Below are positions 1 to 64,000 of a stretch of 64,000 nucleotides of DNA, piece by piece. Numbering within the stretch: position 1 is the stretch's first letter; each line of letters opens with the position of its first letter. The position numbers were made by a program, and so were the translations under genes. The notes below the pieces were generated by a model. It was given only the letters and a program-made list of their open reading frames with translations, was not told where the DNA came from and did not search any database. The stretch is from Trichococcus palustris (GTDB lineage Bacteria; Bacillota; Bacilli; Lactobacillales; Aerococcaceae), in assembly GCF_900114465.1 (NCBI RefSeq), contig NZ_FOTD01000014.1, positions 1-64,000 of the forward strand, written 5' to 3'.

Positions 1-784
1 AACGACTCGTAAATTTACGACGGTAATATTTTTCACGCTTAATGAGCGCCCAAAACCCTTCCATAGGGCCATTATCAATACAACGAGCGACACGGGACAT
101 GCTTTGTATCATACCCGCCTCTCTCAAACGCGCACAGAATTGCTTGCTTGTATATTGAAATCCGCGATCACTGTGAAACAACGGATGAGCATCCGGTTCA
201 TTTTGTATGGCCGCATCAAAAGTCTGGAGGACTACCGGCATATCGTTTCAATCACTAATTATGTAGGCGACAATTCGACGGTCATAAAGATCCAAAATGG
301 CACTCAAATATACTTTCTTAATTTCCGGTCCTTCGTAATACTTGAATTCGGTCACATCGGTCAACCATTTTTCATTTGGTGCATCTGCACGAAAGTTCCG
401 GTTGAGGTGATTTTCGGCGATATGATACGGATTTTGTGCACCTTTGGTGATGCTATTTGCACGATGCTTGATTCGGGATTGGATTTGTTGGCTACGACAG
501 ATCCGAAGGGCGCGGTTGTCACTGATGATAATGCCATGGTTACCTTCTAACTCGTCGCGTATCCGACGATAACCCATATCGTCATGTTCTTCATAGATCT
601 GTTTTGCCACTTCAGCGATTTGGTTGTTGCGAATCTCCCTTGGACTATGCGGTTGCTTAAGCCAGCGGTAATAGGCGGAGCGTGTCACATGTAAGATTTC
701 GCACATCGCTTGCACCGGATAACCTTTTTCTGTATGGAGTTGCTTGATGGTTTCGTACTCAGCTTGTTTTCTTATTTCCGCCAA
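1..784 (-). pseudogene. IS3-family transposase OrfB, interrupted by in-frame TGA and cut by window edge
   Basis: Catalytic DDE transposase subunit. The open part runs from a TTG at 784, preceded by AGGAGG, to a TGA at 248-250. It holds the HTH_21-like N-terminus (SAYYRWLK) and the first catalytic Asp (LTDVTEF). Beyond the TGA the same frame stays open to base 1 and encodes the second Asp (HSDRGFQYTS) and the Glu (GPMEGFWALIKRE), spaced D-35-E as the family requires. The frame is therefore intact apart from one codon; a CGA-to-TGA change would explain it. The truncated product lacks two of three catalytic residues. Expression together with OrfA would need a -1 frameshift upstream. Confidence 0.88.
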
Positions 785-1464
785 CGATTCCTCCTTTCTA
801 ATTCTTGGAATTTTTTTGTTACATCAAGTTCCATTTGTAGACGTTGGTTTTCGCGTTTTAAACGTGCTAATTCGTCTTGTAGTAATTCCTCGGGAGTCCG
901 GCTGGGCATTGTCCCTTTTCTGCGCCCACGGCGGTCTTCCAACCCTGCTTCTCCCAATTCTTCATATCTCTTTACCCATTGATAGATGTTTTGATAGGAG
1001 ACTTGGTGTTTTAAAGCCATAGCACCATAATCTTTCCCATTTTCTAAACAGTCCAACACGATTTTTAAACGCTCATCTGCGGTTGTCATCCGACCTTTGC
1101 TCATAGTACTTCCTCCACTTTTCGTTTTGAAGTCTTTATGAGTATTATAAACCTTTAACCAGTTCTGCAGTTGCTTCTTGTTCCGCAAACCATATTTTTT
1201 AGCGATTTCAATCAGGCTGCCTAGGCCGTTCAGATAGTCCGTGACAGCTGCCAACTTCAACTCCTTGGAGTAATGATTGTTCTTCTTTGCCGGTAGAAGG
1301 GCCGATGGGCCACCCGTTTCATAAAGTGTAATCCATCTCTGGATTGTCGATTTCGATACGGTTAGTTCTCTTGCAGCCTCAGAAATACTGATTTCATTAT
1401 TAAGGCATCTCTCAACGATTCTACATCTCTCTTCCACAGAATATTTCATTTGACGTTTAGACAT
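772..1464 (-). CDS. IS3-family transposase OrfA (double helix-turn-helix)
   Basis: DNA-binding subunit of the IS3/IS150-type transposase, 230 residues. Two HTH units are visible: residues about 8-45 (YSVEERCRIVERCLN with ISEAARELTVSKSTIQRW) and about 125-165 (TADERLKIVLDCLE with YGAMALKHQVSYQNIYQW). They are followed by a Leu-rich coiled segment (EELLQDELARLKRENQRLQMEL), a likely dimerisation zipper. The stop overlaps the orfB start by 13 nt. OrfA of such elements binds the terminal repeats and also acts alone as an inhibitor; nothing here looks damaged, so this product may still be made. Confidence 0.88.
   Translation of the reverse strand: MSKRQMKYSVEERCRIVERCLNNEISISEAARELTVSKSTIQRWITLYETGGPSALLPAKKNNHYSKELKLAAVTDYLNGLGSLIEIAKKYGLRNKKQLQNWLKVYNTHKDFKTKSGGSTMSKGRMTTADERLKIVLDCLENGKDYGAMALKHQVSYQNIYQWVKRYEELGEAGLEDRRGRRKGTMPSRTPEELLQDELARLKRENQRLQMELDVTKKFQELERRNRWRK
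811..817 (-). other. Candidate -1 ribosomal frameshift heptamer between orfA and orfB
   Basis: On the minus strand a run of seven A lies in the orfA frame as A-AAA-AAA, the canonical X-XXY-YYZ slippery form. Slipping by -1 leads without a stop into the orfB frame (IPRIRKEESLAEIRK), which would give an OrfAB fusion. An AGGAGG about 20 nt downstream could stimulate slippage or start orfB independently at TTG 784. The family commonly uses this mechanism; use here is inferred. Confidence 0.6.
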
Positions 1465-1582
1465 AACAAAAAACCCCCTATATAAGACTTGAATTAATTC
1501 ATTGTCCTATATAGAGGGAGCATATCAGAACGGTTGTCTCTCAGTTTTTTATTTTTAACATATTATCCAATACTATCAGCCG

Positions 1583-2524
1583 TCAGGGCATGCTATGCCG
1601 CATGCGCAGCGAATCCGCATAATCATTTATTTTTCTCAGGCGATGGTTGATGCCTGATTTTGAAATGGCACCGCTCGGAATCATCTCCCCCAATTCCTTC
1701 AGGGTCACATCGGGGTTTTCCAACCGGATGATTGCGATTTCCCTCAGTTTGTCAGGCAATTTAGCCAATCCGACCACGGAATCGATGAACTCAATGTTCA
1801 TAATCTGCCTCGAAGCCGCATCGATGGTCTTGTTCATATTGGCATTTTCGCAGTTCACCAATCGGTTGACCGAGTTGCGCATGTCACGGATGATGCGGAC
1901 ATCTTCAAACTTCATCATGGCATTGTGTGCGCCGATCAAAGCCAGGAAATCCGCGATCTTTTCCGCTTCCTTCAGATAGGTTATGAATCCATTGCGGCGA
2001 TCGATCGTCCGCGCATTCAGATCGAAATGATTCATCATGTCGCAGATGTCTTGATTGTGATCTTCGTAATTGGAATAGATTTCCAGATGATAGCGACTGG
2101 TTTCCGGGCTGTTCACCGAACCGCCCGCCAAGAAAGCGCCCCTCAGATAGGATCTTTCCTTCTGATCATTCGTCTTGATGTCTTCGGAAACTTGCGTCGT
2201 GAATGACAGCCCGTCGAAGATACTCAGATCCATCAAGAGTTCCTTCACGCCTTGCTTCAGGCGCACAATGTAGACGTTGTTTTTCTTCAGCTTCATCTTT
2301 CTGCGCACCAATAGTTCACTTTCGAATGAATAATGGTCTTTCAGGAGCACATACATCCTTCTGGCGATGGCCGCATTTTCCGTCTGGACGTTCAAGACGA
2401 ATGCTTGATTGTAGATGCTGACGGAGCCGCTCATCCGGATCAAAGCGGTCAATTCGGCTTTGGCATGTTCACGATGTACCTCCAATGTTGTCAGCTCTTT
2501 CTTTACTTCCGCTGCAAAGGACAT
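1583..2524 (-). CDS. whiA: WhiA, DNA-binding sporulation/cell-division regulator homologue
   Basis: A 313-residue WhiA of normal length. It has the degenerate LAGLIDADG homing-endonuclease fold, with the motif [16 protein letters not shown] at about 127-141, and a C-terminal helix-turn-helix near 274-300 ([27 protein letters not shown]). In non-sporulating Firmicutes WhiA influences cell division and chromosome segregation; the nuclease activity is lost in the family. It is the last gene of the conserved rapZ-yvcK-whiA cluster, 47 nt after yvcK. An IS3 element lies directly downstream, in the place where other genomes often continue with clpP or crh. Confidence 0.95.
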
Positions 2525-2571
2525 ATTTTTTCTCCTTTCCTCTTACTTCTTTCTACTAGAAAAAAGGATGA

Positions 2572-3567
2572 TTAGATTGTTTTGATGCTGGAAATCAAAT
2601 TCAACAATTCAGAAACGACTTTCTTGCCGTCATGGTAGACCCCGCCGTTTTTCAGATCCACGAAGTCGGCCGAAATGACGCGGCAATTTTCAGCCCGCAA
2701 GCCTTTGAAGTCATGTCTGACTTGATGCAAATATTCTGCGTCAGCCTGCTGATTCAAATATTCCTCCGGCACTTTTTCCGTATTCACCAAAACGGTGTCG
2801 ATGAATTTTTCTTTTAGATGGTGGTGCAGGACGCGGACATGATCCGCATCGGAGAAATTCTCCGTCTCGCCCAGCTGCGTCATGATATTGCAGATGTAGA
2901 CCTTCTCGGCCTTCGTTTCGATGACCGCCCTCCCCAAATCGGAGATCATCAGATTCGGCAAAATGCTTGTATAGAGGCTTCCCGGTCCGATGACCACCAT
3001 ATCGGCCTCCATGATGCTGTCGATCACATTGCGTGATGCTACGGCTTCTCTTGATTCATCAAAGGGTTTGACATACACGCGCTCGATTTTTTTGCGTGCG
3101 CCGGCAATCTGGGATTCCCCTTTGACGATGGAGCCGTCCCAAAATTCCGCATACAGCGTCAACGGTTCTTCTGCAGCCGCATAAATTTTCCCTTTTACAC
3201 CCATCAATACGGACAATAGGCGGATAGCGTCAAAAATGCTCCCCTTCATTTCCGTCAAGGCGGCAATGATCAGATTGCCGATGGCATGGCCGGAAAAGAA
3301 AGAATCCTTTGAATCGAAGCGGTATTGGAAAATATCCTCTTGCAGCTTCGGCAAATCGGAAAGGGCGATCAGGCAATTGCGGATATCGCCGGGAGGCACA
3401 ATGTTGACGTAGTCCCGGATGATGCCGCTGCTGCCTCCGTCATCCGCCACCGTAACGATGGCGGTGACGTCTGCATTGCAATCTTTTAATCCCTTCAGAA
3501 TGACCGGCAGGCCGGTCCCACCGCCGAGTACGACGATTTTTTTTGTTCTGCTTGTATTTTGGCTCAT
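2572..3567 (-). CDS. yvcK: YvcK/CofD-like gluconeogenesis and cell-shape factor
   Basis: A 331-residue member of the YvcK (GluM-like) family of the CofD superfamily, cytoplasmic. The glycine-rich nucleotide-sugar binding loop [17 protein letters not shown] lies at the N-terminus, followed by [13 protein letters not shown] and the [12 protein letters not shown] motif. In Bacillus and Listeria YvcK binds UDP-GlcNAc and is needed for growth on gluconeogenic carbon and for correct wall synthesis. Its start ATG overlaps the rapZ stop by 4 nt (ATGA), so the two are translationally coupled. The catalytic role, if any, is not established. Confidence 0.94.
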
Positions 3568-4454
3568 GAACGGTTCACCGTCTCTTTGCGCTTGTTTCTA
3601 TCGCGATGGCTTGTGTTCACCTGATAGCCGTCGCTCGATAATTGCAGGCCGGTCCGTTCCGCCAAGGCGACGGACCGGTGTTGCCCCCCAGTGCAGCCGA
3701 TGGCGATCGTGACGCTGGTTTTGCCTTCTTTTTTGTATCCCGGAATGATGTATTCCAACAGATCGATGAATTTCTTGTAAAAAAGTTCCGTTTCTGGCTG
3801 CTTCATGACATAGTCATATACCGGCTTATCCAGTCCGGTCAATGGCCGTAATTCATCCACGTAATGCGGATTCGGCAGGAAGCGGACATCCATGACGATG
3901 TCGGCATCGATCGGCAGCCCATATTTGAATCCGAAAGAAATCACCTCTATATGGAAGACATCCTTATTATCGACTTTAAAGGCATCCAAAATGCGCTCCC
4001 TTAATTGTCGCGGCGTGGTTTCGCTAGTATCGATGATCAGCTGTGAGCGCGTACGGATGTCATTCAGCAATTCGCGTTCTTTTTGGATGCCTTCCAGGAC
4101 GGTCCCGCCCGATTGCGTCAATGGATGGCTTCTTCTCGTCTCCTTGTACCTTGATACGAGCACATCATCCTTTGAATCCAAGAAGAGTACCCTGGTTGTG
4201 ATGAAAGAAGTATTGTCCAAACTATCGACAGCAGACATTATTTCTTCAAAGAATGCGCGGGAACGCAAATCGATCACCAAACAGATACGGCTTATTTTTC
4301 CAGATTCTTTTACAAGCTCCCAAAATTTAGGCAATAAGCTTGGCGGCATGTTATCGATGCAAAAATAGCCCAAATCCTCAAAAGTCTGTAAAGCTACCGT
4401 TTTCCCGGCCCCGCTCATCCCTGTAATTACTACTAATTCAAGAGTGTCTGCCAT
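3564..4454 (-). CDS. rapZ: RapZ/YvcJ nucleotide-binding protein
   Basis: A 296-residue RapZ-family ATP/GTP-binding protein. Walker A GMSGAGKT is at residues 12-19, and the conserved C-terminal segment [17 protein letters not shown] marks the RNA-binding domain of the family. In Enterobacteria RapZ controls GlmZ/GlmY sRNAs; in Bacillus YvcJ affects competence, so the target here is open. I chose ATG 4454 because it follows GGAGGA at good spacing and begins with the conserved [12 protein letters not shown]; an in-frame extension to 4511 has no support. First gene of rapZ-yvcK-whiA. Confidence 0.93.
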
Positions 4455-4585
4455 TACAATTCCTCCAGTCGATCCTTGTTTGTCATTATTATAACATACC
4501 GGGTGTATCATGCGCTTGTTTTATAGAACTTTATCTATTTTTTAATTTTTATTTGTGACAATTCTGCAAAAATGGAAGCCATTCG

Positions 4586-6506
<1,921 letters not shown>

Positions 6507-7688
6507 ATGATAGAATTTAAAAAATTGACCAAGAAATTCCCAGGCGGCAAAATAGCTGTCGATTCCCTCACACTTACCTTTGAAGATGGAGAATTTATCG
6601 TATTCATCGGAACAAGCGGAAGCGGGAAAACGACTTCCATGCGGATGATCAACCGTATGATCGAACCGACATCCGGCGAAATACGAATAAACGGCAAAAA
6701 TATCAAAGATCTGAATGCTGTTGAACTTCGTCGTAAAATCGGCTATGTCATCCAACAAATTGGCCTGATGCCGCATATGACCATTTTTGAAAACATCGTT
6801 ATGGTACCAAAATTACTGAAATGGCCGGTTGACAAACAAAAGAAAATAGCCGAAGAACTGATCCAAAAAGTAGATTTGCCATTAGAATTCTTGGAACGCT
6901 ATCCATCCGAACTTTCCGGAGGGCAACAACAGCGGATCGGCGTCATCCGTGCCTTGGCCGCCGATCAGGACATCATCTTAATGGATGAACCTTTTGGAGC
7001 TCTGGATCCGATCACGCGCGATTCCCTACAGGAGTTAGTGAAGGATCTGCAACGTGAACTCGGCAAGACCGTTGTTTTCGTAACACACGATATGGACGAA
7101 GCCTTGAAATTGGCTGACCGCATCGTCATTATGCAGGAAGGGAAAGTTGTGCAATTCGATACGCCTGATAACATCTTGATGAATCCGGCAAATGAATTTG
7201 TCGAGACTTTCATTGGAGAAGATCGTTTAAGCCAAGCAAGGACCCATTTCAGAACGGTGGAACAGATTATGCTTCGAAAGCCCGTCTCCGTTTCTCCCGA
7301 ACAAAACTTGTCTGACGCCATCAAATTGATGCGCATCCATCGCGTCGACAGTTTGTTTGTCACAGATGCCGCAGGAACTTTGCAAGGGATGCTTACCCTC
7401 GAAGCCATCGAGCAAAACCGCCGTCGACCGGTACCGGTTGGCGAAGTCATGACGAAAGTTTCCTTTGTTCGTGAAGGTACGCTCGTAAGGGATGCCCTAC
7501 AACGGATACTGAAACTGGGCTATAAAAATATCCCAGTCGTCGATGAGAAGAACCATCTGATTGGTTTAATTACCCGCACTTCCATCGTGGATATGGTTTA
7601 TGACACAATCTGGGGAGACGTAGAAGCAGAAATTCCGGCTGAGGACGTCATCGAAACGACGGCTGACATCGAAATGGATAGGGGGTGA
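6507..7688 (+). CDS. opuCA: Osmolyte (glycine betaine/carnitine/choline) ABC transporter ATPase, OpuCA-like with CBS pair
   Basis: ATP-binding subunit of an OpuC-type quaternary-ammonium importer, 393 residues. Walker A GTSGSGKT is at 35-42, signature LSGGQQQR at 136-143 and Walker B ILMDEP at 157-162. Two CBS repeats fill about 250-370; in OpuA/OpuC ATPases such domains sense ionic strength or c-di-AMP. It starts at ATG 6507 after AGAGGTG. First gene of a four-gene operon ATPase-permease-binding lipoprotein-permease, the standard OpuC order. Substrate range cannot be settled from sequence; the architecture excludes most other ABC importers. Confidence 0.92.
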   Translation: MIEFKKLTKKFPGGKIAVDSLTLTFEDGEFIVFIGTSGSGKTTSMRMINRMIEPTSGEIRINGKNIKDLNAVELRRKIGYVIQQIGLMPHMTIFENIVMVPKLLKWPVDKQKKIAEELIQKVDLPLEFLERYPSELSGGQQQRIGVIRALAADQDIILMDEPFGALDPITRDSLQELVKDLQRELGKTVVFVTHDMDEALKLADRIVIMQEGKVVQFDTPDNILMNPANEFVETFIGEDRLSQARTHFRTVEQIMLRKPVSVSPEQNLSDAIKLMRIHRVDSLFVTDAAGTLQGMLTLEAIEQNRRRPVPVGEVMTKVSFVREGTLVRDALQRILKLGYKNIPVVDEKNHLIGLITRTSIVDMVYDTIWGDVEAEIPAEDVIETTADIEMDRG

Positions 7689-7689
7689 T

Positions 7690-8334
7690 ATGATGATGGA
7701 TTTCTTGACAACAAACGGCTCTGAATTGCTGTTTAAAATAGGCGAGCATTTTTATATTTCCATCCTGGCTTTAACACTAGGCGTGCTTGTCGCTGTACCC
7801 TTGGGAATAATTTTGACACGTTTCAAACGCCATTCTGGCCCCATCATCAGCTTCGTCTCCATTCTGCAGACGATCCCCTCTTTGGCTTTGCTTGCATTGA
7901 TGATTCCTCTTTTCGGAATCGGCAAACTTCCCGCAATCATCGCTTTGTTCATTTACTCCCTTCTGCCGATTCTCCGGAATACCTTCATCGGCGTTTCCAA
8001 TGTGGCTGACACTATTGTGGACTCCGCAAAAGGAATGGGGATGACGGAAAATCAGATAATCATAAAAGTGAAGGTGCCATTGGCGGCTCCTGTCATCATG
8101 TCCGGAATCCGTTTAGCCGGTGTCTATGTCATCGCCTGGGCGACGCTTGCCTCTTATATTGGAGCCGGCGGTCTAGGAGATTATATTTTCAATGGACTGA
8201 ATGTCTACGATCAGGAAATGATCTTCTGGGGAACCATACCGGTAACCTTATTGGCTTTATTGGCCGACTTCCTTTTAGGGAAGCTGGAAAAAGTCCTTTC
8301 TCCTCAGACAACGACTGCAAAAGGAGGAGAATGA
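7690..8334 (+). CDS. opuCB: Osmolyte ABC transporter permease, OpuCB-like
   Basis: A 214-residue integral membrane permease of the OpuC/ProW type. It has about five to six hydrophobic helices and the EAA-like cytoplasmic loop (DSAKGMGMTENQIIIKVKVPLAAPVIMSGIRLAG) that docks on the ATPase. It starts 2 nt after the opuCA stop, with a strong AGGGGGTGAT site, and its end overlaps opuCC by 4 nt. It is paralogous to the fourth gene (same SLLPIL/IKNT and GAGGLGD signatures), so the channel is probably a heterodimer of the two permeases. Confidence 0.9.
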   Translation: MMMDFLTTNGSELLFKIGEHFYISILALTLGVLVAVPLGIILTRFKRHSGPIISFVSILQTIPSLALLALMIPLFGIGKLPAIIALFIYSLLPILRNTFIGVSNVADTIVDSAKGMGMTENQIIIKVKVPLAAPVIMSGIRLAGVYVIAWATLASYIGAGGLGDYIFNGLNVYDQEMIFWGTIPVTLLALLADFLLGKLEKVLSPQTTTAKGGE

Positions 8335-9284
8335 TGAAGAATCGTTTAACAAAATGGCTCTTGCTTCCGATAGCGACAATTCTGTTGGCCGCCTGCTCAC
8401 TACCCGGGCTCGGCACATCCGTAAACAGCGATGGTATCGTCATTACCGGTGGAACTACCACCGAAATGCAATTACTGAGTTATATGGTCAAAGGGATGGT
8501 GGGCCACTACCTGCCGGACGCTCCAGTCGACATGGTCAATAATCTGGGGTCCTCGACTTTGAATCATCAAGCCTTGATGGGTGGCGATGCAAATGTATCG
8601 GCAGTCCGTTATACAGGCACTTCCCTGACCGGGGAATTGGCCATGGACCCGCTTACTGATCCTGATGCAGCCTATGATGCCGTCGTGAAAGGGTTTGATG
8701 AACAATTCGACCAAATTTGGTTCCCGTCCTACGGCTTTGCGAATACCTATGCGTTTTTGGTGACGCGCGCATTTGCGGAAGAGAACAATCTTCAGACGAT
8801 AAGCGATTTATCCAACCTCGCTCCGACTTTGAATGCCGGCATCGATAATTCTTGGATGAAACGTGAAGGTGATGGCTATGAAGCCTTCAAAACAACCTAC
8901 GGCTTTGATTTCCAACACGTCTACCCGATGCAGATCGGTCTCGTCTATGATGCGCTGCAAGCCGGCGAGATGAACATCGTATTAGGCTACTCAACCGACG
9001 GACGGATTGCCAGTTATGATCTAGTCGTCTTGGAGGATGATCTTCATTTATTCCCGCCTTACGATGCCAGTCCTGTTGCAACCAAAAAAATTCTGGAAGC
9101 TTACCCTGAATTGGAAACCATTCTGCTGAAACTGGAAAATACGGTGACCGATGAAATGATGCAAGCAATGAACTACGAAGTGGATAACGACTTAGTGGAA
9201 GCACAGACGGTTGCCCAAAACTTTCTGGCAGAGAACAACTTTTTTGAAGATAAACAGGTCACACCCTTGAAGGAGCGAAAATGA
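8331..9284 (+). CDS. opuCC: Osmolyte-binding lipoprotein, OpuCC-like
   Basis: Substrate-binding protein of the importer, 317 residues, anchored outside the membrane. The N-terminus is a lipoprotein signal (KNRLTKWLLLPIATILLAAC) whose lipobox LAAC would be modified by the Lgt encoded at 18999-19841. The body is an OpuAC-type periplasmic-binding fold (GTTTEMQLLSYMV near the N-terminus, VYPMQIGLVYDALQAGEMNIVLGY later). The start overlaps the opuCB stop (ATGA) and the end overlaps opuCD (ATGA), indicating coupled translation. The aromatic cage residues cannot be assigned from sequence alone. Confidence 0.9.
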   Translation: MMKNRLTKWLLLPIATILLAACSLPGLGTSVNSDGIVITGGTTTEMQLLSYMVKGMVGHYLPDAPVDMVNNLGSSTLNHQALMGGDANVSAVRYTGTSLTGELAMDPLTDPDAAYDAVVKGFDEQFDQIWFPSYGFANTYAFLVTRAFAEENNLQTISDLSNLAPTLNAGIDNSWMKREGDGYEAFKTTYGFDFQHVYPMQIGLVYDALQAGEMNIVLGYSTDGRIASYDLVVLEDDLHLFPPYDASPVATKKILEAYPELETILLKLENTVTDEMMQAMNYEVDNDLVEAQTVAQNFLAENNFFEDKQVTPLKERK

Positions 9285-9958
9285 TGAATTTAAGTGACAT
9301 GAATGTACTGCAACAGTTGCTTTACTACTATAGGGAAAACGGCAACTACGTATTCGAACAATTCACGCGCCATTTCCTCATTTCCATCTATGGCGTCCTG
9401 TTCGCAGCAATCGTGGCCATCCCTATCGGCTTTTGGATTGCCCGCAACAAACGTTTGGCCGACTGGATCATCGGGATTGCGAACGTCATCCAGACCATCC
9501 CTTCATTGGCTTTGTTGTCCATCTTGATGCTGGCTCTTGGGCTCGGCTCGGATACGGTCATCGCGACCGTCTTCCTCTATTCCCTATTGCCGATCATCAA
9601 GAACACCTATACGGGTGTGCGCAATATCGATGCCTCTCTTTTGGATACCGGAAAAGGAATGGGCATGACCCGTATGCAGTTGACCTATATGGTCGAATTA
9701 CCGCTTTCCCTATCGGTGATTATGGCCGGCTTGCGGAATGCTCTGGTTATTGCCATCGGAATTACCGCCATCGGCACCTTCATTGGTGCCGGCGGTCTAG
9801 GAGACATCATTTCCCGCGGCGTCAATGCCACCAATGGGACAGCCATCATTTTGGCGGGAGCGATCCCCACTGCATTGATGGCCGTCATAGCCGACTGGAT
9901 GCTTGGCTTATTTGAAAAAAGATTGGATCCATCTCGTAAAACAAAAAAATCGCTTTGA
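9281..9958 (+). CDS. opuCD: Osmolyte ABC transporter permease, OpuCD-like
   Basis: Second permease of the importer, 225 residues, with about six membrane helices and the coupling loop LLDTGKGMGMTRMQLTYMVELPLSLSVIMAGLRNA. The GAGGLGDII motif is shared with OpuCB. It follows opuCC with a 4-nt overlap after an AAGGAGCG ribosome site. It is the last gene: a GC-rich stem-loop follows at 9978-10020. The C-terminus is Lys-rich and cytoplasmic. Confidence 0.9.
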   Translation: MMNLSDMNVLQQLLYYYRENGNYVFEQFTRHFLISIYGVLFAAIVAIPIGFWIARNKRLADWIIGIANVIQTIPSLALLSILMLALGLGSDTVIATVFLYSLLPIIKNTYTGVRNIDASLLDTGKGMGMTRMQLTYMVELPLSLSVIMAGLRNALVIAIGITAIGTFIGAGGLGDIISRGVNATNGTAIILAGAIPTALMAVIADWMLGLFEKRLDPSRKTKKSL

Positions 9959-9977
9959 TCCTTGAAGCATCTACAGG

Positions 9978-10020
9978 ACAGCGCTAGGATGGGGATAAGT
10001 TAATCCTAACCCGGCGCTGT
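9978..10020 (+). terminator. Stem-loop after opuCD
   Basis: ACAGCGC pairs with GCGCTGT, and TAGGAT with ATCCTA inside it. Only TTCCTTT follows, so termination may be inefficient or the loop may mainly protect the 3' end. Confidence 0.6.
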
Positions 10021-10067
10021 TCCTTTGCACCTACGGATAATTCCTTTTAATGGTTTTCCATTTGTGA

Positions 10068-10098
10068 TAGAATATACTGGACTCTAGACAGTTAGAGT
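10068..10098 (+). promoter_or_regulatory. asnB -10 region and leader stem-loop
   Basis: TAGAAT (10068) and TATACT (10073) are overlapping -10 candidates; no strong -35 is seen. ACTCTA-GACAGT-TAGAGT at 10081-10098 forms a 6-bp hairpin that would be at or within a few bases of the 5' end of the mRNA. No T-box motif is present in the short leader. Confidence 0.4.
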
Positions 10099-10129
10099 AA
10101 CAGCGAGAGATACTTAAGGAGTGGTATAA

Positions 10130-12007
10130 ATGTGTGGTTTTGTTGGATATGTCCATGGATCGACTGCATGGAACCATCAGACTGTAATTGAAGGTATGAT
10201 GAATAGAATCATCCACCGCGGACCAGACAGCGGCGGCGTGTATTCTGATGATAAGGTAACTTTAGGCTTCCGTCGTTTAAGTATCATTGATTTATCCGAT
10301 AATGGAAAACAACCGATGTACAGCGAAGACGGAAATTTGATATTAGTATTTAATGGCGAAATCTTCAACTTCCAAGAGCTGCGTGAAGATTTGAAACAGA
10401 AAGGCTATCATTTCCATTCAAAAACGGACAGTGAAGTATTGATCTACGGCTACAAAGAATATGGCTATGACTTCGTTAAACAACTGCGCGGCATGTTTGC
10501 TTTTGCGATTTGGGATAAATTAAACGATACCATGTTCATTGCCCGTGATGGCTTCGGCATCAAACCGTTGTATTACACAACCAACACAACCGACGGCAGT
10601 CTGTTGTTCGGTTCCGAAATCAAGGCTTTCTTGTCCCATCCGGCATTCATCAAAGAAGTGAACCATGATGCATTGCGCCCGTATTTGACGTTGCAATACT
10701 CTTCCATGGACGAAACGTTCTTCAAGGGTGTCTATAAGTTGAAACCGGCTCACTATATGGTTTTAAAAGGGAACGATATCCATACCGTTGAGTATTGGGA
10801 CAAAAAATTCCATGCGGAAAACGGCACGTTGGAAAGCTATGTGGAAGAAGTCAAGGCAGTCATGGCTGACTCCGTCCGCGCCCATAAAATCAGTGATGTG
10901 AAGACCGGCGCCTTCCTATCCGGAGGCGTCGACTCAAGTCTGGTTACAGCTTTGATGAAACCGGAAAAATCTTTCTCGGTCGGCTTCTCCGAATACGAAA
11001 AAATGTTCAATGAAACGAACCAGGCAGCGGACCTTTCCAAAATACTGGGCATCGAAAATGTGCGCAAATATATTTCACCGGAAGAGGCATTCAAGGCGCT
11101 TCCTACCATCCAATACCACATGGATGAACCGCAATCGAACCCTTCTTCTGTGCCATTGTATTTCTTGGCCGAATTGGCTAAAAAAGATGTGACGGTTGTC
11201 CTGTCGGGTGAAGGTGCGGATGAAATCTTCGGCGGCTATTCTTGGTACGAACCTTCCAAGAAAATGGATTCCTACGAAAAAATCCCTTACGGATTGAGAA
11301 GGGGCGTCAGCAAACTGGCGCACAAACTTCCGAAGAATACCTTGACGAACTTCTTGGTCAAAGGCGGCCAAAAAGTGGAAGAGCGTTTCATCGGACAAGC
11401 CATCGTCTGGGATGAGGAAGAGGCTGTGGATATTCTGAAACCGGAATACAAAAACGGCCCTACCATCCGTTCCATCACGAAACCGATCTACGCACAAGTG
11501 AAGGATGCCGATGACGTGACGAAGATGCAATATCTTGATTTGAATCTTTGGATGCCTGGCGATATCCTGTTGAAAGCCGACAAGATGAGCATGGCCCATT
11601 CATTGGAACTGCGCGTTCCTTTCTTGGACAAAGAAGTGATGGAATTGGCAAAACGTATTCCATCAGACTACCGTGTCAACGAAATCGATACGAAATATGT
11701 ATTGCGGAGAGCAGCCGCTGACGTATTGCCGGAAGAATGGGCAAAACGTCCGAAACTGGGCTTCCCTACCCCAATCCGTCACTGGTTGCGTGAAGAAGGC
11801 TTCTATAACGAAGTCAGAAAAGCCTTCTCTTCCGACTACGCTGCCGAATTCTTCGATACGAAGAAACTGGTGCAAATCTTGGATGACAACTATACGAAGA
11901 AACTGGATTACGGCCGTCAAATCTGGACAGCCTATATCTTCCTGGTATGGTACAAACGCTTCTTCATCGATGAAACAGCTTTGGATGCGACAGCATTCGT
12001 AGCCTAA
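10130..12007 (+). CDS. asnB: Asparagine synthase (glutamine-hydrolysing)
   Basis: Makes asparagine from aspartate, glutamine and ATP; 625 residues, cytoplasmic. The N-terminal class-II glutaminase domain starts at the catalytic Cys2 (MCGFVGYVHG) and carries RIIHRGPDSGG and FNGEIFNFQELRE. The synthetase domain has the ATP pyrophosphatase loop FLSGGVDSSLV near residue 262 and the SGEGADEIFGGY segment. Length fits AsnB/AsnO of Bacillus. The start after AAGGAGTGG is fixed by the requirement for Cys2. It appears monocistronic: its own promoter region upstream and a terminator right after the stop. Confidence 0.95.
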   Translation: MCGFVGYVHGSTAWNHQTVIEGMMNRIIHRGPDSGGVYSDDKVTLGFRRLSIIDLSDNGKQPMYSEDGNLILVFNGEIFNFQELREDLKQKGYHFHSKTDSEVLIYGYKEYGYDFVKQLRGMFAFAIWDKLNDTMFIARDGFGIKPLYYTTNTTDGSLLFGSEIKAFLSHPAFIKEVNHDALRPYLTLQYSSMDETFFKGVYKLKPAHYMVLKGNDIHTVEYWDKKFHAENGTLESYVEEVKAVMADSVRAHKISDVKTGAFLSGGVDSSLVTALMKPEKSFSVGFSEYEKMFNETNQAADLSKILGIENVRKYISPEEAFKALPTIQYHMDEPQSNPSSVPLYFLAELAKKDVTVVLSGEGADEIFGGYSWYEPSKKMDSYEKIPYGLRRGVSKLAHKLPKNTLTNFLVKGGQKVEERFIGQAIVWDEEEAVDILKPEYKNGPTIRSITKPIYAQVKDADDVTKMQYLDLNLWMPGDILLKADKMSMAHSLELRVPFLDKEVMELAKRIPSDYRVNEIDTKYVLRRAAADVLPEEWAKRPKLGFPTPIRHWLREEGFYNEVRKAFSSDYAAEFFDTKKLVQILDDNYTKKLDYGRQIWTAYIFLVWYKRFFIDETALDATAFVA

Positions 12008-12019
12008 CGAGCCATCTTA

Positions 12020-12054
12020 ATGAGCCCCCGATACAATCGGGCGGCTCATTTTTT
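12020..12054 (+). terminator. Intrinsic terminator of asnB
   Basis: ATGAGCCCCCGAT pairs with ATCGGGCGGCTCAT around an ACA loop, followed by six T. Starts 13 bp after the asnB stop. Confidence 0.88.
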
Positions 12055-12158
12055 GCATCAGAATAAAAAGCCCTTTTCTGGGGTCGCTTATTGCTTTCTT
12101 ATCCTTGCATGGAAGTGTTATCATGGAGTTACAAAAATGATGAAAGAAGGTATAATAT

Positions 12159-12779
12159 ATGGCTAGAGTTTTAGTTATTCGCGCGCATCCTTTTGACAGC
12201 ACGGTTTCACGCTCCATGAAAGTATTGGATGCTTTCCTGGAGGAATACAAAGCGGTTAATCCTTACGACAGAATCAAGGATATGAATCTTTATGAAGTCG
12301 CCATCCCGGAAATCGATCGCGATCTGTTGACGGCTTGGAAAGAATTGTCGAAAGGAACTCTTTTCGATCAACTTACCTCCCGTCAGCAAGAAAAAGTGAC
12401 CCTTTTCAACCACTATACGGATGATTTTTTGTCAATGGATAAAATTATCATCGCTAATCCGTTATGGAACATGCATGTTCCGGCCCGCCTGAAGACTTGG
12501 ATCGACACGGTCACCGTAGCCGGCCAAACCTTCCGCTATACCGAATCTGGAGCAGTCGGTCTGGTCCCCGACAAGAAGCTGTTGCATATCCAGGCGAACG
12601 GCGGTGTTTTTGAAGGACGCGATCCGGCAAGCCAGTACATCAAGGGCATCTTCACCTTCTTAGGTATTGAAGATATCTCGCAATTATTTGTCGAGGGCAT
12701 GGATACCTATCCTGACCGGGCGGATGAAATCGTTGCGGCCGCCATCGAAAAAGCAAAGGAATTAGCGAAAACATTCTGA
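12159..12779 (+). CDS. azoR: FMN-dependent NADH-azoreductase / NAD(P)H quinone oxidoreductase
   Basis: A 206-residue flavodoxin-like AzoR (AcpD) enzyme that reduces quinones and azo compounds with NADH. The FMN phosphate site is at the N-terminus (VIRAHPFDSTVSRSMKVLDAFLEEY). ANPLWNMHVPARLKTWIDTVTVAGQTFRYTESG is the family's hallmark, followed by IQANGGVFEG. It starts at ATG 12159 after AGAAGG and stands alone between two terminators. The physiological substrate is unknown; quinone detoxification is the usual proposal. Confidence 0.9.
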   Translation: MARVLVIRAHPFDSTVSRSMKVLDAFLEEYKAVNPYDRIKDMNLYEVAIPEIDRDLLTAWKELSKGTLFDQLTSRQQEKVTLFNHYTDDFLSMDKIIIANPLWNMHVPARLKTWIDTVTVAGQTFRYTESGAVGLVPDKKLLHIQANGGVFEGRDPASQYIKGIFTFLGIEDISQLFVEGMDTYPDRADEIVAAAIEKAKELAKTF

Positions 12780-12809
12780 TAGCTTAAGCGAAAGGAATCT
12801 TTGAACGCG

Positions 12810-12855
12810 AAAAGGCAGCGCACAACCGTGATGATGGTTGTGTGCTGCCTTTTTC
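12810..12855 (+). terminator. Intrinsic terminator of azoR, possibly bidirectional
   Basis: AAAAGGCAGCGCACAACC pairs with GGTTGTGTGCTGCCTTTTT around GTGATGAT. The minus strand also ends in TTTT, so it may serve pgcA as well, 130 bp beyond its stop. Confidence 0.88.
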
Positions 12856-12987
12856 TTATTAAGTAATCGCGTGCCAAAAAGCTGACTCGGCGTGCGTTTA
12901 CAAATCGCTACAATTGTCAGGAACGACAAGCTTCGTGTTCGGGTCTAACGTTCCGAGTCAAAACGCTTTTCGTCAGACCTTTTTGGA

Positions 12988-14715
12988 TTATTCTGCCGTC
13001 AAAGTACGGATGCTTTTTTCGAAGGCTGCCACTTTTTCATCGACAGCGTCCTGGGAATCGGCTTTTGCACCGATGTAGAACTTGATCTTCGGTTCGGTTC
13101 CACTTGGACGGATAGCAATCCAACTGCCATCTATCAGGAAGTATTTCAACACGTCGGAGCTTGGCATATCGATGTTTTCCGTAGAGCCATCTTTGAATGT
13201 CTTCGTAGAGTTACCGAAGTCTTCGGTGATGTCAACAGCAATTCCAGCAAAATCTGCCGGCGTTTCTGTTCTGAATTTTGCCATCAAGGCTTTGATTTTT
13301 TCCGCACCAGTGATGCCGGACATCGTAACCGAGATGGTTTGTTCCTTATAGAAGCCATGTGTCTCGAAAAGTTCCACTAAGCCATCATATAGCGTTTGCC
13401 CTTTTTTCTTATAATAGGCAGCCACTTCGGCGATCAACACCAAAGCTTGGATGGCATCTTTGTCGCGGACGAAAGGCTTAGCCAAATAGCCGTAGCTTTC
13501 TTCGAAGCCGAAAAGGAATTCCTTGCTGTGGTCTTCTTCATATTGTTTGATTTTTTCAGCGATAAATTTGAATCCGGTCAACACATCCACCATATCCACA
13601 CCGTAAGATTTCGCGATGGCAGTAGGCAACTCGCTGGATACGATCGATTTCAACGCTGTTCCGTTGGCTGGTAATGTTCCCGCTTCTTTTTTCGCATGCA
13701 ACAGGTAATCCAGCATCAAGGAAGCGATTTGATTCCCGGTCAAGACGACATATTCGCCTTTCGCTTTTCTGACGGCTGCCCCCAGACGGTCGGCATCCGG
13801 ATCGGTTGCAACCAAAATGTCCGCATCCAATTCTGTACCAAGTTTGATGGCATATTCGAATGCACCAGGTTCTTCAGGGTTTGGCGATTTTACGGTCGAG
13901 AAATTCGGATCGGCTACAGCTTGCTCCGGAACGACATAGATGCCTTCAAATCCGGCATTTTTCAAAGCGCGTTCTCCCAACATTTGGCCAGTACCATGCA
14001 GCGGTGTGAAAACCAATTTCATTTCCTTGCTCATTTCATGGACAAGCGCAGCATCAACGGTAACGGTTTTGACATTTTCCAAATAAGGAGTATCAATATC
14101 TTCACCAAGGATGGTAATCAAGCCTTTTGCTTTCAATTCTGATTCATCCCCGACTGCAATCGTCAAAGGGTTTTCGATTGCTCTTACGTATTCGGTCAGA
14201 GCGTCTGCATCGGCAGGAGGCATCTGGCCGCCATCTTCTCCGTATACTTTGTAGCCGTTGTAAGAAGCCGGGTTGTGGCTGGCTGTAATCATGATGCCGG
14301 TCAAGGCATTCAAATGTCTGACAGCAAAAGATAATTCCGGTGTTGGACGAAGGCTTTCAAAGACAAATGCAGGGATGCCATGAGCACCCAATGTTTTTGC
14401 CGCTTCCATCGCAAATTCAGGCGATTGGTGTCTTGAATCGTAAGCGATTGCAACTCCGCGTTTCTTTTCTTCTTCGCCTTTTGCTTCCATTAGGCGAGCC
14501 AATCCTTCCGTCGCTTGTCGAACGGTGTAGATGTTCATGCGGTTGATGCCGACTCCCAAAACGCCGCGCATACCCGCAGTCCCGAATTCAAGCGGTGCGA
14601 AAAATGCATCTTTCAGAGCATCTTCCTTTCCCTCCAGCGCTTGTAATTCCTCTTTTAATTTAGGTTCTAATAAGGCAAAATTGTTCCATTGTTCAATGGT
14701 TTCTTTATAAGACAT
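12988..14715 (-). CDS. pgcA: Phosphoglucomutase / phosphomannomutase family enzyme (PgcA type)
   Basis: A 575-residue alpha-D-phosphohexomutase interconverting glucose 6-phosphate and glucose 1-phosphate. Four signatures are visible: EFGTAGMRG near the N-terminus, the phosphoserine loop ITASHNPASYNGYK, the metal loop ATDPDADRLG, and the C-terminal phosphate-binding RPSGTEPKIKFY. Glucose 1-phosphate feeds GalU, encoded 1.7 kb downstream, towards UDP-glucose for teichoic acid and glycolipid anchors. ATG 14715 gives the conserved MSYKE start; ATG 14721, two codons earlier, is equally placed relative to GAGGAAGGGAAG. Confidence 0.93.
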   Translation of the reverse strand: MSYKETIEQWNNFALLEPKLKEELQALEGKEDALKDAFFAPLEFGTAGMRGVLGVGINRMNIYTVRQATEGLARLMEAKGEEEKKRGVAIAYDSRHQSPEFAMEAAKTLGAHGIPAFVFESLRPTPELSFAVRHLNALTGIMITASHNPASYNGYKVYGEDGGQMPPADADALTEYVRAIENPLTIAVGDESELKAKGLITILGEDIDTPYLENVKTVTVDAALVHEMSKEMKLVFTPLHGTGQMLGERALKNAGFEGIYVVPEQAVADPNFSTVKSPNPEEPGAFEYAIKLGTELDADILVATDPDADRLGAAVRKAKGEYVVLTGNQIASLMLDYLLHAKKEAGTLPANGTALKSIVSSELPTAIAKSYGVDMVDVLTGFKFIAEKIKQYEEDHSKEFLFGFEESYGYLAKPFVRDKDAIQALVLIAEVAAYYKKKGQTLYDGLVELFETHGFYKEQTISVTMSGITGAEKIKALMAKFRTETPADFAGIAVDITEDFGNSTKTFKDGSTENIDMPSSDVLKYFLIDGSWIAIRPSGTEPKIKFYIGAKADSQDAVDEKVAAFEKSIRTLTAE

Positions 14716-14852
14716 TCTCATCTTCCCTTCCTCATTATTTTAATCATATTATAACATTCTTTATCATCAATTGAGTAGAAAATTAAAAGATACACAAAGA
14801 ATTCAAATATAATAATACAGCCATTCTTTTTATGGGCCTGCAGGGACAATAA

Positions 14853-14886
14853 AAACTGCAGCGCCCTTTATCGGATTCTGCAGTTT
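14853..14886 (-). terminator. Intrinsic terminator of trxB
   Basis: AAACTGCAG pairs with CTGCAGTTT, followed on the minus strand by TTTATTG; 18 bp past the trxB stop. Confidence 0.8.
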
Positions 14887-14903
14887 GGATATTTTTTCAG
14901 CTA

Positions 14904-15884
14904 TTATTCAATTGTTTCTGAAATTTTTTCGGTTGCTTGTGCTATTTCTTGCCTATCTTTCAACTCTTCGATATACGCGAAAGCTCGGTTGCCGGCTTCT
15001 CCACCGTCGCCGACTGCTGTAATGATTTGACGAAGCGCCTTCTTGCGCACATCCCCGATGGCATATATACCTGGTACGCTTGTTTCCATATGTTCGTTCG
15101 TAATGATCCAACCCTCTTCATCAGTAATGCCGAGGTCCAAGAACGCTTCCGATTGGGGAAGGATACCCACATAGATGAAGACGCCATCGATCGGTTTTTC
15201 CGTCAACTCATTCGTCTTCACGTTTTTGATGACGACCTTGTTTACCCTTTCCCCGTCGCCCTTGATTTCTTCCACGACGGAATCCCAGGTGATGTCTATT
15301 TTTTCATTCTTGAAAGCACGCTCCTGGATGATTTTTTGAGCGCGCAGCTTATCGCGGCGGTGCACGATGTTCACGTCGGCAAATTGGGTCAAGAAGATGC
15401 CTTCTTCAACCCCCGAGTCCCCTCCGCCTACAACGACCAGCTTCTTTTCCTTGAAGAACGCGCCGTCGCAGACTGCGCAATAAGAAACGCCGCGGCCATT
15501 GTATTCCGCTTCCCCGGGAACATCCAATTTGCGGTGCTTCGAACCAGTCGCAATGATGACGGTGCGCGTTTTGTATGATTTTTTGCCCGCCTCAACGATG
15601 CGGTAATCCCCATCAATGACGATCCGTTTTACACTGCCATACTTGTGCTCGGCACCGAATTGCATCGCACTTTCATACATCCTTTCGGAAAGTTCCGGGC
15701 CAAGAATCGATTTGAAGCCGGGATAATTTTCTACCTCAGCGGTGTTGTTCATTTCTCCCCCGGGTATGCCGTGTTCCAGCAATAATGTCGCTAAGTTCGA
15801 ACGGGATGCATACAACGCGGCGGTCATGCCGCCGGGGCCAGCTCCGATAATGATGACGTCATATATTTTTTCTTGTTGTTCCAT
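14904..15884 (-). CDS. trxB: Thioredoxin reductase
   Basis: NADPH-dependent flavoprotein that reduces thioredoxin; 326 residues from the chosen start. FAD site IIIGAGPGGMTAALYASRS is at about 11-29, redox pair C136-A-V-C139 in YCAVCDGAFF, NADPH site VVGGGDSGVEEG, and C-terminal FAD motif GIYAIGDVR. ATG 15884 after AAGGGAG matches the family N-terminus (MEQQEKIYDVIIIG). A nine-codon longer form from ATG 15911 has its own GGAGGG, which lies inside a small hairpin. A structured RNA and its terminator lie upstream. Confidence 0.94.
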   Translation of the reverse strand: MEQQEKIYDVIIIGAGPGGMTAALYASRSNLATLLLEHGIPGGEMNNTAEVENYPGFKSILGPELSERMYESAMQFGAEHKYGSVKRIVIDGDYRIVEAGKKSYKTRTVIIATGSKHRKLDVPGEAEYNGRGVSYCAVCDGAFFKEKKLVVVGGGDSGVEEGIFLTQFADVNIVHRRDKLRAQKIIQERAFKNEKIDITWDSVVEEIKGDGERVNKVVIKNVKTNELTEKPIDGVFIYVGILPQSEAFLDLGITDEEGWIITNEHMETSVPGIYAIGDVRKKALRQIITAVGDGGEAGNRAFAYIEELKDRQEIAQATEKISETIE

Positions 15885-15917
15885 ATTTTTTACTCCCTTT
15901 GTCTTTTTCATATTCCC

Positions 15918-15934
15918 TCCGGCGCATAACCGGA
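15918..15934 (-). promoter_or_regulatory. Hairpin covering the upstream trxB ribosome-binding site
   Basis: On the minus strand UCCGG pairs with CCGGA across UUAUGCG; the 3' arm is part of the CCGGAGGG ribosome site for ATG 15911. It would disfavour the longer start, leaving AAGGGAG for ATG 15884. Inferred from pairing only. Confidence 0.4.
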
Positions 15935-15998
15935 AATGATTTCTTCCTTAGTTTACATTCGAAAGGCCCCTAGGTCCACCTTTCTGCTCAACAAAGGA

Positions 15999-16045
15999 AA
16001 GGAGGGGGATGTAAATCATGCAGTATGATTTACATCTCCCCCCTT
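15999..16045 (-). terminator. Long stem-loop at the end of the galU-trxB intergenic RNA
   Basis: GGGGGAGATGTAAATCAT pairs with ATGATTTACATCCCCC around a 5-nt loop, one of the strongest stems in the window. On the minus strand TCCTTTCCTTTG follows, a broken U tract, so it may terminate or attenuate transcription before trxB. On the plus strand TTTATT follows. Confidence 0.65.
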
Positions 16046-16394
16046 TATTAAACATCTAGCAAAGTATAAATTGTATTGATATAAGAAACGCATCATGGCA
16101 GGTGTTTCACAGAATCCGAATCTGTTTGACGCCATCACATAATGTCTAGCGGTCCAAGCCTGCCTCTCGGAATAAAGATGAAGGGTCCTCTTGGCTCTGC
16201 GAGCCAAGACATACTGTTCGACTAACCTACTGACGCGGGAAGTCTCACAGCAATTGCGCTCTACGATGCTCATTTGCATGGGACTTTTAGGGATTCATCC
16301 CTTAGAGCCCCAGTATAAGGTGACCGGAGGGAAAGTTGCAGGGCCAGATTTCCTAAATTTCTGTCGATGCAGGGCGGGCTTGTCCCGCTTTTCT
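16046..16394 (-). ncRNA. Unidentified structured RNA between galU and trxB
   Basis: A 350-bp stretch with no credible protein but dense, mutually consistent pairing. (a) A 3-way junction at 16258-16308: GCUCUA/UAGAGC encloses hairpins 16289-16302 (AGGGA-UGAA-UCCCU) and 16266-16279. (b) A helix at 16212-16252: UGCUGU-GA-GACU with AGUC-GA-ACAGUA, containing a tandem G.A mismatch and a G.U. (c) CCGGU/ACUGG at 16310-16327 with a G.U. (d) CUUGGCUC-GCA-GAGCCAAG at 16190-16208. (e) GGCAGG/CCUGCC joining 16159-16164 to 16097-16102, enclosing ACAGA/UCUGU. (f) GCGGG/CCCGC at 16374-16388. The two G.U pairs become A.C mismatches on the plus strand, favouring the minus strand. It does not match tmRNA, RNase P, SRP or 6S RNA or common riboswitches as I remember them. 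Confidence 0.6.
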
Positions 16395-17288
16395 TTATTT
16401 TGCTGCGTCTTCTGCTGAAAGTTTCTCTGATAATTCAATCAGATAAGCCTTCAGTTTGTCTTTGATTTCAGGATGTTCCAATCCGTAGGCGATGCTTGTC
16501 GTCAAGAACCCGAATTTATCCCCTACATCATAGCGTTTGCCTTCGAAGCGTTTAGCGAATACGCGTTGCGTATGGTTCAATGTATCAATGGCATCCGTCA
16601 ATTGGATTTCGCCGCCGGCACCAGGATTTTGCTTTTCCAAAATGTCAAAAATTTCCGGTGTCAGCAGGTAGCGGCCAATGATCGCCAAATTGCTCGGAGC
16701 ATCTTCCGGTTTTGGTTTTTCGACAAATTTGCGCACGTTGAACAAGCCAGGCTCCAGTTCCTGATCGGGATCGATGATGCCGTATTTTGAGGTTTCTTCG
16801 TGAGGGACTTCCATCACGGCGATGTTGGAAGCATGGGTTCTCTCATAGGCATCCATCAATTGTTTTGTTAGAGGCACTTTATCCACCATCAAATCGTCTC
16901 CAAGCATGACCACAAAAGGTTCATCCCCAACAAAAGCTTTCGCTTGCAATACAGCATGACCTAAGCCCAACGGATAGGATTGGCGGACAAAATGGATACG
17001 CAGGCCGGTCGTTTCTTGAACCAGTTCAAGCAATTCCGTTTTCCCTTTTTCACGCAAGTTTGCTTCCAATTCAATATTCGAGTCAAAATGATCTTCGATG
17101 GGACGCTTGCTTTTCCCTGTTACGATCAATATATCTTCAATACCGGATGCGATCGCTTCCTCGACGATGAATTGGATGGTCGGTTTATCGACGATCGGCA
17201 ACATCTCTTTCGCCATCGCTTTCGTAGCCGGTAAAAAACGTGTCCCAAAACCGGCAGCTGGAATAACTGCTTTTCTTACTTTTTTCAT
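16395..17288 (-). CDS. galU: UTP-glucose-1-phosphate uridylyltransferase
   Basis: Makes UDP-glucose from UTP and glucose 1-phosphate; 297 residues, cytoplasmic. The nucleotide loop is at the N-terminus ([33 protein letters not shown]); further family blocks are [22 protein letters not shown] and [15 protein letters not shown]-glucose supplies glycolipid anchors of lipoteichoic acid and wall polysaccharides. Its ATG overlaps the gpsA stop by 4 nt (ATGA), closing the hprK-lgt-ppaX-gpsA-galU string. The stop codon lies right at the start of the structured RNA region, so transcription may run on into it. Confidence 0.95.
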
Positions 17289-18331
17289 ATCTCCTTGTTC
17301 CCCTTTTCCATAGTTTCTGAAGAGAGTTCCGCTTTTCCTTCGCGGAGCATCAGGTCTTCGATTACTTGTTTGACATCTGCTTTTTCATATAACACTTTAT
17401 AGATGGCTTCCGTGATCGGCATTTCAATGCCTTTTTCCTGGGCCAATTCATAGGCCGCCTTTGTCGTTGCGACCCCTTCGACGACCATCCCCATATTGTT
17501 CAGTACTTCATCCAAATCATGCCCTTTACCGATCAAGTCACCGGCACGCCAGTTCCGTGAGTGCACGCTGGTCCCCGTCACAATCAGATCGCCGACTCCG
17601 CTTAAGCCAAAAAAGGTCAACGGATCTGCCCCAAAGGCAACGCCTAAGCGGCTTATTTCGGCCAATCCGCGTGTCATCAACGCTGCTTTCGCATTGTCTC
17701 CATAACCAAGGCCATGGAGCGCTCCGGCCCCCACTGCGATGATGTTCTTCAAGGCAGCGCCTAATTCGACGCCGATGATGTCTGTATTTCTGTAGACTCT
17801 GAAATAATTATTCATGAATAGCTTTTGGACATAGCCAGCCGCCACTTGATTTTCGGATGCCGCCGTGATCGTCGTTATATCCTTCTTGGCCACTTCTTCC
17901 GCATGACTCGGTCCCGATAAGACAACCAGACTGTCGTATTTCTCAGCCGGAATCTCCTCCTGGATGATCACCGAAATCCGTTTATGCGAATCCTGTTCCA
18001 AACCTTTGCTGGCATGGACCAGATGCGGCTTGTTCTTGCCGTCCAAAAGGAGCGCCACTTGTTTGGCAACGGCACGGATAGCTTTTGTCGGCAATACGAA
18101 TACGATTGCTCCTGCCCCTTCCAGAGCCTTCTCAAGGTCTGTAAAGGCGATTATGGACTCGCTTAACACGACATCCGGCAAATAATGATGATTCGTATGT
18201 TTTTCATTTATTTCTTTTTGCTGTTCTGGGTCGTTTCCCCATAGTCGCACTTCATGCCCATTTTCATCCAGCACCATGGACAAGGCTGTCCCCCATGAAC
18301 CGGCACCTAAAACGGCTACTATTTCCTTCAT
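17285..18331 (-). CDS. gpsA: Glycerol-3-phosphate dehydrogenase [NAD(P)+]
   Basis: Reduces dihydroxyacetone phosphate to sn-glycerol 3-phosphate for phospholipid and lipoteichoic acid synthesis; 348 residues. Rossmann loop [15 protein letters not shown] is at the start, catalytic Lys region [30 protein letters not shown] in the middle. I placed the start at ATG 18331 after GGAAGGAAGA; the upstream in-frame extension overlaps ppaX and lacks conservation. It begins 17 nt after ppaX and overlaps galU by 4 nt, so it is part of the same operon. Confidence 0.95.
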
Positions 18332-18348
18332 TCTTATCTTCCTTCCCA

Positions 18349-18999
18349 TTAACCTCTTCTGTTGGAAAGAATAAACTCTTCCAATTCTTTTGGATTTCCC
18401 ACAATTTTTGATGGATTGTAGGGCTTGATGAACGCTGTCGTTTTTTCGGACCAACCGACAAATACGCTGGCGACACCCGCGTTGTTGCCGGCAAGTATAT
18501 CATGGTGATTATCCCCAACCATGACCGATGTTTCTTTATCTGCCTTCAAAAGGTCCATCGCCAATAGCAGTGATTCCGGATTCGGTTTTGGATGGATAAA
18601 ATCTCCTGATCCAATGATCGTATCGAAGTACTCGGTAATCCCTAAAAGGTCCACGCCCTGTTTCAATACATCTTTCCGTTTTGTAGAGACGACGCCCATG
18701 CTGATGCCTTCCTGATGCAGTTTCTTGAGAAGCTCCTTGATCCCCGGGAAAATGCTGATCATCTCATCATGTTTTTCAAGCATCACTTCGCGGTAACGCG
18801 CAATCAATTCATCTTTTCGATTAAAATCCAATGTGCCGTATATCTCTTCCAAGCTGGGCCCATTAAATTGAGGCATATCGCTTTTTTGAAAGCGTCCCGG
18901 AAAATTCTCCTGCATCACGACAAAATGGGACTCGCTGATGAGTTGGTTGGAATCTGCGATTGTCCCGTCGAAATCAAACAAAACCGTTTTAAAAGTCAT
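18349..18999 (-). CDS. ppaX: Pyrophosphatase PpaX (HAD superfamily)
   Basis: A 216-residue HAD hydrolase with motif [11 protein letters not shown] (nucleophile Asp), motif [11 protein letters not shown], motif III K in HPKPNPES and motif [11 protein letters not shown]. In Bacillus PpaX hydrolyses the pyrophosphate released when HPr kinase/phosphorylase acts as phosphorylase, and the gene is linked to hprK and lgt as here. The start overlaps the lgt stop by one base (TAATG). A phosphoglycolate-phosphatase-like activity is the main alternative, but the gene context favours PpaX. Confidence 0.88.
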
Positions 19000-19841
19000 T
19001 ATTTCACCGTTTTCCCTTTCCCGATTTCTGGATAGTATGGATCTGGAGGATAGTTATTCCTGCGGCGATAAGCCCAGATAATCCCGGCACCGAAGAATAA
19101 AAACAAGGACAGGAACTGCGAAACCCTGATTGGTCCGAACAGATAGAGACTGTCCGTCCTCATCCCTTCGATAAAGAAGCGGCCGAAGGAATACCACATG
19201 ACATAAGTCAGTGCCACCTCGCCCATCCTGAGCGTCTTTTCCTTCCTGCGCAAGAACAGGATCAGGATGAAGCCCAGCAATGACCACAACGATTCATAAA
19301 GAAAGGTCGGGTGGTAATAGATACCGTCTATGTTCATTTGATTGATGATGAACGCCGGCAAATGCAGTCCTTCCAAAAAGGCACGGCTCACTTCTCCGCC
19401 GTGTGCTTCTTGATTCATGAAATTCCCCCATCTTCCGATGGATTGCGCTATCAGGACTGCCGGCGCTAAAATATCCAATGTCAATGCAAAGGATATGCCT
19501 TTTCTTTTTGTGTAGAAATAAATCGTTAAAATCCCGGCAATCAAAGACCCGTAGACGGCAATCCCGCCATTCCAGATTTGGATGATTTCGCCCGGATTTG
19601 CCAGATAGTACTGCCATTCAAAAAGAACGTAATAGATTCTGGCTCCGATGATGCCGATCGGCAACACCCAGAACATCATATCCACAATAAAATCCCCATC
19701 CAGGCCTTTTCTGGCCGCTTCCTGGCTTGCCAACGTCATGGCAATCAAGATGCCTACAGCGATGATGACGCCATACCATCGGATTTCCAATCCACCGAAT
19801 GACAAAGCAATCGGATTCAGTGCGGCGACTAGATTATTCAT
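18999..19841 (-). CDS. lgt: Prolipoprotein diacylglyceryl transferase
   Basis: Membrane enzyme that moves diacylglycerol from phosphatidylglycerol to the lipobox cysteine of prolipoproteins; 280 residues, about seven membrane helices. The Lgt signature RWGNFMNQEAHGG carries the catalytic Arg and the Glu/Asn of the family; the later GRFFIEGMRTDSLYLF block holds further essential Arg residues. Its clients in this window include the OpuCC-like and PstS lipoproteins. It lies 23 nt after hprK and overlaps ppaX by one base. Confidence 0.95.
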   Translation of the reverse strand: MNNLVAALNPIALSFGGLEIRWYGVIIAVGILIAMTLASQEAARKGLDGDFIVDMMFWVLPIGIIGARIYYVLFEWQYYLANPGEIIQIWNGGIAVYGSLIAGILTIYFYTKRKGISFALTLDILAPAVLIAQSIGRWGNFMNQEAHGGEVSRAFLEGLHLPAFIINQMNIDGIYYHPTFLYESLWSLLGFILILFLRRKEKTLRMGEVALTYVMWYSFGRFFIEGMRTDSLYLFGPIRVSQFLSLFLFFGAGIIWAYRRRNNYPPDPYYPEIGKGKTVK

Positions 19842-19864
19842 TTTTCACGTTCCTTCCTTTGTGC

Positions 19865-20803
19865 TTATTCTTCTTTTAGTTTATTCTCTTCTATCAATGC
19901 TTCCAAGTTTTTTTCGAATGTTTCCGCTGCGTTATATCCCATATTTTTAGCACGGAAATTCATCGCGGCCACTTCAATGATGATGGCTAAATTACGCCCC
20001 GTTTTTACAGGGATGGTAATTCTTGGGACGTCCACTTCCAAGATATTCATGAGTTCCTCGGTGCTGCCGAGGCGATCGAATTTCTTTTCTTTGCTCCACA
20101 TTTCCAGATTCACAATCAGGTTGACTTCGTTTGTCTGTTTGACCGCTCCCGCACCGAACAAGGTCATCACATCGATGATTCCGATACCGCGTATTTCGAT
20201 CAGATGGCGTAATATGCTTGGCGCTTCGCCGATCAGAGTGTTCTCATCGTGTTGGTATAGGTCGACACGGTCATCCGCAACCAAACGATGGCCTTTCTGG
20301 ATTAATTCAAGGGCGGTTTCAGACTTACCGACCCCACTGTCACCGGTGATCATGACGCCCATGCCGAATACATCCACCAAGACACCGTGCATGGAAACCC
20401 GTTCCGCCAATTTCCCCTCCAGGAAATTGGTGATATTGCTGGATACGCGTGTTGTTCTGGATTGCGCCGACAGGATTGGAATCCCCGCCTCTTGCGCTGC
20501 TTTCACCAATTCCGCAGGGGCCTCCAGACGCCGTCCGATGACAAAACAAGGTGTTTCTTTTTGGCATAGACGTCTCATGATGACGAGACGTTCTTCGGAG
20601 GTCATCCTTTCGGTAAAGGTAAGTTCCGTCATCCCCAACAATTGGATACGGGTAGACGGATAGTAAGTGAAGAATCCGGTCAATTCCAGACCGGGTCTTG
20701 AAATTTCGGCAGTTGTTATTTTTTTATCTAAAAATTCTTTCCCGCTAATTATAATAAAGCCTGAACTATCGACTAAATCCTTGACAGTAACTGTATTTGC
20801 CAT
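19865..20803 (-). CDS. hprK: HPr kinase/phosphorylase
   Basis: Bifunctional enzyme that phosphorylates HPr at Ser46 or removes that phosphate, the central sensor of carbon catabolite control in Firmicutes; 312 residues. Walker A GDSGVGKS is at 154-161 and HRLVADD at 172-178 supplies the catalytic acid pair. The C-terminal block after 200 (EIRGIGIIDVMTLFG) is the family signature. It starts at ATG 20803 after GAGGGATAAG and leads the operon hprK-lgt-ppaX-gpsA-galU. The gene order is that of Bacillus, where yvlBCD also precede hprK. Confidence 0.96.
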   Translation of the reverse strand: MANTVTVKDLVDSSGFIIISGKEFLDKKITTAEISRPGLELTGFFTYYPSTRIQLLGMTELTFTERMTSEERLVIMRRLCQKETPCFVIGRRLEAPAELVKAAQEAGIPILSAQSRTTRVSSNITNFLEGKLAERVSMHGVLVDVFGMGVMITGDSGVGKSETALELIQKGHRLVADDRVDLYQHDENTLIGEAPSILRHLIEIRGIGIIDVMTLFGAGAVKQTNEVNLIVNLEMWSKEKKFDRLGSTEELMNILEVDVPRITIPVKTGRNLAIIIEVAAMNFRAKNMGYNAAETFEKNLEALIEENKLKEE

Positions 20804-20951
20804 ACTTATCCCTCGTCATCTCTGTAGTATAGTGCTGCATTTCCTCGAAGATACGTTCTTTTTCCCACCAAAAAAGATATAACAATAAAGCCCTTGGTGG
20901 TTCATTATTTTCCTATTTATCATAACATTTTATGCCCCTATACGAAAGGGC

Positions 20952-20987
20952 AAAAAAATGGAGCTGAAACACTCGTTCCAGCTCCAT
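20952..20987 (-). terminator. Intrinsic terminator of the liaXYZ-like operon
   Basis: ATGGAGCTG pairs with CAGCTCCAT, followed on the minus strand by TTTTTTT. It separates the envelope-stress trio from hprK. Confidence 0.9.
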
Positions 20988-21013
20988 CCGTGCAGATGAT
21001 TCCTGCGATACAA

Positions 21014-21361
21014 TCAATTGTAAGTGTTTTCTCTGTTCAAGAAATAATGCACCAGCGACATGATCAATGCTACCACAAAGGCGGTGCCAAAATTGGCAAA
21101 TTGGAATCCGGATCCCACCAACCAGGAAGTCAGGTATAGCATGAATCCGTTGATCACCAAGCTGAACAGGCCGAAGGTGAGCAACGTAATCGGAAATGAC
21201 AGGAAACTTAAAATCGGTTTGATCAAAAAATTGACGATTGCCAGTACGAAGCTGGCCATCAAGGCCGTCCAAAAATTGCGGACGTAGAATTCGGGAGCCA
21301 TCAAGTAGGCGAGTGCCAAAAATACCAAAGAGTTAATGATGGTTTTTTTCAAAAATCCCAT
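21014..21361 (-). CDS. liaZ: Phage-holin-family membrane protein, LiaZ/YvlD-like
   Basis: A 115-residue protein with four predicted hydrophobic helices (starting SLVFLALAYLMAP, then ALMASFVLAIVNFL, FPITLLTFGLFSLVINGFML and FGTAFVVALIMSLVHYFL), the pattern of the four-TM holin-like family that includes Bacillus YvlD and enterococcal LiaZ. The start overlaps the stop of the upstream PspC-like gene by one base (TAATG). In Enterococcus the third gene of the LiaXYZ locus has this type; its exact role is not settled. Confidence 0.85.
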   Translation of the reverse strand: MGFLKKTIINSLVFLALAYLMAPEFYVRNFWTALMASFVLAIVNFLIKPILSFLSFPITLLTFGLFSLVINGFMLYLTSWLVGSGFQFANFGTAFVVALIMSLVHYFLNRENTYN

Positions 21362-21678
21362 TAAAAATCACTCCAGTCATCCTCTTCTTTTTTTTCAACC
21401 GGTTTCGCTTCTTTCATCGTTCTGGAAGAATGGGTTTTACTCCGGGAAGTATCGCTGTCCGAGCCGCTGAATCCTTGGCTGCTTCCGTTCTTGGCATCTG
21501 GTTCAGGCAATATAATCGCCAGAATGATGTACAGTATGACTGGTGAACCGACCCCCGCAAAGACCAATATCAAGAAAATCACACGCACAATGGTTGAGTC
21601 GACGCCAAGGTATTCCGCGATACCCCCAAGCACACCACTAACTTGTCTGTCTGTAGCCGATTTTGTTAATTTTTTCAT
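21361..21678 (-). CDS. liaY: PspC-domain protein, LiaY/YvlC-like
   Basis: A 105-residue protein beginning with a PspC domain: KLTKSATDRQVSGVLGGIAEYLGVDSTIVRVIFLILVFAGVGSPVILYIILAIILP, one amphipathic and one or two membrane helices. A charged, Ser-rich cytoplasmic tail follows (about 56-105). In enterococci LiaY links the surface sensor LiaX to membrane remodelling under cell-envelope antibiotics. The start follows AAGGAGTG. Middle gene of a three-gene operon with the DUF4097 gene upstream and the holin-like gene downstream. Confidence 0.86.
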   Translation of the reverse strand: MKKLTKSATDRQVSGVLGGIAEYLGVDSTIVRVIFLILVFAGVGSPVILYIILAIILPEPDAKNGSSQGFSGSDSDTSRSKTHSSRTMKEAKPVEKKEEDDWSDF

Positions 21679-21711
21679 TTGATTTCACTCCTTGTTTCCA
21701 ATTATTGTCTA

Positions 21712-23223
21712 TTATTTTTCGTTATTTTTTAAAAAAATATTACCTGTCGTTGTCTTTAATTCTACCATAACGGGCGATTCTTCGTCCAACCGCCTGAATT
21801 GCAGGAACTTATTGGTGTGTTCATTCTTCTGTTTTATGATTTCAATGTTTTCTATCCGATTTTTGATCTGCCCCAGTGAGCTGCTGGCAGTCCCTTCAAT
21901 GCTTTTTGAAGCAGGGATGGATAATTTCACGTCCCCATTTACCGAAACTGCTTGGATCCGTTTCGCGTTCACAGCCGGATAGGTCAGTTTCACATCCCCA
22001 TTCACAACCGAAACCGTCGCGCTGACAACGTCACTCTTGAGGGCAACATTTCCGTTGATTATTTTGGACATCACATCGACGATCGTGCTGTCCACCACAT
22101 CCAAATTCCCGTTGACCCCATCCGTCTCCAACATGATGGCTTTGATATTTGTGAAGGTCATGCTGCCATTGGTCGATTTCACATAGAAATCCTTTCCTTC
22201 GATATCCTTTACGGTCACGTTACCGTTCAACAGTTTCAGTGCGACGTAGTCATATTCTCTTTTCGGCAGGGAAACGATGATATCGCATTTGATGCGTTTG
22301 TTGGGCACATGGAATTCCAATCTTTCGGTATCGACAACGATGGTGCTTCTTGCTTCGAAAGCTTCGATACCGGTTGCTTCCTCCGTTTTGCCGTAGATCT
22401 TCACATCCGCTGCGATGGAAATGGTATCTTTGTCCCAGCTTTGCAGAACAACGTTCCCGTTCGCCAATTGGAAATCCAGGATAGTAGCGGTGTTTTCTTC
22501 AAAAACAAATTCATGTTGAAACTTGTTTGTGATGATGCCCGGGATTTTCACATTGAAATCCAGTTCCTTCCAATCCACGTTTTCCATTACGGTCTGTACG
22601 GTGTCTGTCAGGAATTTGCTGAATTGCGATCCAACTTTATTGAGCTTATCGCTGAAATTGTTGGCCGATTCCTTCCATTCTTCCTTGTTGCCTAATTTCT
22701 CGCTGAAGGATTTTACGTTGGTTTCCAAATGTTCTTTCTTCAAGGTGCGCATTTTTTGTTCCATTTCAACTTTTTCGGCTTCCAAGGCTGCAGCTTGCGA
22801 ACGCAACCCTGTCAATTCTTCGTCCAGACGAGTCATCGTGATTTCTTGTTCCGGTGTCACGGCTCCCAATTCATCGACGGTCGCCAACGCTTGTCTTTTT
22901 TCTTCCTTTTCCTTGATTTGTTTCTTCAGGAGTTGTAGCGCTTCTCCTTTCGCATCGACTTGTGAGGAGAAGAAGGAAATTTCGCTTGCCAATTGTTCCA
23001 GAATTTTTTCCAGATTCACGCGATCTTTTTTCTCCGAATCCGTTGTTCCAGATTCTTCAGCTTCGTTTTTTACTTGTGTATTATCGGTAAAATCATTTGT
23101 CTTATTCATCTTAACGGCGTCTTTACCTTCTTTTTTGGCTGAATTTTCCAAAAGTACCAAGGCCTCTTCGGTGGTGATGATGCCTTCTCTTACCAACGCT
23201 AAAATGCGATCTCTTTCGTTCAT
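21712..23223 (-). CDS. liaX: DUF4097 envelope-stress protein, LiaX/YvlB-like
   Basis: A 503-residue protein in three parts: an N-terminal SHOCT-like helical piece (RDRILALVREGIITTEEALVLLEN), a long charged coiled coil at about 70-190, and a C-terminal DUF4097 beta-solenoid from about 215 with recurring NGNV/NGDV turns. This is the architecture of enterococcal LiaX, a surface sensor of daptomycin and antimicrobial peptides, and of Bacillus YvlB. There is no obvious signal peptide. The start follows GAGGAGGAAAAAAAC. No liaFSR genes lie in this window, so the regulator must be elsewhere. Confidence 0.87.
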   Translation of the reverse strand: MNERDRILALVREGIITTEEALVLLENSAKKEGKDAVKMNKTNDFTDNTQVKNEAEESGTTDSEKKDRVNLEKILEQLASEISFFSSQVDAKGEALQLLKKQIKEKEEKRQALATVDELGAVTPEQEITMTRLDEELTGLRSQAAALEAEKVEMEQKMRTLKKEHLETNVKSFSEKLGNKEEWKESANNFSDKLNKVGSQFSKFLTDTVQTVMENVDWKELDFNVKIPGIITNKFQHEFVFEENTATILDFQLANGNVVLQSWDKDTISIAADVKIYGKTEEATGIEAFEARSTIVVDTERLEFHVPNKRIKCDIIVSLPKREYDYVALKLLNGNVTVKDIEGKDFYVKSTNGSMTFTNIKAIMLETDGVNGNLDVVDSTIVDVMSKIINGNVALKSDVVSATVSVVNGDVKLTYPAVNAKRIQAVSVNGDVKLSIPASKSIEGTASSSLGQIKNRIENIEIIKQKNEHTNKFLQFRRLDEESPVMVELKTTTGNIFLKNNEK

Positions 23224-23252
23224 GTTTTTTTCCTCCTCGATGGGGGTTACCC

Positions 23253-23287
23253 ATTCTATATTGGACTGGCTAAGGGCAGTTGGCTAA
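23253..23287 (-). promoter_or_regulatory. liaX promoter region with TTAGCCA direct repeat
   Basis: A -10-like TAGAAT sits about 30 bp before liaX. Just upstream TTAGCCA occurs twice, 14 bp apart (23281-23287 and 23267-23273), overlapping where a -35 would lie. It is a candidate activator site; assignment to LiaR is inference. Confidence 0.4.
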
Positions 23288-23479
23288 TAAAATTAATCGT
23301 TTGCTTATGTTTCTATTATGCCCAATCGAGGAAGGATTGTCATAGGTCTAAAGGTGGATTTTTGTGTCATCAGAAATACTGAGAGAATCCGTGCCTTTGC
23401 CAAAAAAGACCATAAAGAAAAGGAACTCCCCTGCTCTGTATGGTCTAAGACGATTGGCTGATGTAATGTTTTTTTGCAG

Positions 23480-23705
23480 TGCGGCAGTGAGTTTCACCGC
23501 ACTCTTTTTTAGTCGCGTTCTGAATTGCAGAACGCAACTCATCGTATCCTGCAGGATTCAGCTCATCCTTTTTAAACGTGTTCTGAAACTCAACCACCAC
23601 TAGCGTTTCGCAAATCACGGATGTGAACAAAAGAGGTTCACTTCCGTGATTTTCTCCAACGTACGGGTGGCTAAACGAATTTCATCGCACTCTTTTCTTG
23701 TCTCG
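23480..23705. repeat. Intergenic hairpin repeat element, copy 1 (3' of uvrA)
   Basis: Shares blocks with 59616-59948: TTTTTAAACGTGTTCTGAAA followed by CTCAACCACC; then CTCCAACGTACGGGTGGCTA and AACGA; then CACTCTTTTCTTG; and CTGAATTGCAGAACG with CTCATCGTATCCT. The arms are roughly self-complementary (GCCACC/GGGTGGC) and enclose a copy-specific hairpin: AATCACGGA...TCCGTGATT with GTGAAC/GTTCAC inside, at 23612-23652. A second hairpin GCGTTCTG/CAGAACGC lies at 23515-23535. Block order suggests 1.5 tandem units. The right end runs into the last codons of uvrA. Confidence 0.75.
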
Positions 23706-26522
23706 TTCGAGTATTTTTTTTAGGAAGTGGCCGGTATAGCTTTCTTCTACTTCCGCCACTTCTTCGGGGGTGCCGGTGGTAAGGACTGTTCCTCCGCCTG
23801 CACCGCCCTCCGGCCCCATATCGATTATGTAATCGGCCGTCTTGATGACGTCGAGGTTATGTTCGATGACGAGGACGGTATTTCCGGCCTCCACCAAACG
23901 ATCCAACACTTCCAACAGTTTGGCAATGTCATGTGTGTGCAACCCGGTTGTCGGTTCATCCATGATATAGAACGTCTTCCCGCTGGAAACCCGCTGCAGT
24001 TCGCTGGCCAGTTTCATCCGTTGCGCTTCGCCTCCGGATAAGGTAGTTGCCGATTGCCCCAATGTCACATATCCCAAACCGACATCCACAATCGTCTGCA
24101 TCTTCCGTCGGATTTTAGGGAGGGCTTCGAAATAGGTCAAGGCCTCCTCAATCGTCATTTCCAACACTTGGGCGATATTTTTACCTTTGTATTTGACTTC
24201 CAACGTTTCCGAATTATAGCGTGTGCCATGGCAAACTTCGCAGGGCACATACACGTCAGGAAGGAAATGCATTTCGATTTTCAGGATGCCGTCGCCGCGG
24301 CACGCCTCGCAGCGGCCGCCTTTTACGTTGAAACTGAACCGGCCTTTCTTATAGCCGCGTATTTTCGCCTCATTCGTATTCGCGAACAGATCACGGATAT
24401 CATCGAATACGCTCGTATACGTAGCCGGGTTGCTCCTTGGCGTACGGCCAATCGGGCTTTGATCGATATCGATCACTTTCTCCAAGCCTTCAAAACCTTT
24501 GATGGACTTGAATTTACCCGGTTTTTCCTTCGTGCGGGTCAGCTCTTTGGCTAGGGCTGTCCTCAATACGCTATTGACGAGCGAGCTTTTCCCGGACCCC
24601 GATACTCCCGTCACTGCGATAAAGCGGCCCAAAGGGAAGGAGGCATCAACGTTTTTCAGATTATTTTCGGTTGCGCCTTTGATGACGACGGCACCTTTGT
24701 CTTCCGAACGTCTTTGTACCGGGACAGGAATGAACATTTCTCCGGATAGATATTTCCCGGTCAAGGAGTTCGTGTCTTTCATCACTTCCTCCGGCGTACC
24801 GGCAGATACGATTTCCCCACCGGCTTCGCCTGCTCCCGGACCGATGTCGATCAGGTAATCCGCCTCCATCATGGTGTCTTCGTCATGCTCGACGACAATC
24901 AATGTATTTCCCAGATCGCGCATGTGTTTGAGCGACTCGATTAAGCGGTTATTGTCCCGTTGGTGCAGACCGACGGATGGTTCATCAAGAATATACAGCA
25001 CGCCGGATAGGTTTGAACCGATCTGCGTCGCCAAACGGATCCGTTGGGCCTCACCGCCAGAAAGGGTCCCTGCGGTCCGGCTCAAGGTCAAGTAGTCCAA
25101 CCCGACGTTTCTCAGGAAGGATAGGCGGGATAGCACCTCTTTCAAAATGGGAGCCGCGATTGCATTCTCCTGTTCCGAAAGGTTCAACTCTTGGAAAAAT
25201 GCAAAGGTCTTATCGATGGAAAATTCCGCCACTTCCCCGATGCTTTTCTTATCCACCTTCACACAGAGCGCCTGTTCATTCAGACGGAGTCCATGGCAGG
25301 TTTGGCAAGGCAATTCGGCCATATATTGGCGCATCGCTTCCCGCGTGAAATCGCTGGAAGTTTCATTGTAGCGGCGGTTGATGTTCGTGATGACCCCTTC
25401 AAAAGGGATATCCACATCGCGGATACCACCGAAATCATTTTGATAATGGAAATGGAATAGCTCACTATCCGTTCCATGGAGTATCTTATTCTGCACGGTT
25501 GCATCCAGTTGCTCGAAAGGCTTATCCATATCGATCCCACTTTGTTCACAGAACTGGCGCAGCATTTCCGGATAATAATTTGAACTGATGGGATTCCAGG
25601 GTGTCAGCACCCCCTCGTTCAATGTCAGTCGTTTATCGGGAATGACCAAGTCCATATCGACTTCCAGTTTCATCCCCAAACCATCACAGTCCGGGCAAGC
25701 GCCATACGGGGCATTGAAAGAAAAGAGGCGCGGCTCTATTTCCCCAATCGTAAATCCGCAATAGGGGCAGGCATAGTGCTCGCTGAATAGCATCTCATCG
25801 CCATCAATGACGTCGATGATGGCATATCCCTCCGCCAAATGTAGGGCTGCTTCGACAGAGTCGAACAAACGGGAACGGATCCCTTCCTTCATGACGAGGC
25901 GGTCAATGACGATGTCGATAGTGTGTTTTTTGTTTTTTTCCAACTCGAATTCTTCGGATATGTCAAACAATTCCCCGTCGACGCGGACGCGGACATACCC
26001 TTGTTTCTTGATGTCCTCAAAGACCTTTTTATGCTGCCCTTTTTTGCCTTTGATGATGGGAGCCAATATCTGCAACTTCGTGCGTTCCGGCAACTCCAAA
26101 ATTTGGTTCACCATCTGCTCTGGTGATTGGCTGCTGATCAGCGTTCCATCGTTCGGACAGATGGGATGGCCAACACGCGCATACAATAGCCGCAAAAAGT
26201 CATTTATTTCCGTAACCGTCCCGACTGTCGAACGCGGATTGCGGCTGGTCGTTTTTTGATCAATCGCGATTGCCGGGCTCAGCCCATCTATGCTATCGAC
26301 GTCCGGTTTGTCCATTTGCCCTAAAAATTGGCGGGCATAAGCAGATAGACTTTCCACATAGCGTCTTTGCCCTTCAGCATACAGCGTATCGAAAGCCAAT
26401 GAACTTTTCCCTGATCCGGAAAGTCCGGTCATGACAACCAATTTATCCCTCGGAATCGTAACATCTATATTTTTAAGATTGTGTGAGCGGGCCCCACGCA
26501 CAATAATTTGGTCTTTTGCCAT
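23682..26522 (-). CDS. uvrA: Excinuclease ABC subunit A
   Basis: Damage-recognition ATPase of nucleotide excision repair; 946 residues, full length. Two ABC modules are seen: Walker [10 protein letters not shown] near residue 34 and GVSGSGKSS in the second half; [12 protein letters not shown] and [12 protein letters not shown] signatures; zinc fingers CPYC...CPDC and CEACRGDG...CEVCHG. It starts at ATG 26522 after AGAGGG. uvrB, the usual upstream partner, is absent here. The last codons (KKRVR) fall inside the repeat element that continues downstream, and TGA 23682 is part of a repeat block. Confidence 0.96.
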
Positions 26523-26641
26523 ATTCTATCCCTCTTCACCTTATTCTTTGGATTCTTTTTATTAAACCTTTCCTCTTACAGTATAGCATAGACACGCGCG
26601 AAAAGAACGTCCGTTCCCATCTCGTTTCTTGCTTCTATTTC

Positions 26642-26980
26642 TTAATCTGGCTCGCCATTCCCCTCTTCAAAGCCATGGCGGGCATGTTCAACCGCCAAGT
26701 GCAGAATGTCATAGACGTGGCTGTCATCTTGGCTGTATAAAATATTTTTTCCGATTCTCCTGCTTTTGACGAGCTTCGCTTCCCGCAGTTTTCTGAGTTG
26801 ATGCGACACGGCTGATTGCTCCAACTGCAATTCATCGGCAATGGCATTCACATTCAATTCTCTATTTTCCAGCATATGCAGAATCAGGAATCTTGTGGGA
26901 TCGCCGATCAATTTAAATATTTGGGTAGTAGCCAATATGATGTCTCGTTCTTCTGATTCTTTCCCCACACTTGCACCCAC
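26642..26980 (-). CDS. ArsR/SmtB-family metal sensor with CzrA-type zinc site
   Basis: A 112-residue winged-helix repressor (DPTRFLILHMLENRELNVNAIADELQLEQSAVSHQLRKLREAKLV). The last helix carries D86-x-H88...H99-x2-H102, exactly the alpha-5 zinc/cobalt site spacing of CzrA and SmtB (D-x-H, 10 residues, H, 2, H), and there is no alpha-3 CxC. It is therefore probably a zinc-responsive repressor. No exporter gene is next to it: uvrA lies downstream and the pst-phoU operon upstream. The start is uncertain: GTG 26980 or GTG 26968, neither with a good ribosome site. The target is unknown. Confidence 0.85.
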   Translation of the reverse strand: MGASVGKESEERDIILATTQIFKLIGDPTRFLILHMLENRELNVNAIADELQLEQSAVSHQLRKLREAKLVKSRRIGKNILYSQDDSHVYDILHLAVEHARHGFEEGNGEPD

Positions 26981-27081
26981 TTTACTAAAATTATTGCCCG
27001 TAACCGAATCCTTTGCGGAACCTCAGGATTATTCTATCAAATTATCCAAGATTCCGGAAAGCTAAACACTCAAAAATAAAA

Positions 27082-27125
27082 AGGAGGCCTGCCACCGGTT
27101 AACTGCCGGTGACGGACCCCCTCAT
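27082..27125 (-). terminator. Intrinsic terminator after phoU
   Basis: CACCGG pairs with CCGGTG around CAGTTAA, extended by GAGG/CCTC, with TTTTTATTTTT on the minus strand. It closes the pst-phoU operon. Confidence 0.82.
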
Positions 27126-27140
27126 CAGGTATATTCTTTA

Positions 27141-27800
27141 TTAGTTCAATTCCTCTATTTTACCCGTTTGCAGATACAAAATACGTTCGCAAATGTTCGT
27201 TACATAGTCTCCGATTCTTTCCAAGTATCCAGCAACCAGAATATAGTCGGCTCCGCCAAATACGACGGCAGGGTCGCTCGCCATTTCTTTCAGGCAGAAA
27301 CGGTTGATTTGAACGAAATATTCGTCCACGATACTGTCTTTTGTTGCAATGGTTTTTGCAAGTTCCACATCCCCGCGGACATAGGCATCAATGGATTGTT
27401 CTACCATCTGTTTCACAACTTCAGCCATCTCGCCGATCTGAACTTCGACTTCAGGAATTCGTTTGCTGTGCTCTTCTTTTACACGAATGACGGAACGCGC
27501 AATGCTCACCGCGTGGTCGCCCATTCTTTCCAAATCAGAACTAGCTTTCATAACCGTGATGATGGAACGTAAATCCGCTGAAACAGGTTGTTGCAAAGCT
27601 ATCAATTGAAAACAGAACAATTCAAGTTCCACTTCCATCGCGTTAATGTCCTTGTCATTCTCTTTCACTTCAGTAGCCAATGCTTTATCATGATTGATAA
27701 AAGCTTTAACTGCTTTTAGAATTGCTTCATTTACTTTGAAACCCATTTTTGTAAATTGAGCATTCATTTGAGTTAATTCATCGTCAAATATTCTTCTCAC
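27141..27800 (-). CDS. phoU: Phosphate transport regulator PhoU
   Basis: A 219-residue all-helical protein of two PhoU repeats, each with the metal-binding E/DxxxD pattern (VKENDKDINAMEVELE and TIATKDSIVDEYFVQINRF). PhoU couples the Pst importer to the PhoR kinase so that signalling is off when phosphate is plentiful. I prefer GTG 27800 (VRRIFDDEL) with AGAGG eight bases before; a GTG three codons upstream is possible. Last gene of the pst operon, after pstB. Confidence 0.93.
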   Translation of the reverse strand: MRRIFDDELTQMNAQFTKMGFKVNEAILKAVKAFINHDKALATEVKENDKDINAMEVELELFCFQLIALQQPVSADLRSIITVMKASSDLERMGDHAVSIARSVIRVKEEHSKRIPEVEVQIGEMAEVVKQMVEQSIDAYVRGDVELAKTIATKDSIVDEYFVQINRFCLKEMASDPAVVFGGADYILVAGYLERIGDYVTNICERILYLQTGKIEELN

Positions 27801-27856
27801 GTTATTCACCTCTTTTTAATAATTCATTCAACATAAGTATAACATATATATGCTTT

Positions 27857-28609
27857 TTAACCGAATCTACCGGATACATAATCTTCTGTTCTCTTATCTT
27901 TTGGATTGGAGAAGATTTCTTTTGTATCACCCATTTCGATGATTTCCCCAGTCAAGAAGAAGGCCGTTTTGTCAGATACACGTGCGGCTTGTTGCATATT
28001 GTGCGTAACCATGACGATGGTGTAATCCTTTTTCAACTCTTGCACCAAGTCTTCAATCTTCGCAGTCGAGATCGGATCCAGAGCGGAAGTCGGTTCGTCC
28101 ATCAACAGGACTTCGGGTTCAACCGCCAACGCACGTGCGATGCAGATACGCTGTTGTTGTCCACCGGAAATGCTCAATGCGCTCTTGTTAAGATTTCCTT
28201 TGACTTCGTCCCAGATAGCCGCGCCTTTTAAGCTTTTTTCAACGATTTCATCCAATGTTTTTTTATCTTTGATGCCGTGTGTTCTTGGACCGTAAGCGAT
28301 GTTATCGTAAATGCTCATCGGGAATGGGTTCGGTTGTTGGAAAACCATCCCTACGCGTTTACGGAGCATATTGACGTCGAAGTCATCCGCATAGAAATTT
28401 TCTCCATCCAATAGGAGTTCTCCTTCGATGCGGCAGCCCGCTACCAAGTCGTTCATACGGTTCAAGCTTTTCAGAAAAGTCGATTTCCCGCAACCGGATG
28501 GTCCGATAAAAGCAGTGATTTCATTTTTCTGTATTTCCATGTTTATATTTTTTAGTGCCTGAAAATCTGTATACCATAAATTCATGTCTTTGATGCTTAT
28601 TTTACTCAT
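27857..28609 (-). CDS. pstB: Phosphate ABC transporter ATPase PstB
   Basis: ATP-hydrolysing subunit of the high-affinity phosphate importer, 250 residues. It has Walker [10 protein letters not shown], the family's long Q-loop segment [15 protein letters not shown], signature SISGGQQQR, Walker [14 protein letters not shown] and the switch His in [13 protein letters not shown]. It starts 2 nt after pstA. Only one pstB is present; many relatives have two. Cytoplasmic, docking on PstA and PstC. Confidence 0.96.
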
Positions 28610-28611
28610 CT

Positions 28612-29427
28612 TTATTTTGCCCCCTTGGTCAAACGGTTACTTAATAGTGTGGATAGGCTATTGATGATCAATACAACGATAATCAATACAACCCCTGTTG
28701 CATAGGACTCATTTACGTGCATCCCTTCACTGGACAGTACAAACATATGCAATGCCAATGTACGACCGGACTGCATGAAGTTATGCGGTAAGTTTGTGGA
28801 TGTCCCCAAAGTATACATCAAAGCGGCCGTTTCACCGACAATGCGCCCTACTCCCAGAATCAATCCCGATAGGATACCAGGCATTGCGACAGGTAAGACA
28901 ACTCTGAAAATGGTTCTTAGTTTGCCTGCACCCAAAGCCAAACTCCCCTCCCGAAGGGCATCCTTTACAGAAAGTAAAGCTTCTTCTGTCGAACGGATGA
29001 TAACCGGCAATACCATGATGACGGAAGTCAATATCCCTGATAGCAACGAATATTGGAATCCTAAGAAAACAACAAAGAATAACATCCCGAACAAACCGTA
29101 TACGATGGATGGGATCCCGGATAATGTATCTGTTGCAATCCGGATAATATCGACGAATTTATTGTTCTTGTCGGCATATTCTACAAGGTAAAAGGCAGTA
29201 AAGACGCCTATGGGAGCAGCAATGACGAGCGATGACAACACCAAGGCCAGCGTGGTGATGATGGACGGCATCATCGAAACGTTCGTTGTCGTGTAATTCC
29301 AAGAAAACATCGCTAAATTCAAATTTGGGATACCGTTCAGCAAAATGAAGCCAATGATGAAAAATAACGAGCCGAAAGTCAGTAAAGAAAAGAAATAGAC
29401 AAAGAATTTTATCAATTTAGATTCCAT
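28612..29427 (-). CDS. pstA: Phosphate ABC transporter permease PstA
   Basis: A 271-residue inner-membrane permease with six predicted helices and the ABC coupling loop ([49 protein letters not shown]). The charged residues in [11 protein letters not shown] are characteristic of the PstA/PstC pair. The start directly abuts the pstC stop, after AGGAGGGG located inside pstC. It forms the channel with PstC. Confidence 0.95.
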
Positions 29428-30288
29428 CTATAGTCCCCTCCTTTTCACAACTGTAAAGATGCCATTGATAATTAAGATGAAGATGAATAATACAACAGCA
29501 GTGGCAATCAATGCCTCTCTGTGTTGTCCGGCAGCGTATGCCATTTCCAAGACAATATTGGTTGTCATGGTACGAACCCCCTGCGTAATGCTGGACGGAA
29601 TGCGCGGTTGATTACCCGCAATCAAGATAACCGCCATCGTTTCACCGATTGCGCGTCCAATTCCAAGAATAATGGAAGAAAGGATACCTGATTTAGCTGC
29701 AGGCACGACTACGCGCATGACGGACCGTTCATGGGTAGCACCCAAAGCGACACTACCTTCATAGTAGCTTTTCGGGACGGCATGGATGGATGCTTCAGAC
29801 ATGCCGATAATGGTCGGCAAGATCATGATGCCCAATAGAATAGATGCTGTCAGGATGTTCATACCCGTTCCGCCTACAAGCTGTCTCATGATAGGAACGA
29901 TGAGCCTTAACGCGAAGAAACCATAGACAATGGATGGGATGGCTGCCATCATGTTAATGGCAGGTTTTAAAAATTTATACAGACCCGGCGGGCAGAATTT
30001 TGCCATGAATACGGATGTGAAGACGCCCGTAGGAACCCCCAGGATGATGGCTCCCGCAGTGATGATAAGGGACCCCAAAATCATCGGTAAAATCCCGAAT
30101 GATGGTGTGCCACTGGACGGTGCCCATTTCGTTCCAAACAGGAAATTGCCGATACCATAATCGAGCATGAATGGTATGCCGCCTTCAAAAATGAAATAAC
30201 AGATTACTATGATGGAAATGACCGATACAAGAGCAGATGCGAAGAAAAGCCACTTCATGAAGCTTTCCAAAAAATACTTCTTTTTCAT
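29428..30288 (-). CDS. pstC: Phosphate ABC transporter permease PstC
   Basis: A 286-residue permease, the partner of PstA. Six helices, coupling loop YYEGSVALGATHERSVMRVVVPAAKSGILSSIILGIGRAIGETMAVILIAGN. It follows pstS with a 152-bp gap that holds a strong terminator, so it is probably made in smaller amounts than PstS. It starts at ATG 30288 after GGAAGGGG. Confidence 0.95.
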   Translation of the reverse strand: MKKKYFLESFMKWLFFASALVSVISIIVICYFIFEGGIPFMLDYGIGNFLFGTKWAPSSGTPSFGILPMILGSLIITAGAIILGVPTGVFTSVFMAKFCPPGLYKFLKPAINMMAAIPSIVYGFFALRLIVPIMRQLVGGTGMNILTASILLGIMILPTIIGMSEASIHAVPKSYYEGSVALGATHERSVMRVVVPAAKSGILSSIILGIGRAIGETMAVILIAGNQPRIPSSITQGVRTMTTNIVLEMAYAAGQHREALIATAVVLFIFILIINGIFTVVKRRGL

Positions 30289-30377
30289 ATTTTCCCCTTC
30301 CTTTTTTTAATCAGAGACTGATCGAAGGTCGTTCTTCTTAATTATAATACATTTCAGTATCTTTTATATCATTAATG

Positions 30378-30406
30378 AAAAAAAAAGGCCAGAATATTCT
30401 GGCCTT
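30378..30406 (-). terminator. Intercistronic terminator between pstS and pstC
   Basis: A perfect AAGGCCAGAAT/ATTCTGGCCTT inverted repeat followed on the minus strand by nine T. In pst operons such a partial terminator lets the binding protein exceed the membrane subunits; partial read-through is inferred. Confidence 0.92.
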
Positions 30407-30440
30407 CGATGGAGAGTTATTAAAGAATTTTAATAATCAA

Positions 30441-31337
30441 TTATTGAACATCTTCCCACTTAGTTGTTTCACCAGTAAAGATTGCTTTCACTTGCTCCAT
30501 AGTTAAACCTGCAAGTTTGTTTGATTTGTTGACAACCACTGCGATTCCATCAACAGCGATTGCATCTGATTTCAATGCAGCCGCTTCTTCCGGCTTCAAT
30601 TCACGAGAAGACATACCGATATCGGCCGTTCCTTCCATAGCGGCAGTCATACCCGCAGAAGAACCGTTTGAAGTGATGTCGATTGTAACGCCAGGATTTA
30701 AAGCTTTGTATTGTTCAGCAAGAACTTCCATTAAAGGTGAAACCGAAGTTGAGCCTACAATGGCGATTTTCCCGCTCATTTTACCGTCGCCTGCATAAGC
30801 GGCTCCGTCCAATTTCGCTTCAACGTAGCCTTTGTCAACGGCAGTTTTTTGCCCTTCAGCGGAATGGATATATGCCACAAAGTCAGCAGCTGCTGCACTC
30901 AAGTCGCCTTTCCAAGCGATATTGAAATTACGTGCGATCGGGTAAGAACCATCTTGTACCGTTTTGCTTGTTGGCACTACACCATCGACGGCAACAGCGT
31001 GAACAGTGTCATTCAATGAACCCAATGAAACATAGCCGATTGCATTTGCATCTCCAGCAACTGTCGAAAGAACGCCTTCCGTACCGTTTTGGATGATAGC
31101 TTCTGAATAAGTGTTATCCACTGCTGTGCCGTTTGCATCTTTAGTTGCAATACCGGTGATTTCAGTGAAGGCGCCTCTTGTACCGGAACCATCTTCACGG
31201 GAAACGACATTGATCGTGCCTGCTGTAGCTGCTGTCCCGGTTGCGGATGAATCTGTTGTCGAGCCGCTGTCACATGCCACCAATATTGCGCCTACGCCTA
31301 AAGATAAAACTAATTTTGCCAAGTTCTTCATTTTCAT
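30441..31337 (-). CDS. pstS: Phosphate-binding lipoprotein PstS, permuted domain order
   Basis: Extracellular phosphate receptor of the Pst importer, 298 residues. Signal peptide with lipobox LVAC (Cys22). The half that is C-terminal in Bacillus- or E. coli-type PstS comes first (TINVVSREDGSGTRGAF at 41-57 through GYVEAKL at about 176). The half that normally begins the protein follows (GKIAIVGSTSVSPLME at 189-204, SNGSSAGM, MSSREL, FTGETTKW to the end). I recall the same order in streptococcal PstS, so this is a lineage feature rather than a local accident. Phosphate contacts S/T and the R in DGSGTRG are kept. Confidence 0.93.
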   Translation of the reverse strand: MKMKNLAKLVLSLGVGAILVACDSGSTTDSSATGTAATAGTINVVSREDGSGTRGAFTEITGIATKDANGTAVDNTYSEAIIQNGTEGVLSTVAGDANAIGYVSLGSLNDTVHAVAVDGVVPTSKTVQDGSYPIARNFNIAWKGDLSAAAADFVAYIHSAEGQKTAVDKGYVEAKLDGAAYAGDGKMSGKIAIVGSTSVSPLMEVLAEQYKALNPGVTIDITSNGSSAGMTAAMEGTADIGMSSRELKPEEAAALKSDAIAVDGIAVVVNKSNKLAGLTMEQVKAIFTGETTKWEDVQ

Positions 31338-31409
31338 TTGAAAGTACCATCCTTTTTATTTAAATAGTTTTTTATTTCTCTTGTTCATATACCCATTCTA
31401 TCGTGGCAA

Positions 31410-31449
31410 TGTTAATTTTCATCACTTTTTTCTGTAAATTTTGTGTTGA
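31410..31449 (-). promoter_or_regulatory. pstS promoter-proximal PhoP box
   Basis: On the minus strand TCAACA (31449), TTTACA (31438) and TTAACA (31415) recur at about 11 or 23 bp, matching the TTNACA direct-repeat form of PhoP boxes. The last lies 9 bp before a TAGAAT -10 (31395-31400) with no good -35, as expected for PhoP-activated promoters. Confidence 0.6.
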
Positions 31450-31546
31450 GATTTCCGCTCTTTCCCCCGGTCATTCTGGGCGCAAAAAGGAAAGCGTTCC
31501 CTTTAAGGTTTTATCGCGCTTTCCTATGTTCGACCAAACGATCGAT

Positions 31547-31563
31547 TGTAAATTTTATGTAAA
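31547..31563 (-). promoter_or_regulatory. Second PhoP-box-like pair between phoR and pstS
   Basis: TTTACA-N5-TTTACA on the minus strand, exactly 11 bp apart, about 210 bp upstream of pstS and 72 bp after the phoR stop. It could be a distal activator site for pstS. Confidence 0.55.
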
Positions 31564-31634
31564 CCCATGCTTTTGAAAGGGGGATTTGCCATCTAAAACG
31601 CGCGATCTACTGCCTATTTTTCCGTAACAGCAAC

Positions 31635-33422
31635 TTACATTTCTTTTTTGTACGGCAGCCTGACCGTGAAGGTGCTGCCGATCCCCAATTTGCTCTCGAC
31701 AGCGATGGAGCCGTTCAAACTTTTAACCAAGTAACGGACAATCGACAACCCCAAGCCGGTCCCTCCGGAATTGCGGCTGCGTGCTTTATCCACTCTGTAG
31801 AATCTCTCGAAAATTCTTGAGAGATCCTCTTCTGGAATACCGATGCCTGAATCCTTGACTTTAATGATGACCTCATCCTGCGTCTGCTCCAAAAGAACGT
31901 CCACACTGCCATCCTGATCGGTGTAATTTACGGCATTATAGATCAGGTTGGATAAGATTTGTTCAAATCGACTTTTGTCCCCGTTAAAAATGACTTCTTT
32001 TTCAGCAGACAATTGCAGCTTGATTCTTTTCTCGCTTGCCGCCTGTTGCACCACCTGGAAACACGATTCAGCTATCTGGTTGATATTGATCCTTTCGATA
32101 TGCATCGGCACTTGTTTTTGCTCGATCCGAGAAAGTTCCAGAATATCATTGACAAGTACATCCAAGCGGTTTGCCTCTTTGAAAATGATTTCCAAGAATT
32201 GTTTTAAAATGAGCGGATTATCCATCGCCCCATCCAATAAGGTTTCAGCGAAACCTTTCAAAGCCGTGACAGGCGTCCGCAATTCGTGCGAGGCATTCGT
32301 CACGAAATCCGAGCGCACTTTCTCCAGCCTTCTGATTTCGGTAATATCATAGAGGAGCACAATCGATTTGTTGCCTTTTTCGCCCATTTTACCCGGAATC
32401 GAAACGGTGTTCACATCCAAAATCCTTTCCTGTGGATAATACAGATAGATTTCATCATTCAAGTGTTTTTTCAGCCCATAGGTTTGATCGATCAATTGCA
32501 CCAGCCCATAGCTCTTGAATAATTCCAAATAGGAATGGCCGATCAAATCTCCTTCCATACCCAAAATGGTTTGCACGGCTGGATTCAACATTTGAATCCG
32601 GCGTTCCTCATCAAGCAGGACAACCCCGATAACCAATTTATCCATCAATAGGCTCAGCCTTTCATTCGATTCATAGATGGTTTGGGTTTTCGCCTGCAAG
32701 CTGTCGGAAAGAGAATTGACCGCTTCGCCCAACTCCGATATTTCCGGATAATCGAAACCGTGGTATCTTTCTTCATAATTTTCTTCCGTCAATTGTTCCA
32801 CAAGCGCAGAAATATTTTTTAACGGTCTTGATAGTTTATTGGTTAGATAAAGGGCGATGAAACTCGCCAAAACGATGGCAAAAAACGAAGATACGAAAAT
32901 GGATTTCAGGATATCCGATCGCAAGGCATCCAATTCGGCAATGTTATGCGTCAATCGGAAGATGCCGATGAATTTCCCCTCCGCATTGCTCAATGGTATC
33001 GCTACACGATAGACATTGTTTCCCTTTCTGTCTTTCGTCAGACCGCTCCTGCCGATCTCATTCCCGCTCAAGACAGCCTTTACCTCTTTTACATCTTGCT
33101 GATTTTCGGCGGAATCATTGCCCGGACTGGAAGAATAAACGAGCTTTCCTTTCTCGTTTAAAAAAGCTATCTGGTCGTTCTTGCCCAGTAATTTCTGGAT
33201 CTTTTCGGTCCCGTTGACTGCCGTCATGACCGTATCGGAATCCTGGATGACCACTTCGTTCACAAGCACCGCAATGTCCTTCGCACGGTTGTCGATTGCA
33301 TTGGTAAGCACATCCGTCGTGGCCGTATCCACCAAATAGCTTGTATAAAAAACTACCCCTGTCCCCAGGAGTAGAAACAGGCCGATGAAAAGGGCTAAAA
33401 ATTGATTTGTAAATTTCCGCAT
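31635..33422 (-). CDS. phoR: Phosphate-responsive sensor histidine kinase PhoR/PnpS
   Basis: A 595-residue membrane kinase. An N-terminal helix (FLALFIGLFLLLGTGVVFYTSYLV), an extracellular sensor domain of about 140 residues, a second helix (SIFVSSFFAIVLASFIALYLTNKL), HAMP, a PAS domain (about 245-345), HisKA with phosphoacceptor His in NASHELRTPV, and HATPase (NAVNYTDQDGS, DSGIGIPEEDL, GGTGLGLSIV). This is the large PhoR type with an extracytoplasmic sensor. Its start overlaps the phoP stop by one base. Confidence 0.93.
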   Translation of the reverse strand: MRKFTNQFLALFIGLFLLLGTGVVFYTSYLVDTATTDVLTNAIDNRAKDIAVLVNEVVIQDSDTVMTAVNGTEKIQKLLGKNDQIAFLNEKGKLVYSSSPGNDSAENQQDVKEVKAVLSGNEIGRSGLTKDRKGNNVYRVAIPLSNAEGKFIGIFRLTHNIAELDALRSDILKSIFVSSFFAIVLASFIALYLTNKLSRPLKNISALVEQLTEENYEERYHGFDYPEISELGEAVNSLSDSLQAKTQTIYESNERLSLLMDKLVIGVVLLDEERRIQMLNPAVQTILGMEGDLIGHSYLELFKSYGLVQLIDQTYGLKKHLNDEIYLYYPQERILDVNTVSIPGKMGEKGNKSIVLLYDITEIRRLEKVRSDFVTNASHELRTPVTALKGFAETLLDGAMDNPLILKQFLEIIFKEANRLDVLVNDILELSRIEQKQVPMHIERININQIAESCFQVVQQAASEKRIKLQLSAEKEVIFNGDKSRFEQILSNLIYNAVNYTDQDGSVDVLLEQTQDEVIIKVKDSGIGIPEEDLSRIFERFYRVDKARSRNSGGTGLGLSIVRYLVKSLNGSIAVESKLGIGSTFTVRLPYKKEM

Positions 33423-34156
33423 TATTTCGGTACCTCGAATTTATAGCCAAAACCTCTTACGGTCTTGATGTATACAGGGTTCTTTGTGTCATCCTCGATT
33501 TTTTCACGGAGATGGCTGATATGGACATCCACAATCCTCGTCTCGCCCGCATAGTCAAAATTCCAGATGGCATTCAAAAGCTGTTCGCGGCTCAAGATGC
33601 GGTTCACACGTTTCGTCATGTACAGCAGCAATTCAAATTCCTTCGGCGTAATCTCGATGGATTCGCCGCGCAGCCGCACTTCGTACAGTGCGGGAATAAT
33701 CGTGATATCGCCCACTTCAATCGTTTCTTCTGAGCCGTTTTCCACCGTTTCCGGTTGCTTTGCCGGCGCCGTTTCTTCGACTGCAGCACTCTGTTTGGTG
33801 CGCCTCAGGATCGCCTTCATTCTGGCCAAGACTTCACGGGGGCTGAATGGTTTGGTCATATAATCGTCCGCGCCTAATTCCAGACCGATGACTTTTTCAA
33901 ACTCGTCATCCTTTGCCGTCAAAATCATGATCGGCGTCTCTATCTTTTCTTGTCTCAGTCGTTTGCACACATCGATGCCGTCCATCGATGGCAACATTAA
34001 ATCCAGAATAATAAAATCAAATGGATTCGAAATGGCAAGTTCATAGCCTTCCAGACCGTCACTGGCTGTATAAACTTCATAGCCGTCCTTTTCCAAATTA
34101 AAAGCCAGTAACGTCAAAATAGATGGCTCATCATCCACAAGCAAAACCTTTTTCAT
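33422..34156 (-). CDS. phoP: Phosphate response regulator PhoP (OmpR family)
   Basis: Response regulator of 244 residues. Receiver with acidic pair D8/D9, phosphorylation site D52 (ILDLMLPSMDG), T80 and K102. A linker at about 122-145 (rich in Ala, Glu, Pro) is longer than in most OmpR-type proteins. The C-terminal winged helix carries ITPKEFELLLYM and IVDVHISHLREKIE. Paired with PhoR by a one-base overlap, and followed by the pst genes it presumably activates. It starts after GAGGAGGAAAA. Confidence 0.94.
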   Translation of the reverse strand: MKKVLLVDDEPSILTLLAFNLEKDGYEVYTASDGLEGYELAISNPFDFIILDLMLPSMDGIDVCKRLRQEKIETPIMILTAKDDEFEKVIGLELGADDYMTKPFSPREVLARMKAILRRTKQSAAVEETAPAKQPETVENGSEETIEVGDITIIPALYEVRLRGESIEITPKEFELLLYMTKRVNRILSREQLLNAIWNFDYAGETRIVDVHISHLREKIEDDTKNPVYIKTVRGFGYKFEVPK

Positions 34157-34474
34157 TTTTCCTCCTCCACCCAGTTGGGCGTACTGTCAAATTTCATTTT
34201 TGAAATACTTTCAATTTCTTTGCTCATTCACCTCTACATGATACCAGAAAGGAAATGATTTTTGACACATCTTCTTTTTTAGCATACTAGAAATCCCCCA
34301 AAACGGCAATTCTGATTCTCTCATAACATGCACTCCCTTACCCGGAAAAAAGCCCTGATCAAGCGTCCCATCAGCCTTATCGCCTGCCCAAAAGCAAAAA
34401 AAGATTCAAACGCACCGGATAGGCTTGTCTGAATCTTTTGGCTGTTCTGTTCATTTCATTCGCATATCTAAAAT
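34157..34474. other. Intergenic region between phoP and ftsX
   Basis: 318 bp with the phoP control region at the right-to-left start side and the ftsX terminator at 34399-34439. A TGG-TATCAT extended -10-like sequence lies about 80 bp before phoP on the minus strand. No coding potential seen. Confidence 0.5.
34399..34439 (-). terminator. Intrinsic terminator of ftsX
   Basis: AAAAGATTCAGAC pairs imperfectly with GTTTGAATCTTTT, followed on the minus strand by TTTTTTT; 36 bp after the ftsX stop. Confidence 0.82.
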
Positions 34475-35362
34475 TTACACTTTCAGGAAACGACGCATCG
34501 AGAATACGGAACCGAATGAACCGATGACAATCCCAATACCCATCATCAATAAGGTGATGTAAATCAAGAATGGATTCGGATTCAAAAGGCCGAAGTTTGT
34601 CCCTGCCAAGTAAGCACCACTCACATCAAAAATGAAGTTGTACAGAAATACTAAGAAGACGGTAGGAATGACTGCGCCGATAAAGCCTATCAAAGCTCCT
34701 TCAATAAGGAACGGCCCCCGGATATAGGCATTTTTTGCACCAACCAGCCGCATGATTTCAATCTCGGTACTGCGGGAAAAGATGGTGATGCGGATTGTAT
34801 TGGAAATCAGGAATACAGCCACCAATAACAAGCCGAGGATGATCACCAAACCGATGGTACGGATTGTTGCGATTGTTGCGAATAATTTATCTGCGGTTGC
34901 GCCGCCATATTCAACTTTCGCAACATATTCCAGTTGCGAGGCTGCTTCCGCCACCGCTTTTGTACTTTCGGGCTTATTCGTATTCAGTACGAACGCATCA
35001 TAAAGTGGGTTTGCATCGCCGCCGAACAGGTTGAACTCGTCCCCGTAGCTGCCGACAATCTTGTTTAATTCTTCATCCCGGCTGGAGAAAGTGATGGATT
35101 CCACATCAGGAATCGCCGCCAACGCCGCTTTCAACGCATCTTGATTTGTCTGATCCGTGCCCAAGTCGATGTACACTTTTACGCTCACATCATTTTCAAT
35201 ATCGGATGCCAGCTTATTTACGTTTAAGAGTATACCGGTAAAAGAGCCTACCAATAGCAGCGTCAAAGCAACCGCACTGACGGAGGCTATGGACATCCAG
35301 CCATTACGGACCAGGCTCTTCAGAGCATCCCTTAAGTGTCTTCCAAATGTTCTAAATTTCAT
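34475..35362 (-). CDS. ftsX: Cell-division membrane protein FtsX
   Basis: A 295-residue permease-like partner of FtsE. FtsEX does not transport; it transmits ATP hydrolysis across the membrane to activate peptidoglycan hydrolases at the septum. One N-terminal helix, an extracellular domain of about 120 residues, then three helices and the FtsX/MacB fold (RLVGAKNAYIRGPFLIEGALIG). ATG 35362 (MKFRTFGRHLRDALKS) has AAGGAG at nine bases; ATG 35368 is two codons earlier. It overlaps the end of ftsE by 11 bp, indicating coupled translation. Confidence 0.92.
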   Translation of the reverse strand: MKFRTFGRHLRDALKSLVRNGWMSIASVSAVALTLLLVGSFTGILLNVNKLASDIENDVSVKVYIDLGTDQTNQDALKAALAAIPDVESITFSSRDEELNKIVGSYGDEFNLFGGDANPLYDAFVLNTNKPESTKAVAEAASQLEYVAKVEYGGATADKLFATIATIRTIGLVIILGLLLVAVFLISNTIRITIFSRSTEIEIMRLVGAKNAYIRGPFLIEGALIGFIGAVIPTVFLVFLYNFIFDVSGAYLAGTNFGLLNPNPFLIYITLLMMGIGIVIGSFGSVFSMRRFLKV

Positions 35363-36038
35363 ATCCATATTCTCCTTCTTGTTGATCTCGGATAATACGG
35401 CCATTTTCGATTGCCAATACACGGTGTTTGATGTCATTCACGATTGTGCTGTTGTGTGTCGCCATCAAAACAGTTGTGCCTTGGTTGTTTATCTCTTCGA
35501 GGATGTGCATGATTTCCATGGATGTGTCCGGATCCAGGTTACCGGTCGGTTCATCCGCAATCAGAACACCCGGCATATTCGCAATAGCGCGCGCAATCGC
35601 GATACGCTGTTGTTCACCACCTGACAATTCATTAGGGAACATCCGTACTTTATGTTTCAAGCCAACTAAATCAAGTACTTCCAACACGCGTTTTTGGATC
35701 ACTTTTGGACTTTTTTCGACAACTTCCATCGCATACGCGATGTTTTCATATACGGTTAATCTTGGTAAAAGTTTGAAATCTTGGAAGACTACCCCTACAA
35801 AACGTCGTAACAAGGGTACGTCTTTTTCTTTCATCGTCGTTAAGTTATATTTCCCCACTTGGACTGTTCCTGAAGTCGGCTTTACTTCACGATACATCAT
35901 TTTGATGAAGGTGGATTTCCCTGCCCCACTGGGTCCAACTATATATACGAATTCGCCTTGATCTATCTTCACGCTCAGATTATTGACCGCCGTAATGCCA
36001 TTGCTATATTTCTTGGAGACATTCAGCATTTCAATCAT
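35352..36038 (-). CDS. ftsE: Cell-division ATP-binding protein FtsE
   Basis: A 228-residue ABC ATPase. Walker A GPSGAGKST near 36-44, signature LSGGEQQR, Walker B VLIADEPTGNLDP, switch His in MATHNSTIV. It forms a complex with FtsX at the membrane. It starts at ATG 36038 after AGGTGAT and is preceded by its own extended -10 promoter, so ftsEX is transcribed separately from prfB. Position between prfB and phoPR matches related lactic acid bacteria. Confidence 0.95.
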   Translation of the reverse strand: MIEMLNVSKKYSNGITAVNNLSVKIDQGEFVYIVGPSGAGKSTFIKMMYREVKPTSGTVQVGKYNLTTMKEKDVPLLRRFVGVVFQDFKLLPRLTVYENIAYAMEVVEKSPKVIQKRVLEVLDLVGLKHKVRMFPNELSGGEQQRIAIARAIANMPGVLIADEPTGNLDPDTSMEIMHILEEINNQGTTVLMATHNSTIVNDIKHRVLAIENGRIIRDQQEGEYGYEI

Positions 36039-36114
36039 TTTATCACCTGTCTTTTCTTTTTTTTCCCATGCAATTTCCCGGTATCATTTGCCGGGCGCAC
36101 AGGAATGCTTCCCT

Positions 36115-36123
36115 ATTATAGCA
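36115..36123 (-). promoter_or_regulatory. ftsE promoter, extended -10
   Basis: TG-C-TATAAT on the minus strand, a perfect extended -10 about 80 bp upstream of ftsE. The leader holds a CCCGG/CCGGG hairpin at 36078-36095. No clear -35, usual for extended -10 promoters. Confidence 0.65.
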
Positions 36124-36298
36124 CGCAAAGAAATAATGTCTGTTTTAGTTTCTTTACAAATCTATTTCAAAAAGCATGGTTTCTGTTACGAGAAGCTGAG
36201 AAAAAAGCTTGTTGATGAGGAGATTGGCCATGAAACTTGCACTTCCAAAAATATTGCAGCTGGCATTCCGCTGGACTTTTGCAAACGATCCGGATCCC

Positions 36299-37415
36299 TT
36301 AAGCTTCTTCCTGATCCATTGTTTTTTTCAGATAAGCATCGATGAAGGCATCCAAATCGCCATCCATCACCGCTTGCACATTGCCTGTTTCATAACCGCT
36401 TCTATGATCTTTCACCATCGAATAGGGATGGAAGACGTAGGAACGGATTTGGGAACCCCAACCGATTTCTTTTTGCTCCCCGCGGATAGCCGCCAATTCC
36501 TTTTCGCGTTCTTCTTCCTGGCGTTGGAATAGCTTAGCTTTCAACATCCCCATCGCTGTATCCCTGTTTTGGAATTGGGAACGTTGTGCTTGGCTGGCTA
36601 CGACAATCCCTGTCGGAATATGGGTGATCCGAATTGCTGAAGAAGTTTTGTTGATATGCTGTCCGCCGGCACCGCTTGCGCGATAAGTATCCACCCGCAG
36701 ATCATCCGGATTCACTTCTATTTCGGCATCATCGGCCGCTATTTCAGGCATGACATCGACTGAACAGAAGGAGGTGTGCCTTCTTCCGGCTGAATCGAAC
36801 GGTGAAATACGGACAAGACGGTGCACGCCACGTTCAGAACGCAAATAGCCGTATGCATTCAAGCCCTTAATCAAAATCGTGACACTCTTGATCCCGGCTT
36901 CATCGCCGCTTTGGTAATCCAATGTTTCGACGTCAAAGCCTTTTTTGTCGGCCCACCGTGTATACATCCGGAATAACATACTGCCCCAGTCCTGGGATTC
37001 CGTACCGCCTGCCCCTGGATGGATTTCCAAGATGGCATTTGATTTATCATGCGGTCCGTTCAATAACATCGTCAATTCATATTTTTCCAGCGCTTCCGTG
37101 AATTCCGCTGTTTTTTCAGCCAATTCGTCCACGTATTCTGGGTCGTCATCCTCTTTGACCATTTCATACATCACTTCTAGGTCTTCGTATTTTGCTTCCA
37201 ACTCTTTGAAAGTATGGTAAACGGCTTTTAATTGGTTGGCTTGGTTGATGATTTCTTGAGCCGCTTCTGTATTACTCCAGAATTCGGGGTCCAGCATACG
37301 GTCATCAAATTCTGCGATGTCTGTTTCTAGGCCATCTAAGTCAAAGAGACCTCCTGAAGCTAGCTATTTTTGTTTGCGATTCTTCCAATAATGATTTTAC
37401 TTCACTTAATTCCAT
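36299..37415 (-). CDS. prfB: Peptide chain release factor 2, with programmed +1 frameshift
   Basis: Releases peptides at UGA and UAA. ATG 37415 after CAGGAGGAAC opens 24 codons ending CTT-TGA; a +1 shift at 37341-37346 enters the main frame ([22 protein letters not shown]), giving 371 residues. The stop-recognition motif SPF is in [14 protein letters not shown] and the catalytic GGQ in [13 protein letters not shown]. The family regulates its own level: low RF2 makes the ribosome pause at UGA and shift. Located between secA and ftsE, the usual order. The intact reading frame alone would begin inside the protein. Confidence 0.96.
37341..37355 (-). other. prfB: RF2 autoregulatory frameshift site
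   Basis: AGGAGG at 37350-37355, three bases, then CUU-UGA-C at 37341-37346 with the following C. This is the canonical internal Shine-Dalgarno plus slippery Leu codon plus in-frame UGA of prfB genes. Confidence 0.95.
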
Positions 37416-37455
37416 GTATGTTCCTCCTGATGATTACCAGAATGAAAGATGGGCC

Positions 37456-37485
37456 AGGATAAAAACAAGATTCTGTTTTAATCCT
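37456..37485 (-). other. Stem-loop between secA and prfB
   Basis: AGGATTAAAACA pairs with TGTTTTTATCCT around GAATCT. No U tract follows, so it is not a standard terminator; it may mark a processing site or weak attenuation between secA and prfB. Confidence 0.45.
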
Positions 37486-37550
37486 AACCCTCCATCAACT
37501 GGTCTATGTTTTTATTAATGACATTTGCGCTGTTCTACATTGCGGAAATG

Positions 37551-40124
37551 CTATTTTTTATCTTCCGCATCTGCTTCTTTTGCTTTTGCAGCTTTCTTAA
37601 CCGGTTTTACGGCTTGTGCTTGGCGTTGTTTCTGCATTTCCATCATTTGACGCATTTTTAAAGAGGCAATTTGTGCCCTTCTTGCTTGTTCCAGCAGCTC
37701 TGCTTGAGAGGCCTCTGTTTCACGGGTAGGACGGATATTCGATCCTTGGCCCACTGATTCGCGTTGCAGGTTTTGGCGGATTTCCGATTTCATGACAATG
37801 CGCGTTACCTCATAATCGATTGTCGCGATCATTTCTTGGAAACGATCGTAGCCTTCCGTTTGATATTCGGTCAACGGATTGTTCTGTGCATAAGAGCGCA
37901 AGCCGATCCCTTGACGGAGTTCATCCATGTTATCGATGTGGTCCGTCCATTTGCTGTCGACGACGCGTAGGATGACTACTTTCTCAAATTCCAGCATTTG
38001 CTCCGGATTCAATTGGGACTCTTTCGTTTGGTATACCGCGATGGCGCGTTCATTCAGGTACTCTTCGATCTCATGGGCCGATTTATCTTCCAAGTCAGCC
38101 AATGCGATGCTATCCGGATGCACGAGTGCAGCCCCGGCAAAGTCGCGGATGCCTTGAAGGTTCCAGTTCGCCTTTTCCCCAAGCGTATGTGTTTCCACTA
38201 CACGGGCAATGCTGCGTTTGATCATTGCTGTCGTGACATATTTCAATGATTTGGTTTCATTGATGATATCCAGACGTTGGCCGTAGATGATTTCACGTTG
38301 TTCACGCATAACCTCATCGTACTCCAATACGTTTTTACGTGTATCGTAGTTGTTTCCTTCTACACGTTTTTGTGCGGATTCCACTTGTTTTGAAAGCATT
38401 TTGCTTTGGATGACCACATCTTCTGCTTCATCATCCAAATTCAGCCTGCTCCAAACCTGTTGAATGCGTTCTGAACCGAATCTTCTCATCAAATCGTCTT
38501 CAAGCGACAGATAGAATTGCGTTTCCCCTGGATCTCCTTGACGACCGGCACGTCCCCGCAACTGATTGTCGATACGGCGGGATTCGTGACGCTCTGTACC
38601 GATGACACATAATCCGCCTACTTCTTTTACGCCTTTGCCGAGCTTGATATCTGTCCCACGACCGGCCATGTTGGTTGCGATCGTAACCGCACCCGGTTGT
38701 CCAGCGCCGATGATGATTTCAGCTTCCTTGAAGTGGTTTTTCGCATTCAATACTTGATGCGGAATATTTTCTTGATGCAATAATTGCGACAACAGTTCCG
38801 ATGTTTCTACGGCTACTGTACCGACAAGGATCGGTTGTCCTTTTTCATGGCGGACTTTGATGTCTTGCACAACCGCTTTGAATTTGCTCTTCAACGATGG
38901 ATACAACAAATCCGGATAATCGTTACGCACGATTGGTCTGTTCGTCGGAATCTGAATGACATTCATGTTATAGATTTCCCTGAATTCTTCCTCTTCCGTT
39001 TTGGCAGTACCCGTCATCCCGGATAATTTTGCATACATCCGGAAATAGTTTTGGAAGGTGATGGTTGCCATTGTTTTCGATTCATTTTCGATTTCGACGT
39101 TCTCTTTTGCTTCGATGGCTTGGTGCAGACCGTCAGAGTAACGGCGGCCTTCCATGATTCTACCCGTGAATTGATCGACGATTTTAACTTTACCGTCATC
39201 CACAACATAGTCGATGTCCAATAACATGATGTAGTTTGCACGCAAAGCTTGATCCACATGATGCACCAAGCGTGTGTTGTCGACATCATAAAGATTCTCC
39301 AAATGGAAAGTCTTTTCTGCTTTCTCGATCCCCTCATCCGTCAGTGAAATGGATTTGGATGTCAAATCGATCGTGTAGTCTTCTTCCTCTTTCAAGCTCT
39401 TGACGAAGAAGTCGGCACGGTTATAGAGCGCGGTCGATTTTTCGGCTTGCCCGGAGATGATCAGCGGTGTACGGGCTTCATCGACCAAAATGGAATCCAC
39501 TTCATCGACAACAGCAAAATTCAATGGGCGCTGCGCCATTTGATTTTTGTATACAACCATGTTGTCGCGTAAATAGTCAAAACCTAGCTCGTTGTTCGTG
39601 CTGTAGGTGATGTCACAAGTATAGGCATCACGTTTTTCTTCAGATGTTTTTCCATTCAGGTTCAGTCCGACGGTCAATCCTAGGAAACGGTATAATTCAC
39701 CCATCTCAACTGCATCACGGCTTGCCAAGTATTCATTGACGGTGACAACGTGTACGCCCTCGCCAGAGAGTGCATTCAAATAAACCGGCATGGTCGCCGT
39801 AAGGGTTTTACCTTCCCCTGTTTTCATTTCGGCAATATTCCCTTTATGCAGCGTGATACCGCCCATGATCTGCACTTTATACGGATATAATCCCAATACG
39901 CGTTTGGCCCCTTCGCGGACTACCGCAAAAGCTTCTGGCAATAGGTCATCCAAGGATTCGCCTTTTTGGTAGCGTTCCTTCAGAGCGTTTGTTAAATCAC
40001 GTAATTCTTCGTCATCCAAAGCTTCCATACGATCTGCGTAGGAGATGACTTTATCTGCAGTCTTTTCTAAAGATCGCAATTCTTTTTTATCATTCTCGAT
40101 GAGTTTCTTTAAAAAGTTGGCCAT
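37551..40124 (-). CDS. secA: Preprotein translocase ATPase SecA
   Basis: Motor of the Sec pathway, 857 residues, driving preproteins through SecYEG. Walker A MKTGEGKT is at 100-107; [13 protein letters not shown] is the DEAD-box region; [13 protein letters not shown] and [30 protein letters not shown] are the second motor domain motifs. The C-terminus is a Gln/Met-rich helix followed by a Lys/Ala tail ([19 protein letters not shown]); the usual zinc motif CxCxSGKKYKxCC is missing. Start ATG 40124 follows AAGAGGAGATATAG. It precedes prfB by 135 bp. Confidence 0.97.
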
Positions 40125-40580
40125 TCTATATCTCCTCTTACTGTCTGATTAACTTTATTTATATTTGGCACCTGGGCCGGAACAAAAAACCGGCGCTTTG
40201 CCTCATCCTCTTTTTTAAACGTTCTTGTCTGTAACCTGCTGACTGCTTCCTTAACTAAGGCAAGGGGAATCTCACTTGTCCGTACGCCTAAAAAATTGGT
40301 TCCGTTGACGCCAAGGACTCACGGCTGAAACTGTGTTGATGATGCCATCATCTCAATTATTTTTTGTGTGTCAAACGAGGCTAAAACCTAATATGAAAAG
40401 AATGCGCCTTATATTCCATGCCCAAAACGAGGAACTTTTCGGCGTTTTTTCATTAATTCTTATATCTTTACCATTCTATCATTACTTTGCAGCATTTTAA
40501 ACTATTTTATAAATTATGAGTTGATCCGTGGCCTGTTCAGAAAGTTCAAACCAATTTTCCATCAAAAATGATATCCAATC
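40125..40580. other. Long intergenic region upstream of secA
   Basis: About 455 bp. TATAAA near 40158 is a possible secA -10. GCCGG/CCGGC forms a hairpin around 40170-40192. The stretch CTCATCCTCTTTTTTAAACG at 40202-40221 resembles a block of the 23480 and 59616 repeats, and CCGTACG with CTAAAAAA follows near 40280-40295, so a decayed third copy is possible. No coding potential seen. Confidence 0.4.
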
Positions 40581-40614
40581 AAAAAAACGGGTCCCGGACT
40601 GAAGTCCCGGACCC
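40581..40614 (-). terminator. Intrinsic terminator after hpf
   Basis: GGGTCCGGGACT pairs with AGTCCGGGACCC, followed on the minus strand by GTTTTTTT; 69 bp past the hpf stop. Confidence 0.88.
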
Positions 40615-40682
40615 ATTAGCTATTCAAAACCTATTTGTTAAGCCGCGTTCCCAATTGCTGGGTCGGCGTGCCTTTTCTCGGC

Positions 40683-41243
40683 TTAATCTGTTTCAATAAG
40701 ACCGAACTTGCCGTCTTTACGGCGGTACACGATGCTCGTGCCGTTCGTTTCTGAATCTTCAAAAATGAAGAAGTTATGTCCAAGCATATTCATCTGCAAT
40801 ACAGCTTCTTCGCTATCCATAGGTTTAAGAGACAAACGTTTGGTACGAACGATTTCAAGTTGGTTTTCATCGTCCTCCAATTTCTCTTCCACCGGTTGCG
40901 GCCCATTGCCTAAATCAAATCCTTTTTCTCTTGATTTACGGTGAATTTTGGTTTTATATTTGCGGACTTGACGTTCTAATTTATCCACAACTAAATCAAT
41001 GCTCCCATATAAATCACTTGAGGTTTCCTCTGCTCTTAAAACAAGGAATGGTAGAGGAATCGTAACTTCCACCGTCGCTGATTTTTCAGCTGGGAAAGGA
41101 TATACCGTCAAATTTACATGTGCTGTGGTTTCAGGCGGCACATTTGTGAAGTATTTATCCAATCTGCCCAGTTTTTTTTCAACATAGTTGCGAATCGGTT
41201 CGGTTACCTCAATATTTTCTCCTCGGACATTATACTTAAACAT
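40683..41243 (-). CDS. hpf: Long-form ribosome hibernation promoting factor
   Basis: A 186-residue long HPF that dimerises 70S ribosomes into inactive 100S particles in stationary phase. The N-terminal HPF/RaiA domain (MFKYNVRGENIEVTEPIRNYVEKKLGRLDKYF, then a betabetabeta-alpha with ERQVRKYKTKIHRK) is joined by a charged linker to the C-terminal dimerisation domain (IVRTKRLSLKPMDSEEAVLQMNMLGHNFFIFEDSETNGTSIVYRRKDGKFGLIE). Start ATG 41243 follows AAAGGAGAGA; an upstream ATG at 41273 lacks conservation. It has a strong sigma-A promoter and a leader with two small hairpins. Confidence 0.95.
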   Translation of the reverse strand: MFKYNVRGENIEVTEPIRNYVEKKLGRLDKYFTNVPPETTAHVNLTVYPFPAEKSATVEVTIPLPFLVLRAEETSSDLYGSIDLVVDKLERQVRKYKTKIHRKSREKGFDLGNGPQPVEEKLEDDENQLEIVRTKRLSLKPMDSEEAVLQMNMLGHNFFIFEDSETNGTSIVYRRKDGKFGLIETD

Positions 41244-41328
41244 AGCACTCTCTCCTTTCGTCTGATTCATCATCAGATAAAGACAACCCTATGCCTATGG
41301 ACCACTCATAGGAGGTTTCTTTAACTAT

Positions 41329-41357
41329 ATTATAATGTAAGCGCGTTAATATTACAA
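41329..41357 (-). promoter_or_regulatory. hpf promoter
   Basis: TTGTAA, 17 bp, TATAAT on the minus strand: a complete sigma-A-type promoter about 86 bp before hpf. The leader contains CCTATG...CATAGG and TCTGA/TCAGA hairpins upstream of the ribosome site. Confidence 0.78.
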
Positions 41358-41372
41358 TGTATTTCAATCGGA

Positions 41373-42062
41373 TTATCTAGCAATCGAAAAAGATTCCACC
41401 GATGCAAAACCATACTTGTACAGGAGCGCTTTGGCGTGGTGTAGCGTTCTTCCAGTGGTATATACGTCGTCAAAAAGAATGATTTTCTTCTTCAAATAAT
41501 CTTCATAATCCTGCCTTAAATCGAAAGGTTGTTGGGATGCCATCCGTTCTTGTCTGTTTTTCTCGGATTGTTTGCCTCCTTGATGGCTGTTTCCCATAAG
41601 CATTTGACTCGGTATCCCCGCCTGTTTCAGCATCTCCTCGCACTGATTGAATCCTCTTTCTGCAAAACTGGTTTGGGATATCGGCAGCGGAACGAAGAGT
41701 GCGCCTTTATTTTTTTGCTGATACTGCTGCAGTTCCGTTCGAAAAGCCCCGGTCAAACGATGATCCCCTTGAAACTTATAACGATGCAGCCAATCTTTCA
41801 CCGCCCCCTCATAGGCATAAAAAGCGGTATGCCTGATGGCCAATTGCGGATAAAGCCGCTCCCAATTCCGGCAATCCTCGCAATAATCCCCTGTTTCCTG
41901 TCTGCGCATGCAGCCTGGGCAAGTGGTCGTTCCCGACAGGGCGGGCAGCTTCCGTAGGCATTCCTGACAGGCCAGTGCGGGCAGCCTCTCCCGGAATTGG
42001 AATAATTCCCGCAACGTCAAACTTTCAGTGATCCAGCGATCACAAAACAGGCATTGGCCCAT
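41373..42062 (-). CDS. comFC: ComFC amidophosphoribosyltransferase-family competence protein
   Basis: A 229-residue PRTase-fold protein needed for DNA uptake in competent Gram-positives. N-terminal cysteine clusters CLFCDRW...CQECLRKLP...CPGCMRRQETGDYCEDC could bind zinc; the C-terminal phosphoribosyl-binding motif IILFDDVYTTGRTLHHA is intact. I start it at ATG 42062 (MGQCLFCD) after AGAGGG, which overlaps comFA by 23 bp; a longer frame to 42089 is unlikely. It transports nothing itself; in the family it works with ComFA at the membrane. Confidence 0.9.
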   Translation of the reverse strand: MGQCLFCDRWITESLTLRELFQFRERLPALACQECLRKLPALSGTTTCPGCMRRQETGDYCEDCRNWERLYPQLAIRHTAFYAYEGAVKDWLHRYKFQGDHRLTGAFRTELQQYQQKNKGALFVPLPISQTSFAERGFNQCEEMLKQAGIPSQMLMGNSHQGGKQSEKNRQERMASQQPFDLRQDYEDYLKKKIILFDDVYTTGRTLHHAKALLYKYGFASVESFSIAR

Positions 42063-43410
42063 GCAGCAACCCTCTCTTCCGCGCCTCACTGTTCATCTCT
42101 TTTATTTGCCGGACCGCGCCCTTCAGCGCTTTCGTTTTCCCGTAGTGTCCATATACAACCAACCCGGTCGGGAAATCTTTGTGGCGCCCGGCCCTTCCGG
42201 CTATCTGGACTAAAGAGGATTCGGTGAATACTCTGTCTTCTGTCCCCAAAACAAAGACATCGATATCCCGGAAGGTAACCCCTCTTTCCAAAATTGTCGT
42301 CGTCATCAGAAAATCATATTCCTCGGAACGCATTCTTTTGACTTTCTCTTCACGTTCCGGATCGGCTGCTGAAACGGAAGTGAATTTCTTTTCAGGGAAC
42401 AGTTCCCGCATCCAGATTTCCAACGACTCCATCAAGCGGATGTGGGGCAAAAACAGCAGAAATCTTCTTCCGCTCTCTAATTGCCTGCGGATCAGCAGCA
42501 TGAATTTGGTTCTGCTGTTCTTTTTCGCGATCGCTTTCCGCCAATCACCGACCCACAAACATTTCGGTTCAGGTAAAGGGTATTTGTGGTAGCGCGCGGG
42601 CAGGATGGTTGCCGTCAATTCCCTGTTTTTGATTTCCTTTTGCATCTCCCGTGAAGGCGTGGCCGTCAAATAGATCAATGCGCTCTCTTTTTTCCGTGAC
42701 TTCTGCGCGCCAAATTGCAAAGCGTCATCGTTATGGTAAGGAAAAGAATCGATTTCATCGATGATCAATAGATCGAATGCTTCCCTGAATCGCAGCAATT
42801 GATGCGTTGTGGCGATCACAAGCGGCGTGTAACGGTAGCTTTCTTCAGCCCCGCCATACAATAGCGCCAGCGGAACCAGCGGGAATGCTTGGCGGATCCT
42901 CGGCGCCAATTCCAGGCAAACATCCACCCGGGGCGATGCGATGCAGACGCGGCCATTCTGTTTCAGGCAATCAGCAATGCCCGCGAAAATCATTTCCGTC
43001 TTGCCCGAACCGGCAACCGCCCAGATCAAGCGGGTCTGTTTTCCCTTTACAGTGGCGATGATTTCTTTTGATGCTCGCTCCTGTTCAGGGGACAATTGCC
43101 CCTGCCATTCCAAAACGGGTCCCGGAATGGTTTCGAATCGGTTTGCTTCGGGCAGGTGATAAAGTTCTGTGCAGGCCTTTATTTTCCCCATATTCAGGCA
43201 ATCCGCACAATAAAAACATTTCCCGCCGCAAAAGCAAGGCGCGCTCACAAGGCTCTTTTTATTACTTGTCCCGCAGCGCGAACAGACCGGTGTCCCTTTC
43301 ACCAGGCTGAAACCGGCTTTCTTTTCGGCCCGTTCCAGGATGCTGGCGTCCACATTCCGCAACTCTTCTTTGGTCAGTTCTCTGCCGAATAATAATTCTT
43401 GATCATCCAT
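42040..43410 (-). CDS. comFA: ComFA DEAD-box DNA translocase for competence
   Basis: A superfamily-2 ATPase driving single-stranded DNA import during transformation; 456 residues from ATG 43410 (GTG 43419 is an alternative; both have poor spacing). The N-terminal zinc finger has Cys 43, 46, 59, 61, 65, 68 and 71 (CSRCG...CFCGGKCFYCADC). Walker A is AVAGSGKTEM, the DEAD box LLIIDEIDSFP, motif III YLTATPS, motif VI QIAGRAGRHKDFP. Together with comFC it suggests the machinery for natural competence, though other com genes are not in view. Confidence 0.92.
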   Translation of the reverse strand: MDDQELLFGRELTKEELRNVDASILERAEKKAGFSLVKGTPVCSRCGTSNKKSLVSAPCFCGGKCFYCADCLNMGKIKACTELYHLPEANRFETIPGPVLEWQGQLSPEQERASKEIIATVKGKQTRLIWAVAGSGKTEMIFAGIADCLKQNGRVCIASPRVDVCLELAPRIRQAFPLVPLALLYGGAEESYRYTPLVIATTHQLLRFREAFDLLIIDEIDSFPYHNDDALQFGAQKSRKKESALIYLTATPSREMQKEIKNRELTATILPARYHKYPLPEPKCLWVGDWRKAIAKKNSRTKFMLLIRRQLESGRRFLLFLPHIRLMESLEIWMRELFPEKKFTSVSAADPEREEKVKRMRSEEYDFLMTTTILERGVTFRDIDVFVLGTEDRVFTESSLVQIAGRAGRHKDFPTGLVVYGHYGKTKALKGAVRQIKEMNSEARKRGLLHGPMPVL

Positions 43411-43501
43411 ACTCCCCACTTCCCCTTTTGTTGCTTGCCCTACACCTGTTAGCTACGCAAATAGGCCCGGGAAATTTCCCGGACCTTCCTGAAAGAAGAA
43501 C

Positions 43502-43540
43502 AAAAAGAGGGGGTTGTCTCGAACTGAGACAGCCCCCTCG
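43502..43540 (-). terminator. Terminator of the tRNA-Leu gene
   Basis: GAGGGGGCTGTCTC pairs with GAGACAACCCCCTC around AGTTC, followed on the minus strand by TTTTTG; 15 bp beyond the tRNA. Confidence 0.92.
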
Positions 43541-43554
43541 CTTTATTTTATTTA

Positions 43555-43638
43555 TGGCCACGAAGGGACTTGAACCCTCACATCGAAACCGATACCAGAT
43601 TCTGAGTCTGGCGCGTCTGCCTATTCCGCCACATGGCC
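43555..43638 (-). tRNA. tRNA-Leu, anticodon CAG
   Basis: 84 nt with acceptor GGCCATG/CGTGGCC (one T-G pair), anticodon stem CCAGA/TCTGG with anticodon CAG, a long class-II variable arm (ATCGGTTTCGAT) and a T arm GAGGG-TTCAAGT-CCCTT. The discriminator is A. CCA is not encoded. It is a single-gene unit with its own promoter and terminator. Confidence 0.96.
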
Positions 43639-43661
43639 AGTAAGATTGAAACGATATTTAC

Positions 43662-43690
43662 ATAATACGCCTTTTTTCAGCAGTTGTACA
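43662..43690 (-). promoter_or_regulatory. tRNA-Leu promoter
   Basis: TGTACA, 17 bp, TATTAT on the minus strand, 24 bp before the mature 5' end. Confidence 0.7.
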
Positions 43691-43724
43691 GTCCAAAATG
43701 GCTAAAAATACCGTAAAAATATTT

Positions 43725-44273
43725 TCAGCCTCTGAACGGAAATTGCTTCAAGGGAATATAGGCTAAACGCCCCTCCACCTGTTTGCTCTCGAATAGCGTA
43801 AGCTGCGAGACTTTCATTCGAACAGGATCGGCGGGGGCAAACGCCCCCGGTTCGCCCCATTCTTTGGACAACACAATGCCCCGCCCTAAGGAAAGATGCG
43901 GGATGAAGGCGACTTCGTCAGCCATCTTTATATTTTCCGACAGCAAGGCAGCGTTCACGCGCTTATATAACAGCTGCAGCTTTTCATTCGCTTCGATCCC
44001 CACCCAAACGACCGCTTTATTTTTTTTGGGGAATGCCCCCAACTGACTGGTCTTGATCATGAATGGTGCCTGTTCGGCTGTGGAAGCCGCAAGTATGTCC
44101 TCGATCTTATCCAATTGCTCTCCAGTAACAGCCCCGATGAAGCGGAGCGTCAGATGGAAATTTTCCTCAGCGGTGAACTTTCCACTTTCGCAGCCTTTTT
44201 TTACTTCCGCTTGGATGGTCTTCAGATGGTTCTTCATTTTTTCAGATAGTTCGATGCCGATAAAAACTCTCAT
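43725..44273 (-). CDS. thpR: RNA 2',3'-cyclic phosphodiesterase / 2'-5' RNA ligase (ThpR)
   Basis: A 182-residue 2H phosphoesterase. Both catalytic HxTx/HxSx motifs are present: HLTLRFIG near 41 and HLSLGRG near 130, with the N-terminal FIGIELSEKMKNHL start of the family. It opens 2',3'-cyclic phosphates of RNA; a wider cellular role is unknown. Lies between murE and the tRNA gene, start at ATG 44273. Confidence 0.9.
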   Translation of the reverse strand: MRVFIGIELSEKMKNHLKTIQAEVKKGCESGKFTAEENFHLTLRFIGAVTGEQLDKIEDILAASTAEQAPFMIKTSQLGAFPKKNKAVVWVGIEANEKLQLLYKRVNAALLSENIKMADEVAFIPHLSLGRGIVLSKEWGEPGAFAPADPVRMKVSQLTLFESKQVEGRLAYIPLKQFPFRG

Positions 44274-44304
44274 ATGCCGTTCTCCTTTCTGTTATCAGTG
44301 TACA

Positions 44305-44338
44305 GGAAAAGGCAGAACGTAAAAAGTCCTGCCTTCCC
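44305..44338 (-). terminator. Probable terminator of murE
   Basis: AAGGCAG pairs with CTGCCTT around a 13-nt loop, followed on the minus strand by TTCC. Medium strength, located between murE and thpR. Confidence 0.5.
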
Positions 44339-44431
44339 AATAATGTATCTAATGCCTGCTGATCATATCCATGAAATGCCGCACCGGTTCTTCCGCCTTC
44401 GCTCATTCCCGCGGATTTCTTTCCGGTGGGC

Positions 44432-45928
44432 TTAGCGGGACCGTTTCGCGTTCCTGGCGGCAATCGCTCTTGCTGCGACTTCGCTGTCCAGAAGGTATCT
44501 CATCGTTCCCTTGTCGTTATAGTCCGATTCGTGGCCACGTCCCAGGATGATGACCGTATCTTCCGGCTCAGCCATCGCGATCGCATGCAGTATCGCTTCT
44601 TCACGGTTTTCGATATATTCGTAGTTATCTTTTTCAATGCCCGCAATCATCATTTCAATGATTTGTTCCTGCGGCTCTTTGCCGGTATCGTCCGTGGTCA
44701 GGACAACATGATCGGATAATTCCGTCCCGATGCGCGCCATGATCGGACGTTTCTCATGCTCGCGTTCGCCGGCTCCGCCGAACACGGAGATAAGCCTTCC
44801 CTTGGTGAATTCCCGGACAACGCTCAACACTTTTTCCATCGCATCCGGCGAGTGCGCAAAATCAACGTAAACGCCGATGTCTTGAGCCCCTGGAACGATC
44901 TCCAGTCTCCCTGCAACGCCTTCAAGGTTGGCGACCGCCTTCGTCGCATCTTCCAGAGCGATGCCGGTAGCGTAGACAGCAGCCAAAGCGGCCAACGTAT
45001 TCGAAACATTGTACAGGCCGACCAAATTCGTCACGACGGGGTAGCTTTCCCCATTCACGATCAGGTCGAAATGCGTCTGGGTTTGGCTATAGGAAATGTT
45101 CGCCGCAAAAAAGTCGGCCGTCTCATCTTCGACGCTGTAGGAAATCACCTCGGCAGCCGTAGCGATGCGGTAACTATGGATCGTCTCGTCATCGGCATTC
45201 AAAACAGCCGTTTTGGTGCGGCCATTTTTTCTGCCGTTGCCCAATTGGGAGAAGATCAATTTTTTGGATTCCGCATAAGCTTCCATGGTGTGATGGAATT
45301 CCATATGTTCATGCGTCAAGTTCGTCATGATCGCCACATCCACATCCAGCCCCCACGCGCGCCCCATTTCCAAAGCGATGGAAGACAGTTCCAACGTGAA
45401 GTATTCCGTTTCCATGTCCACCATTTGACGCAGCGATTGTTGCATCGTGATGCTGTCTGGGGTAGTGTTTTTTGTTTTAATGACCTCGTCGCCGACATGC
45501 ATTTCAATGGTTCCCATCAAGCCGGTTTTGTGATGCAACCCCTTCAGGATGGCTTCGACAAGATACGTCACCGTCGTTTTTCCGTTTGTCCCCGTAACGC
45601 CGATGACTTGCATCGCTTCGCTGGGGTAGTCATAAAAACGGTTTGCCAGCAGACTCATCGCTTTCCCCGTATCCGAAACATAGACGACCGGCACATCGCC
45701 GGCTATCGCTTGGATGTCCTTGCGTGCGACGATCAGGCTTGCACCGTTTGCCGCTGCTTTCTCTACGTAGCGATGGCCGTCCACTTGGGTGCCTTCTATG
45801 CAGATGAAGAGATCACCCGGCTGGATGGCGCGGGAATCCTGGCTGATGGCATTGATAGTTAAGTCGGCCGTTAAGGTTCCGACAATTTTTTTCATTTTGA
45901 TTACATCGATTAAATCTGTAGCTTTCAC
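44432..45928 (-). CDS. murE: MurE-type UDP-N-acetylmuramyl tripeptide synthetase
   Basis: ATP-dependent Mur ligase adding the third stem-peptide residue to UDP-MurNAc-L-Ala-D-Glu; 498 residues from GTG 45928 (after AAAGGTGAT). ATP loop GVTGTNGKTTVT, carbamoylated-Lys region and NLTHEHMEFH are present. The position that reads DNPR in diaminopimelate enzymes and DNPA in staphylococcal Lys enzymes reads TTDDTGKEPQ here, so the amino acid added (Lys, diaminopimelate or other) cannot be called. It stands outside any dcw cluster, as Lys-adding MurE often does. Confidence 0.88.
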   Translation of the reverse strand: MKATDLIDVIKMKKIVGTLTADLTINAISQDSRAIQPGDLFICIEGTQVDGHRYVEKAAANGASLIVARKDIQAIAGDVPVVYVSDTGKAMSLLANRFYDYPSEAMQVIGVTGTNGKTTVTYLVEAILKGLHHKTGLMGTIEMHVGDEVIKTKNTTPDSITMQQSLRQMVDMETEYFTLELSSIALEMGRAWGLDVDVAIMTNLTHEHMEFHHTMEAYAESKKLIFSQLGNGRKNGRTKTAVLNADDETIHSYRIATAAEVISYSVEDETADFFAANISYSQTQTHFDLIVNGESYPVVTNLVGLYNVSNTLAALAAVYATGIALEDATKAVANLEGVAGRLEIVPGAQDIGVYVDFAHSPDAMEKVLSVVREFTKGRLISVFGGAGEREHEKRPIMARIGTELSDHVVLTTDDTGKEPQEQIIEMMIAGIEKDNYEYIENREEAILHAIAMAEPEDTVIILGRGHESDYNDKGTMRYLLDSEVAARAIAARNAKRSR

Positions 45929-46094
45929 GCAGATCACCTTTCTATCGGCCTCTTGCGGCCATTTTCCATCTATTCTTACATACAATACCACAAATGGAAA
46001 TGATGGGGAAGCAATTTTCAGCCCCTCCGGCACACCGGAATAGCTCGAATCTGTGATAGAATAAATCAGGAATCTTTTCAGGGGAGGAATGGAT

Positions 46095-46775
46095 ATGTTA
46101 ACCAGTTATAAAACAATCGCACATGATGGAAATACGGAAATCGTCATAAAAGGATCGTGCTTCATCTGCACCTTGAAACGCGTCTATTCAGAAGACGAAG
46201 CGAAGGAATTCATCCAAGCAATAAAAAAGGATCATTGGAAGGCGACGCATAATTGTTCTGCCTATCTAATCGGTGACCAAAATGAAATCCAACGGGCACA
46301 CGATGATGGTGAGCCTTCCGGCACAGCCGGTGTGCCCATGCTGGAAGTATTGAAGAAGAACGGCCTCCACTATGTAGCGGCCGTTGTGACCCGCTATTTC
46401 GGCGGTACTAAATTGGGTGCGGGCGGACTGATCCGCGCCTACAGCAAATCGGTTTCCACTGCACTGAACGAAATCGGGCTTGTGGAACGCTCCCTTCAGA
46501 GAAAAGTCGGAAGCATCGTTTCTTACGCAGCCTCAGGAAAGCTGGAAAACTACCTGCAGCAATCGAAATACACGTTGGTGGATACACAATATACCGATCA
46601 AGTGTGCTTCGTCTGCGGCATTCCCGAGGAAGAAGTCGCTGCCTTCCAAGGGGAAATCACCAACATCATGAACGGCCGTGTCGTCTTTGAAGTCGGTGAA
46701 CAGGGCTACGTCGAAAAACGGCTTGCACGAACGGATGCAGACGATGCCACACTGGATGACGAAGATTTCGAATGA
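46095..46775 (+). CDS. YigZ/IMPACT-family protein (YvyE-like)
   Basis: A 226-residue UPF0029/IMPACT protein. The N-terminal domain carries the family signature DDGEPSGTAGVPMLEVLKKNGLHYVAAVVTRYFGGTKLGAGGLIRAYSK at about 70-118; the C-terminal half has the DUF1949 ferredoxin-like fold (SYAASGKLENYLQQSKYTLVDTQY). Function is not firmly known; IMPACT homologues affect translation control. I chose ATG 46095 with GGAGG seven bases upstream; ATG 46089 sits directly on the ribosome site. Divergent from murE. Confidence 0.88.
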   Translation: MLTSYKTIAHDGNTEIVIKGSCFICTLKRVYSEDEAKEFIQAIKKDHWKATHNCSAYLIGDQNEIQRAHDDGEPSGTAGVPMLEVLKKNGLHYVAAVVTRYFGGTKLGAGGLIRAYSKSVSTALNEIGLVERSLQRKVGSIVSYAASGKLENYLQQSKYTLVDTQYTDQVCFVCGIPEEEVAAFQGEITNIMNGRVVFEVGEQGYVEKRLARTDADDATLDDEDFE

Positions 46776-46780
46776 AATAA

Positions 46781-46823
46781 AAACTGCCCGATTGCGCCCT
46801 TTCTTAGGACAATCGAGCAGTTT
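46781..46823. terminator. Bidirectional terminator between yigZ-like gene and tagO
   Basis: AAACTGC-CGATTG pairs with CAATCG-GCAGTTT; plus strand is followed by ATTTTTC, minus strand by TTATTT. It reaches the last codon of tagO. Confidence 0.82.
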
Positions 46824-47922
46824 ATTTTTCTTTTTTCCCTTTTTCGCGCATCAGGCGATACAAGGCTCTGCGTAATTTGGAATTCCGGCTGTCCAATAGA
46901 TTGAAGGATGCAATGAACAGGAAGACCCCGAAAATGACGCCGATCGTCAGCACAATCGTACCTAGGAAGCTGGATATCGGGTACAGCAATGCCGTCATAG
47001 AAAAGATGATCGCCAAAGCATAGATGACCAATACGGTTTGCCTGTGGGTGAACCCCAGACGCAACAAACGATGGTGCAGATGGCTTTTATCTTTCGAACT
47101 AATGGACCGCCTGTGCATGGTTCTGCGCAAAACGGCAGCAATCGTATCCGTCAACGGCACCCCTAAAATCGCAACCGGAATCAATAACGAAACGAAGGTG
47201 GCATGCTTCAGTCCGTACAGGGAAAGCAACGAAATCATATAGCCGATGAACAAGGAACCCGTATCCCCCAAGAAAATCGATGCGGGATAAAAATTAAATG
47301 GCAAAAAGCCCAGCAAACTCGCCACCAAAAGGAAAATCATAACGACGACTGCAATACTCATCGTTTCAGTGAACAAATAGCTGACCAGCCCCATCGTCGC
47401 CAAGGAGATGATCGATGTCCCCGCCGCCAGGCCGTCCAGCCCATCTGTCAGATTGACTGCATTCGTAATGAGCGCAATCCACAGCATCATCACCAGATAG
47501 CCGCCTAATTGATGGAACGCGATGGTCCCTAAGATATCCACCGTGAAGCTGTCCACTTTGATTTCAGTGAAGAAGTAGACAATATTTGAGGCCAACAGGA
47601 TTCCAGCCATCTTTTGCCGCGGCTTCAGTTCATACCGGTCATCCACGATGCCGGTCAACAGAATGACCAACGAACTCAAAAAGATAACGAGGACATCCGG
47701 CATTCGATTGCCGAGCGGGATGCCGATGAAGTACATTCCCCAATACGTCAAAAAGATGGCGATACCGCCCATTGTAGGTGTTTCTTTGGTATGCACTTTA
47801 GCTTTTGATGGCTTATCGGTCCAATGGAAGCGACAAGCCAACTTGCGGAACGAATAGGTCAGCGCAGCACTGACTAAAATGGTTGCAAAAAACAAAAAAA
47901 CAAAACGCACGAAGAAGCTCAC
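46822..47922 (-). CDS. tagO: Undecaprenyl-phosphate GlcNAc-1-phosphate transferase (TagO/WecA family)
   Basis: Integral membrane MraY/WecA-family enzyme starting wall teichoic acid or related polymers by moving GlcNAc-1-P onto undecaprenyl phosphate; 366 residues, about ten helices. DDRYELKPRQKM holds the Asp pair, NLTDGLDGLAAG and FLGDTGSLFIGY are the catalytic blocks, and HRRSISSKDKSHLHHRL is the C-terminal His-rich loop diagnostic of the WecA/TagO branch. Converges on the yigZ-like gene. No other tag genes are adjacent. Confidence 0.92.
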   Translation of the reverse strand: MSFFVRFVFLFFATILVSAALTYSFRKLACRFHWTDKPSKAKVHTKETPTMGGIAIFLTYWGMYFIGIPLGNRMPDVLVIFLSSLVILLTGIVDDRYELKPRQKMAGILLASNIVYFFTEIKVDSFTVDILGTIAFHQLGGYLVMMLWIALITNAVNLTDGLDGLAAGTSIISLATMGLVSYLFTETMSIAVVVMIFLLVASLLGFLPFNFYPASIFLGDTGSLFIGYMISLLSLYGLKHATFVSLLIPVAILGVPLTDTIAAVLRRTMHRRSISSKDKSHLHHRLLRLGFTHRQTVLVIYALAIIFSMTALLYPISSFLGTIVLTIGVIFGVFLFIASFNLLDSRNSKLRRALYRLMREKGKKEK

Positions 47923-48014
47923 CGATGTCCCCCCTTTCTTCCTCTACTCCTCTAATCATATGGGATTATAGCGGTTCTTGCAAATAATTTCTGGGGGACT
48001 GCAAAACCCTTTGG

Positions 48015-49904
48015 CTATTTTCCTATTTCGAAGAAGCCCTTTTCCAGACTTATTTGCTGTCCCGCTGTGAGGTCATATTGAATCATATCATAGTCCGCAA
48101 GAACGACCTGAGCCTCATCGGAAAGATCCGAACGGGAAGAAACATATGCACCGTCTTCCGCTTTTACGTACATCGTTTTTTCAAAGGCGGGTATTTCTTT
48201 TTGTAGCTCCTGAAGCAAGGCCTCGAAAGGCGTCACCTGTGTTTGCGTCATTTTCAAAACTTCCGAAAAGAAATAAATCGGACTGATGACGCCTAAGTCT
48301 TTCTGTTCGCTCCCGAAATTACTGAAAATCAATAGGGGCGTTTCATGCATCGTTTGAATCGTATTTTCGGAAAATACGGTTTCTCCGAATACGCTCGGCC
48401 AGTGGTCGCCCCAAAAGACGACTACGGTCGGCTCCTCCCATCCTTTCAATTTCTCGACCAACTCCGCCAATGCTTGGTCGCTGTAGGAAAGGTCCTGCAA
48501 ATAATTGCGGATGGCATTATCCTCCACGCCCGTTTCCTGATAGGAATAAAGATCGGTATATTTATTGATATAGGGGGTATGATTTTGCATCGTCACCAGA
48601 TGGATAAAATCCTTTCCGGAGCTGTTTTCCATCGTCCGGATAACTTCCGAATAGGCGGACTGATCGGAAATATAGGGATTTGTATCGATTTTTTCGGCAT
48701 TCACCATCGTTTCGTCATAGTTGAATTCATCAAAACCCAGTGTCTGATAGTTTTCTTTCCGCTTATACATCGTGGTATTGAAAGGATGGATGGCGGTGGA
48801 ATGGTAACCGGCTTCCTCCAGGCGGGATACGACCGAGGGGAATGCGTCATTGGACGACAAAAACTGGGTATACGGGGTAGTGATGTTCGACGCGAACGGT
48901 TCCATCGAAAGACCGGTCAAGGCCTCGAACTCGATATTTGCAGTCCCTCCGCCATAGCCTTGCGACAGCATTGCGCCACTGTAGGAAGTGCCCTTCAGCG
49001 CCCTGGTGAAGGGGATCGGATCCAACTTCAAATCGATCCCTTTCAATTCCAACGGATCCGCAAAGCTCTCATTCATGATGTAGATGATGTTCGCTTGCGG
49101 CTGCTTCTGCGTCCTTGCTGCATTTATTTCGTTAGCGATCGCCTGATACTTTTCCTTCAATCCACTGATTTCCGCGTCGGAGTATCCTTCCGGCATCTCC
49201 ATCGGCGCCGCCGAAAAATTATAGAGGAATCCCGCCACAAAACCATTATTGTAATAGTTCATTTGCTGGCTATAGGGGATCCAATAGGCGGTGCGGTCAT
49301 AGGCTTTCTTCAAGAGGTTCCCCTCTTGCTGGAATTGCCCGATATAGAACAGCGCCAAGGAGGATACGCCAAACAGCGCGAAACGGGTTTTCCAGTCCAG
49401 TTTTTCGGAAGCCCTCATTTTGTTTTCCCTCAAAAGGTAGAGGAAGATGCCCGCGCAAACCAAAATGGCTAAGATAAGGAGCGTCTGCGTCCTTGCGGTC
49501 AGCATTCCCAGCAGAAACCTGGCTTCCTTCACCATCTCCAAATCACTGGGATATACAGGTTCATTCCGTTGCTTCATCTTTTCGTAGGTAGCGAATCCTA
49601 CCGCCCCTCCGGCAAACAGCAGGATGGCGTTCGTCACCCGGATGTTTCCCGACAAGGCCCATAGCCATAAGCCTGCGGCCAGCAGAACACCGGTACTGAC
49701 CAGGAATTTCACCGTGTGCCATGCGAAAACAAAATTGATGACCAACGCTGGATCCAACCCATTTTGGCACCATTGCAAATACAGATGGACAGCCAAAATC
49801 GTCGCCAGCAGGCTAAAAAATTGTAAGAGCAGAATTTTTTTTCTGCTCTTACCACCTTTATATGTATTCACTTTCCTATCTTGTAAATCTTTTTTATTTT
49901 CCAA
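48015..49904 (-). CDS. LTA synthase-family phosphoglycerol/sulfatase transferase
   Basis: Membrane-anchored sulfatase-fold enzyme of the LtaS family; about 629 residues. Five or so N-terminal helices, then an extracellular catalytic domain: metal Glu in YIMNESFADP, nucleophile Thr in GYGGGTANIEFEALTG, and the metal-binding FWGDHWP near 540. LtaS polymerises glycerol phosphate from phosphatidylglycerol; some relatives transfer to polysaccharides, so exact product is open. The start is uncertain: TTG 49904 with GAGG upstream, or TTG 49946 overlapping nadE by 10 bp. Transcribed after pncB-nadE. Confidence 0.85.
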   Translation of the reverse strand: MENKKDLQDRKVNTYKGGKSRKKILLLQFFSLLATILAVHLYLQWCQNGLDPALVINFVFAWHTVKFLVSTGVLLAAGLWLWALSGNIRVTNAILLFAGGAVGFATYEKMKQRNEPVYPSDLEMVKEARFLLGMLTARTQTLLILAILVCAGIFLYLLRENKMRASEKLDWKTRFALFGVSSLALFYIGQFQQEGNLLKKAYDRTAYWIPYSQQMNYYNNGFVAGFLYNFSAAPMEMPEGYSDAEISGLKEKYQAIANEINAARTQKQPQANIIYIMNESFADPLELKGIDLKLDPIPFTRALKGTSYSGAMLSQGYGGGTANIEFEALTGLSMEPFASNITTPYTQFLSSNDAFPSVVSRLEEAGYHSTAIHPFNTTMYKRKENYQTLGFDEFNYDETMVNAEKIDTNPYISDQSAYSEVIRTMENSSGKDFIHLVTMQNHTPYINKYTDLYSYQETGVEDNAIRNYLQDLSYSDQALAELVEKLKGWEEPTVVVFWGDHWPSVFGETVFSENTIQTMHETPLLIFSNFGSEQKDLGVISPIYFFSEVLKMTQTQVTPFEALLQELQKEIPAFEKTMYVKAEDGAYVSSRSDLSDEAQVVLADYDMIQYDLTAGQQISLEKGFFEIGK

Positions 49905-49936
49905 TAGACTTGCCTCGCCATCTGAATGGATTGATG

Positions 49937-50764
49937 CTATTTCCAAAAATCATCATATACGGTTATCGGTAAATGACGTTTGTGTTCTGTTTTGCTGTAC
50001 CAATTTTCTATCGTTTCAGCATCTTTGTCCGGAATGTCTTTCCCTTCCAGATAGTCATCGATCATTTCATACGTGACGCCAAGCGCTACTTCATCCGGCA
50101 AAGCTGGTCTGTGCTCCTCCAAATCGGCGGTCGGTACCTTTTCGTAGAGGTAAGCCGGAGCTCCCAATTCTTGCAGCAGTTGACGTCCTTGCCGCTTGTT
50201 CAATCGCCAAATCGGCAATAAATCAGCCGCTCCATCGCCGAATTTGGTGTAGAAACCGGTCACCGATTCGGCTGCATGGTCGGTCCCCAGAACCGCTCCG
50301 CTCCTATCGCCGGCAATAGCGAACTGCGCTATCATCCTTTGTCGGGCTTTGATGTTTCCTTTGTTGAAATCCGTGATGGTCAAACCGCATTCTTCCAGAG
50401 CATAAAGGGAAGCATCTACACTTTCCTTGATATTGACAACCAGGGATTGATCCGGCGCAATGAAGGCCAGTGCCGCTTGGGCATCCGATTCGTCGAACTG
50501 TATGCCGTATGGCAGGCGGACCGCAAGAAATTGGTAGCTGTCGTCGCCTGTCTCATCACGGACTTCTTGGATGGCGATCTGCGCCAACTTGCCGGTAAGC
50601 GTGGAGTCTTGTCCTCCGCTTATCCCCAGAACGAACGTCTTCAAGAAGGGATGCGCAGCTAAATAATCTTTCATGAAATCGATGCTTAAACGAATTTCCT
50701 CTTTTGCATCTATGATAGGTTTTACCTTTAAGGCTTCAATAATCTCTTTTTGTAAAGGACGCAT
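49937..50764 (-). CDS. nadE: NH3-dependent NAD+ synthetase
   Basis: Final step of NAD synthesis, amidating nicotinic acid adenine dinucleotide; 275 residues, no glutaminase domain. P-loop pyrophosphatase motif GISGGQDST, the [17 protein letters not shown] substrate segment, and [30 protein letters not shown] are present. It starts at ATG 50764 after GGGAGTG, 30 bp after pncB, which makes the precursor mononucleotide; the two form an NAD salvage unit. Confidence 0.95.
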
Positions 50765-50794
50765 TTACTTCACTCCCAGGTTGAATTTTATTTA

Positions 50795-52282
50795 TTATTT
50801 TTTTCCTTTTTCCATCAATACAGCTTCTGTTTTAATCTGTTCCTTAATCAGCTTGATTGTATTCATCTTGTGGTCATAGGTCTTTTGCGACAGATCGACC
50901 GGATAGTCTTCCGGATTCAGGATGCGCTTATATTCATCCCACAGCCCATTCATTTGATCTTCGGAGAACGCCTTGATATCGGCTAGAACCGGCAATTCAT
51001 AAACCAATTTACCGTCCACGATGATGTCCTGCAGAACCGGCCGTGCATCGAAATCGCTGATCGTCTTGTTGATGTAGGTGAAGACCGGGTGGAACATGAA
51101 CAGTTCTTTTTCTTGATCCGGACGTTCCTCCCATAAGGCAATATAATCCCCTTCCGATTTGCCATCCCGTTTGCGGGTAATGCGCCATATTTGTTTTTTG
51201 CCTGGCGTAGAGACTTTCTCAGCGTTGCTGGAGATTTTCATCGTATCGACCATCTTGCCGGTTTCATCTTCGATCGAAACCAATTTATAGACGGCACCCA
51301 AAGCCGGTTGGTCATATGCGGTAATCAGTTTCGTACCGACACCCCAGACGTCTATTTTTGCCCCTTGCATTTTCAAGTTCAGGATGGTCAATTCATCCAA
51401 GTCATTGGATGCATATATTTTGGCTTCCGTAAAGCCGGCTTCATCCAATTGTTGGCGCACCTTCTTGGAAATGTAGGCCATATCCCCGCTGTCGATGCGG
51501 ACGCCAAGGAAATTGATTTTATCACCCATTTCTTTCGCCACCTTGATGGCATTAGGAACGCCGGATTTCAAGGTATCATAGGTGTCCACCAGAAATACGC
51601 AGTCTTTGTGCGAGCGCGCATACGCCATGAAGGCATCATAATCGTTTCGGTATACCTGCACCATGGAATGGGCATGCGTCCCGGAAGCCGGGATGCCGAA
51701 CATTTTCGCTGCCCGCACATTGCTTGTCGCATTGAATCCGGCGATGTAGGCAGCGCGCGTCCCCCAAATGGCAGCATCCATCTCCTGCGCCCGTCTGGAG
51801 CCGAATTCCATCAACGGATCCCCATCACAGACATAACGCAAGCGTGCCGCTTTTGTGGCGATCAACGTTTGGAAATTGACGATATTCAGCAGCGCCGTTT
51901 CGATCAATTGGCATTCCGCCAAAGGTCCTTCCACTTGGACAATCGGCTCATTCGCAAAGACCAAGTCGCCTTCCACCGCGGAACGGATGGTACCGCTAAA
52001 CCGGAAATTTTTCAAGTATTCCAAAAAGCCTTCGTCATACCCTACTTTTTCCCGTAAATAATCAATATCTGTATCCGAGAACTTCAAGTTTTGAATGTAG
52101 TTAACTAAACGTTCCAGTCCCGCATAAACGGCATAGCCATTCTTGAATGGATATTTGCGGAAATAAAGTTCAAAAATAGCGCGTTTTTCAGTGATTCCTT
52201 CATCCCAATACGTTTTCATCATATTAATTTGGTATAAATCGGTGTGTAAAGCAAAACTATCATCTTTGTACTCAAAATTCAT
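50795..52282 (-). CDS. pncB: Nicotinate phosphoribosyltransferase
   Basis: Salvages nicotinate to nicotinate mononucleotide; 495 residues, the large PncB form with extended C-terminus. FALHTDLYQINMMKTYW opens the protein; EFGSRRAQEMDAAIWGTRAAYIAGFNATSNVRAAKMFGIPASGTHAHS is the catalytic core with its His, and FLVDTYDTLKSGVPNAI follows. ATG 52282 is preferred over GTG 52291, three codons earlier, for spacing to GAG. First gene of pncB-nadE. Confidence 0.95.
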   Translation of the reverse strand: MNFEYKDDSFALHTDLYQINMMKTYWDEGITEKRAIFELYFRKYPFKNGYAVYAGLERLVNYIQNLKFSDTDIDYLREKVGYDEGFLEYLKNFRFSGTIRSAVEGDLVFANEPIVQVEGPLAECQLIETALLNIVNFQTLIATKAARLRYVCDGDPLMEFGSRRAQEMDAAIWGTRAAYIAGFNATSNVRAAKMFGIPASGTHAHSMVQVYRNDYDAFMAYARSHKDCVFLVDTYDTLKSGVPNAIKVAKEMGDKINFLGVRIDSGDMAYISKKVRQQLDEAGFTEAKIYASNDLDELTILNLKMQGAKIDVWGVGTKLITAYDQPALGAVYKLVSIEDETGKMVDTMKISSNAEKVSTPGKKQIWRITRKRDGKSEGDYIALWEERPDQEKELFMFHPVFTYINKTISDFDARPVLQDIIVDGKLVYELPVLADIKAFSEDQMNGLWDEYKRILNPEDYPVDLSQKTYDHKMNTIKLIKEQIKTEAVLMEKGKK

Positions 52283-52475
52283 CTTTTTCACTCATTTCGT
52301 ATTTGATCATATGCTTTCCATTTCATGCCCAAACAGACAGATGGAATAGCTTTATTTATCTATTGTATCGCAATTCTATGCATATTTCTTTCTTTTTTTA
52401 CCGGAACATCATCATAACTATTATACTGATCCCGCAATCAGCTTGGCAAAGCTTTACGGCAATCTCATGTAAACA

Positions 52476-52522
52476 AAAAACCTTCATTGCAGAGACAGTG
52501 ATCGTCTACAATGAAGGTTTTT
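52476..52522 (-). terminator. Terminator of the sugar transferase gene
   Basis: AAAAACCTTCATTGTAGA pairs with TCTGCAATGAAGGTTTTT, minus strand ending TTTTTTG; 11 bp after the stop. Also upstream of pncB. Confidence 0.9.
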
Positions 52523-52532
52523 AAATGGGCTG

Positions 52533-53927
52533 TCAATAAATCACTTTGATGCCACGGGCTTCAATTTCTTGTTCGGAATGAACCGTTCTTTCGCTTTCGT
52601 CAACACCGCGCGAAGAAACTTTATCGAACAGGATTTTGACGGTCTGCAGCATGATTTTCAAGTCCAACACCAGCGAATACTTTTTGATGTAGATCAAATC
52701 GAAATTCAGTTTGCTGTTGAAATCGGAGGCATACTTACCATAGACTTGTGCATAGCCGGTAATCCCGGCGCGGACATTATGGCGCAAATAGTAATGAGGA
52801 TTCAATTCCTTGAACTGATCCACGAAGAAAGGACGTTCTGGACGCGGACCGACCAAGGACATATCCCCGCTCAAGACATTGAACAGTTGCGGCAGTTCAT
52901 CGATCCGCAACGAGCGCAAATACTTGCCTACGGGCGTCACACGGACATCGTTGCTGGTTGCGAGCACCGGCCCTGATTCTTTTTCAGCAGTCACGCCCAT
53001 GCTGCGGAATTTCAGGATTTCAAATTCCTTGCCGTCTTTCGTGATGCGTGTCTGTTTATAGAAAATAGGACCCTCCGAACTTTGTTTTACCAATATAGCC
53101 GCAATGGCCATGATCGGCGAAGTGACAACAATCCCTAAAACGGCGACGATGACATCGATGGTCCGTTTCATCAAACCGTCCTCTTGCGGAATGCGGAATG
53201 CCGACACTTCGATGATGCTCTCATCTTCAATGTTCATCATATTGGGGTTGACCATGATCAGGTTCTCGAAACTGGTGTTCAGGAACATCTTCTTTTCTTT
53301 GCTCGTCAGCAAGTCATAAATTTTCAGCTTCTCCGACTCTTCAATCTGGCTGGCAAGATAGACGATGTCAATTTCGTCCAAATGTCGGGACACATTCTCG
53401 TAGTAATCCGAAAGCACGACATGGGTCACGACATGGCGGATGCTTTTTGTATTGGTGAAATTATCCACCGCCGCAAATACGTCCTTCTCCATCCCCAAAA
53501 TCAATACGCGTTTGCTGCCGCTCATCCGTTGGTAGATTTTGAAGACAACCGCTCGCCACAGGAACAAAATGATCGTTCCGACGAAGAAATTGATCAGTAT
53601 AACCGAACGCGGGAAGGTCAACCATCTGCCGGCAAACGTCAAAACCATGATAACCAACGATAAAACAAATTGTCCGATAACGGTAATGAATAAGAAATCA
53701 CTGATGGATTTATTATAGAAAATATACGTACCGACCAAAATATTGACGACAAGGAAGGCCAGGGAGACATAGATGATGCTACCTTGGAAAGCCTCGAAGT
53801 TTACTATAGGTATATTTTTACCGAATTTTAAATAAAAAGATAGCAGCAATGATCCGATGAATAAAAACACATCAACGATGCCGATGATGATTTTACGAGC
53901 TTTATTCCATTCACCTGTTTGATTCAC
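52533..53927 (-). CDS. Polyprenyl-phosphate sugar phosphotransferase (WbaP/CpsE-type)
   Basis: A 464-residue membrane protein that transfers a sugar 1-phosphate to the lipid carrier to start a surface polysaccharide. Four to five N-terminal helices, a central CoA-binding-like Rossmann region (RVLILGMEKDVFAAVDNF), a further helix at about 265, then the bacterial sugar transferase domain: KRTIDV, EILKFRSM, LRSLRIDELPQLFNVLSGDMSLVGPRPERP, and YSLVLDLKIML. GTG start at 53927 after GGAGGATAAG. It stands alone with no glycosyltransferase neighbours, so the sugar (Glc, Gal or other) is unknown. Confidence 0.9.
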   Translation of the reverse strand: MNQTGEWNKARKIIIGIVDVFLFIGSLLLSFYLKFGKNIPIVNFEAFQGSIIYVSLAFLVVNILVGTYIFYNKSISDFLFITVIGQFVLSLVIMVLTFAGRWLTFPRSVILINFFVGTIILFLWRAVVFKIYQRMSGSKRVLILGMEKDVFAAVDNFTNTKSIRHVVTHVVLSDYYENVSRHLDEIDIVYLASQIEESEKLKIYDLLTSKEKKMFLNTSFENLIMVNPNMMNIEDESIIEVSAFRIPQEDGLMKRTIDVIVAVLGIVVTSPIMAIAAILVKQSSEGPIFYKQTRITKDGKEFEILKFRSMGVTAEKESGPVLATSNDVRVTPVGKYLRSLRIDELPQLFNVLSGDMSLVGPRPERPFFVDQFKELNPHYYLRHNVRAGITGYAQVYGKYASDFNSKLNFDLIYIKKYSLVLDLKIMLQTVKILFDKVSSRGVDESERTVHSEQEIEARGIKVIY

Positions 53928-54138
53928 GCTTATCCTCCTCCTTTATATAACTTTCTTTGAATGCATTCATTTTAACACAGTTTATAACTTTAGCCTATCA
54001 CAGATATAGGAGCAAAAGAATCACGATTGCCCCTATTTCGTCGAACGGAATCCTCATCTTTCACGCTTATCCCCCCGTTCTTTTCTATGCCGCCAAGTAT
54101 CGGCAATGCCTTATTTAGTTTTTTGCGTATTTCCCCAC

Positions 54139-54185
54139 AAAAAAAACCGCAGAAATCATCATGTTATCTGATTTCTGCGGTTTTT
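54139..54185 (-). terminator. Terminator of argG
   Basis: CCGCAGAAATCA pairs with TGATTTCTGCGG, minus strand followed by eight T; 36 bp after the argG stop. Confidence 0.93.
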
Positions 54186-54221
54186 CAAGGTTGACAGCTT
54201 TACAACTGCCATTCGATTTCT

Positions 54222-55481
54222 TTATTTCAGTAAGTCGCCTAAAGCTTCATGCGTTGCTTGATTTGGCGCTTGTTCTTTCATCACGCGGATGGAAGTTGGC
54301 AATCCGAACAGACGGATGAATCCAGCTGCATCTGTATGGTTGTAGACATCATCGCTTTCAAATGTCGCAAAGCTTTCACTGTATAGTGATTTCGCGCTGA
54401 CGACACCAGCATCGATGATATTTCCTTTGTACAGTTTCATTTTCACGAAACCTTCAACGTTCTTTTGCGTTTCGTCCACAAAAGCAGCCAAAGCTTTGCG
54501 TAAAGGTGTGTACCATAGGCCATTGTAGACAAGCTCTGCATATTTAGATGATAACGTTTGTTTGTATTGGAATGTATCTTTGTCTAAGCAAAGTTGTTCC
54601 AATTTATCATGAGCATGATACAAAACGGTTCCAGCAGGTGTTTCATAAACGCCTCTGGATTTCATGCCGACCAGACGGTTTTCAACGATGTCGATGATGC
54701 CGACGCCGTTAGCGCCTGCGATGACATTCAATTTTTCGATCAATGCGATGCCGTCCAACACTTCACCGTTCAAACTTACAGGTTTCCCTTGTTTGAATTC
54801 CAACGTCACATAGGTCGCTTCGTCCGGTGCTTTTTCTGGCGTTACGCACATTTCCAGGATTTTATCATAATTAGGCTCATTGGCAGTCAACTCCAAATCC
54901 AAGCCTTCATGTGATAAATGCCATAAGTTTTTATCTTTTGAATAGTTCGTTTCAAGCGTAATCGGAAGCGGAACATTGTGTGCTGCAGCATATGCAAATT
55001 CATCTTCTCTGGAAGTCAGTTCCCATTCTCTCCAAGGAGCGATGATGGTAATATTCGGATCGAATTCTCTGATGCCGACTTCGAAGCGAACTTGGTCATT
55101 TCCTTTTCCGGTTGCACCATGAACGATGGCATCCGCATTTTCCAAATGTGCAATTTCAACCATTCTTCTTGCGATGATCGGGCGGGCGAATGAAGTCCCC
55201 AATAAATATTGTCCTTCGTATTTAGCACCTGCCTGCAGTGTTGGCCAAATGAAATCTTCTACGAATTCTTTTTTCAAGTCTGCGACATACAGTTTCGATG
55301 CGCCACAGTTGATCGCTTTTTCTTCCAATCGACTATAGTCATCACCTTGTCCTACGTCTCCTACTACAGCGATTACTTCACAGTTGTTGTAATTTTCTTT
55401 TAACCAAGGGATGATTACGGATGTATCCAACCCGCCTGAATAAGCCAAAACCACTTTTTTAATTGATTCCTTTGCTACCAT
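54222..55481 (-). CDS. argG: Argininosuccinate synthase
   Basis: Joins citrulline and aspartate with ATP on the way to arginine; 419 residues. ATP-pyrophosphatase P-loop [16 protein letters not shown] is near the N-terminus; [14 protein letters not shown] and YTAAHN-like [11 protein letters not shown] follow. It starts at ATG 55481 after AAAGGAGGT. Its usual partner argH does not follow; a terminator does. The 5' leader is about 85 nt and holds a 32-bp dyad, so control at that point is plausible. Confidence 0.95.
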
Positions 55482-55504
55482 GCCTTTTTACCTCCTTTAT
55501 AGAT

Positions 55505-55536
55505 TCTCATATTATTGTAACAATACATTTATGAGA
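55505..55536. promoter_or_regulatory. 32-bp dyad in the argG leader
   Basis: Outer arms TCTCATA/TATGAGA enclose TATTGT-T-ACAATA. It lies between the promoter and the ribosome site. It may be a repressor operator (ArgR-type boxes are imperfect AT-rich palindromes) or an RNA hairpin; which of these is not decided by sequence. Confidence 0.5.
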
Positions 55537-55573
55537 TTGTTTTTTATTAACTCATTTTATTTTAACAATATGC

Positions 55574-55582
55574 ATTATAGCA
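55574..55582 (-). promoter_or_regulatory. argG promoter, extended -10
   Basis: TG-C-TATAAT on the minus strand, a perfect extended -10, about 93 bp before the argG start. Confidence 0.72.
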
Positions 55583-55685
55583 TATCTTTCATGAAAATCA
55601 TCCCATTTTTTAATATTTTAGGACGGGAAGTCCTCCATCTCTTCTGGCGGGGAATGAATCGTTCTTTTCCTTTCCCAACCAACAG

Positions 55686-55717
55686 AAAACGGGCAGGGAT
55701 TTTACTCCGCCCGTTTT
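55686..55717 (-). terminator. Terminator of the fru operon
   Basis: AAAACGGGC pairs with GCCCGTTTT around a 14-nt loop; minus strand ends TTTTCTG. 20 bp after the fruA stop. Confidence 0.72.
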
Positions 55718-55736
55718 CTATTATGCAACTATTCTG

Positions 55737-57632
55737 TTATTTCACCTGTTCGATAGGTTTCTTCCAGAAGCCCAGAGTCAATGCGGAGATGACCGTTCCG
55801 ATCAACAGTGCCAACAAGAACATCAAAGGATGGTTAGCCAGCGTGATGACGAATATTCCGCCATGTGGAGCTGGAATCGAAACATGCCAAAGTTGCGTCA
55901 AGCCACCTGCCACTGCTGAACCTAAGATAGAAGAAGCGATGACGCGCATCGGATCCGCTGCCGCAAAAGGAATCGCACCTTCCGTGATGAACGATAGACC
56001 CAAAAGGATGTTGGAAAGACCTGATTTTTGTTCAATATCTGAGAATTTATTTTTGAATAATAATGTTGCAATCCCAATTGCCAAAGGAGGAATCATCCCG
56101 CCGGCCATTACTGCTGCCATCAATTTTCCATCTCCGGTATCCGTGAAGACCCCGATTGAGAAGGCATAGGCTGCCTTGTTGAAAGGACCACCCATATCGA
56201 TTGCCATCATGCCGCCTAATACCGCACCCAGCAACACTGCATTACCGGTTCCAAGATTTTCCAAGACACCAATCATTGCCGTATTGATGGTCGAGAAGAT
56301 AGGTCCTACGATGAAGTACATCAATAGGCCGGTAATCAACAAGCCGAATACTGGATACAAAAGGATCGTCTTCAATCCATCCAAAGCTCTTGGCAAGCCT
56401 TTGAAAGCTTTTTTCAAGTAAACCATAATGTAACCGGCCATGAAACCAGCCACCAAACCACCCAAGAAACCGGCATTTGCGGATACAGCCAAGAATCCAC
56501 CAGCCATACCTGGAAGCAACCCGGGACGATCAGCAATACTCATTGCAATATAACCAGCCAGAATCGGAATCAGGAATTGGAATGCAGCGCCACCGATTGC
56601 CATGAAGGATAAGAATAAGGGACTATCCGCTCCAAAAGAACTTTCAAACAGGAACGAAATCGCAATCAAAATCCCGCCGCCGACTACGAACGGTAACATA
56701 TGAGAAATCCCGTTCATCAGGTCTTTATAGACTCCGCCGATGATGGAAGGTTTTTCATCGCTTCCGCTTACCGCAAAGGAGTCCCCTTCGACATTCAAGA
56801 TTGGTGCTTCTTGTTTAATCGCTTTTGTGATCAATTCTTCGGCTTTATTGATGCCGTCGCTTACTGGTCTCTGCAACACGTGTTTTCCGTTGAAACGAGC
56901 CAATTCGACTTTTTTGTCCGCTGCGATGATGACTCCATCAGCACGACGGATTTCTTCAGCCGTCAAAGCATTTTTAACGCCGTCGGATCCGTTTGTTTCC
57001 ACGCGGATATCCACACCCATTTTTTCAGCCATTAGTTTCAAGGAATCTTCCGCCATGTAGGTATGCGCAATCCCCGTAGGGCAGGCTGTTACCGCAATGA
57101 CAAAGGGACGTTTTGTTTCTGTCGGCGCAACCGGCGCAGCTTTTGCAGCCATTTCCGCTTTTTCTTTTGCTTCCCTTGCCGCTTCAGCAGCAGCAAACAA
57201 TGCTTGTACTTCTTCCGGAGTTTTTGCTTTTTTCAATGAAGCAAGCAAATCGGGATTGATCAATAGACGCGATAGCGATGCCAGCACTTCCAAATGGACG
57301 TTGTTCGCGCCATCCGGAGCGGCAATCATGAAGAATAGATGTGCCGGTTGACCGTCCAATGAGGCGTAGTCCACGCCGGCTTCACTCTTCGCAAAGACAA
57401 CGGCCGCTTTATTGACTGCCTTGTTTTTCGCATGCGGCATTGCAATCCCATCACCTAACCCGGTTGATGTTTGTGCCTCTCTTTTCATGATTCCTTCTTT
57501 ATAAACAGCTGTATCATTGATGATGCCATTTGCCGATAGGCTTGCAATCATTTCATCGATAACGCCCTCTTTTGTCGTACCTTTCAAATCCATAACCATT
57601 AATTCTTTTAATAAAATATCATTGATCTTCAT
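55737..57632 (-). CDS. fruA: Fructose PTS transporter, fused EIIA-EIIB-EIIC
   Basis: Imports fructose and phosphorylates it to fructose 1-phosphate; 631 residues. EIIA (1-150) has phospho-His67 in GIAMPHAKN; an Ala/Glu-rich linker (145-172) follows; EIIB (174-275) has phospho-Cys184 in ACPTGIAHTYM; EIIC (about 300-631) has around nine helices with the GGAF/GGPFNKAAYAF blocks. The A-B-C order is that of Gram-positive FruA. It starts 17 nt after fruK and ends the operon fruR-fruK-fruA; phosphate comes from HPr, whose Ser46 is controlled by the HprK encoded here. Confidence 0.95.
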   Translation of the reverse strand: MKINDILLKELMVMDLKGTTKEGVIDEMIASLSANGIINDTAVYKEGIMKREAQTSTGLGDGIAMPHAKNKAVNKAAVVFAKSEAGVDYASLDGQPAHLFFMIAAPDGANNVHLEVLASLSRLLINPDLLASLKKAKTPEEVQALFAAAEAAREAKEKAEMAAKAAPVAPTETKRPFVIAVTACPTGIAHTYMAEDSLKLMAEKMGVDIRVETNGSDGVKNALTAEEIRRADGVIIAADKKVELARFNGKHVLQRPVSDGINKAEELITKAIKQEAPILNVEGDSFAVSGSDEKPSIIGGVYKDLMNGISHMLPFVVGGGILIAISFLFESSFGADSPLFLSFMAIGGAAFQFLIPILAGYIAMSIADRPGLLPGMAGGFLAVSANAGFLGGLVAGFMAGYIMVYLKKAFKGLPRALDGLKTILLYPVFGLLITGLLMYFIVGPIFSTINTAMIGVLENLGTGNAVLLGAVLGGMMAIDMGGPFNKAAYAFSIGVFTDTGDGKLMAAVMAGGMIPPLAIGIATLLFKNKFSDIEQKSGLSNILLGLSFITEGAIPFAAADPMRVIASSILGSAVAGGLTQLWHVSIPAPHGGIFVITLANHPLMFLLALLIGTVISALTLGFWKKPIEQVK

Positions 57633-57649
57633 TGTATGGGGTCTCCTCC

Positions 57650-58564
57650 CTAAAGCTGACTGATAGTGACTTGTTTGACTAAGGCATCAATTTCTTCACG
57701 TTTGGCTAAATCATCTGCAAATGCTGTGGCACTTCCGCAAGCAATACTGACTTTAAATGCTTCCAATGGATCATGTGTCTTCGTATAAGTGCCTACAAAA
57801 CCGGCAATCATCGAATCTCCGGAACCGACTGAATTCCTTACTGTTCCTTTGGGTACATTCCCATGATACACGCCTTTCGGTGTGAACAGGATGGCCCCTT
57901 TTGCCGCCATTGAAATGATGGCGAATTGTGCTCCGGATTCAATCAATTTTTTTCCGTAAGGCAAGATATCCTCGTCCGTCTGGAAAGTCGTATCATACAA
58001 CTCCGCCAATTCATGGTGATTCGGCTTCACCAGAAGCGGATGGTAAGGCAATGCGTTCTTCAATTCCTCACCGGTCGTATCGATGACAAACGTCACCTGC
58101 TTATCCGTCAACCTTTGGATGATTGTTTGATAATAATCTTCCGGTAAACTGGCTGGTTTACTGCCGGCTAAAATCACGACGTCTTCCTCGGGATTCAATG
58201 CATCGAATTGTTTCAAAAAATCTTCTGCAACCGCTGCCTCGATATGGGGACCCTGCCCGTTCAACTCCGTTTCGACTCCGGATTTGATTTTCACGTTGAT
58301 GCGCGTTGCTTCCTCGACGTGCGTGAAATGGATGTTGCTTTTTTCTGCCACTAGCCAATCTTCGATATACTTGCCCGTGAAGCCGCCCAGAAATCCTAGC
58401 GCTGTGTTCTCCACTTCCAGTTGATTCAGGATTCGTGAGACGTTGATCCCTTTTCCGCCGGGCAATTTAAAATCCTCCTGGATACGATTCACTTCTCCCA
58501 ATTGCAGACTAGGCAAATGGACGATGTAATCGATGGATGGATTTAAGGTTACTGTATATATCAT
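57650..58564 (-). CDS. fruK: 1-phosphofructokinase
   Basis: PfkB-family kinase converting fructose 1-phosphate to fructose 1,6-bisphosphate; 304 residues. The N-terminal MIYTVTLNPSIDYIVHLP and GGKGINVSRIL form the sugar pocket; the anion hole and catalytic Asp lie in VRNSVGSGDSMIAGFVG. ATG 58564 overlaps the fruR stop by one base (TAATG) after GGAGGGAG, so translation is coupled. A tagatose-6-phosphate kinase is possible for this family, but the operon settles the call. Confidence 0.94.
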   Translation of the reverse strand: MIYTVTLNPSIDYIVHLPSLQLGEVNRIQEDFKLPGGKGINVSRILNQLEVENTALGFLGGFTGKYIEDWLVAEKSNIHFTHVEEATRINVKIKSGVETELNGQGPHIEAAVAEDFLKQFDALNPEEDVVILAGSKPASLPEDYYQTIIQRLTDKQVTFVIDTTGEELKNALPYHPLLVKPNHHELAELYDTTFQTDEDILPYGKKLIESGAQFAIISMAAKGAILFTPKGVYHGNVPKGTVRNSVGSGDSMIAGFVGTYTKTHDPLEAFKVSIACGSATAFADDLAKREEIDALVKQVTISQL

Positions 58565-59313
58565 TATTCTCCCTCCCAAATATTCGTGCTGTCTTCCAGA
58601 TTTTTTTTAATCTCTGTAGATACGTTGTAACTGATGATGCTGCAATCTTCTATATCGCAAACCTTGATGAAGCTGACCTTCTTAAATTTGGATGCATCAG
58701 CTACAACAAAACTTTGTGCACTGTTTTCGATCGCTATCCGTTTGATGGCTGCCTCTTCTGCATCCGGCGTCGTGAATCCGAATTGCTTGTCTATGCCGTT
58801 GATGCCGAGAAAAGCTTTGCTGAAACGGTAGCTTTGCATTTGCATTTGGCTGGTTGGCCCGATGACTGCTTTTGTCTCCATTTTGATCTTTCCGCCGATG
58901 AGAATCGTTTCAACTTGCATATCCGTCAAGAGACTGGCGTGTGGCACCCCGTTTGTGACAACGGTGATGTTCCGTCCTTTTAGAAGCGGTATCATTTCAT
59001 AGGTAGTGGACCCCGCATCCAGAAAAATAACGTCCCCATCGCTGATCATCCGCGCAGCCTTTGCCGCAATGCGTTGTTTGTCATGAACGTTTTTAGAGGT
59101 TTTTTCATCCATCCGGTCTTCAGCGCTCACCTCGTAGCTGCGTTTCGCTCCGCCGTGGACACGCACCAAGAAACCGCCCTGTTCCAACGTGCTTAAATCG
59201 CGTCGTATCGTCGATTCCGAGCTGCCTGTCAGTTCCACCAAATCCTGCAGTTTGAGAATATTTCCTTTGGCTAAAGCGTCCAGAATATATTTGTGTCTCT
59301 CTTCTGTAAGCAC
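58564..59313 (-). CDS. fruR: DeoR-family fructose operon regulator FruR
   Basis: A 249-residue DeoR-type regulator. N-terminal winged helix (TEERHKYILDALAKGNILKLQDLVELTGSSESTIRRDLSTLEQGGFLVRVHGGA), then a sugar-phosphate-isomerase-like sensor domain (FLDAGSTTYEMIPLL, VVTNGVPHA, FLGINGID). The inducer is probably fructose 1-phosphate. I start at GTG 59313 with GAGGTG eight bases before; an upstream extension to 59352 covers the promoter. First gene of the operon; three operator-like repeats lie upstream. Confidence 0.92.
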   Translation of the reverse strand: MLTEERHKYILDALAKGNILKLQDLVELTGSSESTIRRDLSTLEQGGFLVRVHGGAKRSYEVSAEDRMDEKTSKNVHDKQRIAAKAARMISDGDVIFLDAGSTTYEMIPLLKGRNITVVTNGVPHASLLTDMQVETILIGGKIKMETKAVIGPTSQMQMQSYRFSKAFLGINGIDKQFGFTTPDAEEAAIKRIAIENSAQSFVVADASKFKKVSFIKVCDIEDCSIISYNVSTEIKKNLEDSTNIWEGE

Positions 59314-59336
59314 TTTCTCATCACCTCTCGAAAAGA

Positions 59337-59365
59337 ATAATAACACCTCCATTTAAATAAAGCAA
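59337..59365 (-). promoter_or_regulatory. fruRKA promoter
   Basis: TTGCTT, 17 bp, TATTAT on the minus strand, 24 bp before fruR. The transcript start would be about 18 bp before GTG 59313. Confidence 0.7.
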
Positions 59366-59424
59366 TCATTTTCATCCAAAAACATCGAAATTCTTCCAAA
59401 AACCTATTCGAAATCATTCAAAAA
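59366..59424 (-). promoter_or_regulatory. Three tandem FruR-operator-like repeats
   Basis: On the minus strand, units TTTTTGAATGAT, TTTTTGGAAGAA and TTTTTGGATGAA begin 22 and 20 bp apart, that is about two helical turns each, ending at the -35. TTCGA follows in two of the three. Direct repeats at this pitch are typical of DeoR-family sites. Confidence 0.6.
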
Positions 59425-59476
59425 AAAATCGCATCCTGGCAAACGTTGATGCGAAGGCTTTTCGGAAGGATTTCAA

Positions 59477-59515
59477 TAAAAAAAGGAGCCGCACCTTTTT
59501 TCGGGTGCGGCTCCT
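59477..59515 (-). terminator. Terminator downstream of the groESL region
   Basis: AAGGAGCCGCACC pairs with GGTGCGGCTCCTT, minus strand followed by TTTTTTT. It is 430 bp after groEL, beyond the repeat element, so it probably ends the groESL transcript. Confidence 0.88.
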
Positions 59516-59615
59516 TGATGGTAGGATCATGTTATCTATTTAGTTGAACTCTGAATCCCAAGTAAAATTTGCATCATTTATCTTGGTACAAAAATTGCGA
59601 AAGACTCTGAGCGCA

Positions 59616-59948
59616 GGATTCATCACACACTTCTTAAACGTGTTCTAAAACTCAGCCACCGCTAACGTTTTGTCATGGTTCTTGCGATTTCAATCGCTTA
59701 GAACCATGACACACTTGACCGGCACGGTCACAGTACTTCCTTTTAAGGTTGTCCACAAAAGAGGTGAACAGCCCGTGTTCGCTCCAACGTACGGGTGGCT
59801 AAACGAGTTTTATCTCACTCTTTCTTAGTCGAACTCTGAATTGCAGAACGGACGTCCACTTCACGGCCTAGACCTAAATCTGAAAATCACAGATTTTGGT
59901 CTAGGCCGCTCCAGTGATTCCGTTCTGGACGCAATTCATCGTATCCTA
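59616..59948. repeat. Intergenic hairpin repeat element, copy 2 (3' of groEL)
   Basis: Carries the same blocks as 23480-23705: AAACGTGTTCTAAAACTCAG with CCACC, CTCCAACGTACGGGTGGCTA with AACGA, CACTCTTTCTTAGTCG, CTGAATTGCAGAACG and CAATTCATCGTATCCT. Its centre is unrelated and longer: TGTCATGGTTC/GAACCATGACA at 59671-59711, TGACCG/CGGTCA at 59716-59730, and GAACA/TGTTC near 59765-59780. A nested hairpin fills 59838-59937. The element abuts the groEL stop codon. Confidence 0.78.
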
Positions 59949-61568
<1,620 letters not shown>

Positions 61569-61601
61569 TCACCTCATGAAATATTTTTGTTACGGCACCT
61601 A

Positions 61602-61886
61602 TTAGTCAATAATCGCTACAATTTCGCTTTCCTTGATGACCAAATATTCTTTGCCATCATGTTTCACTTCTGTCCCTGCGTATTTTTCAAAAAGAACAGT
61701 ATCGCCAATTTTAACAGTCATTTCAATCTTTGTCCCGTTGTCAGTTACACGGCCAGCGCCTACAGCTACAACGACGCCTGTTTGAGATTTTTCTTTGGCA
61801 GATGATGCTAAAACAATGCCGCCTACAGATTTTTCTTCTTCTTTAGCAACTTCTACGATGACACGATTTCCTAATGGTTTTAACAA
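61602..61886 (-). CDS. groS: Co-chaperonin GroES
   Basis: A 94-residue lid of GroEL with the mobile loop ([22 protein letters not shown]) and the [17 protein letters not shown] end. I chose the TTG start at 61886 ([13 protein letters not shown]), seven bases after GGAGGG, since it gives the exact family N-terminus; there is no ATG there. First gene of groESL, with a perfect CIRCE 27 bp upstream. Confidence 0.95.
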
Positions 61887-61912
61887 ATTGATCCCTCCAA
61901 AAATAAGTTCCT

Positions 61913-61939
61913 TTAGCACTCAATCACATCGAGTGCTAA
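61913..61939. promoter_or_regulatory. CIRCE operator (HrcA site)
   Basis: TTAGCACTC-N9-GAGTGCTAA with no mismatch. It lies between the groES promoter and its ribosome site, so HrcA should repress groESL. Confidence 0.98.
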
Positions 61940-61950
61940 GCTACATTTCT

Positions 61951-61979
61951 ATATTAATCAATTTCACATTATATTGCAA
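61951..61979 (-). promoter_or_regulatory. groESL promoter
   Basis: TTGCAA, 17 bp, TAATAT on the minus strand, just upstream of CIRCE. Confidence 0.65.
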
Positions 61980-62063
61980 GCGATTCGCTAATTTTTTTCC
62001 CCTTCCTATGCTATACTGTTTTACAAGCTTACAAATCATGGTTTCATCAGAAAGGTTCGTCTC

Positions 62064-62744
62064 ATGAATAAAAAATCAAAATCAAACATAACGGTCGCCA
62101 TGGCAATCATCTTGATCTATCTGGCGGTGCAGTTCTTGCCTGTCATCCTGACGGTCTTTGTGCCGATAGCCGATCGCGTTGCCCTCAGCATGAATCTTAC
62201 TTTACTGTGTTCGTTCCTAGGTGCCGCCATTATGCTGCTGTTGAATCATTTGAGGACTTGGACACCTGCCAATAGCATCACCAACCGTCCTTCCTCTTCC
62301 ATCAGTACAGTGTTGGCTTACGGTGTTGTCGGCTTCATTGGTGCCCTGATCGTTCAAATCATTGCCTTGAATGTCGAGGTATTGTTGTTCCAAGCGCCGG
62401 CGACTTCCGAAAACACTGAGGTATTGCTTGACTTGACAAATCAGTATCCATTCTTTATTTTTAATATAATCGTCTTTGCACCGGTTATGGAAGAATTTGT
62501 TTTTCGTAAAGCCATTGTGACATCCCTTGTCGATAGCACAGGGATGGTCGGGGCTGCCACCATCAGTTCCTTGATTTTTGCATTTGCACACGCGGATGGC
62601 CATCTGTTGATATACGGCGCCTTGGGGCTATGGTTCTCTTTCCTCTACAATAAGACAAAAAATATCGCAACACCGATGATTGCGCATGGTTTGATGAATG
62701 CGATGTCCGCCTATCCGATACTGTTACACCTCTTATCGCATTAG
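62064..62744 (+). CDS. ydiL: CPBP-family intramembrane metalloprotease (YdiL-like)
   Basis: A 226-residue membrane protein of the CAAX-protease/bacteriocin-processing family, with about seven helices. Motif 1 is EEFVFRKAIV (EExxxR), motif 2 FAHADGH, motif 3 HGLMNA, giving the Glu/His metal site. Targets are unknown; relatives serve in bacteriocin immunity or protein processing. In Bacillus ydiL and ydiK sit next to groESL and near rex, exactly as here. Start at ATG 62064 after AGAAAGG. Confidence 0.86.
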   Translation: MNKKSKSNITVAMAIILIYLAVQFLPVILTVFVPIADRVALSMNLTLLCSFLGAAIMLLLNHLRTWTPANSITNRPSSSISTVLAYGVVGFIGALIVQIIALNVEVLLFQAPATSENTEVLLDLTNQYPFFIFNIIVFAPVMEEFVFRKAIVTSLVDSTGMVGAATISSLIFAFAHADGHLLIYGALGLWFSFLYNKTKNIATPMIAHGLMNAMSAYPILLHLLSH

Positions 62745-62778
62745 CGCCGGAACCCGTTCAGCAAAAGAAAGGAAAAAA

Positions 62779-62985
62779 ATGACTTTAAAAAATTTATTCA
62801 TCCAAATTATCATCCGTTTTGTATTCGCTGTCCTCTTCATTTCCCTGGCGGTGAATGCCGTGCATACAGCAGGATGGGGATTTATGGCAATCATCAGCGT
62901 TTTCTTCGCAACAAGTGATGTTGTCAAAGGCACCAGAATGCTGCAGGCTTACATCGAAATCAAAAAATCAATCGATAAACAATAG
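62779..62985 (+). CDS. ydiK: Small membrane protein, YdiK-like (DUF4305)
   Basis: A 68-residue protein with two hydrophobic helices (LFIQIIIRFVFAVLFISLAVNAV and WGFMAIISVFFATSDVVKGTRML), basic at the C-terminus. The start is ATG 62779 after AAAGGAAA; an upstream extension overlaps ydiL without support. Position between ydiL and rex and its size match Bacillus YdiK. Function unknown. Ends before a bidirectional terminator. Confidence 0.78.
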   Translation: MTLKNLFIQIIIRFVFAVLFISLAVNAVHTAGWGFMAIISVFFATSDVVKGTRMLQAYIEIKKSIDKQ

Positions 62986-63047
62986 GGGTCAGACTTTCGG
63001 GACCCGCTTAAGAAATATTGATTTTCTAAACTTTATCGCAACAAAAA

Positions 63048-63091
63048 AAGAAGGATGACGTGCTGATCTGATCAGCGTGTCATCCTTCTTT
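63048..63091. terminator. Bidirectional terminator between ydiK and rex
   Basis: AAGAAGGATGAC pairs with GTCATCCTTCTT, with GCTGATC/GATCAGC inside; T tracts on both sides. Confidence 0.93.
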
Positions 63092-63114
63092 TTATCTTAC
63101 AATCTTTTCTTTCC

Positions 63115-63747
63115 TCAGCTGATGTCGTTATCCAGGAAGTAGATCAGCGTTTGCAATTCGTTCGTCAAATCGACGTTTTGCACGCGAACATTATCCGGTA
63201 CGGATAGGCGCAATGGCGTAAAGTTCATGATACCGCGGATGCCCGCTTCCAATAGTTCGTTTGTCGCTCTTTGCGCAACCTCTTGCGGCACCGTCAAGAT
63301 GGCCACATCAATTTGTTGGATACGCAATTGTTCAACCATATCCGACATCGGATAAACCGGCACACCGCTCAGGATAGTACCAACAATATCTTCATTTACA
63401 TCGAACGCCGCACTGATACGGACGTTGTTGCTTACGTGGAAATTATAGTTCAATAAAGCATGTCCTAAATTACCCACCCCTATCAAAGCAACATTGGTCA
63501 GACGGTCTTGGTTCAAGGTTTTGCTGAAGAAATCCAACAAATACTCCACATCGTATCCGTACCCTCTTTTGCCAAGGGCCCCGAAGTAGGAGAAATCTCT
63601 TCTGATTGTTGCGCTGTCCACTTTCACCGCTTCACTTAATTCAGTGGAAGAAACGCGTTTTTTACCGGCATTATGCAGGAAACGCAAATAGCGATGATAA
63701 ATGGGCAATCTTTTTGCCGTCGCCTTTGGAATATCGTGTGCTGTCAT
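63115..63747 (-). CDS. rex: Redox-sensing transcriptional repressor Rex
   Basis: A 210-residue homodimeric repressor that senses the NADH/NAD+ ratio and controls fermentative and respiratory genes. N-terminal winged helix ([39 protein letters not shown]), Rossmann loop [13 protein letters not shown], then [11 protein letters not shown] and a swapped C-terminal helix. ATG 63747 ([14 protein letters not shown]) has GAGG nine bases upstream; ATG 63762 is the alternative. The promoter contains half of a Rex operator, so autoregulation is possible. Confidence 0.95.
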
Positions 63748-63847
63748 TATAATTTTCCTCATCTCTCACATTCGTATACTTTGCTCACTAAATACAAGTT
63801 CAAAAAAGTATCTTCACATACTTTTGTTTTTTCGATTCATACAAGCT

Positions 63848-63880
63848 ATTATAACATCTGTTTGTGAAATATCCAGTATT
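63848..63880 (-). promoter_or_regulatory. rex promoter with Rex half-operator
   Basis: TGGATA, 16 bp, TATAAT with extended TG-T on the minus strand. The spacer reads ATATTTCACAA, identical to the right half of the Rex consensus TTGTGAAATATTTCACAA; the left half is not conserved. Confidence 0.55.
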
Positions 63881-63924
63881 TTGTTCGAAATGGGGATTAA
63901 TTGTGAAGTTATTAATGTCCGAAA

Positions 63925-63938
63925 TGTGAAATGTCACA
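63925..63938. promoter_or_regulatory. TGTGA-N4-TCACA palindrome
   Basis: A perfect 14-bp palindrome (TGTGA-AATG-TCACA) 180 bp upstream of rex, close to the window end. It resembles CRP/FNR- or Rex-type sites but has a 4-bp spacer. It may belong to a gene beyond the window. Confidence 0.35.
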
Positions 63939-64000
63939 CGAACTGTAAACGCATTCGTTTTTTTGTTTTCACATATCCATCAAGTGAATAACACAATAAC

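Follow-up and report, generated by a model that had tools for sequence, protein, structure and literature searches.

Between galU and trxB of Trichococcus palustris, a region without an evident gene shows such pronounced pairing potential that a preliminary description, made from the DNA letters of a 64,000-nucleotide stretch (the window), took it for an RNA gene specific to this locus. The question raised by this spacer is whether its fold belongs to the two neighbouring genes or to something that resides between them. We find that it is very probably one copy of a mobile element that is dispersed, modular, non-autonomous and similar in kind to EFAR and BOX, and that would insert beside terminators with its 3′ end towards the hairpin. 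This reading follows from the many copies per genome, the empty sites in congeners, the covarying shared ends, the module differences found at the same site and the position of the copies at the side of terminators. The copy and its surroundings, read along the minus strand and numbered as in the window, are the following.

16395..17288, minus strand: galU, upstream of the element; an ORF, named from the preliminary description and from our reading of the sequence.
16053..16394, minus strand: whole element copy, its ends of type 1, with modules C and D and a 3′ tail, both borders being uncertain by some bases; the block common to about 39 loci and absent in 11 congeners.
16366..16389, minus strand: 5′ strand of helix P1, with 13 pairs at 16377-16389, a 5-nt bulge and 6 pairs at 16366-16371; from covariation.
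16366..16389, minus strand, the same bases as the 5′ strand of P1: local hairpin GCGGG-ACAAG-CCCGC.
16341..16362, minus strand: 5′ strand of helix P2 with the AAUUUAGGAAAUC motif; from the alignment of cores and from same-site variants.
16273..16340, limits approximate, minus strand: module C, a long hairpin GGGGCUCUAAGGGAUGAAUCCCUAAAAGUCCC with its flanks; present or absent among copies.
16183..16253, limits approximate, minus strand: module D, the tandem G.A helix and a hairpin CUUGGCUCGCAGAGCCAAG; related modules occur in Pisciglobus (L151) and in genome G023.
16148..16166, minus strand: 3′ strand of P1 (GAGGCAG GCUUGGACCGCU); from covariation.
16080..16145, minus strand: optional 3′ tail hairpin (GACAUUAUG...CAUGAUGCGUUUCUUAUAUC); copies without this tail include L014, L018, L026, L042 and L043.
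15998..16046, no strand assigned: hairpin resembling a terminator, in the galU-trxB spacer but not part of the element; plus-strand score at 16004-16040.
14904..15911 (ORF limits; the true start may be near 15884), minus strand: trxB, downstream of the element; an ORF, named as for galU.

The element has the galU stop codon at one side and a separate terminator-like hairpin at the other. The edge previously placed at 16394 is the base after that stop codon and falls within a few bases of the 5′ border common to the copies (approximately 16393-16405). The very long stem-loop with which the RNA was thought to end, at 15998-16046, is external to the element and was scored as terminator-like by the terminator scan on the plus strand only. 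Folding of the region on the minus strand was better than that of all 100 of 100 shuffles (z of -2.93), and the plus strand yielded a z of -2.86, so that the single sequence favours neither strand. The tandem G.A helix pairing UGCUGU-GA-GACU with AGUC-GA-ACAGUA was found in the region, as had been reported. A scan of the window, the region and seven further loci against 4227 Rfam models, which presumably include raiA, T-box, 6S, RNase P, tmRNA and introns, revealed no family at gathering score near any element, and at E up to 10 the region gave 13 weak rows, the best with an E of 0.03 and all far below gathering. The sole Rfam match above gathering in the window is a tRNA-Leu (CAG) on the minus strand at 43555-43638. 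The assignment to no known RNA family was therefore confirmed, and the notion of an evolutionarily constrained fold without an evident gene was borne out.

The attribution to a single locus was not sustained. A BLAST search against the genome of the same organism (2.93 Mb in 52 contigs), in which 40 of 49 candidates were scored, detected 65 matches, a lower bound, which fall at some 39 loci, that of the window and 38 others; the core model added one copy, at C6:68164, and two of the loci (L044 and L045), with identical flanks at contig ends, may be one copy. In one search of 41 genomes, all 13 of the genus were matched, compared with two of the 28 others, and a pattern derived from an element module matched 46 named stretches, 40 of which are titled Trichococcus.

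Comparison of the copies revealed a shared core of about 120 nt, variable parts consisting of swappable modules and an optional tail, and 3′-adjacent sequences that differ from copy to copy; the minimal copies measure about 122 nt. The 5′ end and the 3′ block come as matched sets, of which there are at least three, AGCGGnnCAAGCC...CUGCCUC with GAGGCAGGCUUGGACCGCU, AGCUGAACGGGUU...AGCCCU with AGGGCUAACCCGUGAAGCU, and CAAGUC/GACUUG, all of which keep the same P1 register of 13 + 6 pairs around a 5-nt bulge. Enclosed by P1 are P2, whose internal loop is well conserved, a small P3 and the optional modules B, C and D, followed by the optional 3′ tail, which places the 3′ strand of P1 (P1′) in a subterminal position in tailed copies. 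In the galU-trxB copy, module D replaces the 3′ partner of P2 found in minimal copies, AGAUUUAUCUAAUUUC. Copies at the same site in related genomes (L146/L199 and L147/L122) differ in being minimal or module-bearing while their ends are unchanged, and the site of L146, with type 2 ends, carries in a relative a copy with type 1 ends (L191), which indicates replacement or a second insertion in addition to module exchange. Modules, and sometimes whole elements, are thus exchanged in place. Head-to-tail tandem arrays of cores, with few bases between units, were observed at L216, L257 and L277 and in genome G048. An element of about 400 nt in Pisciglobus halotolerans (L151), structured and intergenic, holds modules B and D in another setting.

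A comparison of the galU-trxB spacer across relatives found no element in any of the 11 congeners whose locus is complete (the match in G008 extends to a contig end), although other hairpins stand in this spacer of congeners. In two pairs of empty and occupied sites (L168/L098 and L114/L030) the element immediately precedes a hairpin, on its A-rich side, and leaves it intact, and at L022 and L196 opposite sides of one intergenic terminator have been used, each 3′ end pointing towards the hairpin. Many of the copies read have an A-tract and a hairpin facing the 3′ end of the sense strand. Among the 31 of 40 copies that could be scored, 22 are followed within 200 nt by a hairpin of -15 kcal/mol or below, compared with 48 of 124 control stretches; as two of these hairpins lie in the element's own tail (L029 and L033) and two seemingly in the next gene (L026 and L036), 18 of 31 is the safer figure. 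With neighbouring ORFs called by a simple length rule, not curated, 29 of 38 copies of this genome are followed by an ORF on the opposite strand, while the upstream ORF lies on the same strand in 21 of 37, of which 18 end 1-13 nt before the element, and on the other strand in the remaining 16. An orientation of the sense strand against the replication fork was seen in 39 of 44 G277 copies and in 39 of 47 from G023 (a list that is partial, with the genome length rounded and neighbours in tandem taken separately), but in only 18 of 29 from G006; these counts take the origin from dnaA and assume the terminus to be opposite. In G277 and G023 this is not the exposed lagging-strand template expected from an IS200/IS605-like scheme, and it may merely follow the orientation of genes and terminators.

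Whether the pairing is maintained was assessed across copies. Over 75 distinct pairs of ends, 1229 of 1425 P1 cells (86.2%) hold standard pairs, against a mean of 74.4% and a maximum of 78.3% with shuffled partners and 24.5-47.0% with partners slid by 1-3 positions; since rows were admitted at 11 or more of 19 pairs, which raises all of the P1 percentages, the contrast between matched and shuffled partners is the fairest. In 17 minimal cores, 17 of 42 pairs have changed on both sides, compared with 8.4 in shuffles (0 of 500 reach this number), and further pair types show no excess (25 versus 25.4); P2 contributes double changes in six of its 19 pairs. Across 102 distinct cores (138 matches in 86 chosen sources, minus 21 overlapping or antisense and 15 identical rows), 3457 of 3912 cells are Watson-Crick pairs, and the mismatches are asymmetric, with 109 G.U versus 30 A.C and 191 G.A versus 18 C.U, in an alignment fitted to the model and with a single pair supplying 32 of the G.U cells. 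The G.A helix of module D, in 27 distinct copies retrieved with a pattern that itself requires GAGACU and AGUCGA, has standard pairs at its six outer positions in 131 of 162 cells, with 29 G.U (24 of them at one position) versus one A.C and 17 cells changed on both sides. The asymmetry over the 102 cores points to the sense (minus) strand, either as RNA or as single-stranded DNA, as the likely folded one, and selection on this fold would belong to the best reading. The earlier preference for the minus strand is accordingly supported across copies and not by the individual sequence.

The same covariation would arise if the element were a MITE of the classical type, belonging to a DDE insertion sequence, with inverted repeats recognised in double-stranded DNA, an alternative that we hold to be unlikely. 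P1 taken alone is nearly symmetric, with 18 G.T and 12 A.C, as expected of a DNA inverted repeat, the element is dispersed, short and devoid of an ORF, and EFAR itself is listed as a MITE of Enterococci in the relevant passage of PMC3733652. A MITE is more difficult to reconcile with the subterminal position of P1′ in tailed copies, with the presence of double changes in P2 and in module D, with the predominance of G.U over A.C across all core helices (in the model-fitted alignment) and with the junctions of 32 copies, in which no target duplication was detected: the two junctions of the same copy share a mean of 5.59 nt, those of different copies 5.57 nt, and 971 of 2000 permutations are as high. 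L030 alone has 12 shared junction bases.

The 5′ end of the element has two possible partners: the 3′ strand of P1 or itself. A local 5′ stem of at least 5 bp can form in 73 of 102 cores, compared with 475 of 2040 shuffles, and in 70 of the 102 a stem of at least 4 bp follows an A-rich stretch, an arrangement that on the other strand corresponds to a terminator-like hairpin with a U tract; in the window, the terminator scan flags the plus strand at 16371-16391, at the 5′ end of the element. Since the local hairpin is made of bases that also form P1, the 5′ end could switch between the two pairings, and the hairpin is a predicted terminator of antisense transcripts. An alternative would be a domesticated 3′-UTR element, the copies of which would be retained for an RNA fold that stabilizes upstream mRNAs or adjusts termination and antisense read-through. 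The sense-strand bias of the tolerated mismatches, the short distance to most same-strand upstream ORFs (18 of 21) and the frequency of the alternative 5′ hairpin all agree with this role, which we nevertheless judge to be improbable, given that the upstream ORF is on the other strand in 16 of 37 copies and that relatives have no copy at galU.

The distribution of the core extends well beyond Trichococcus. The R1 core model matched 118 of the 395 Lactobacillales genomes searched, spread over 20 of 80 genera and seven families, at E up to 0.01, the E-values being rough, the filters strict and at most nine matches scored per genome. One Streptococcus-like genus (f4 g16) accounts for 48 of the 118 with weak matches only (E of 3e-7 to 4e-3), frequently at a site that they have in common, and 70 genomes of 19 genera remain without it. 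The matches at a shared site of Streptococcus-like genomes (L253, L255, L319, L321, L323-L328, L330 and L331) are a related hairpin, AGATACTAAG...GACTGAAAATTAGGAA...TTATCTTTTTTCC, next to what appears to us to be the start of dnaJ. A close search of six genomes identified 57 (G048), 44 (G277), 25 (G088), six (G034), three and three copies, many of those in G048 forming tandem runs that repeat about every 121 nt. We presume G048 to be a congener of E. faecalis: 19 of 22 genomes of its genus encode a protein 68-74% identical to PDB entry 1sef, which we take to be an E. faecalis protein, and none is near 100%. In a class-wide sample, 21 of 398 genomes were matched at E up to 1e-4, three of them outside the order. 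Two stretches from outside the order (L318 and L329, the latter a tandem pair) contain hairpins ending GAAAGCTGAAGGC...GCTGGA or GAAAAGCGGAAGC...GCTGGAC with a similar pairing plan.

Plasmids and phages gave no match with a Trichococcus copy or with g37-type queries; a G277-type query matched 13 Enterococcus plasmids. In 11 plasmids of Enterococcus faecium, a 145-base stretch is 97.9% identical to the G277-type element (L304, 2501-2645), adjoining a LacI-type regulator in the region opened, and one plasmid each of E. faecalis and E. casseliflavus has a 60-base end of this element. Two apparent extensions of the family were discarded. The flank of L178 in 'Sedimentibacter sp. SX930' is nearly the same as that of L061 in G006, a Trichococcus genome, which argues against transfer to Sedimentibacter; the SX930 records (L164, L172, L178 and L185), which carry the element, are probably misnamed Trichococcus. 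SPRITE, considered as a member from Streptococcus, has an 18-bp duplex and a U-rich tract, as printed in the passage on it in PMC3049150, that are unlike the matches.

Candidate mobilizing enzymes were sought by their co-occurrence with the element. Y1_Tnp matches, several of which are fragments, are found in 15 of 26 element-positive genomes, leaving 11 with none, and in six of 19 genomes without a BLAST match, while RVT_1 is present in eight of 14 element-rich genomes and absent from six, including the single-contig G153, G265 and G368. Neither is a strict partner; either might still act in the genomes that have it, or the copies found elsewhere could date from long ago. Within 2.5 kb of the element, two of the three plasmid regions opened contain an IS30 or IS6 gene, the third being without annotation; these regions provide no evidence for either as a partner. 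The missing RVT_1 also weighs against a SINE-like retroelement, in which a reverse transcriptase would copy the folded RNA with the T-tract of the terminator as primer, so that the antisense strand continues that tract. The A-tract and hairpin faced by the sense 3′ end in many copies are as such a mechanism would have them, but the copies vary at the 3′ tail and show no 5′ truncation, and we consider this origin very unlikely. A structured RNA specific to the locus, acting in trans from the galU transcript or in cis as a trxB leader, as was originally suggested, is hardly tenable: a sense orientation just after galU and a fold better than that of shuffles are outweighed by some 38 further loci in the genome, by the empty spacer in 11 of 11 congeners and by the separate terminator-like hairpin that stands between the element and trxB.

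For the mobile element favoured here, a mechanism can be envisaged in which a trans-acting enzyme would recognize the folded single sense strand, the candidate recognition signals being the AAAAGC...GCUAG ends, the tandem G.A pairs and the internal loop of P2 (UAGGAAAU/AUUUAUCUA), and would insert the element beside an intrinsic terminator with the 3′ end towards the hairpin. Such an insertion would be expected to cause little harm, since the sense side often falls between a stop codon and its terminator and the antisense side meets the possible terminator brought by the element itself: read from the other side, the 5′ end is a hairpin with a U-rich tract, which might serve as a second terminator for antisense read-through whenever it pairs locally instead of in P1. 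Consequences for galU or trxB, if any, would be incidental. Weighing against the mobile element are the search for its enzyme, in which neither candidate proved a strict partner, the undetected target duplication, the near-symmetry of P1 taken alone and the orientation to the fork in G277 and G023. The preliminary description had listed a match to a decayed mobile element among its refutations; a match to a mobile element is what was obtained, although the element appears to be maintained and not decayed. A broader proposal, that of an unrecognized order-wide superfamily of non-autonomous elements in which the fold of one strand, and not its sequence, is the recognition signal, copied to terminators by an activity other than Y1 transposases and reverse transcriptases and equipped with a switchable antisense terminator that would let it reside unnoticed between genes, is a doubtful one at present.

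If the region is viewed as a mobile element, a supposed single RNA gene becomes a member of a mobile repeat family, and such copies constitute a warning for RNA-discovery scans, in which they resemble new structured RNA genes. The module swaps at the same site and the occupied and empty terminators represent natural experiments for finding an enzyme that moves folded non-coding elements. A literature search, the scope of which left out most subscription papers, brought up nothing on repeats of this type in Trichococcus, nor on a family spanning the order.

Several known systems share one or more of these traits. The REP and REPIN sequences associated with RAYT, a Y1 transposase, are hairpin-based non-autonomous repeats near gene ends that are recognized as single-stranded DNA; the element differs from them in that Y1_Tnp is not a strict partner and in the orientation seen in G277 and G023, which is opposite to that expected for the lagging-strand template. 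Group IIC introns likewise insert beside intrinsic terminators, but the Rfam scan matched no intron in the stretches that it covered and RVT_1 is missing from six of 14 element-rich genomes. A leader or riboswitch of trxB should be conserved upstream of trxB in relatives, an expectation contradicted by the 11 empty spacers.

The nearest known kind would be EFAR of Enterococcus faecalis, to which the element is likened by description alone, membership in EFAR not being claimed. Venditti et al., in 2007, reportedly described EFAR as palindromic, 42-650 bp in length and composed of 16 interchangeable modules with a two-stem fold, and it is said to integrate at stem-loop targets, deleting most of the target stem. 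By this account EFAR shares with the Trichococcus element the variable assembly from interchangeable modules and the use of stem-loop targets, represented here by two empty/occupied pairs and by the hairpins beside many copies, and departs from it in the loss of the target stem, as the hairpin is kept in the pairs L168/L098 and L114/L030, which are two pairs only. Efa-1 of E. faecalis, presented in the corresponding passage of PMC2267715 as intergenic, with a 163-bp model, 65 copies and a pair of adjacent stem-loops, is probably the same thing as EFAR, and both resemble the Trichococcus element as palindromic intergenic elements with many dispersed copies. BOX of Streptococcus pneumoniae is, in the passage devoted to it in PMC3049150, modular, dispersed and folded with paired ends, judged to be parasitic and over-represented between convergent genes, and by this description it is similar in kind, whereas it is built of boxA-boxB-boxC modules. 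A single covarying core joins elements from many Lactobacillales genera, EFAR perhaps among them.
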